DNA from: an uncultured Rhodobiaceae bacterium
Lineage (GTDB): Bacteria > Pseudomonadota > Alphaproteobacteria > RS24
Length of the DNA: 32,473 bases
Reading direction: 5' to 3'
Assembly (NCBI GenBank): GCA_913051715.1
Contig: CAJXCG010000011.1
Coordinates: 1-32,473 of the forward strand
This document shows, in pieces, positions 1 through 32,473 of the stretch. The position numbers were made by a program, and so were the translations under genes. The first letter of the stretch is position 1. Each line of letters opens with the position of its first letter. The notes under the pieces were generated by a model. The model was not told where the DNA came from and made no database searches. It saw only the letters and a program-made list of their open reading frames with translations.

Positions 1-196
1 TTTTAGCCATGCTTGGGCGGAAGCCTATGTTAACGAGTTAGGTTGGGTTGGCTTTGACATATCCAATGCCATGTCGCCCAATGCCAATTATGTTCGACTG
101 GCTTCCGGATTTGACTATAGCGATATTCAACCGGTTGCAGGCTTGCGCTTTGGTGAAGGTGCAGAAAAAATGTCTGCCAAAGTAACCATCCAATAA
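1..196 (+). CDS. transglutaminase-like cysteine protease, C-terminal part (5' end outside window)
   Basis: The open frame enters from the left edge (codons start at base 2) and ends at TAA 194-196, giving 64 residues. It starts FSHAWAEAYV and continues GWVGFDISN and YVRLASGFDY. HAW with the following FD supplies the His and Asp of the transglutaminase/papain-like Cys-His-Asp triad; the Cys would lie upstream, outside the window. This C-terminal pattern is typical of the transglutaminase-like proteins encoded beside Anbu peptidases (COG1305 type). The stop lies 12 nt before the Anbu start, so the two are almost certainly co-transcribed. The role in that operon is not established; peptide or crosslink processing is an inference. 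Confidence 0.85.
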   Translation, partial: FSHAWAEAYVNELGWVGFDISNAMSPNANYVRLASGFDYSDIQPVAGLRFGEGAEKMSAKVTIQ

Positions 197-208
197 AAAG
201 GAACCTCG

Positions 209-958
209 ATGTCATATTGCGTCGCTCTGCGTTTGAATTCGGGACTAGTTTTTATGGCCGATACACGCACTAATGCTGGTGTTGACAATGTGTCACGCTA
301 TACAAAAATTCACACATGGTCAGTTCAGGGAGAATTGCAAATATACTTGTTGAGCGCAGGGAATTTGGCGACGAGCCAGGCAGTCATAAGCCATTTACAA
401 GAGGGCGACAAAGCACCTGATGGCCCCAAGTTGGGCCTCATGCAAGTCACATCTATGTTTCAGGCCGCCCGCCTATTGGGCGAGACCTTGCGCGAGGTTA
501 TCGGAGAAATGAGAGATGGAGGGCAGGAAGCATCCAAACAATTTGATGCCACGCTGATTTTGGGGGGACAGGTTAAAGGCGGTAAAATGAGCCTATATTT
601 GATTTATCCCGAAGGTAATTTTATTGAGGTTTCCGACGACCAACCATTTTTCCAAATTGGCGAAACCAAATATGGTAAACCAATTCTGGTACGCGCTTTC
701 GATGAATGCCTTAGCTTTAATGAAGCCGTTAAATTACTGGTAGTGTCTTTTGACTCAACAATTAAAGCTAATGTGTCTGTCGGCATGCCGCTGGATTTGT
801 GCATCTATGAAAGAGACAGTCTCACGCCCGGTCACAGCCAAAGATTGGCTGAAGACAATGAGTATTTTCAGGAATTATCGCGGCTTTGGGGCGCCAAGCT
901 GAAAGATGCCTTTGGCGACTTGCCTGACTTTCAATTATCTAGACCCCATCGAAATTGA
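209..958 (+). CDS. Anbu / proteasome-type peptidase (ancestral beta-subunit family)
   Basis: This 249-residue protein has the full length of the Anbu (bacterial proteasome homologue, COG3484) family, an Ntn-hydrolase related to proteasome beta subunits and HslV. The start MSYCVALRL and the strings ADTRTNAGVDN and KIHTW are diagnostic. After removal of Met1, Ser would be the N-terminal nucleophile; counting from that Ser, Asp17 and Lys32 fall where proteasome-type enzymes place their catalytic Asp and Lys. The ATG is preceded by AAGGAA at good spacing. In known genomes Anbu sits with alpha-E, ATP-grasp and transglutaminase-like genes; here the transglutaminase-like gene lies 12 nt upstream and the others would be off the left edge. 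It is probably cytoplasmic, since there is no signal peptide. Its substrate is unknown. It is carried on an apparent genomic island. Confidence 0.93.
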   Translation: MSYCVALRLNSGLVFMADTRTNAGVDNVSRYTKIHTWSVQGELQIYLLSAGNLATSQAVISHLQEGDKAPDGPKLGLMQVTSMFQAARLLGETLREVIGEMRDGGQEASKQFDATLILGGQVKGGKMSLYLIYPEGNFIEVSDDQPFFQIGETKYGKPILVRAFDECLSFNEAVKLLVVSFDSTIKANVSVGMPLDLCIYERDSLTPGHSQRLAEDNEYFQELSRLWGAKLKDAFGDLPDFQLSRPHRN

Positions 959-1001
959 ATAATAAACCACAGATTTTCAAATCAAACTGGAGTTTAGTTC
1001 T

Positions 1002-1532
1002 ATGAGCCAATTAAAATTGAATGCGGCCTTCACGATTGAAGTAGACATTGAAATCCCTCTTCAGGTGCATCAGGGTAAATCGATTTTCAATGTGCCATCT
1101 GGCGAGCTCATCGACTCCAAGAACAATAATGTACTTGGAGAGTTACTCGGTCCCTCTGGAGATTGGCTAGAAATCCAACCATCCGGGACGATGAATTTGA
1201 ACATCCGAGATGCATTTAAATTGGAAAATGGTCATAACCTTCTAGCAACCATAACAGGGCGTTCGGTACCAAATGAAGTCGTTGTGCCTAAAATGGAAAA
1301 CGGGTCTCTGGTTAGCGGAGACGAAATGTATTTCGTCCACTCTCTTCTTATGGAGACGGACTCTGAAAAATACAATTGGGTAAACGATAGAGTTTTCCTT
1401 GGTCAGATGACCGAGTTAACCATGCCCTCCGAAGTGCCAACCAGAATTTCTTACGATGTTTTTGTCATTGGATACGAAGCACACGGAGATGGGCAGGGGG
1501 CTGTTGGCAATCGCGTAACTCATCATGTCTAA
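1002..1532 (+). CDS. DUF3237-like protein of unknown function
   Basis: This 176-residue protein has no signal peptide or membrane segment. Its layout matches the DUF3237 family: a start with alternating hydrophobic residues (FTIEVDIEIP), a central GDWLEIQPSG and LNIRDAFKLENG, then NWVNDRVFLGQ and a final beta strand ISYDVFVIG. DUF3237 proteins are small beta-barrels without an assigned activity. It starts 43 nt after the Anbu stop, with GGAG upstream of the ATG, so it may be the last gene of the Anbu transcript; I know of no functional link between the two families. Base composition is low-GC like the rest of the island. The family call rests on pattern memory and could be tested by a profile search. 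Confidence 0.7.
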   Translation: MSQLKLNAAFTIEVDIEIPLQVHQGKSIFNVPSGELIDSKNNNVLGELLGPSGDWLEIQPSGTMNLNIRDAFKLENGHNLLATITGRSVPNEVVVPKMENGSLVSGDEMYFVHSLLMETDSEKYNWVNDRVFLGQMTELTMPSEVPTRISYDVFVIGYEAHGDGQGAVGNRVTHHV

Positions 1533-1555
1533 TTGCGACGGATTACCCTTCCACA

Positions 1556-1607
1556 ACCCAAACATTCGATTTGGGAATGAGGGTAAACCCAAACATTACC
1601 CAAACAT
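1556..1607 (+). repeat. three direct copies of ACCCAAACAT next to the island end
   Basis: ACCCAAACAT occurs at 1556-1565, 1587-1596 and 1598-1607, with start-to-start spacings of 31 and 11 nt. These are close to three and one helical turns, so the copies would face the same side of the DNA. An inverted TTTGGG half lies at 1570-1575. The cluster is 37 nt before the tRNA fragment that forms the presumed attachment site. Such phased direct repeats beside a core site resemble arm-type integrase or excisionase binding sites. That role is inferred from position only. Confidence 0.5.
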
Positions 1608-1643
1608 GGGTCATTATGGTGATGAAAACATTGGTAAATTTTA

Positions 1644-1691
1644 AGGCTCATAACCTGAAGGTCGTAGGTTCAAATCCTACCCCCGCAACCA
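1644..1691 (+). other. attachment site: 3' fragment of initiator tRNA-Met (CAT)
   Basis: The segment reads as the 3' half of an alphaproteobacterial initiator tRNA. It has AGG of the anticodon stem, the loop CTCATAA (1647-1653, anticodon CAT), CCTGA, a variable region, a perfect T-arm with stem GTAGG/CCTAC around TTCAAAT, the acceptor strand CCCCGC and ACCA. The bases before 1644 cannot supply the 5' half: the D-arm and the CGCGGGG acceptor strand are absent. The homology begins in the anticodon stem, a common crossover zone for tyrosine recombinases. The fragment is followed by a terminator, as expected for the displaced original 3' end (attR-like). An intact tRNA-fMet with the same 48 nt should lie at the other end of the island. 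Confidence 0.85.
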
Positions 1692-1720
1692 AAAAACCCC
1701 GTTTTCCGGCGGGGTTTTTT
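1691..1720. terminator. bidirectional intrinsic terminator
   Basis: AAAAAACCCCG (1691-1701) pairs with CGGGGTTTTTT (1710-1720) around an 8-nt loop. The T-run follows the stem on both strands. It directly abuts the tRNA 3' end on the plus strand and lies 16 nt beyond the stop of the minus-strand nitroreductase gene, so it can end both transcripts. Confidence 0.85.
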
Positions 1721-1736
1721 GCTGTCGGCAATGCGA

Positions 1737-2405
1737 TCAGTCAACAAACACGGCCAGATCATCAAGGTCGCGGCGGCTTTGTTGCAAGCGATTAATGGCG
1801 GCCGTGTCGTCGGGATAGCCGAAGGACATGCCGACAACAATGCCGTTATCGTCGGGAATACTGCATATTTCGCGCACCGGATCAGGAAATGCCGCCAACG
1901 CGCCCTGCGGGATACAGCCAATGCCGCGCTCGGCAAATAACAACATGATCGATTGCAGGAAAATGCCCAGATCCAGCGCATTGGCGCGGTTCATGGTTTT
2001 CGGCATGGACACGAAAGCGACATGCGGTGCGCCGAAAAACTCGTAATTTTTCAACACGGTCAAGCCCCGATCCATTTTGTCTTCGCGGCGTATGCCCAAC
2101 GCATCATAATAAGCAAAGGCACATTCATATTGGCGCTCCTTATAGGCACCGACCAGCCCGACACCGCCGGCCGGCCATTGCGGGCTGGCGGCCTTGCCGC
2201 TTTCGATTTCCGCCAAAATTGCGGCTTGCAATTTTTGTCGCGCCGCGCCTGATGCCACCGCAATATGCCAAGGCTGGGTGTTGGAATTAGACGGAGCGAG
2301 CCGCGCAATTTGGAGCACTTCTTTGATGGTTTCGAGCGGCACGGGCGTGTCGGCATAAGCGCGTGTCGAGCGTCGTCCGGATATGGCGTCGGTGACTGAA
2401 AGCAT
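1737..2405 (-). CDS. nitroreductase family protein
   Basis: This 222-residue protein has the usual length of FMN-dependent nitroreductases. The N-terminus has the FMN-binding RRSTRAY motif (about residues 11-17) followed by ARLAPSNSNTQPW (about 34-46), a hallmark of the family. The C-terminal part has GIGCIPQGALA and GMSFGYPD, corresponding to the second FMN-contacting segment. Such enzymes reduce nitroaromatics, quinones or enones with NAD(P)H; the substrate cannot be read from the sequence. The start chosen has GGGG about 6 nt upstream. It is the first chromosomal gene beyond the presumed island boundary, and its transcript would end at the 1691-1720 hairpin. Confidence 0.92.
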   Translation of the reverse strand: MLSVTDAISGRRSTRAYADTPVPLETIKEVLQIARLAPSNSNTQPWHIAVASGAARQKLQAAILAEIESGKAASPQWPAGGVGLVGAYKERQYECAFAYYDALGIRREDKMDRGLTVLKNYEFFGAPHVAFVSMPKTMNRANALDLGIFLQSIMLLFAERGIGCIPQGALAAFPDPVREICSIPDDNGIVVGMSFGYPDDTAAINRLQQSRRDLDDLAVFVD

Positions 2406-2421
2406 AAAAACCCCTTTTCGC

Positions 2422-2455
2422 CCCCCGGCATTTCAGCCGGGGGTTTTCTTGTTTT
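2422..2455 (+). terminator. strong GC hairpin followed by T-rich tract
   Basis: CCCCCGGC (2422-2429) pairs with GCCGGGGG (2436-2443) around the loop ATTTCA and is followed by TTTTCTTGTTTT on the plus strand. It lies between two minus-strand genes, in the leader of the nitroreductase gene. Outer arms AAAACCCC (2407-2414) and GGGGTTTT (2440-2447) could also pair. On the minus strand the T-run is separated from the stem by about 10 nt, so terminating the upstream short-chain dehydrogenase transcript is possible but weaker. A plus-strand terminator with no plus gene nearby is odd. Confidence 0.5.
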
Positions 2456-2497
2456 AAGCCGTTTGGCCTGACATTTATGCAGCCCTCCCAAATCGCC

Positions 2498-3511
2498 TCA
2501 AATGTCGAACGCGTCCCCGATAGCCGCGCAGCTTTGGCTCCACAAAAGCTCGCGCGTTTGCGGATTGTCATAGCTGGTTTCCAGCGGGTATCCGACGGCT
2601 GGGCCTTTGAGGGCTGTAAACATGCCGCCCATGCCGGGGCCGAAAAATTGCCCCGATTGTGCGTCCGGATGCGCGATGCAGGTCAAAATGCCCAGCGCGC
2701 CGTCTTCCCTGGACTGGCCCAATTTCATCAGCTGTTTGGTAAACCACTTTCCCATACCGCCATCGGTAACGGTGGTTGACTGCAAATCAGTTTCCGCCAG
2801 ACCCGGATGGGCCACCAGAGCCTTCACCTTAGAGCCCTTGGCGGTCAGTTTTTCGTGCAGGCTGGCTGTAAAGGCTGCATTTGCCAGTTTTGTCTGGCCG
2901 TAGCGCACCCATCGCGCCCCGCCGAAAAGCATGCTGGCGCCGTTGCCGCCGAGATTGCCGCCGTTTTTTCCCAGATACGCCGCCTCCAGTTTTTTCACTT
3001 GCTGGCGGGCGATGCTTGAATGGTTAACAATGCGCGCTTCGCCGCGCGCATCGCCGGCTTTTTCCAGCAGGTCAAAACACAGCTTGGTCAACAGAAAATG
3101 CGACAGGTGATTGGTTTGCATTTGCACATCGAACCCGTCTTCGGTCGCGTAATCTTCGAGCGCCATAACACCGGCATTATTGCAAAGCACGTCCAACCCA
3201 TCGGGGCACTGTGTGTGCAATTTCTTAGCGGCTTTCTTGACAGACGCGAAACTCTGCAAATCGCAATCAATTTGGGTGAAAGATCCGTTTGAGTTGTTCG
3301 CCTTCAGTTTTTCCAAAGCCGCCTTTGCGCGATCGGAGGGTCGGTTCAGCAACAAGACTTTCGCGCCAAGCTTGCCGCAGGCATTTGCCGCGACGAAACC
3401 GGTTCCCGACGTAGTGCCGGAGATGGCAACGGTTTTGCCTTCCATGGAGGGCAGGCTGTTGAAAAGATCATCAAAGTGTTTGCTGGCAAGGCCGGGCTTT
3501 TCATAGGACAT
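2498..3511 (-). CDS. short-chain dehydrogenase/reductase (SDR), protochlorophyllide-reductase-like subgroup
   Basis: At 337 residues this is longer than a classical SDR (about 250) and fits the extended protochlorophyllide-reductase/retinol-dehydrogenase-like group. The nucleotide-binding motif is SGTTSGTG (Gly32, Gly36, Gly38), with Thr37 where Ile is usual (GxxxGIG). NNAG is at 111-114, Asn134 in QTNHLSHF, the catalytic Ser in NHSS (164-166), and YxxxK is Y204/K208 in YGQTK. The C-terminal extension (after about residue 270) includes GPGMGGMFTALKG. It is predicted to be a soluble NAD(P)H-dependent oxidoreductase with unknown substrate. It is divergent from the acyl-CoA dehydrogenase gene across about 200 nt that would hold both promoters. 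Confidence 0.92.
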   Translation of the reverse strand: MSYEKPGLASKHFDDLFNSLPSMEGKTVAISGTTSGTGFVAANACGKLGAKVLLLNRPSDRAKAALEKLKANNSNGSFTQIDCDLQSFASVKKAAKKLHTQCPDGLDVLCNNAGVMALEDYATEDGFDVQMQTNHLSHFLLTKLCFDLLEKAGDARGEARIVNHSSIARQQVKKLEAAYLGKNGGNLGGNGASMLFGGARWVRYGQTKLANAAFTASLHEKLTAKGSKVKALVAHPGLAETDLQSTTVTDGGMGKWFTKQLMKLGQSREDGALGILTCIAHPDAQSGQFFGPGMGGMFTALKGPAVGYPLETSYDNPQTRELLWSQSCAAIGDAFDI

Positions 3512-3718
3512 TTACGGTCTCCGTTTCAAAATTACACTGCAACTGCACGCTAAACCTATTACACCTGCACGCAAAAAGGGCGCGCGCGAACAAAAATCAT
3601 AAATGAGATTGTTTTTTCTGCTGCGACAATTTCAGCCGCCGCACACGCGCCTTGTTGCTTGGCATTGGGGGGATGAGCGGGTATTTTGTTGAAAGTCAAT
3701 TTGCTTTGGAGAAGTATT

Positions 3719-4918
3719 ATGGATCTCGCATTGTCGCCCGAAGAGTTGGATTTCAGGTCTGAATTGCGTGCTTGGCTGGCCGATGTGCTGCCCGAAGGAG
3801 CCCCGCAAAAGGGCAAAAATCTGTTCACCCAGTCGCGCGATGACACGGTTTGGTGGCAGCAAACCCTCAATGAGAAGGGGTGGAGCGCCTCTTCCTGGCC
3901 GGTGGAATATGGCGGCACGGGCTGGACCGATGCCCAGCGCCAAATTTTTGCACAAGAATGTGGTCGCGCCGGGGCTCCGACACAGTCGCCATTCGGCCAC
4001 ACCATGGTTGGGCCGGTGATCTACACCTTCGGCACGCAGGAACAAAAAGACCGGTTTTTGCCGGCGATTTTGGATGGCTCCGAATTGTGGTGTCAGGGCT
4101 ATTCCGAGCCGGGCTCAGGCTCCGATCTCGCATCGCTCAAAACCAAAGCAGAACGCGATGGCGAAGATTATATCGTCAATGGTCAAAAAATCTGGACAAC
4201 GCAAGCGCATTGGGCCGATTGGATTTTCTGCCTCGTGCGTACGTCGTTTGACGGTAAGGCTCAAGAAGGTATTTCCTTCCTCTTGATCGACATGAAAACC
4301 CCGGGCATCGAGGTGAAGCCGATTTATTCAATCGATGGCGAGCATCACCTCAACGAAGTTTATTTCACAGATGTGCGCGTGCCCGTGTCGAATTTGGTCG
4401 GCGAGGAAAACAAGGGTTGGACTTATGCCAAGTTTCTGCTGATGAACGAACGCATCGGCATTGCTGGCACGGATATCATCCGGTCAGGTTTGAACAGCGT
4501 TAAAATGATGCACGATCACTTGTCGGAGACGGCAGGGGAAAGCTATGACCAAAACACCGTTGCGCGGCGATATGCCGAACTGGGTGTGCGCCTTGAAGCA
4601 CTGGAAATGCTGGAGTCGCGCGCGCTAACCGCCGCGGAAGGTTCGGGCGAAAGCATGATATTGCCACTGCCGCTCAAATTATTGGGCACGGATTTGCAGC
4701 AAGACCTAGCCGATCTCAGCATCGATATACTGGGCGACTCGAGCTTGCCGCGGGTGGGTTATGGCTTTGGCGAAGGCGAAAGCGGCAACGAGCCAAACAT
4801 TCGCGCGCGCGGCCCCGAAGCCATGCGTTCCATGCTGTCGGGGCGTGCGTCCACCATTTATGGCGGCACGTCGGAAGTGCAGCGCGGCATTATGTCGAAA
4901 TTTGTGCTTGGGCTTTAG
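3719..4918 (+). CDS. acyl-CoA dehydrogenase family protein
   Basis: This 399-residue flavoprotein has the family's usual length. FAD/substrate signature YSEPGSGSD lies at 128-136, followed by NGQKIWTT (154-161), and the C-terminal signature GGTSEVQRGIMSKFVLGL occupies the last 18 residues. These enzymes introduce an alpha,beta double bond into acyl-CoAs and pass electrons to ETF. The chosen ATG has GGAGAAG 5 nt upstream; an upstream in-frame TTG at 3686 is unsupported. It resembles the branch acting on unusual acyl-CoAs (for example dicarboxyl or steroid side chains) rather than short-chain enzymes, but this is only an impression. Its gene is tail-to-tail with the rhodanese gene, 26 nt apart. 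Confidence 0.93.
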   Translation: MDLALSPEELDFRSELRAWLADVLPEGAPQKGKNLFTQSRDDTVWWQQTLNEKGWSASSWPVEYGGTGWTDAQRQIFAQECGRAGAPTQSPFGHTMVGPVIYTFGTQEQKDRFLPAILDGSELWCQGYSEPGSGSDLASLKTKAERDGEDYIVNGQKIWTTQAHWADWIFCLVRTSFDGKAQEGISFLLIDMKTPGIEVKPIYSIDGEHHLNEVYFTDVRVPVSNLVGEENKGWTYAKFLLMNERIGIAGTDIIRSGLNSVKMMHDHLSETAGESYDQNTVARRYAELGVRLEALEMLESRALTAAEGSGESMILPLPLKLLGTDLQQDLADLSIDILGDSSLPRVGYGFGEGESGNEPNIRARGPEAMRSMLSGRASTIYGGTSEVQRGIMSKFVLGL

Positions 4919-4944
4919 CTGGGCTGAAACCGTAAAAATTGAGA

Positions 4945-5811
4945 TTACGGCTCGGTGCCAATTTTCAACGGGCGCGCGGGGTCTGAAGCCCATTCGGACA
5001 TCGATCCGTCATAGACCCCGACATTGTGCTGGCCGAGCAACATGCACGCAAAGCCATCCAGCGTAGCGGCAATGCCGCCGCCGCAATAAATCATTGTGCG
5101 GGGCGTGTCCAACATGCCTTGCGCGGTCAAAAGCTCTTGCAGTTCTTCAGCGGGGAGAAAGAACTCGTCGCGCAAAAGATCCGCAAAAGGAAGCGAGCGC
5201 GAGCCGGGTATATGCCCCGGACGGCCATAATAAAAATCCCCCGATCCTTCATATATGGCCGCGGGCAGCGCATTAATCGTGCATGTCGCCGCGTTCATGC
5301 CGTCGACGACCTCTTGCGTGCTGACAAATAATTCGGGACGCGGCGCGGCCTTAAAACTTGTCGCCGGATAGGTTTCTTCACCGCTTTGCGTGGGCAGCCC
5401 TGCCGCGCGCCAGGCGCTCAAATTGCCATTCAGCACGCGCACATTGTCGTGCCCCGCATAGCGCAACAACCACCATGCGCGCGTTGCCCACATGAGATGA
5501 CTGGATGAATATAAAACCACCGGATTGTCATTGCCGATGCCATCGGCGCCGATCGCTCGACACAGTGCATCAATTTCCGGCAGCGTGTTGCTCAGCGCGG
5601 AGTTTGTGTCTGACCAATCCTCGCTCAGATTGATAAAGCCCGCCCCCGCAATATGCTCTTTCAGGTAATGCGCGCGCCCCGGCTCAGACCGATAAACGCC
5701 ATCGCTGTGATGCAGCAAGACGGAGGTGTCAAAAACCCGCAAGCCCGGGTCATCCAACTGCGCGGCAAGCTCTTCGGCGCTGATCAAATATTCGGGGTGC
5801 GGGTAAGACAT
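4945..5811 (-). CDS. two-domain rhodanese-like sulfurtransferase
   Basis: This 288-residue protein matches the thiosulfate/3-mercaptopyruvate sulfurtransferase layout of two rhodanese domains (about 1-140 inactive, 155-288 active). The inactive domain has SSS at 102-104 where the active loop would carry Cys. The C-terminal domain has RPGHIPGSRSLPF, catalytic Cys243 in the loop CGGGIAA, and YDGSMSEW. Typical loops are CGSGVTA (mercaptopyruvate type) or CRKGVTA (thiosulfate type), so this loop is closer to the mercaptopyruvate form but altered. The start at 5811 has GAGGAG upstream; the frame stays open a further 66 codons, but that extension runs through a tandem repeat and is not believed. 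It is probably cytoplasmic. Confidence 0.9.
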   Translation of the reverse strand: MSYPHPEYLISAEELAAQLDDPGLRVFDTSVLLHHSDGVYRSEPGRAHYLKEHIAGAGFINLSEDWSDTNSALSNTLPEIDALCRAIGADGIGNDNPVVLYSSSHLMWATRAWWLLRYAGHDNVRVLNGNLSAWRAAGLPTQSGEETYPATSFKAAPRPELFVSTQEVVDGMNAATCTINALPAAIYEGSGDFYYGRPGHIPGSRSLPFADLLRDEFFLPAEELQELLTAQGMLDTPRTMIYCGGGIAATLDGFACMLLGQHNVGVYDGSMSEWASDPARPLKIGTEP

Positions 5812-5887
5812 GACTAAGCTCCTCGTAAAATCCAACATGCCGACGACATGTGCAGCATTATCTAAGCGCGTCGCTTTTTGTTTTTCA

Positions 5888-5953
5888 ACGACATTGGCAA
5901 ACGACATTGGCAAACGATATTGGCAAACGAAAATGAAAACCGAAAATGAAAAC
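5888..5953. repeat. 13-bp-period tandem repeat in divergent intergenic region
   Basis: Five consecutive 13-nt units run 5888-5953. ACGACATTGGCAA occurs twice, then ACGATATTGGCAA, then (after one A) CGAAAATGAAAAC occurs twice. The first three and last two units are different sequences sharing the same 13-nt step. The array lies between the divergent rhodanese and GST genes, within the 246-nt gap 5812-6057 that otherwise holds no gene. It may come from replication slippage or be a set of protein-binding repeats. Confidence 0.85.
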
Positions 5954-6057
5954 CAGCGCGGCCCCCGCGCTATGTGCTTGTAGCGCGCGCGCAAAGCATT
6001 GCCTATCATGCTATATGCCAGGCAGGGGGTTGCTTAAAAGGTGGGGGGAAGAAAATC

Positions 6058-6690
6058 GTGAAACTTTATATGGTGCCGCTGGCGCCTAATCCGGTGAAAG
6101 TCATGTTGTATATGGCTGAGCGCGAGGCTATGGGCGTGTCCTTCGGCATTGAGCATATTGTCATCAACACGCATAAGGGTTTGCATAAAACGCCCGAACA
6201 TTTGGCGCGCAACCCGTTCGGGGCGCTGCCGGTTCTGGAGTTGGCGGACGGCGTTTATATTCGCGAGTCGCGCGCCATTATCGATTATCTCGAAGATGCG
6301 TTTGCCGACAAACCCCTGTTCAGCAAAGATTTGACGCAGCGCGCGCAACAGCGCGACATGGAACGCATTTGCGATGTGCGCTTGGCCGAATATCTTGGCG
6401 TTTGGGTGCATGTTTATAATTCACCCATCGGCCTGCCGCCCGACCCTGAACGCGCCGAAGCGCTGCATGAGCGGATGCTGCCCGCCTTCACTTTTCTGAA
6501 TGATGTTTTGGCCGACGGCCGCGACTTTGTGTGCGGCGACGCCCCCAGCCCGGCCGATTGCACGCTGCAAGCGTTTCTTAATTTTATGCGCTTTACCGGC
6601 GAAAACCTGATCGCGCCATATCCGCATTTAACGCGCTGGGATGACAGCTATCGCAGCCGCCCCGTCATTGCGGCGATTATTCAGCCCTGA
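6058..6690 (+). CDS. glutathione S-transferase family protein
   Basis: This 210-residue protein begins with a thioredoxin-fold domain (about 1-80) with VKLYMVPLAPNPVK at the N-terminus, NPFGALPVLE containing the cis-Pro of the glutathione site, and RESRAI (the Glu-Ser that binds the gamma-glutamyl group). An all-helical C-terminal domain follows, with the N-capping segment SPADCTLQAF. A GTG start at 6058 is preferred because GGGGGAAG lies 5-8 nt upstream; upstream in-frame starts have no ribosome site. The end is 82 nt before the monooxygenase start, on the same strand. It may conjugate or isomerise electrophiles produced by neighbouring oxidoreductases, which is an inference. Confidence 0.9.
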   Translation: MKLYMVPLAPNPVKVMLYMAEREAMGVSFGIEHIVINTHKGLHKTPEHLARNPFGALPVLELADGVYIRESRAIIDYLEDAFADKPLFSKDLTQRAQQRDMERICDVRLAEYLGVWVHVYNSPIGLPPDPERAEALHERMLPAFTFLNDVLADGRDFVCGDAPSPADCTLQAFLNFMRFTGENLIAPYPHLTRWDDSYRSRPVIAAIIQP

Positions 6691-6772
6691 GGCGGATTGT
6701 GCCGGCCTGCATTGCATTATGCCCAAACGCTGTGGCAAACTTGCGCCAATAGGTCTGAGGGAAGGAAACGGC

Positions 6773-8380
6773 GTGCAGACGGATTACGAAGTTCTGGTGA
6801 TCGGTGCCGGTGTAGCGGGCATTTGCCAGATCAAGAAATTGCAGGATATGGGGCTGAAAGCTCTGGTGCTGGAGGCTGGCGGCGGACTGGGCGGCACGTG
6901 GTATAATAATCGTTATCCGGGGTGCCGTTTCGACAGCGAAAGCTACACTTATGGCTTTAAGTTTTCGCGTGACCTGCTGGATGCGTGGCACTGGAAAGAG
7001 CTGTTTTCACCGCAGCCTGAAAATCTGAAATATCTGAATTTCGTTGCCGACAAGTTTGACCTGCACAAGCATATTCGCCTCAATGCAGCGGTCGCAAAAA
7101 TGGTTTGGGACGAGGCGGCGCGGCTGTGGACGGTGACCCTGCACGGCGGCGACCAGCTTACCAGCCGCTTCGTGATCACCTGCACAGGTGCTTTGGGCGT
7201 GCCCACCATGCCGGCCTATGAGGGCATGGATGATTTTGAAGGCCCCAGTTTTCACAGCTATCACTGGCCGCACGAACCGCTGGATCTGACCGGCAAGCGC
7301 GTCGGCGTGATCGGCACAGGCGCGAGCGGGATCCAGATTATTGCCGACATTGCCGACAAGGTTGGTGCGCTGACGGTTTTTCAGCGCCGCCCGAATTGGA
7401 GCGTACCGCTCAATAACCGTCCCATAACCGAAGCGGAAATGAAGGATATCCGGCAGCGCTATGAAGAGATTTTTGCCGTGTGCGCCAAAAGCAATGGCGG
7501 GTTTGACCATTTGCCTGACCGGCGCGCCTATGACAGCGTGAGCACGGATGAGCGACGCAAGCTGTGGGATCAGCTTTATGACGCGCCGGGTTTTGCCCTG
7601 CTTCTGGCAAATTTCCGCGAGACATTTTTGGAGCCGCAAGCCAATCGCGATCTGTCGGATTATGTGGCCGAGCGCATTCGCGCGCGGGTGAATGACCCGG
7701 CGGTTGCCGAAAAACTCATCCCCCGCGATCACGGCTTCGGCATGCGGCGCATGCCCATGGAGACGGGCTATTTCGAGGCTTATAATCAAGACAATGTGCG
7801 CCTCGTCAGCTTGCTGGACACACCCATTGAGCGCGTCACCAAAACCGGATTGCAGACGAGCGCAGAAAGTTTCGAATTTGACGTGCTTGTTTATGCCACC
7901 GGATTTGACGCCATGACGGGCGCGTTTGATCAGATTGACATTCGCGGCGTTGACGCGCAGCCGCTCAAGAAAAAATGGCAGGGCAGCCCGACGACTTATC
8001 TAGGCGTTATGGTTCACGGCTTTCCAAACATGCTGATGGTGGCGGGCCCGCAAAGCGTTTCCGGATCGACCAATTATCCGCGCGCCATCGAAGTGTGCGT
8101 CGATTGGATCGGCGATTTGCTGGAGCATGCGCGGTCGGCCGGCGTGTCGCGGCTTGAGGCGGGTGAAAATGCTGAAGCCGCGTGGACACAAGAGGTCATC
8201 GCCTTGCAGGAAGCCATGCCCTTCAGCAAGGTAAAAAGCTGGTTCACGGGCTTTAACGCCAATGTGCAAGCCGCCGATGCCGCGCCGCGATATATCGCCT
8301 ATTGGGGCGGGGCACCGCGTTATACAAAAACGCTCAACCAGGTGTCATCGGAAGGTTTCCGCGATATCAATATGGACTGA
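6773..8380 (+). CDS. flavin-containing (Baeyer-Villiger type) monooxygenase, short form
   Basis: This 535-residue protein has two Rossmann folds: GAGVAG at 11-16 for FAD and GTGASG at 181-186 for NADPH. Between them lies the Baeyer-Villiger fingerprint FxGxxxHxxxW(P/D), seen as FEGPSFHSYHWP at 155-166 (Phe155, Gly157, His161, Trp165). GGTWYNNRYPG (40-50) and ATGFD near residue 380 are also typical. Such enzymes insert oxygen into ketones to give esters or lactones, or oxidise heteroatoms. The GTG start is chosen because GGAAGG lies 7 nt upstream; earlier in-frame codons overlap the GST gene. The stop is 2 nt from the convergent amidase pseudogene. Substrate unknown. Confidence 0.92.
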   Translation: MQTDYEVLVIGAGVAGICQIKKLQDMGLKALVLEAGGGLGGTWYNNRYPGCRFDSESYTYGFKFSRDLLDAWHWKELFSPQPENLKYLNFVADKFDLHKHIRLNAAVAKMVWDEAARLWTVTLHGGDQLTSRFVITCTGALGVPTMPAYEGMDDFEGPSFHSYHWPHEPLDLTGKRVGVIGTGASGIQIIADIADKVGALTVFQRRPNWSVPLNNRPITEAEMKDIRQRYEEIFAVCAKSNGGFDHLPDRRAYDSVSTDERRKLWDQLYDAPGFALLLANFRETFLEPQANRDLSDYVAERIRARVNDPAVAEKLIPRDHGFGMRRMPMETGYFEAYNQDNVRLVSLLDTPIERVTKTGLQTSAESFEFDVLVYATGFDAMTGAFDQIDIRGVDAQPLKKKWQGSPTTYLGVMVHGFPNMLMVAGPQSVSGSTNYPRAIEVCVDWIGDLLEHARSAGVSRLEAGENAEAAWTQEVIALQEAMPFSKVKSWFTGFNANVQAADAAPRYIAYWGGAPRYTKTLNQVSSEGFRDINMD

Positions 8381-8382
8381 AG

Positions 8383-9890
8383 TCACGACAGCCGCAGGGC
8401 TGACACCTCCGGCCAGCGATCGGCCCAAGGCAACGCTTTTTCCAATTCATAAGCCAAATGCAGCAAGGTGGCCTCGCCGCCAAAGCGCGCGGCAAACTGG
8501 CTGCCAATCGGCAAGCCTTTTGAACTCATATAGAGCGGCAGGCTGATGGCCGGATTGCCCGCAACATTATATTGCGGCGTGTAGGGCACATAATCCAAAA
8601 CGCCGTCATAAAGCGCGTCGAAAGATTTGCCGCTGTCTTGTTCGCCGATCAGCAGCGGCGCGCGCCGCAAGACGGGTGTGAGCAAAACATCGTAATCTTC
8701 AAAAAATGCAGCATAGGCAGCGGCAACCTCGTCGCCATAGGCAATGGCTTTTTGCAATATGTCGGGGTCTTTTTCGCGGCGGCGCTCAAACATGTCAGCC
8801 AGACCCAATGTCCAAGGTTCGAAGACCGTCTCGCGGTTAACCCAGCGACCTTGCGTCAGCCCGATCAGGCGGGCATTGCTGACCATGCCATGCGCCCCCG
8901 CCGCCCAGATGGTCAGGAAGTTTTCCAGAAATTCCGGCCCGATAATCGTGTCGTTGATCTCGTCGACATTATGGCCCAGATCGGCACATAGCGCGGCGGC
9001 GCGGCGGGTGGCGCGGCGCACATCGGGCTCGGCGTCAGTGCCGGTTAAACTGCGCGTGCTAAAGGCAATTTTCAGGCGTTTTTGCGATGGGCCCGCGATA
9101 AAGCCTGTTGGCGGCAGGGTCGCCGTGGCACCCTTCATTTCGGCCGCGTTGAGAATTTGTGCGGTGTCGCGCACCGAGCGCGTAACCGCCAAGCGCACAG
9201 AAATATCAAGCTCAAACTGCGCGGGTTCGCGCGTATAAAGACGCCCGCGGCTGGGCTTCAGACCAACCAAGCCGTTCACTGAGGCCGGAATGCGGATCGA
9301 GCCGCCACCATCGGAGGCTTGGGCAAAGGGCACGAGCCCCGCCGCGACCGCCGCGCCCGCCCCGCCCGAACTTCCGCCCGTGTGATAGGCAGGGTTATAG
9401 GGGTTGCGCGCCGCGCCCAGTAATTGCGACTCCGTTGTGGAAATAAAGCCAAACTCCGGCGTATTGGTTTTGCCGATAATTACAAGACCGGCCTGCTTTG
9501 CGCGCTCGACACTGCCATTGTCCGAGTCGGCGATAGGTGTTCAAAAAGTCTCGAGCCATAAGTCAGCGGCGCGCCCTTGAGTTCCGACAAATCTTTGATG
9601 AGATAGGGTACGCCTTTGAACGGGCCGTCCGGCAGTGGGCCTTTGGCAGTGGCGCGGCCTTCGTCATAAATTTTGTGCACTACGGCATTGAGGATCGGGT
9701 TTATTTTCTCGATACGCGCAATCGCAGCCTCGACCAATTCCAACGCACTGACTTGGCCTGAGCGCACCAGTTCGGCTTGGCCCATGCCGTCATATTTAAC
9801 GAACTCATCCGTTGCCGCCTGCGCGGGCACGCGCGACAGCGCCGTCAGCGCCAGCGCGCTTGATCCCAACATAAATTCCCTGCGTTGCAT
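8383..9890 (-). pseudogene. Tat-exported amidase (amidase signature family), broken by a frameshift
   Basis: Two frames together spell one amidase of about 500 residues. The N-terminal frame (9890 down to a TAA at 9480) has a twin-arginine signal peptide QRREFMLGSSALALTAL ending near AQAA, and LIKDL with the catalytic Lys. Homology then moves to another frame: IADSDNGSVERAK, TNTPEFGF, GGSSGG (cis-Ser) and DGGGSIRIP (nucleophile Ser), ending at 8383. The junction is at about 9534-9536, where one base appears missing; the second frame has a TGA just upstream, so it cannot be read alone. The start has a G-rich site before ATG. It would have hydrolysed amides in the periplasm. It could be a recent mutation, an assembly error, or less likely recoding. 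Confidence 0.88.
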
Positions 9891-9964
9891 TTTTGTACCC
9901 CCCTTTTCTGTTGTTCTTATTCTAGGCACGAATGGTTATATTTGAGAAGTGGCGGCGTGTGTCG

Positions 9965-11791
9965 TTAAAATTGCGCGGCTTCCTCTTCAAGCTGGCGGCG
10001 GAATTTTTTACGCTCGTGCTCCAGCAGATATTTCTTTCGCAAACGCAGACTTTGCGGCGTGACTTCCAGCAATTCGTCGCTATCGATATAGGCCATTATA
10101 TCTTCCAGCGACATGCGCCTGGGCGGCACCAGCGTCACCGCTTCATCAGCCCCCGAAGCGCGCACATTGGTCAGTTTTTTACCCTTGAGCACATTGATTT
10201 CGAGATCATTGTCGCGACTGTGCTCGCCGACAATCATGCCCTGATAAACCGGCATTTGCGGGTCGATGAACATGACCCCGCGGTCTTGCAGGTTGAAGAT
10301 CGCATAAGCAACGGCGGTGCCGGTTTCTGACGCGATGAGCGCGCCATTGCGCCGACCCGGAACATCGCCGCAATATGGGCCATAGCTGTGAAAAACCCGG
10401 TTCAACACGCCCGTGCCGCGTGTGTCGGTGAGAAAGCGGCTGGGATAACCGATAAGCCCGCGCGAGGGCGCGTGAAAAACCAGCCGCGTTTTGCCCGCAC
10501 CTGCGGCGCGCATATCTTGCATCACGGCTTTGCGTTTGTTCAGCGCATCGACCACCGAACTGGCATATTCTTCATCCACATCAATCGTAACCTCTTCGAT
10601 CGGCTCCAGCCGTGTGCCGTTTTCCATGCGGATCAGCACGCGCGGGCGCGACACGGTCATTTCAAAGCCTTCGCGCCGCATGGTTTCGATAAGCACGCCA
10701 AGCTGCAATTCACCGCGTCCGCCAATTTCAAAGGCGTCTTTATTGGCGCTTTCGGCAAAAGTGATGGCGACATTGGTTTCGGCCTCGGCCAGCAGACGCT
10801 CGCGGATGACGGTCGAGGTGACTTTTTTGCCTTCTTTGCCGGCAAACGGGCTGTCATTCACTGTAATCGTGACCGACATGGTCGGCGGGTCGACCGGCGT
10901 CGAGGCCAATGCTGTATCGACTTGCGGGTCGCATATCGTGTCGGCGACGGATGCTTTGGTCAGTCCGGCAATGCAGATTAAATCGCCGGCGTGAACCGCA
11001 TCAACGGCGACGCGCTCAGTGCCCTCAAAACGCAGGAGTTTTGTCAGCCGCCCGGTTTCGATTTGCGCGCCTTCGAGATTGATTGCCTTGACCGGCGCGT
11101 TGACTTTTGCCGTGCCTTGCAGCACGCGCCCGGTCAGGCAACGACCAATATAAGGGTCGCTATCGAGCAGCGTTGCCAGCATCGCAAAAGGCTTGTCGGG
11201 TGCAACTTCCGGCGCGGGCACATGCGCCAGTACGGTGTCGAGTAGCGGGTGCAGATTTTCGCGTGCCTGGTCAAGCTCGCGCACGCACCAGCCGTCGCGG
11301 CCTGAGGCGTAGAGTATGGGAAAATCAAGCTGAGCGTCGCTGGCATCGAGCGAAACAAACAGGTCAAACACTTCATCGACCACCGCATCGGGGCGTCCAT
11401 CGGGGCGGTCGACCTTATTGATCACCACGATCGGGCACAAACCCTGTTTCAGCGCTTTGCCCAGCACAAATTTGGTTTGCGGCATCGGGCCTTCGGCGGC
11501 ATCGGTCAGCAAAATGACGCCATCGGCCATGCCCAGCACGCGCTCGACCTCGCCGCCAAAATCGGCATGACCCGGCGTGTCGATAATATTAATGCGCGTG
11601 TCGTTCCACATGACGGAAGTTGGCTTGGCAAGAATTGTAATGCCGCGCTCTTTTTCAAGGTCGCCGGAATCCATCAGCCGTTCTTCGACGTGCTGGTTGT
11701 CACGGAACAGGCCGGTTTGCTTCATGATCGCGTCGATGAGCGTCGTCTTGCCATGGTCAACATGGGCGATGATTGCGATATTACGCAGCAT
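9965..11791 (-). CDS. typA: translational GTPase TypA/BipA
   Basis: This 608-residue protein has the standard length of TypA/BipA, an EF-G-like ribosome-binding GTPase needed under stress and low temperature. G1 is AHVDHGKTT (9-17), the switch region contains ERGITI (48-53), G3 is DTPGH (71-75), G4 NKVD (125-128) and a G5-like SGRDGW follows. The EF-G domain V-like and TypA-specific C-terminal regions follow (GERGEL-type segment read here as [45 protein letters not shown]). The start at 11791 gives the conserved [10 protein letters not shown] beginning; the frame is open 24 codons further up but without family resemblance. The Shine-Dalgarno is weak. It is divergent from the 2OG-oxygenase-like gene. 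Confidence 0.98.
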
Positions 11792-11824
11792 GCGGGGCCA
11801 CTTAAACGGAGGTTGCGGACTGGT

Positions 11825-11846
11825 TTCTATATAGGCTTCTATAGGC
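11825..11846. repeat. short imperfect direct repeat upstream of typA
   Basis: TTCTATATAGGC (11825-11836) is followed directly by TTCTATAGGC (11837-11846). It sits 34 nt upstream of the typA start, within the 196-nt divergent gap 11792-11987. It may be part of the typA leader or promoter (A/T-rich TATA-like core), but no clear -35/-10 pair could be assigned. Confidence 0.5.
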
Positions 11847-11987
11847 TTCCGGCGACCAAGCAAAGCGATAAATCCGCAACAAAATAACGCCGCCTATATT
11901 GGGCGGATTTTCGTTGCCTGTGTTCTGCCCCTTGCTGAAAATATTGCGGGTGGTAGTATTCTAGACTGATTTATGTGGGGGTTTGAC

Positions 11988-13004
11988 ATGGATGCGATTT
12001 ACAACCATATGCAGCCGTTTTTGGGCGCCGATGATGCCAGCGCGATGATGCGGATTGCCGAAAGTTTGCAAAGTTTCGGTACTTATGCCGATGAAGCCTC
12101 GAGCGACGGGCTGGGCGAGAAATTGCCGCAGCGTTTCGATGCTGCCTTCAATTATATCGCGCATGGCATTGAGGGCACCGGCAATGCCGACGACACCCGC
12201 ACCGCCTCGCACCGGACAAATTATTTCCGCGAAACCTATGCCTATGGCGACGAGGTGCGCGCGCCTGGCATTGAGCCGTTCATGCAGCATAGCGATCTGC
12301 AAGATTTTGCGCGCAAGGTTTCGGGGCGCAGCGAAATTGTTCCCGCCATTGTGTATGCCAATTTGCTGATCCCCGGTCAGGAACTCGCCGTGCATACGGA
12401 TGTGCCGGAATTTCGCGGTGCCAACCGCAAAGTGCTGCCGCAATGGTTGTTGGTGGTGATGCTGCATTCGGGACTGTTTGATGCTTGGCGTATTCCGATC
12501 GCCACATGCGTGTCGTGGTTCGGTACGGCGCAAGGGGGTGCCTTCACATTTTACCCCAAGGGGCCAAACGGGCCGCGCGAGGCGATCCCGGCGGCGCATA
12601 ATTCGGCCATTATTATTGATACCGATAAGGTGTTTCACGGCGTCGAGCGGGTTAGCCAAAAAATGCCCGAACTGCCGCCGATTGAAAAATCGGCTCGGCT
12701 GCATTTTCTGGGCGATAATGCCTGGCAATTACGCGACGGCGACACCGTGCTGGGCGATTATGACTGGTCACAAATTCGCTATTCGATCTCGTGGAAGGCC
12801 TATTGTTTCAAAGACGCTGCCGAGCGGGATTTATGGGCTTCGGGCACGGATGATTTGTCGGTGGATTTTATTGTCAACCGACTTGAAGAAGCCTTGCGCG
12901 ACCAAGGTGCGCTAACGGGCGAACGGCCGGAGCCGACGGCTTTTGCGCGCTTGCTGGTCAACCAGTTTGTGCGTTTTCCTGCGGTCGATACCGCGGCTGC
13001 ATAG
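11988..13004 (+). CDS. putative Fe(II)/2-oxoglutarate-type oxygenase with HxD...H motif
   Basis: This 338-residue soluble protein belongs to no family I can name with confidence. HTDVPEF gives His136 and Asp138, and VFHGVERV gives His217, a spacing that fits the HxD...H iron facial triad of jelly-roll dioxygenases. Between them lie VSWFGTAQGGAFTFYPKG and HNSAIIIDTD, which look like core beta strands. A candidate 2-oxoglutarate-binding Arg (Arg221 or Arg237 region) follows the last His, but the match is loose. ATG 11988 is preferred because GTGGGGG lies 7 nt upstream; ATG 11973 is also in frame. It is the first gene of a long plus-strand run and sits 21 nt before a Baeyer-Villiger monooxygenase, suggesting a shared oxidative pathway. 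Confidence 0.75.
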   Translation: MDAIYNHMQPFLGADDASAMMRIAESLQSFGTYADEASSDGLGEKLPQRFDAAFNYIAHGIEGTGNADDTRTASHRTNYFRETYAYGDEVRAPGIEPFMQHSDLQDFARKVSGRSEIVPAIVYANLLIPGQELAVHTDVPEFRGANRKVLPQWLLVVMLHSGLFDAWRIPIATCVSWFGTAQGGAFTFYPKGPNGPREAIPAAHNSAIIIDTDKVFHGVERVSQKMPELPPIEKSARLHFLGDNAWQLRDGDTVLGDYDWSQIRYSISWKAYCFKDAAERDLWASGTDDLSVDFIVNRLEEALRDQGALTGERPEPTAFARLLVNQFVRFPAVDTAAA

Positions 13005-13025
13005 AATAGGAAAATAAGGCCCAAA

Positions 13026-14909
13026 ATGTCTGCACATGAAAATGAGATCGGCTTCGACCCGGACGCTCTGCGCCAAAAATATAAGGCCGAGCGCGACAAG
13101 CGCGTGCGCGCTGACGGCAATGACCAGTATCGCGAGGTTGTGGGGGATTTCGCGTATTTTGTGGATGACCCATATATTGAGACAGCGCTTCAGCGCGGGC
13201 CGATTGATGATGCGATTGACGTGGTGATTATCGGCGGCGGTTTTGGCGGCATGCTGGCGGCGGCGCGCCTGCGCGAGGCGGGTATTCACGATTTCCGAAT
13301 TATCGAAAAAGGCGGCGATTTTGGCGGCACTTGGTATTGGAACCGCTATCCCGGCGCATCATGCGACATCGAATCTTATGTGTATTTTCCGCTGCTGGAA
13401 AAAACCAAATTTACCCCGCAACACAAATATACCAATGCTGCCGAGACGCTCAATTATTGCCATGTGATTGCACAAAACTATGAGCTATATGCCAATGCCC
13501 TCATGCAGACGGAAGTTGTTGGCACGGACTGGGACGAAGACAGCCAGCGCTGGTTGGTGAGAACCGACCGCGGCGATGCAATCAGAGCGCGTTTCGTCGT
13601 GCATTCAAACGGGCCTTTGAACCGACCAAAGCTGCCGGCGATTTCCGGCATTAACAGTTTCAAAGGCCACACATTTCACACCAGCCGCTGGGATTATGGC
13701 TATACGGGCGGCGATTCGGATGGTGGGCTGGACGGTCTGAAAGACAAGCGCGTTGCCGTCATCGGCACAGGCGCTACGGCTGTGCAATGCGTGCCGCATT
13801 TGGGGGCATCAGCGGCGCAGCTTTATGTGTTTCAGCGCACGCCGTCATCGATTGACTTACGCAATAACCAACCCACCGATCCCGATTGGATGGCGGCGCA
13901 AAAACCCGGCTGGCACGATACGCGCCGCCGCAATTTCGAGTCGCTCTTGGCCGGCGTGCCGGTCAAAAAAGATCTGGTGAATGATGGCTGGACGGAGGCG
14001 TTCCGGCTGTTGTTCGGGTCGGTGCGCGAGAAAGCGCCGTCGAAACTGCGGATTGCTTTTTGGGCCTTGCAGGGGCTCGCCAGGCGGGATTTTTACCGCA
14101 AGGGTGCGAAAAAATATCTGACCGAAAAAGCCATGCGATATATGCAGTTCGACAAGGAAATGGAACTGGCAGATTTCCGTAAAATGGAAGCGATCCGTGC
14201 CCGCGTTGACCAGCTTGTCGAAGATGGCGATACCGCCGAGGCGCTCAAACCCTATTATCGCCAGTTTTGCAAACGCCCGTGTTTTCACGATGAATATTTG
14301 CAAACCTTCAACCGAGACAATGTTGCACTTGTTGATACGGGCGGGCGCGGTGTGAGTGAGATTAATGCCAAGGGCATTGTGCTGGACGGCAAAGTTTACG
14401 AGGTTGACTGCATTATTTTTGCCACCGGCTTTGAGGTTGGCACCGATTATGCGCGCCGCGCGGGCTATCAGATTCATGGCGTTGGCGGGCAGTCGATTTC
14501 GCAAAAATGGGCCGATGGCGTTGCCACGTTTCACGGCATGCATGTGAAAAACTTTCCCAATGCGTTTTTCTTCGGGCCCACCCAATCGGCCTTTACGGCA
14601 ACCTATACTTACGCGCTGGACGAACAGAGTATTCACCTCGCCCATATTCTGAAAACCGCCATGGCGCGCGATGCGACACGCATTGAAGCCAATGAAGCGG
14701 CTGAACAAAAATGGGTTCAGACGATTATCGAAAAAGCACGCCAGACAGAAGCTTTTCAGGAGCAGTGCACGCCCGGCTATTATAATAATGAGGGGCATGT
14801 AAACCGCTTGAGGCAAAACACGTTTTACGGCGGCGGGCCGATCGAGTTTTTTGACCTGATGAAAAAATGGCGATCCAACACCAAGCTCGCCGGACTGGAT
14901 ATCTCCTGA
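13026..14909 (+). CDS. Baeyer-Villiger monooxygenase, long form with N-terminal extension
   Basis: This 627-residue flavoprotein carries about 60 residues before the FAD-binding GGGFGG (70-75). That is the layout of longer Baeyer-Villiger enzymes (phenylacetone/steroid/cyclopentadecanone monooxygenase-like). GGTWYWNRYPGASCD (100-114) is highly typical. The fingerprint is FKGHTFHTSRWD at 212-223 (Phe212, Gly214, His218, Trp222), followed by the NADPH motif GTGATA (247-252). ATGFEVG occurs near residue 465. It uses NADPH and O2 to convert ketones to esters or lactones. AAGG lies upstream of the ATG. It shares little visible similarity outside motifs with the 535-residue enzyme at 6773, so the two are not recent duplicates. 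Its substrate cannot be told from sequence. Confidence 0.95.
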   Translation: MSAHENEIGFDPDALRQKYKAERDKRVRADGNDQYREVVGDFAYFVDDPYIETALQRGPIDDAIDVVIIGGGFGGMLAAARLREAGIHDFRIIEKGGDFGGTWYWNRYPGASCDIESYVYFPLLEKTKFTPQHKYTNAAETLNYCHVIAQNYELYANALMQTEVVGTDWDEDSQRWLVRTDRGDAIRARFVVHSNGPLNRPKLPAISGINSFKGHTFHTSRWDYGYTGGDSDGGLDGLKDKRVAVIGTGATAVQCVPHLGASAAQLYVFQRTPSSIDLRNNQPTDPDWMAAQKPGWHDTRRRNFESLLAGVPVKKDLVNDGWTEAFRLLFGSVREKAPSKLRIAFWALQGLARRDFYRKGAKKYLTEKAMRYMQFDKEMELADFRKMEAIRARVDQLVEDGDTAEALKPYYRQFCKRPCFHDEYLQTFNRDNVALVDTGGRGVSEINAKGIVLDGKVYEVDCIIFATGFEVGTDYARRAGYQIHGVGGQSISQKWADGVATFHGMHVKNFPNAFFFGPTQSAFTATYTYALDEQSIHLAHILKTAMARDATRIEANEAAEQKWVQTIIEKARQTEAFQEQCTPGYYNNEGHVNRLRQNTFYGGGPIEFFDLMKKWRSNTKLAGLDIS

Positions 14910-14982
14910 CACATTATTCATTCTGAACCGAAACACGGCTTTTAAGCCAAACCCCGCCACGGCCAATTTTACGGAGATTTTT

Positions 14983-16083
14983 ATGACCCAATTTTCAGCC
15001 CTCTTCTCGCCTTTCACGCTGAACGGCTTGGACATACCCAATCGTATTGTTATGGCACCGATGACCCGCAGCCATTCGCCGGGCGGTCATCCGACGCAGG
15101 ATGTTGCTGATTATTATCGCCGTCGCGCCGAGGGCGGGGTGGGGCTGATCATCACCGAAGGCACAACCATCGACCATCCTTCGGCGAGCATGGACGACAA
15201 AATTCCGGATTTTCACACCCCCGAGGCATTGGCCGGTTGGAAGCGCGTGGCCGAAGATGTGCACGAGGCGGGCGGACTGATTATGCCGCAGCTGTGGCAC
15301 ACGGGTTCGATGCGGCGGGAAGGCACGGGTCTCGCACCCGATGCGCGCACCGTGTCGCCTTCCGGTCTGAAATATCCCGGCAAAGAAATCGGTGTCGCGT
15401 TGAGCAAAAAAGACGTGACCGACATTGCTGATGCCTTTGCCAAGGGCACGGTGGCGGCGCGCGAAGCCGGGTTTGACGGCGTGCAGTTTCACGGCGCACA
15501 CGGCTATCTGATCGATACGTTTTTCTGGGAAGGGACGAATATTCGTGACGATGAATATGGCGGTGCGCTTGAGGAGCGCACGGCGTTTGCGGTCGAGATT
15601 ATCGAAAAAGCGCGCGCTGCGGTGGGCAAGGATTTTCCACTGATCATCCGCCTGTCGCAATGGAAGCAGCAGGATTTTGAACATAAAATGGCGACCGACC
15701 CGGACAAGTTGCTGGCATTTTTGAAACCCATGATGGATGCCGGCATTGATTGTTTTGATTGCTCGACGCGGCGTTTCTGGGAGCCGGAATTCGAAGGGTC
15801 GGATTTGAACTTCGCTGGCTGGACCAAGAAACTGACCGGTTTGCCGACGATCACCGTCGGCTCGGTCGGCTTAACGGGTGAGTTTGTTGCGGGGATGGGC
15901 GGGGAAAGCTCCGAAGCTGCCCCGATCGATGGGCTGGTCGAACGCCTTGAAAATGGAGAATTTGATCTGGTCGGGGTCGGGCGTGCTTTGCTGACGGATC
16001 CGGAATGGGCCAATAAAATTAAATATGGTCGGTTTGACGAGTTGATGGCGTTTGAACGCGAGCACATGCTGAGCCTGTCCTAG
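14983..16083 (+). CDS. NADH:flavin oxidoreductase, Old Yellow Enzyme family
   Basis: This 366-residue TIM-barrel flavoprotein begins FSPFTLNGLDIPNRIVMAPM, the usual OYE N-terminus with the FMN-binding segment. TRSHSPGG follows, then QLWHTGS (103-109) and FHGAHGYLID, placing the substrate-binding His-His pair at His170 and His173. NIRDDEYGG (186-194) is the conserved post-active-site loop, and LVGVGRALLTDPEW near the C-terminus is the phosphate-binding strand. These enzymes reduce the C=C bond of activated enones, nitroalkenes or related compounds. CGGAG lies 6-9 nt before the ATG. Placed directly after a Baeyer-Villiger monooxygenase, it could saturate an enone before or after lactone formation (inference). 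Confidence 0.95.
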   Translation: MTQFSALFSPFTLNGLDIPNRIVMAPMTRSHSPGGHPTQDVADYYRRRAEGGVGLIITEGTTIDHPSASMDDKIPDFHTPEALAGWKRVAEDVHEAGGLIMPQLWHTGSMRREGTGLAPDARTVSPSGLKYPGKEIGVALSKKDVTDIADAFAKGTVAAREAGFDGVQFHGAHGYLIDTFFWEGTNIRDDEYGGALEERTAFAVEIIEKARAAVGKDFPLIIRLSQWKQQDFEHKMATDPDKLLAFLKPMMDAGIDCFDCSTRRFWEPEFEGSDLNFAGWTKKLTGLPTITVGSVGLTGEFVAGMGGESSEAAPIDGLVERLENGEFDLVGVGRALLTDPEWANKIKYGRFDELMAFEREHMLSLS

Positions 16084-16142
16084 CGCGCATATTCTTGCAG
16101 CCGAGACTGAATTTGGCTTAAGTTAGTCTGGGGGAAATGTTA

Positions 16143-18188
16143 ATGCGTGTTTTATCTTATTTGGTTTTGCCGGCCATTATCCTTGTGATCACGGCGTTTG
16201 CTTGGGTATTGTTCCAGTCGGCGGAAAACACCCGCACGGTGATGGTGTCGGATGTGGCGCTGTCGCCCTGGGACGCGCTTACGGGTGCGGAAATCACCCG
16301 CGCCGCCGCTGCCGTAAAAGCTCGCCATGGCGTTGATGTCATCATAACCCGCATCAGTCTGCGCCAGCCCGAAAAAGCCGTCGCGCTGGCCTGGCAGCAG
16401 GGCCAAGTACCCGCGCGCGAGGCGGAAATGACGTTTCGTCATGCGGGCCAGTCCTTTGTGACGAATTTTGATTTAAACGCCAACACGCTTGCGCCGTCCA
16501 CCATCATACGCGGCGGGCAGCCCATGTTGTCGCCGCAGGGCGAGTTGTTCCCCGTGGTCGAAAAAATCAACGCCAATGAAGAGCTTGTCAGTATCTTGGC
16601 GGCGCGCGGCGTGGCCGAGGGCGAGGGCTTGTGTCTGCCGCGCACCATTGGTCGCTTTTTCGCCGATAAGGTTGATGTGCGTAATGCCCGCATCGTGCGG
16701 CTGGATTGTTTCAATATTGCAAGCACAGGCGGCTTGGGTATTTTGCCGACCACAAATGCTTTTGCGCGACCGATTGAGGGCATCAGCATTTTATACGACA
16801 TTGACCGCGAGGCGATTGTCGAGATCACCGACAGCTATGCAGACGGCAATTTCCCGCCGCATGATGTCTCGGCCGATGAATATCACAATGGGGCGCTGGA
16901 GACCCGCGCGCCGGTCAAGCCGGTGGTGACGTCGCGTCCGCAGGGACAAAATTTTTCCATACGCGGCGGACAAATTGACTGGCAGGGTTGGCAGTTTTGG
17001 CTGCGCTTCGACCCGCGGCAGGGCACGGTGCTGAACCGGGTCGGTCATCGCACGCCGGACGGCTTGCGCTCGGTGGCCTATGAAATTGCCATGTCGGAAA
17101 TGTTTGTGCCCTATCACGACAATAACGCACATTGGTTTTACCGCGCCTATTATGACATGGGCGAGTTTGGCTTTGGCAATATGGCGACGCCCCTGAAAGG
17201 CGCTGATTGTCCGGCCCATGCGGTGTTTCAGGATGTGACTTTGTATCTGCCCGACGGCGCGCCTTACAAGGCGGCGCGGCGCGTGTGCATTTTCGAACAT
17301 GATCCGGGCTATCCGGCATGGCGGCATTACGAATCGCTCTATGAGGGCGTGCCGGGGATGGACATTCACCAATCGCGCAGGGCGACCGAACTGGTCGTCC
17401 GCATGGTCGCCACAATCGGCAATTATGACTATTTCCAAGATTATGTTTTTCGCCAAGACGGACAACTGCGCATCCGGCTGATTTCTACCGGTGTCGATGC
17501 CGTCAAGGCCGTGTTCTCACAAACGCTTGCCGATGCGCGCGCCGCGGAAGAAACCCAAACCGGCACATTGGTGGCGCCCAACCGCCTTGCGGTCAATCAC
17601 GACCATTTTTTCAGCTATCGCATTGATATGGATGTCGACGGGCGCGCGAATAATTTTTCGCGGCAGAAATTGCGCGCCGTGCGCCAGCCCGAGGGCGCAC
17701 CGCGCAGCGGCATTTGGGGGCTGCAAACCGAGCGCGTGACCACCGAAAGCCAAGCCCAGACAAAAATGGATGCGCGCCAGCCGGCGCTGTTGGTGTTTTC
17801 CAGCGCGGACAAGAATAATGCCATGGGCTATCCCAGCGCCTATCAGATTATGATGCCGAATATTGACCCGCTTGTGCCGGCCTTGGATGCCGCGTTTCAG
17901 CGCGCCTATTTTGTCAGAAACAACCTCTGGGTGACGCGCTATAAGCGGCCGGAAATATTCGCCGCGGGCATGCAGACCAACCAATCGGCTTCGTGGTTGG
18001 GGCTGCCCGAATATATTTTCGACAATGAAAATCTTGAAAACGAAGATCTCGTTGCTTGGGTGACGGTTGGGTTTCATCATGTGCCGATGGCGGAAGACTG
18101 GCCGGTCATGCCGTCCAAAGTAGATGAAATTATTCTCAAACCGCGCAATTATTTCGACCGCAACCCGGCGATAGACCTGCCCAACTGA
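16143..18188 (+). CDS. copper (topaquinone) amine oxidase, membrane-anchored
   Basis: This 681-residue protein starts with one hydrophobic segment (about residues 3-25), either an uncleaved anchor or signal peptide, so the enzyme faces the periplasm. All active-site elements are present. The cofactor motif ATIGNYDYF puts the topaquinone precursor at Tyr428, the catalytic base Asp338 is in YYDMGEFGFG, two copper ligands are His486 and His488 in NHDHFFSY, and the third is His646 in HHVPMAEDWP. It oxidises primary amines to aldehydes, NH3 and H2O2. GGGGGA lies 7 nt before ATG 16143; ATG 16137 is too close to it. The gene is 59 nt after the Old Yellow Enzyme gene. It is near the typical length of bacterial copper amine oxidases (about 640-680). 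Confidence 0.95.
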   Translation: MRVLSYLVLPAIILVITAFAWVLFQSAENTRTVMVSDVALSPWDALTGAEITRAAAAVKARHGVDVIITRISLRQPEKAVALAWQQGQVPAREAEMTFRHAGQSFVTNFDLNANTLAPSTIIRGGQPMLSPQGELFPVVEKINANEELVSILAARGVAEGEGLCLPRTIGRFFADKVDVRNARIVRLDCFNIASTGGLGILPTTNAFARPIEGISILYDIDREAIVEITDSYADGNFPPHDVSADEYHNGALETRAPVKPVVTSRPQGQNFSIRGGQIDWQGWQFWLRFDPRQGTVLNRVGHRTPDGLRSVAYEIAMSEMFVPYHDNNAHWFYRAYYDMGEFGFGNMATPLKGADCPAHAVFQDVTLYLPDGAPYKAARRVCIFEHDPGYPAWRHYESLYEGVPGMDIHQSRRATELVVRMVATIGNYDYFQDYVFRQDGQLRIRLISTGVDAVKAVFSQTLADARAAEETQTGTLVAPNRLAVNHDHFFSYRIDMDVDGRANNFSRQKLRAVRQPEGAPRSGIWGLQTERVTTESQAQTKMDARQPALLVFSSADKNNAMGYPSAYQIMMPNIDPLVPALDAAFQRAYFVRNNLWVTRYKRPEIFAAGMQTNQSASWLGLPEYIFDNENLENEDLVAWVTVGFHHVPMAEDWPVMPSKVDEIILKPRNYFDRNPAIDLPN

Positions 18189-18284
18189 TCTTGTACATGC
18201 ATCGGCTGGGGCCCGATTTTGTCGCATTGTACCGCGCTGAATTCATTCTAAATCTTTTACTTGGTAATGGATGGTGTGAACGCG

Positions 18285-19847
18285 ATGCGCGAGCAAATTG
18301 TCATTTTGTGGTTTAAACGCGACCTGCGGGTTGTCGACCATGCGCCTTTGGCGGCCGCTGCCGCGTGCGGTCTGCCCGTTTTGCCGCTCTATATTGTGGA
18401 GCCTGATTATTGGCGCCAGCCCTTTGCCTCGAGCCGCCACTGGCATTTTATTCACGACAGCCTCGCAGACTTGCACGGGATGTGCGCGCGTCTGGGTCAG
18501 CCCATGGCCGTGCACACGGGCGATGCGGTGGCCGTGTTCAAGAAACTGCACAGCGCGTTTGATGTCACGGCGATATACGCGCATGAAGAAATCGGCAATG
18601 ATTGGACCTATAAACGCGACACGCAGGTTTTGGCATGGTGCGCGGAAACAGGCATTGCGCTGCACGAATTTCCGACAAATGGCGTCGTGCGGCGGCTGAA
18701 AACCCGCGACAACTGGGCCGGCATCCGCAATCGACGCATGGCGCAGCCTTGTGTGGCGACGCCTGCTGCGCTCACGCCGCTTGGCGCGCGCAATACGGGC
18801 TTCGAGTTGGGGGCGTTGCCCGACAAAGCCGATGCGCTGTTCGGCGCGCCGCCGCCCGGCGCGGTTCAGCGCGGTGGCCGTGCCGAGGGTGAGAAATTAC
18901 TGCAATCGTTTTTGACCACCCGTGGGCGACACTACACGGCGCATATGTCGGCACCGGGCCTTTCGGAGATTTATGGCTCGCGCCTGTCCGCGCATTTGAC
19001 ATGGGGCACGCTGTCGGCGCGCGAGGTCGATCAGGCGACTGCCAAATGTCAGGCGCAGCTATCGGGTGAGGCGGCGCGGGCATGGAAACGCCCGCTTGCG
19101 GCGTTCCGGTCGCGGCTGGCATGGCGGTGTCATTTTATGCAAAAGCTGGAAGACCAACCCTCGATCGAGCACAAAGCTATGCACGCGTTTTTCGATGGTA
19201 TGCGCGAAGACAGTTTCGACCCCGAGCTGTTCGCCGCCTGGCAGGCCGGACGCACAGGCTATCCGCTGGTCGATGCGTGCATGAGAAATTTGACCGCAAA
19301 TGGCTGGATCACGTTCAGGATGCGGGCGATGCTGGTGAGCTTTGCGAGTTATGATTTATGGCTGGATTGGCGGCAAACGGGGTATGTGCTGGCGCGCCTT
19401 TTCACCGATTACGAGCCGGGCATTCACTACAGCCAGCTGCAAATGCAATCCGGCGTAACCGGCATTAACGCCATACGCATTTATAATCCGGTGAAACAAT
19501 CTTACGACCACGACCCGGACGGCGCGTTTATCAAAAAATGGGTGCCCGAATTAACAGACGTACCTTCGGCATTTGTGCACGAACCATGGAAAATGAGCCG
19601 TGCCATGCAGCAAGAAAGCGGCTGCATCATCGGACAAGACTATCCCGAGCCCGTGGTTGACCACCGCGCGGCGGTGCGCGCGGCCCGCGAAAAAATGGCG
19701 CGCATCCGCAAAATGCAAGGGTTTTCCGATGCCTCAAAAATGGTGCATGCAAAACTTGGCAGCCGCAAGCGTACGCGGCGTAAAGCCCGTTCCGGCGCGC
19801 GCGCGCCCGCGGCGCAACTGGATATGCTCAATCTCCTCGACGGCTAG
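18285..19847 (+). CDS. photolyase/cryptochrome family flavoprotein with non-canonical active site
   Basis: This 520-residue protein has an N-terminal alpha/beta antenna domain (VILWFKRDLRVVDHAPL, 6-22) and a C-terminal FAD domain (TGYPLVDACMRNL, 324-336; DWRQTG; IYNPVKQ, 399-405; KKWVPEL). Compared from memory with E. coli photolyase, the CPD-contacting Glu of WREFY is replaced by Cys282 (WRCHF). The Asn of WMHNR is Phe (WITFR), and the FAD-proximal WQW is LQM, so two canonical Trp are lost. The C-terminus is basic (RKRTRRKAR near residue 495), perhaps a DNA-binding tail. It may repair DNA by a variant route or act as a blue-light sensor. The start at 18285 yields the usual MREQIVILW beginning; TTG/ATG codons further up are possible. 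Confidence 0.9.
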   Translation: MREQIVILWFKRDLRVVDHAPLAAAAACGLPVLPLYIVEPDYWRQPFASSRHWHFIHDSLADLHGMCARLGQPMAVHTGDAVAVFKKLHSAFDVTAIYAHEEIGNDWTYKRDTQVLAWCAETGIALHEFPTNGVVRRLKTRDNWAGIRNRRMAQPCVATPAALTPLGARNTGFELGALPDKADALFGAPPPGAVQRGGRAEGEKLLQSFLTTRGRHYTAHMSAPGLSEIYGSRLSAHLTWGTLSAREVDQATAKCQAQLSGEAARAWKRPLAAFRSRLAWRCHFMQKLEDQPSIEHKAMHAFFDGMREDSFDPELFAAWQAGRTGYPLVDACMRNLTANGWITFRMRAMLVSFASYDLWLDWRQTGYVLARLFTDYEPGIHYSQLQMQSGVTGINAIRIYNPVKQSYDHDPDGAFIKKWVPELTDVPSAFVHEPWKMSRAMQQESGCIIGQDYPEPVVDHRAAVRAAREKMARIRKMQGFSDASKMVHAKLGSRKRTRRKARSGARAPAAQLDMLNLLDG

Positions 19848-19923
19848 CACGCGGCAGGCCCAAAAAAATCAGGACAAGCCAGCAGACAACGTCTAACCTA
19901 GTTTTACGAGTGGGGAGGCAAAT

Positions 19924-20313
19924 ATGGCGATTGAGAAGAAACTATTCCGCGACGGCCCGTATGCAGATTTGTTCTGCCAGGGCGTGAGGGTTGGCGATAC
20001 GCTGTATATGGCGGGGCAGGTCGGCACGGACGAGACCGGCGCGGCACCCGACGATCTGGTCGGCCAAATGAAGTGCGCCTATGCCCACGTCGAGACAGTG
20101 TTGGCCGAATTTGGCGCCACGATGGACAATGTGGTCGATGAGACATGGTTTGTGACGGATATTGACGACACCATGGCGAAAGTCGGGGATTTGTTCGCCG
20201 CGCGCGGCGAGATCTACGGCAAAAAGCCGGAAGTGGCCCAGACGCTTGTGCAGGTGGTGGCGCTGGTCGACCCGTCCTTTAAAATTGAGATCAAATGTGT
20301 GGCTGTTTTGTAA
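19924..20313 (+). CDS. RidA (YjgF/YER057c/UK114) family protein
   Basis: This 129-residue protein has the typical RidA length and fold signature: GDTLYMAGQVGTD near residues 24-36, an amphipathic helix with LVGQMKCAYAHVETVLAEFG, and the terminal strands TLVQVVALVDPSFKIEIKCVAV. RidA proteins hydrolyse reactive enamine/imine intermediates as trimers. The catalytic Arg of true RidA (in PARSCVEVAAL) is not present: the aligned stretch here is PEVAQTLVQVVAL. It therefore belongs to one of the other Rid subgroups, whose activity is often unknown. GGGGAGG lies 5 nt before the ATG, a strong site. Following an amine oxidase, a role in handling imines would be sensible but is not shown. Confidence 0.92.
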   Translation: MAIEKKLFRDGPYADLFCQGVRVGDTLYMAGQVGTDETGAAPDDLVGQMKCAYAHVETVLAEFGATMDNVVDETWFVTDIDDTMAKVGDLFAARGEIYGKKPEVAQTLVQVVALVDPSFKIEIKCVAVL

Positions 20314-20332
20314 ATCGCCCTTAGCTTGAGTG

Positions 20333-20355
20333 TTTGCCTTCGGGCAAAAATTTTG
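20333..20355 (+). terminator. possible weak terminator: UUCG-loop hairpin
   Basis: TTTGCC (20333-20338) pairs with GGCAAA (20343-20348) around a TTCG tetraloop, followed by AATTTTG. The stem is short and the T-run only four bases, so it may only attenuate transcription between the RidA gene and the dioxygenase gene. Confidence 0.35.
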
Positions 20356-20382
20356 TGTAGCTTGTTAAAGGAGAAACTGATT

Positions 20383-21279
20383 ATGACCGATTTGGTTCAC
20401 CTTTCCGCGGACGCCGACACACAAACCATTGTTGATACGCTGACGCGCGACGGCGCGCTGATACTTGATAATGTCGTTGATGCGGATTTTTTGGCTGCGC
20501 TGCGGGCGGAAACCGACCCGTATATGGAAGCCACGAGCAACGGGGCCGATGACTTTGCCGGTCGCCAGACAACCCGCACGGGCGGCTTGATGATGCGGTC
20601 GGAAAAATGCCGTGCCCTTATTGGCGATCGGCGCATTCTGGATCCGTGCGAAAAATATCTGGAACCTTATTGCGAGCGCGTGCAGTTGCACCTGACCCAG
20701 ATCATTCGTATTCGACCCGGGCAGGGCGCGCAGCCCATTCACCGCGACCGTTGGGCGTGGGGGAAGCATTTGGCGCATCTCGAGCCGCAGTTCAACACTA
20801 TTTGGGCGATCACGGATTTCACCTCGGAAAACGGAGCTACCCAAGTTGTGCCGGGCAGCACCCAATGGGCAGATGATGTTGACATTGCGCCGGAAAAAAT
20901 TACGCAAGCCGAAATGTCGGCCGGCTCGGTGCTGATTTATTCCGGCTCGGTGTTTCACAGCGGTGGCGAAAACCGCAGTCAGGCTGACCGTATCGGCATC
21001 AACATCACCTATGCGCTGGGTTGGTTGCGCCAGGAAGAAAACCAGTATTTGTCGTGTCCGCCCGAACTTGCAAAAACCCTGTCGCCGGAACTGCAACAGC
21101 TTGCCGGTTATGCGATGGGGCAATACGCGCTGGGCTATTATACACCGCCGGGTGATCCTGGCGTGCACCCCGAGGTAGTGCCGCCCGAATTTGCGCTCGG
21201 CGTTGAGAGTGACGGCGCGACGCTGGGGTCGAGCGACGACTTTGAGAAGACTGCCAAGATCGGCGCCGGTCAGAACTAG
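20383..21279 (+). CDS. phytanoyl-CoA dioxygenase (PhyH) family protein
   Basis: This 298-residue Fe(II)/2-oxoglutarate dioxygenase-type protein has iron ligands His120 and Asp122 in PIHRDRWAW, His192 in SVFHSGGENRS, and a downstream Arg203 (ADRIGINITY) suited to bind 2-oxoglutarate. ATQVVPGST (152-160) is the conserved strand before the distal His. PhyH-family members hydroxylate diverse substrates, so the acyl-CoA name should not be taken literally. The start at 20383 has AAAGGAGA about 8 nt upstream; the frame opens 19 codons earlier without a site. It is the second jelly-roll-type oxygenase of this gene run, after the one at 11988, and not obviously its paralogue. Confidence 0.92.
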   Translation: MTDLVHLSADADTQTIVDTLTRDGALILDNVVDADFLAALRAETDPYMEATSNGADDFAGRQTTRTGGLMMRSEKCRALIGDRRILDPCEKYLEPYCERVQLHLTQIIRIRPGQGAQPIHRDRWAWGKHLAHLEPQFNTIWAITDFTSENGATQVVPGSTQWADDVDIAPEKITQAEMSAGSVLIYSGSVFHSGGENRSQADRIGINITYALGWLRQEENQYLSCPPELAKTLSPELQQLAGYAMGQYALGYYTPPGDPGVHPEVVPPEFALGVESDGATLGSSDDFEKTAKIGAGQN

Positions 21280-21332
21280 CGGACGGCGTATGGGAAGTTT
21301 CGCGTTCTGCGTGGTGTGAGTGAGGTGTTCGA

Positions 21333-22235
21333 ATGTTGGTGTCGCGCAAACGCACCCTGGAAATACTGGATCAGGCCCAGGATGATGACCGGACAAGCCG
21401 CTATGTCGACCGCTTTCTGAGTGTTCTGATTATTTCAAATATTGTCGCGGTATCATTGGAATCCGTCGAAAGCATCGGGCTTGCCTATAGGTCGGCCTTT
21501 CTGGTTTTTGAATATTTCTCAGTGACGATTTTCGCCGTTGAATATATTATGCGTATCTGGGCCAGCGCCGAGCGCGAAAACGGCAGCGCGCAAAGCATAA
21601 CCGGGCGGCGTCTGGCCTATATTTTCAGTTTCAACGGCTTGGTTGATCTCATCGCCATTTTACCAAGTCTGTTGGCGCTGATCGCTGGCAATGTGGATTT
21701 GCGCTGGGTGCGCGTGGTGCGATTGCTGCGTATTTTGAAAATCTCGAATTATTCCTCGGCACTGGAAGACTTGGCCTCGGCAATATATGAGGAGCGGCGG
21801 TCTTTTTTGGCGGCGTCGTATTTGTTCTGTATTGCGCTGTTTATTGCCAGCGCGCTTATGTATGTCGTCGAACGCCATGCCCAGCCCGACGCGTTTGCCT
21901 CGATACCCGAAACCATGTGGTGGGCGCTGATCACCCTGACAACGGTCGGCTATGGCGATGTGTCGCCCGTGACGCCGTTGGGCAAGGCCGTGGGCGCGCT
22001 GACGGCGTTGATGGGCGTGTGCACGGTTGCACTGCTGACGGGTATCATCGCCAATGCGTTTGCCTCGCAGGTCAGTCGTAAAAAAGACATTTTGATGGCC
22101 GAGGTCAGCCACGCGCTGCAAGACGGTGTCATTAGCGAAGACGAATTTGAAAAAATCGAGCATCTGCGCCGCGAACTTAACTTGCCGGAAGCGCAGGTGC
22201 GCGCCATTGTGGAAATTATGTACAAGGACCGTTAG
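21333..22235 (+). CDS. voltage-gated-type potassium channel (six-helix ion transporter family)
   Basis: This 300-residue inner-membrane protein has the six-helix Kv plan: S1 about 26-44, S2 55-76, S3 96-119, S4 with basic residues every third position (Arg124, 127, 130, 133, Lys136), S5 158-179, pore helix and filter TTVGYGD (203-209), and S6 215-245. The filter indicates K+ selectivity. The cytosolic tail (246-300) contains ALQDGVISEDEF followed by a predicted helix pair, reminiscent of a degenerate EF-hand with only one acidic ligand position conserved. It should form a tetramer. The ATG has only a modest ribosome site (GTGAG). It is 31 nt before the methyltransferase gene. Confidence 0.95.
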   Translation: MLVSRKRTLEILDQAQDDDRTSRYVDRFLSVLIISNIVAVSLESVESIGLAYRSAFLVFEYFSVTIFAVEYIMRIWASAERENGSAQSITGRRLAYIFSFNGLVDLIAILPSLLALIAGNVDLRWVRVVRLLRILKISNYSSALEDLASAIYEERRSFLAASYLFCIALFIASALMYVVERHAQPDAFASIPETMWWALITLTTVGYGDVSPVTPLGKAVGALTALMGVCTVALLTGIIANAFASQVSRKKDILMAEVSHALQDGVISEDEFEKIEHLRRELNLPEAQVRAIVEIMYKDR

Positions 22236-22266
22236 CGGCACGAGTTTTATTCAACAGGAGAGAATT

Positions 22267-23112
22267 ATGGCGAACGAACAGCAAATCGAATTTTGGTCGG
22301 GATCCGGCGGCGAGTATTGGGTTGTGAACCAGCAGCAAATGGACACGATGCTTCAGCCTTTGGGGGAGCAGGCTTTGGCGCGCCTTGATCTGGGCGATGT
22401 GCGCCATTTGCTCGATATTGGCTGTGGCACCGGTTCGACAACGCTGGATATCGCCACGCGTCTTGGTGAGGGCGCGCGGGTGACCGGCGCCGATCTGTCG
22501 GTGCCCATGACCGATTATGCGCGTAGCCGATTGGCTCCGGCGGGGATTACCAATGCCGACTTCATGACGTGTGATCTGCAAACAGATACGCTTGAGCCCG
22601 ACATGTTCGACGCCGCGTTTTCGCGCTTCGGCGTGATGTTTTTTGACCAGCCCGTCGTCGGATTCAGCAATATTCGCGGGGCGATGATTTCGGGCGCACC
22701 GCTGGCCTTTGTTTGCTGGCAGGCACCAAGCGAAAACCTCTGGCACAGCCTGGCCGTGGCAACGGCACGCGAATTTATCGACATGCCGGCCCCGCCCGAG
22801 CCGCGCGCACCCGGCCCGTTTGCCTTTGCGGAAACCGACTATGTGACGTCGCTTCTCGAACAGGCCGGTTTCGGCGATATCGTTATTGCGCCGCACAAGC
22901 AAACAGTCGAGATGTTTTCGGGTCAAGATGTACGCAGCGCAGCGGAAAATTTTGCCCGCATCAATCCGGTAATTTCGGCCTTTGTCGCCGAGGCTGGCGA
23001 GGATAAGGCCGAGCCGCTGATTGACGCGCTGGCCGAGGCGTTGACACCCTATCACAAAAACAATGTGCTGAATTTTCCCAGCGCAACCTGGCTGGTTTCG
23101 GCACGCGCCTGA
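22267..23112 (+). CDS. class I SAM-dependent methyltransferase
   Basis: This 281-residue soluble protein carries motif I LLDIGCGTG (48-56), then the acidic end of strand 2 (GADLSVPM), an Asp at the end of strand 3 (FMTCDLQTD) and a post-motif DAAFSRFGVMFFDQP, where FSRFGVMFF is common in UbiE/Coq5-like and arsenite-methyltransferase-like groups. No membrane segment is seen. The start has CAGGAGAG 6-8 nt upstream; an open extension back to 22126 overlaps the channel gene and is rejected. The substrate is unknown. It lies between the K+ channel and the acyl-CoA synthetase genes, with no clear functional tie to either. Confidence 0.93.
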   Translation: MANEQQIEFWSGSGGEYWVVNQQQMDTMLQPLGEQALARLDLGDVRHLLDIGCGTGSTTLDIATRLGEGARVTGADLSVPMTDYARSRLAPAGITNADFMTCDLQTDTLEPDMFDAAFSRFGVMFFDQPVVGFSNIRGAMISGAPLAFVCWQAPSENLWHSLAVATAREFIDMPAPPEPRAPGPFAFAETDYVTSLLEQAGFGDIVIAPHKQTVEMFSGQDVRSAAENFARINPVISAFVAEAGEDKAEPLIDALAEALTPYHKNNVLNFPSATWLVSARA

Positions 23113-23175
23113 GGCGCGGCTTGCTGGTCACCACCGGCTTGGCTAAACTTGTGTGAGACGAAACGGAGTATTGCA

Positions 23176-24717
23176 ATGGCAGTTAAATATTATGACTGGC
23201 TGGCCCACCATGAAGACATTCGCGGCGATAAAATCGCCATTCGCGATCTCGACATGAAACAGGATATTTCCTACCGGCATCTGAACCGCCGCGCCGCCAG
23301 CCTCGCTGCACATTTGCAAAGCAAAGGCGTTCAAAAAGGCGACCGCGTCGCGCTGCTCATTCGTAATTGTCCGGCGTTTTTTGAGGTGCAGTTTGCGTGC
23401 TCCAAAATCGGGGCGATTTGTCTGCCGTTGAACTGGCGTCTGACGCCGAATGAACTGACCTATATTTTGAACGATTCTACCCCCTGCACCCTCGTGCATG
23501 ACCATGTTTTTGCCGATACGGCACCGGATCTGGCAGCCGCGTGCAATATCGCCATGGTGCTGGAGGTGCGCGACCCCGGCGAAGACAGCACATACGAACA
23601 GGCGATGGAGACCAACGAAGCCTTCACGCCGGTCGAAACCACGCATGACGATGTTTGCATGATCATGTACACCTCCGGCACGACAGGCCATCCCAAGGGC
23701 GCGATGATCACGCATGGCATGGTGTTTTACAATATCGTCAATCTCTCCATGCCGGCGGGGGTTGACCAGAAATCGGTGCAGCTTGTGGTGCTGCCATTGT
23801 TTCACACGGGCGGGCTCAACTGCTATGCCAACCCGATTTTGCACGCGGGCGGTGAAATTTTGCTGATGCGCGATTTTGAGCCGGGCGCAGCCTTGGGCGT
23901 GCTGGGCAACGCAGATCTGGGGGTGACGCATTTTTTCGCCGTACCTGCGCCGTATCAGTTCATGATGCAGCACCCGGATTTTGAAACCACAGATTTGAGC
24001 GGGCTTAAAAATGCCGGCGTCGGCGGCGCGCCGTGTGCGGAGGCGATTTTGCAGGGCTGGCTTGGGCGCGGCGTACCCCTGGTGCAGGGCTGGGGCATGA
24101 CCGAAACCAGCCCCGGCGGAATATCGCTGGATGCCAGCGACGCGCTTCGCAAAATTGGGTCCGCCGGCAAAGCGCTGATGCATACCGAGATCCGTATTAT
24201 CGATGAAGACGGTGTTGATGTCGGGCCCGATGAGGTGGGTGAGTTGATCATTAAGGGGCCGAACATCACGCCCGGCTATTGGAACAATCCGGACGCCACC
24301 GAAAAAAGCTTTATCGATGGCTGGCTCAAAACCGGCGATGCCGCCAAGCGCGATGAGGAGGGTTTTGTGTATATCGTGGATAGGTCAAAGGATATGTATA
24401 TTTCCGGCGGTGAAAATGTTTATCCGGCGGAAGTAGAAAACGTCCTTTACCAATTGCCGCAAATCGCCGAAGCCGCGGTCATTGGTGTGCCGAGCGAACG
24501 CTGGGGCGAAACCGGCAAGGCGGTTCTCGTGCTGAAATCGGGTGAAGCGCTTGATGCCGATGCCGTTATTGGTCACTGCATTAAAAATCTGGCAAAGTTT
24601 AAAGTGCCTGGCAGCGTGGAGTTTATTGACGCCTTGCCGCGCAATGCGACGGGCAAGGTGTTGAAACGCAATCTGCGCGAGCTGTATGTTGAAAAAGGTA
24701 CTGCGGCGATCACCTGA
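23176..24717 (+). CDS. AMP-binding acyl-CoA synthetase (class I adenylate-forming)
   Basis: This 513-residue enzyme has the expected motifs in order: P-loop YTSGTTGHPKG (165-175), A4-like LPLFHTGGLN (206-215), A5 GWGMTETSPGG (305-315), A7 LKTGDAAKRDEEGFVYIVDR, the hinge and A8 DMYISGGENVYPAEVE, and A10 NATGKVLKR with the catalytic Lys494. It activates a carboxylic acid to the acyl-AMP and then the CoA thioester. It resembles the FadD13/long-chain and 3-methylmercaptopropionyl-type group, and the exact acid cannot be given. GGAG lies 8 nt before ATG 23176. The start is the one giving MAVKYYDWLAHH, the usual beginning of this subgroup; codons upstream to 23149 add nothing recognisable. Confidence 0.95.
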   Translation: MAVKYYDWLAHHEDIRGDKIAIRDLDMKQDISYRHLNRRAASLAAHLQSKGVQKGDRVALLIRNCPAFFEVQFACSKIGAICLPLNWRLTPNELTYILNDSTPCTLVHDHVFADTAPDLAAACNIAMVLEVRDPGEDSTYEQAMETNEAFTPVETTHDDVCMIMYTSGTTGHPKGAMITHGMVFYNIVNLSMPAGVDQKSVQLVVLPLFHTGGLNCYANPILHAGGEILLMRDFEPGAALGVLGNADLGVTHFFAVPAPYQFMMQHPDFETTDLSGLKNAGVGGAPCAEAILQGWLGRGVPLVQGWGMTETSPGGISLDASDALRKIGSAGKALMHTEIRIIDEDGVDVGPDEVGELIIKGPNITPGYWNNPDATEKSFIDGWLKTGDAAKRDEEGFVYIVDRSKDMYISGGENVYPAEVENVLYQLPQIAEAAVIGVPSERWGETGKAVLVLKSGEALDADAVIGHCIKNLAKFKVPGSVEFIDALPRNATGKVLKRNLRELYVEKGTAAIT

Positions 24718-24735
24718 TAAAAGGGCCGTTAAAAT

Positions 24736-25230
24736 ATGGCGGATAAAGAAGACGACGACCGTTTTGCGCTCTCAGATTCTGAGAAGCGCGCTTTTTTCGA
24801 CCTAAATCTGACCGGCGAGATGCCGTCAAGCCGTCGGCGCCAGCTGGCCCTGCCTTTGGTGTTTTTCTATCTGAGTGCTATGGCGCTCATTACTCTGTCG
24901 TATTTTTTCAGTCAGCATATTATTGCCGAGTTTGCCGTCATGCACAGCCTTGAGCTCGAACTTGCCCCGCAGGAGTTTTTGAAACGAATTTTAAAGGGCG
25001 CTGCCTTTGTGATCGCCATTACGGTTGCGGTGGTTTTGAACCGCTTTTTCACACTGGTATTGCTGATTTCTTTTATCATTGGCGTGTCGGGGCTGGCGGA
25101 CGATTTTACGGCACGTCTTGTTGCCAGCCCGGATATTTTTGATCCGGTTAACATGGCGGTATTGCTCACGCGCGTCGCTTATGTCGTTGCCATTGGCCGC
25201 ATGCTGTATCTGGTTATCCGGCCAAATTAG
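24736..25230 (+). CDS. small multi-pass membrane protein, function unknown
   Basis: This 164-residue protein is not recognised. The first 37 residues are charged and cytosolic-like (MADKEDDDRF, SSRRRQ). Four hydrophobic segments follow at about 38-60, 87-103, 104-122 and 138-158, suggesting a four-helix inner-membrane protein with the N-terminus inside. It starts 18 nt after the acyl-CoA synthetase stop and is the last gene of the plus-strand run, so translation is likely coupled or co-transcribed. The ribosome site is poor (AAGGGCCG about 10 nt upstream). It converges with the TPR-protein gene, 16 nt away. Confidence 0.8.
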   Translation: MADKEDDDRFALSDSEKRAFFDLNLTGEMPSSRRRQLALPLVFFYLSAMALITLSYFFSQHIIAEFAVMHSLELELAPQEFLKRILKGAAFVIAITVAVVLNRFFTLVLLISFIIGVSGLADDFTARLVASPDIFDPVNMAVLLTRVAYVVAIGRMLYLVIRPN

Positions 25231-25246
25231 CCACGCCAAAACAGCG

Positions 25247-25687
25247 CTATTGTGCGGCAGCAATCGCGGCTTCCAAATCGGTGCGTTCGGTACATCCATC
25301 GGGACACAAGGCCACAAGACGCGCCAAATTGGCTTGGGCTTTTTCAGGCTTTCCGGTCATCAAAAACAATTCGCCCTGATATTCCAGCGCGCCTTTGTGA
25401 TTGGGATCTAACTCCAGTGCCTTTGTGTAGTGACGTCCGCTTTCCTCAAGTTTTCCAGATTTGCGGTAGGCAAAGCCCAAATAATTTTGAATGTCCGCAT
25501 TATTGGGGCGCAGCTTAGCGGCTTTTCGCAATTCGGAAATTGCACGATCATAGCGCTCGCGGTCGATGTGCTTGATGGCTTTTTTCAGCCGGTCATCTGC
25601 ATTGGGGGGCGGGTCGTAAGACCCGGCGGCAAAACTTGGCGAGGTCATAGCCGCCATTATGACGGCGAGAATTAAAAAGTAACGCAT
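25247..25687 (-). CDS. secreted tetratricopeptide-repeat (TPR) protein
   Basis: This 146-residue protein begins with a signal peptide (MRYFLILAVIMAAMTSPSFAAG, written here only as an N-terminal hydrophobic run ending SFAAG), predicted cleavage after about residue 20. Two to three TPR units follow. YDRAISELRKAAKLRPNN and GRHYTKALELDPNHKGALEY carry the A-x(n)-P spacing, with a partial third unit at GKPEKAQANLARL. CPDGC near the C-terminus gives two Cys that could form a disulfide in the periplasm. ATG 25687 has AAAGGA 8 nt upstream; ATG 25696 lies directly on that site and is less likely. It is probably a periplasmic scaffold with unknown partners. Confidence 0.85.
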   Translation of the reverse strand: MRYFLILAVIMAAMTSPSFAAGSYDPPPNADDRLKKAIKHIDRERYDRAISELRKAAKLRPNNADIQNYLGFAYRKSGKLEESGRHYTKALELDPNHKGALEYQGELFLMTGKPEKAQANLARLVALCPDGCTERTDLEAAIAAAQ

Positions 25688-25754
25688 GACTGACATCCTT
25701 TCATCATGACGATGAAATAGGTCACATTCGGGCCAAGACGAGGATGTTGTCGGG

Positions 25755-25780
25755 TTTAAGTGTCGGCTTTAAGTGTCGAA
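25755..25780. repeat. 13-bp tandem duplication over a stop codon
   Basis: TTTAAGTGTCGGC (25755-25767) is followed by TTTAAGTGTCGAA (25768-25780). The stop codon of the GST-like gene (TAA on the minus strand, 25769-25771) lies inside the second copy, and the first copy carries the same TTA at 25756-25758. Its period equals that of the array at 5888-5953. Confidence 0.8.
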
Positions 25781-26806
25781 AAGTGCTTCGCAACCCGACC
25801 CGTCGAGCCAGTCATTGACCCGGGCTTGCGCCGATGCATCGAGGGCGTCATAGACCGCGCGAATTTCCATCAGGCATTTGGCCTGATAGGGAAACACGTC
25901 CTGTTTCCACAACTTGCCGTCAATCTGCGTTTCAAACGTCGCTTCGCCTGCGGCAATGGCGGCGGCATTGGCGCGCAAGCAAGGTACATAAACGCGGCCA
26001 ATCTCGCTCAAAAGCGGGGCGAGCGCCGCGCCTGCATCATCGGGTGCCAGCCAGTCTGTTGCCGCAACCTCTAGGCCAGAAAGGTCTTCCAGCCTGTCGA
26101 CCCAGGCGCGCACGCGCGGGCGGCGCTGGGCGACCTGATAGGATGTCGGCTCGACCTGACAAAGCTGGGTGAGTTGGCCGAACAGCGCAAAATCGGCCGA
26201 CGAAGGGCGCGCGCCCAGCACATAACCCTCACGCATAATCAGCGCGTCGAGAATATCCACCAAGCGCGCAAAGCTCTCTTCGATGAGGGGGCCGGTCACC
26301 GCGTTTGACCCGACCACGCCTAGGCGACCAATTTGGCGGTCGGCAAATTGTGCGGCAGCGGTTTCGGCTGCTGGTGCGTCGAGCGTCGCGTCGTGCCAGA
26401 AGACAAGCAGGGGGCTTGCGTGTTTTGCATCGGCGTCATAGGCCCAGCGATAATGAAACATGGATTTGGTTAGCCATTCATCGGCGAAATCCTCAATCAG
26501 AAAATTCAGGAAACCCAGGGCCGGATCCGTTGGAATGACCGAGCGCTGCGGGTAGTCTTTTTCCAGCCGTCTGATGATGGGGGTCGAATCTACGGCAACT
26601 TCTTTGACGTCGCTATCGGTGGCGAAATACATAACTGGGATGATTGACACTTTGGGGGCGGGGCGTATTTTTGTGGCCGCCGCGGGGCGTCCGCCCCATT
26701 GCGTAAGATGTGGCACGCGGCGAAATCGCAGAACCGCCAGCATTTTTCTTGTATAGGGTGAACCCGGCGCTCCATAAATTTCAACCGGTTCTTGCTTCGC
26801 GCCCAT
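25769..26806 (-). CDS. glutathione S-transferase-like protein with long C-terminal domain
   Basis: This 345-residue protein starts with a thioredoxin-like domain: VEIYGAPGSPYTRKML (8-23), where Ser16/Tyr18 occupy the position of the glutathione-activating residue or CxxC of Omega enzymes. VPHLTQW follows, then STPIIRRLE, matching the (E)S-x-x-I pattern of the glutathione site. The C-terminal helical part is about 130 residues longer than in ordinary GSTs, with RPSSADFALFGQL as the N-capping segment. An activity cannot be assigned. GGGGG lies 5 nt before the ATG. It is separate from, and clearly different from, the 210-residue GST at 6058. Confidence 0.85.
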   Translation of the reverse strand: MGAKQEPVEIYGAPGSPYTRKMLAVLRFRRVPHLTQWGGRPAAATKIRPAPKVSIIPVMYFATDSDVKEVAVDSTPIIRRLEKDYPQRSVIPTDPALGFLNFLIEDFADEWLTKSMFHYRWAYDADAKHASPLLVFWHDATLDAPAAETAAAQFADRQIGRLGVVGSNAVTGPLIEESFARLVDILDALIMREGYVLGARPSSADFALFGQLTQLCQVEPTSYQVAQRRPRVRAWVDRLEDLSGLEVAATDWLAPDDAGAALAPLLSEIGRVYVPCLRANAAAIAAGEATFETQIDGKLWKQDVFPYQAKCLMEIRAVYDALDASAQARVNDWLDGSGCEALFDT

Positions 26807-26956
26807 TGCGGCCCCCTTAAATCAAAATTCCACCCTAATGGCTGCCAGCGTAACGAGGCGCGCCCATGAGAACAAGACCGGCTCAAAACACTTGTTAATT
26901 TATTTGTAATATTCAAGACTATCCTAATCAACCGAGTTTGGTTTTTGGGGGTTGTT

Positions 26957-27685
26957 GTGTTGATTGTTGATCTGATTATCGAGGATGCTCAGACATCTCC
27001 CATAGTCAATGATATCGAGCGTAATTCATCACGACAAATCCGACTGGTGATTGGTGAAATCTACAGGTCTCATTTTGCGGGAGAAATCATCTCACCGTCG
27101 CACCTCGCGCGTGTTTCGGGCACATCGTTTGAGAATATCAGGCTGGTTTTGCGCGAGATTCAAAAAGGTGGCTTGATCAATGTTTTGCAAAAAGGGCGCA
27201 CCCGTCACGTCCATGCCAAGCCTCTACTCATAGCAATGTCGCAAGCATGGGTGCTTCATCTGTTGAAGTCGCTGGATATTGAGCCGCGCGACGGGATGCA
27301 TGGCGAAGAACTTCACAGGGCGTTTCTTGCGTTACATGCCGCCGATGTGAAGTCGGAGGATTTGCGCCTCAATCACCTGCTGCGCTCGACACATGGACGC
27401 GGTTTGTGTTGCCTGTTATTCCGCAATTTAAAGCGCCACGCGCGCGATCTGTCGGTCAATGACATTCTGGAAACCTTGCCCGTGAGCCATGAGACCGTCC
27501 GGCTCATGAAAAAAGACCTGATCGATATGGAAATGGTTACGCAATATAAAGGCGGGCGGCGTACCTATCTGCATCCGACGCCTTTGCTGACCACAGAGGT
27601 CGAAGCGTATATTGCCCGCATTTCAGTCTACGTTGACAAAAATATTGTCAGCTTGCGTCCCCAAGCTCTTGCCAAAACCGTTTAA
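26957..27685 (+). CDS. putative regulator with two winged-helix-like segments
   Basis: This 242-residue soluble protein is not recognised as a named family. Two stretches look like winged helix-turn-helix domains. One is near residues 25-88, with SPSHLARVSGTSFENIRLVLREI as helix-turn-helix and GLINVLQKGRTRHVH as wing (short excerpts only: SPSHLARVSG, IRLVLREI). The other is near 160-218, with VSHETVRLMKKDL and MVTQYKGGRRTYLHP. The two wings are alike (basic, ending in a small beta hairpin), suggesting an internal duplication. GTG at 26957 is chosen since GGGGG lies 5 nt upstream; TTG codons at 26945 and 26960 are alternatives. The stop overlaps that of the convergent acylase gene by 4 nt. DNA binding is inferred. 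Confidence 0.7.
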   Translation: MLIVDLIIEDAQTSPIVNDIERNSSRQIRLVIGEIYRSHFAGEIISPSHLARVSGTSFENIRLVLREIQKGGLINVLQKGRTRHVHAKPLLIAMSQAWVLHLLKSLDIEPRDGMHGEELHRAFLALHAADVKSEDLRLNHLLRSTHGRGLCCLLFRNLKRHARDLSVNDILETLPVSHETVRLMKKDLIDMEMVTQYKGGRRTYLHPTPLLTTEVEAYIARISVYVDKNIVSLRPQALAKTV

Positions 27686-29850
27686 TCGGCTTTTTCGATC
27701 GGTACGGAAATGATGCGGTGGGGTTGCGATATCACCGCTTCGCGCGTCAGCGCAACCGGGCGCATTTGTTCGCGCGCATAGAGCGGCGCCTGATCGGCAT
27801 AATGGGGTGACTTTGGGCGCGACGAAGCGGCCCCGAAATTATGGATCATTTCGGCGGACTGCTCGCCCTTTGCATCCCAAGAAACATGGATCACCAATCC
27901 GTCACCCGCAACCGCGCGCAGCCTGCCATCGGCATCGGGCAGGGCGTAAATCGCCCGCAAAGTGTCGGGGCCGCCGCCGAGCGGCAGATCAACCGTCCCG
28001 CGCCGCAGCCTGTTAACCTCGGCCCAGGGCGGGTCGAGACGGTCAAAATGCGCGACCAGATTTTCAAGGCAGCCGGGATAGATATCCGCAATGGGCGGCG
28101 GCGGTGTGCCGGCTTGTTCGGCAAGCCATTCCTCCGACAAAAGGCAAACGGCCAGCGCTGCGGCGGTGTCATCCGCATGCGTCCCACCTGAACACCCCGC
28201 CAGTAATTTCTGTCCGGCGGCGGCTTGGCTGCCCGAAGCAAAATTCATGTTCTGAATTTCGTTCACATAGCGAAAGGCGCGGCTTTCGGGTGCGTAGCCC
28301 TTGTCCCATTTAATGGCGCGGAAATCCGCCGCGCTCATCGCGCCGGCCGTCTCGAACAGGTGCAGACCGCGATCGGCGCGGTTGGTCATGCGGGTTTGCA
28401 AACCCAATTCAGGGGCAAAGTCAGACGGATCAAGATTGTCTTGGCCGGCAGTAACCTTGAACGGGTCTTGATTGGTGCTCAAAATATACCCCGATGACGG
28501 GTTGGAAAATTGCGGCATGTCGGCAAAGCCGATCTGGTTTTGCCAGATCAGATCGCTGCGCGTGCCGGGCAGATAATTTTTCCAGTTCCAGCCCGGCGCA
28601 CGCTCGGGGCTGCGGCTATTGTGGAGAAAATAAAGCTGACCTTGCTTGTCGGCATAGACAAAATTAAACGACACAATGGCCTGCATCTCCATGGCCCGTT
28701 TGAACGCCGACAAAGAGCGCGCTTTATTCATTGCCAACCATTGCGCGGGCTGGCGGATTTCGTGTCGGCCGGCAAACCGCAGCGCATATGTGCCATGGTC
28801 GGTGGCAATCGCAGGTCCATGGCGTGCGTGCAACACAGTGCGCGGCACGGGCAGATATAAATTGCCGAGCAGTTTGAGCTTGAGCCAAATGCGCCGCTTT
28901 TCAAAAGCGACATACGCCCCGTCCAGCAAATACTCATCCGCGTTTTCGGGGTTCGGCTCCAATTTGTAAATATCGACCAGATCGGGCTTGTTGACGGTCA
29001 CGCCCCAGCCAATATCCGGGTTAAAGCCTTTAGCGATAAACGGCATACCAGGAAAAAGACCGCCATGCACATCCCAGCCTTCCTCGCTTTTCAAATGCGC
29101 CTCGTACCACGCAACGGGGCCTTCCAAAGGCTGGTGCGAGTTGATCATTATGCGCGTGGCACCGTCATCGCTTTTGCGCGCATTAATGGCAAAAGCATTG
29201 GAGCCGATGGGCAAGCCCGCCGCACCAATAAAACGCGACAGGGCGGCGGCCCCGGGCGGGCGGGCCAATTCGCGCTGCGGGCTGTCGGCAAATAATTCAC
29301 TGACATGGGCCTCAAACCCGTAAAACAATAAATGTTGAATATGAAACCCCACTGCCAGTTCTTGCGCGCGCACGGGAAACAGGCGCGGGTCGGCCTCAAT
29401 CGGATGGCGCGCGGCGTAGTAATTGAGGCCGTCAGCATAGGCTTGCAAATGCGCGCGAAGTTGCGGCGTCAACTCGCTTTCAAAGCGCGCGGCAACCGTG
29501 CCGGATGCGTCCAACCAGCCCAGCAGAAAGTCAATCGCCAGCCCGTCAAACCCGACGCTGCGACCCAGTTCCCCGCGATAAAAGGGGAGTAATTGCTGAA
29601 AGGTTTTGAAGTCGTCCTCGGCATGCGCGTAAGCAAGCGCAAAGGCAACATCGACATCGCGTTGACCATAAATATGCGGCACGCCGAAGCTGTCGCGGAT
29701 AATTTCACCGCGATATTGTTGGGCTTTCAAAATCGCCGCGCGCCGGTCAAATTTTCCCGCCTCAATCAGGTGCAGGACAAAATTTGCCACCGTCAAAGCG
29801 GTCACAAAAATCAAAAAGCCCAGCCAGCCGCGCCGTAAAACCTTACTCAT
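27682..29850 (-). CDS. penicillin-acylase family Ntn hydrolase
   Basis: This 722-residue protein has an N-terminal hydrophobic segment (about 9-28) that acts as signal or anchor, so the enzyme acts in the periplasm. The precursor should cleave itself before Ser217 in LPIGSNAFAINARKS, the conserved Gly-Ser-Asn of penicillin/AHL acylases, giving a small alpha and a large beta chain. The alpha part has IIRDSFGVPHIYG and ALAYAHAEDDF, typical of the family. The beta part has INSHQPLEGPVAWYEAHL and GVTVNKPDLVD, which resemble the oxyanion-Asn region. Substrates could be N-acyl-homoserine lactones, beta-lactams or other N-acyl compounds. GGGAGA lies 5 nt before ATG 29850. Confidence 0.93.
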   Translation of the reverse strand: MSKVLRRGWLGFLIFVTALTVANFVLHLIEAGKFDRRAAILKAQQYRGEIIRDSFGVPHIYGQRDVDVAFALAYAHAEDDFKTFQQLLPFYRGELGRSVGFDGLAIDFLLGWLDASGTVAARFESELTPQLRAHLQAYADGLNYYAARHPIEADPRLFPVRAQELAVGFHIQHLLFYGFEAHVSELFADSPQRELARPPGAAALSRFIGAAGLPIGSNAFAINARKSDDGATRIMINSHQPLEGPVAWYEAHLKSEEGWDVHGGLFPGMPFIAKGFNPDIGWGVTVNKPDLVDIYKLEPNPENADEYLLDGAYVAFEKRRIWLKLKLLGNLYLPVPRTVLHARHGPAIATDHGTYALRFAGRHEIRQPAQWLAMNKARSLSAFKRAMEMQAIVSFNFVYADKQGQLYFLHNSRSPERAPGWNWKNYLPGTRSDLIWQNQIGFADMPQFSNPSSGYILSTNQDPFKVTAGQDNLDPSDFAPELGLQTRMTNRADRGLHLFETAGAMSAADFRAIKWDKGYAPESRAFRYVNEIQNMNFASGSQAAAGQKLLAGCSGGTHADDTAAALAVCLLSEEWLAEQAGTPPPPIADIYPGCLENLVAHFDRLDPPWAEVNRLRRGTVDLPLGGGPDTLRAIYALPDADGRLRAVAGDGLVIHVSWDAKGEQSAEMIHNFGAASSRPKSPHYADQAPLYAREQMRPVALTREAVISQPHRIISVPIEKAD

Positions 29851-29952
29851 CTTATCTCCCAAGTGCCGCGGGTCGGTAAAACCCGGCGAGGTTCTATTTA
29901 ACCGAAAAAAGCTGGTTTTGCCATTTTTACGCGCGGCGGTTAAAACCAGCGC

Positions 29953-31797
29953 ATGAGTTCAGCCCCGCCCATATTATATTTGCAGGACATTCATTTGACC
30001 TATGGCGTGACGCCCTTGCTCGAGGGGGCGGCGTTGTCTGTCGGGCAGGGCGCAAGGCTGTGCCTTGTCGGGCGCAACGGTTCGGGCAAGTCAACGCTGT
30101 TGCGTATTGCTGCCGGGCTGACCGATGCCGATAGCGGCGAGCGTTTTGTGCAGCCGGGCGTGTTTGTTTCTTATTTGGCACAAAACCCGGATTTCACGAG
30201 GGTTGAGACCGCCGCCGATTATGTGCTGCAAGGCGTGATGGACAATGAAGACAAACAACGCGCGCATCAGATCATGGCCGATCTCAACATTGATGCGGGC
30301 GCGGCGCTGGCACCCATGTCGGGCGGCGAACGTCGCCGCGTGGCACTGGCGCGTGTCATGGCCCCGCAGCCGGATATTTTGCTGTTGGACGAGCCGACAA
30401 ATCATCTCGATTTGCCCGCGATTGAATGGCTGGAAACCAGCTTGCGGCAAATAAATTCGGCACTGGTGGTGGTCAGCCACGACCGGCGGTTTTTGAAAAA
30501 CCTGACCGATCAGACGATCTGGCTGGATCGCGGACGCACCAAAGTGATGCGAAAAAACTTCGCGTATTTTGAGGACTGGCGCGACGGCGAACTGGAGCGC
30601 GAACAACTGGAACAACACAAGCTCGATCGCAAAATTGCGCGCGAAGAAGACTGGATCCGCTATGGTGTTTCGGGGCGGCGCAAGCGCAATATTCGCCGCG
30701 TCGGGGAATTGCAGAAATTGCGGCAAAGCCGCCGCGACCATCGCGGCCCCGAAGGGCAGGTGGAAGCTGCGCTAATGGCTGGTGAAAAATCCGGCAAGCT
30801 GGTTGTTAAAGCCGACAAGCTGGTCAAGCAATTCGACGACAAGCGTGTCGTTGACGGGTTTTCCACCCAAATCAAGCGCGGCGACAGGGTTGGGCTTGTG
30901 GGCGCTAATGGCGCGGGCAAAACCACTTTGCTCAATATGTTGCTGGGGCATTTGGAACCCGATGCGGGCAATGTTCGGCTCGGCAAAAACCTGTCTGTGC
31001 TGGTGCTCGATCAAGCGCGGTCGGGCATCAAAAAGGACTGGACGATCAAGGATGCGCTGACCGACGGCGCCGGCGAATTGGTGTCGATCGGCGAGGAAAC
31101 CATGCACGTCATTGGTTACATGAAAAATTTTCTGTTTCATCCGGCACAAATGCGAACCCCCGCCAATGTGCTGTCGGGGGGAGAATTGGCGCGCTTGCTT
31201 TTGGCGCGCGGCTTGCGTCAGCCGTCCAATGTGCTGGTCATGGACGAGCCGACCAATGATCTTGATCTGGAAACGCTCGACCTGTTGCAGGAAATGATTG
31301 CGGCCTATGACGGCACGGTTATCCTCGTCAGCCATGACCGCGATTTTCTGGACCATACCGTGACCAGCATTATCCGCGCCGAAGGTGCGGGCGCCTGGGT
31401 GGAATATGCCGGCGGCTATAGCGATATGCAGGCCCAGCGCAAATCGCAAAACAATGCCATGAACAGGGCGTCGGATGCGGGGCACAGTGCAAACGCAGCG
31501 GGCACAGATACATCAGCCAAAATTGCGCCGCGCCGCGCCGCCAATGCGCCGTCCCGCAAGCTGACCTATCGTGACAAATATGCGCTGGAACAATTACCCG
31601 TGGAAATGGAAAATTTGCGCGATGAAATTGCCGCGTGCCAGAAGCAGCTGGACGATCCGACACTTTATAGCCGCGATGCGGGCGCGTTTGCAGCATGGGC
31701 CGAGAAATTGTCACATGCGCGTATGCGGCTGGAAAAAGCCGAAGAAGAATGGCTGGCGCTGGAAATTTTGCGCGAGGAAATCGAGAGCGGCAGCTGA
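29953..31797 (+). CDS. uup: ABC-F family ATPase, Uup type
   Basis: This 614-residue soluble protein has two ABC domains in tandem and no membrane segments. Domain 1 has Walker A GRNGSGKST (40-48), signature MSGGERRRVA (122-131) and LLLDEPTNHLD (143-153). Domain 2 has GANGAGKTT (317-325), LSGGELARLLLARG (407-420) and VMDEPTNDLD (429-438). The linker (about 195-280) is rich in Arg, Lys and Glu, as in the P-site tRNA-interaction motif. A charged coiled coil closes the C-terminus (about 565-612), as in Uup. ABC-F proteins act on the ribosome, and Uup has also been linked to DNA stability. No clear Shine-Dalgarno precedes the ATG. The gene is followed by the EthD-protein gene at 57 nt. Confidence 0.95.
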   Translation: MSSAPPILYLQDIHLTYGVTPLLEGAALSVGQGARLCLVGRNGSGKSTLLRIAAGLTDADSGERFVQPGVFVSYLAQNPDFTRVETAADYVLQGVMDNEDKQRAHQIMADLNIDAGAALAPMSGGERRRVALARVMAPQPDILLLDEPTNHLDLPAIEWLETSLRQINSALVVVSHDRRFLKNLTDQTIWLDRGRTKVMRKNFAYFEDWRDGELEREQLEQHKLDRKIAREEDWIRYGVSGRRKRNIRRVGELQKLRQSRRDHRGPEGQVEAALMAGEKSGKLVVKADKLVKQFDDKRVVDGFSTQIKRGDRVGLVGANGAGKTTLLNMLLGHLEPDAGNVRLGKNLSVLVLDQARSGIKKDWTIKDALTDGAGELVSIGEETMHVIGYMKNFLFHPAQMRTPANVLSGGELARLLLARGLRQPSNVLVMDEPTNDLDLETLDLLQEMIAAYDGTVILVSHDRDFLDHTVTSIIRAEGAGAWVEYAGGYSDMQAQRKSQNNAMNRASDAGHSANAAGTDTSAKIAPRRAANAPSRKLTYRDKYALEQLPVEMENLRDEIAACQKQLDDPTLYSRDAGAFAAWAEKLSHARMRLEKAEEEWLALEILREEIESGS

Positions 31798-31854
31798 CAC
31801 CCTATCTGTGCAGGCGCGGCGATCTGCGCTAGGCTGGAAGCAGGAGGATCACGC

Positions 31855-32229
31855 ATGTTGAAACTTGTTTACTGCATTCGCCGCCGCGACGATATTTCGC
31901 CGGAAAACTTCTACCGCTATTGGCTGCAAGACCATGCGCCGAAAGTCCGCGGTGTCGCTGAAGCGATCGGGGCGGTGCGCTATGTGCAAAGCCACACATG
32001 CCTGCCCGAAATGAACGCCGAATTTGAAAGCGGGCGCGGCACGCAACCCGCTTATGACGGCATTACCGAGGTTTGGTTCCGCGACGAAGACCACATGAAC
32101 GCGGCCATGGCGAGCCCGGCCGGCGAAGAAGCGGGGCGCTTTCTGGTGTCGGATGAAAGTACGTTTATCGATTTTGCCCAATCGCGTGTGTTTATGACCC
32201 GCGAGCACGAAATTTTCGATTTCACCTGA
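31855..32229 (+). CDS. EthD domain-containing protein
   Basis: This 124-residue ferredoxin-like-fold protein begins MLKLVYCIRRRDDISPENFYRYWLQDHAP, of which RRRDDISPENFYRYW and the His in DHAP are the EthD signature. YDGITEVWFRDEDHMNAA and FIDFAQSRVFMTREHEI form the later strands. EthD-like proteins are dimeric alpha/beta barrels related to the protein required for ETBE degradation and to DUF1330/antibiotic-monooxygenase-like folds; most have no defined activity. AGGAGG lies 6 nt before the ATG, the strongest ribosome site in this part of the window. It converges with the NAD(P)H-hydrate dehydratase gene, 3 nt apart. Confidence 0.93.
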   Translation: MLKLVYCIRRRDDISPENFYRYWLQDHAPKVRGVAEAIGAVRYVQSHTCLPEMNAEFESGRGTQPAYDGITEVWFRDEDHMNAAMASPAGEEAGRFLVSDESTFIDFAQSRVFMTREHEIFDFT

Positions 32230-32232
32230 CGC

Positions 32233-32473
32233 TCAGCCGACCGACCATTTTTCGCCATCGCCGGCCAAAACATAGCGCGCGTGCTGAAAGGCACGCCCGA
32301 GCGTCTGCGTTAAATCGCTGGCGATAATGGCGTGGCCGTCGTGCGCTTTAATGGCCAGCCGCGCGGCATGGGTGTGCAGATAAACGCCGGCTTGGGCAAT
32401 TTGATCGGCTGCCATTTCACGATGCTGTGCCCACAAGCCGCCAATCAAACCCGCCAGCACATCGCCCGCGCCC
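32233..32473 (-). CDS. nnrD: ADP-dependent NAD(P)H-hydrate dehydratase domain, C-terminal part (5' end outside window)
   Basis: The minus-strand frame comes in from the right edge and ends at 32233, giving about 80 residues. GAGDVLAGLIGGLWAQ is the ATP/ADP-binding and catalytic glycine-rich motif of the ribokinase-like YjeF C-terminal domain (the Asp is the active-site base). It is followed by a helix AGVYLHTHAARLA and the closing ASDLTQTLGRAF. This enzyme restores NAD(P)H from its damaged hydrate. In many bacteria the domain is fused to an N-terminal epimerase (Nnr); whether that is so here lies outside the window. Confidence 0.9.
   Translation of the reverse strand, partial: GAGDVLAGLIGGLWAQHREMAADQIAQAGVYLHTHAARLAIKAHDGHAIIASDLTQTLGRAFQHARYVLAGDGEKWSVG

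Follow-up and report, generated by a model that had tools for sequence, protein, structure and literature searches.

Attachment half-site of a phage-type element in the initiator tRNA gene of an uncultured Rhodobiaceae bacterium, with an Anbu peptidase gene as its probable cargo

Does an Anbu peptidase gene that lies next to a truncated initiator tRNA gene belong to an integrated element, and to an element of what kind? Anbu is a proteasome relative scattered among bacteria, and we know of no established function for it. Some temperate phages use a tyrosine integrase and a lambda-type attP to insert themselves at the 3' ends of tRNA genes, and marine tRNA-associated islands include tycheposons and satellite-like hitchhiking elements. 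The window, by which we mean the whole 32,473-nucleotide stretch analysed here, is the entire contig C11 of a MAG (1.67 Mb, 119 contigs, 93% complete). The contig start falls within the element under discussion, and the DNA left of base 1 lies outside the assembly. The features at this end of the window are as follows, each with its basis in parentheses.

2 to 196, plus strand: C-terminal piece (64 residues) of a transglutaminase-like protein, cut at the contig end (translation; Transglut_core match weak and below the Pfam cut-off; alignment with genome G003)
209 to 958, plus strand: Anbu peptidase, 249 amino acids, with an MSYC... start (Pfam Proteasome; PDB Anbu chains; tree; Ser/Thr count)
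1002 to 1532, plus strand: DUF3237 (UPF0311) protein, 176 amino acids (Pfam PF11578, E = 5e-18)
1557 to 1643, no strand assigned: attachment-site arm with three direct repeats of CCCAAACAT at 1557, 1588 and 1599 (identical to viral contig L144)
1644 to 1691, plus strand: attR core, the 3'-terminal 48 nt of tRNA-fMet, with the 5' half lacking (alignment to intact tRNA-fMet)
1697 to 1720, plus strand: hairpin resembling a terminator, followed by a T-run, host-side of the core (sequence; comparison with unoccupied fMet loci)
1740 to 2405, minus strand: nitroreductase-family protein, the first host-side gene (Pfam PF00881)
2498 to 3511, minus strand: short-chain dehydrogenase, the host-side anchor (Pfam; ortholog also downstream of fMet in genomes G002 and G003)

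Partial tRNA genes are marks of prophage integration (PMC9897764). Positions 1644-1691 correspond to positions 30-77 of an intact tRNA-fMet with 48 of 48 nucleotides identical, and 1644-1692 match genome G002, of the same genus, at 49 of 49. ARAGORN detected no tRNA in the window, and an Rfam tRNA match at 1625-1680 stays under the gathering score, with broken pairs in its 5' part; the first-pass annotation had described a 48-nt 3' fragment lacking a 5' half at this place, and these results bear it out. The 47-nt core has no second copy in the MAG at up to three mismatches. Directly 3' of the core stands a hairpin with a T-run (about 1697-1720), in agreement with the terminator proposed earlier. 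From comparison with the unoccupied fMet loci of G007 (C3), G017 and G025 it is judged to be the native tRNA terminator. The composition changes at the core, with 44.7% GC over 1-1640 vs 56.3% from 1740 onward, so that the lower GC noted to the left of the fragment is confirmed by measurement. GC3 is about 46% in both left genes vs about 54-74% (mostly 61-68%) in the right-hand genes.

The stretch that borders the core on its left contains three copies of CCCAAACAT, against 0.1 copies per strand predicted by base composition, and neither strand of the 32-kb window has a further copy. These repeats are presumed to be arm-type integrase sites. A scan of IMG/VR with part of the arm stretch returned one matching contig, L144, which is identical to window positions 1557-1692 at 136 of 136 nucleotides. 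L144 presents, in order, an arm with the three CCCAAACAT copies, the tRNA core, a second arm with two further CCCAAACAT copies, and an integrase ORF (phrog_1, E = 3e-49; PF00589, E = 2e-17) for which annotated phages gave no match with an E value of 1e-20 or lower. Viral contigs L146 and L147 encode an integrase 93% identical to that of L144 in the same layout, with CCCTGACAT replacing CCCAAACAT, and in both of them endolysin and small membrane protein genes (the lysis end) adjoin the arm. The arm-core-arm arrangement of L144, together with its tyrosine integrase, is that of an attP. No second arm of L144 was found on the host side of the window (alignment score 21 vs a shuffled maximum of 25), and the hairpin region 1697-1720 is dissimilar to this viral arm by alignment. 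Because the window holds the same arm and core as the L144 attP, with a host side that lacks the second arm, it reads as an attR. The sequence comparison demonstrates the attR configuration, and there is very little doubt that the attR in the window belongs to a phage-type element with a tyrosine integrase, inserted at tRNA-fMet. The proposal that a tyrosine-recombinase element had used the 3' end of this tRNA gene is thereby upheld, since the shared arm and core form the L144 attP beside an integrase. In G019, a member of another genus, 24 of 25 arm nucleotides are shared at an equal distance from its own fMet fragment.

The remainder of the element was sought in the MAG, where the only two PF00589 matches resemble XerC and XerD; the element's left part lies outside the assembly. 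Neither an attL nor a phage gene was found in the window or the MAG. No phage genes stand beside the window's arm; Anbu and DUF3237 are found there instead, and neither matches PHROG.

Other genomes describe the insertion site itself. In G002, G014 and G007, 23S and 5S rRNA genes are followed by an intact tRNA-fMet, so that this tRNA closes the rRNA operon. In the window's own MAG no 5S rRNA match, no rRNA operon and no intact tRNA-fMet were detected, and the intact tRNA gene is probably missing along with the operon. A second arm, an attL-type remnant, follows tRNA-fMet in the congeners G002 (alignment score 115 vs 39 for shuffled sequence) and G003 (120 vs 31) and also in G010 (67 vs 33). 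Beyond the intact fMet of G002 lie 15.7 kb at 45.3% GC; they carry metabolic genes, show no recognised integrase and extend as far as the ortholog of window 2498-3511. The G003 contig starts within the fMet 3' end and reaches the same ortholog 2.3 kb on. Since this ortholog lies downstream of fMet in both genomes, the right side of the window is the native downstream side of the fMet site. The best family matches of the nitroreductase-family gene (1740-2405) stand in other contexts, and gene order around the fMet locus is strongly variable within the genus. In the closed genome G036, the intact tRNA, an integrase and a fragment are all present, with 22 kb between tRNA and fragment.

The first-pass annotation had called integration into an initiator tRNA notable, a judgement that does not hold for viral contigs. 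At least 120 IMG/VR contigs contain the 47-nt core without a mismatch, and among 80 copies examined there, 17 belong to an intact tRNA, 60 lack the 5' half and three lie at an edge; the initiator tRNA is a common attachment site in viral contigs. Our literature search on the initiator tRNA as attachment site returned nothing direct, and the tRNA-fMet of a Sinorhizobium paper is a gene carried by the phage rather than its attachment site. Short stretches of 0.65-1.4 kb from tRNA-fMet to a further fMet fragment or decayed copy were also seen in G016 (L292), G007:C3 (L077) and G009 (L069); they are cassette-like, some with a single gene, and without an integrase. In G007:C2 (L067, 1-9873) an fMet 3' fragment stands well away from the intact gene; beside the fragment are a tyrosine integrase and genes resembling metal-efflux ones.

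The window's Anbu protein aligns with five distinct PDB Anbu sequences from residue 1 or 2 to 240-246 (best E = 2e-76). Its presumed N-terminal nucleophile (209-217) is Ser, as in G001 and G003, vs Thr in all 35 of the other alphaproteobacterial sequences compared; despite Ser for Thr, full-length similarity still places the predicted protein with Anbu. In the Anbu tree, the window sequence groups with G001 and G003 (97/95), beside a SAR116 sequence. Import from outside the genus was considered, and is countered by this grouping and by the common Ser: Anbu is a gene of the genus's own lineage, now within an element, and no distant import. The gene lies 10 points below its surroundings in GC, a gap exceeding that in G001 or G003. 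Anbu operons have the order ATP-grasp, alpha-E, transglutaminase, Anbu (PMC5666114). The window agrees in that the end of a transglutaminase gene directly precedes Anbu, as in G001, G003 and the SAR116 locus L082, and the G003 gene that aligns with window 2-196 is a complete transglutaminase directly upstream of Anbu. It differs from the described operon in adjoining an attR, in having the first two genes off the contig, and in a Ser nucleophile common only to two congeners. The partner genes whose recovery had been suggested earlier did not turn up: no ATP-grasp or alpha-E gene was found in the 93%-complete MAG, and if present they lie beyond the contig end, their expected position. Both are present upstream of Anbu in G001 and G003.

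In those two congeners, Anbu stands outside any attachment site. The G001 operon adjoins YchF-like genes. That of G003 is found at 6.5-10.3 kb from fMet on the host side, a position that rests on two contigs joined via a common 24-nt end; the window's orthologs of its flanking genes are at 3.7-8.4 kb. This closeness to fMet in G003 suggests that Anbu may have been captured from the neighbourhood of the fMet site. Nor does Anbu look like a regular passenger of islands: among 12 contexts from its nearest class-level relatives no similar integrase was found, and the only nearby tRNA was the tRNA-Phe of G193. No relatives of the window's Anbu were found in IMG/VR. In INPHARED, the only Anbu matches are two 'Acinetobacter phage MD-2021a' records (CAKLQH020000004.1 and CAKLQF020000002.1, 232 and 305 kb), whose Anbu has the same identity as Acinetobacter matches on multi-megabase plasmid-set records; they are possibly bacterial contigs filed as phage. 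Compared with the known anti-phage defence families of PADLOC, neither Anbu nor DUF3237 nor any of the three partner proteins gave a match.

DUF3237 (1002-1532), which separates Anbu from the arm, is an addition to the genes of the first-pass annotation. It ends 24 nt from the arm start, on the element side. It shares 87.5% nucleotide identity over 497 nt with the G002 gene that immediately follows a tRNA-Arg integrase, and since backbone genes common to the two genomes are about 72% identical, DUF3237 has moved recently. No DUF3237 relatives were found in IMG/VR. The G002 locus (C15, L136, 7733-18950) comprises tRNA-Arg(ccg), a tyrosine integrase, DUF3237 and then about 10 kb of low-GC DNA that includes a subtilase and a second DUF3237; a search for the far end of this island via the tRNA repeat found none.

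These observations are best joined as follows. The element's attP, which consists of the arm with three CCCAAACAT sites, the 47-48 nt tRNA core and the second arm, would have been recombined by a tyrosine integrase of the L144 kind into the initiator tRNA gene at its 3' end. This would have restored a whole tRNA at the opposite end of the element (attL), which is unassembled, and left the tRNA's displaced own 3' end as attR before the native terminator. Transglutaminase, Anbu and DUF3237 would then lie just inside attR, carried by the element, in the place that lysis-end genes occupy in L146 and L147. We regard it as probable, with good confidence, that window positions 1-1691 form the right end of an integrated temperate-phage-type element with Anbu and DUF3237 carried. 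The arm position puts both genes physically inside the element, and their carriage within it is likely. The element may still move, may be a prophage or a satellite, and may have moved the Anbu operon recently. The earlier view of the Anbu/transglutaminase set as mobile cargo gains partial support from the position inside attR, the low GC and the mobile DUF3237 neighbour, and must be qualified in that the left end, integrase and partner genes are unassembled and the Anbu itself is of the genus's lineage.

The strongest alternative is that the attR is real but old, the element having been mostly lost, and that a deletion or rearrangement later brought host Anbu and DUF3237 to the arm, in which case the element would never have carried Anbu. 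The highly variable gene order at the fMet locus, the host-side position of the G003 operon and Anbu relationships that are those of the genus all speak for such a history. The 136-nt identity to a present-day viral attP nevertheless argues against an old site in decay; the GC gap of Anbu, larger than in either congener, and the mobile origin of the gene that separates it from the arm also speak against such a history, and we consider this course of events unlikely. Far less probable is an assembly chimera in which a phage attP path and a host site were joined at the common core of roughly 48 nt. The contig does end inside an island, and such a core is the type of repeat that misleads assemblers, but a join there would have put a phage end gene on the left, where Anbu and DUF3237 with congener affinities were found; the arm-core junction also recurs in the independent L144 and at the G019 fMet fragment. 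Decayed tRNA copies are known near fMet in the family (G016, G006), yet a decayed duplicate formed without recombination is ruled out here by the 136-nt identity to an attP, the fragment's 3' part being exact and its 5' part replaced by a viral arm rather than degraded.

With carriage by an integrated element as the preferred reading, the locus can be set beside known systems. It resembles tRNA-targeting temperate phages in the L144 attP, with arm repeats on both sides of the tRNA 3' core and the integrase by one arm, and in the 3' tRNA fragment at the window's attR. It departs from them in that the window holds an attR only, and in that the arm's neighbours are Anbu and DUF3237 and not the endolysin and small membrane protein genes of L146 and L147. 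With marine tRNA islands and tycheposons, the loci compared here share low-GC, strain-variable metabolic cargo between tRNA and fragment and the lack of an integrase of their own; unlike in those systems, no replication, packaging or integrase gene is tied to the window's island. Phage-borne PPH and AAH (PMC8665760) likewise are proteasome relatives associated with phage-type DNA, but are families distinct from the window's Anbu, which was not found in IMG/VR.

The arms are not confined to fMet. In G003:C4 (L291, 1-171) the same arms follow tRNA-His(gtg), 97% identical over 77 nt, and in G002:C11 (L135, 6496-9830) an arm with a degraded His fragment lies 3.2 kb after tRNA-His(gtg) (score 58, shuffled maximum 27), the segment containing enoyl-CoA hydratase, CoA-binding and photolyase genes. 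A further site in G002 (C21, L066, 15830-15941), about 120 nt past the intact tRNA-fMet and second arm, consists of a first-arm piece joined to a degraded tRNA-His fragment and not to tRNA-fMet (score 52 vs a shuffled maximum of 24), a case of mixed attachment sites in one place. The arm-bearing tRNA-His and fMet segments may be decayed phages, or elements moved in trans. More tentatively, small integrase-less elements that share temperate-phage arms might, at the initiator and histidine tRNAs, shuttle bacterial gene sets in trans by phage integrase among related marine alphaproteobacteria, with the complete Anbu operon as one such set; we hold this broader scheme to be doubtful.

A half-site for attachment that matches a viral attP exactly provides a marker of mobility only 24 nt away from an Anbu-DUF3237 pair, and the L144 integrase with its attachment site forms a concrete, testable pair. 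Insertions have recurred in this family at the end of the rRNA operon, which helps explain assembly breaks there. Anbu occurs in about 29% of 385 alphaproteobacterial genomes, and an element-borne Anbu would offer a route for this patchy spread.
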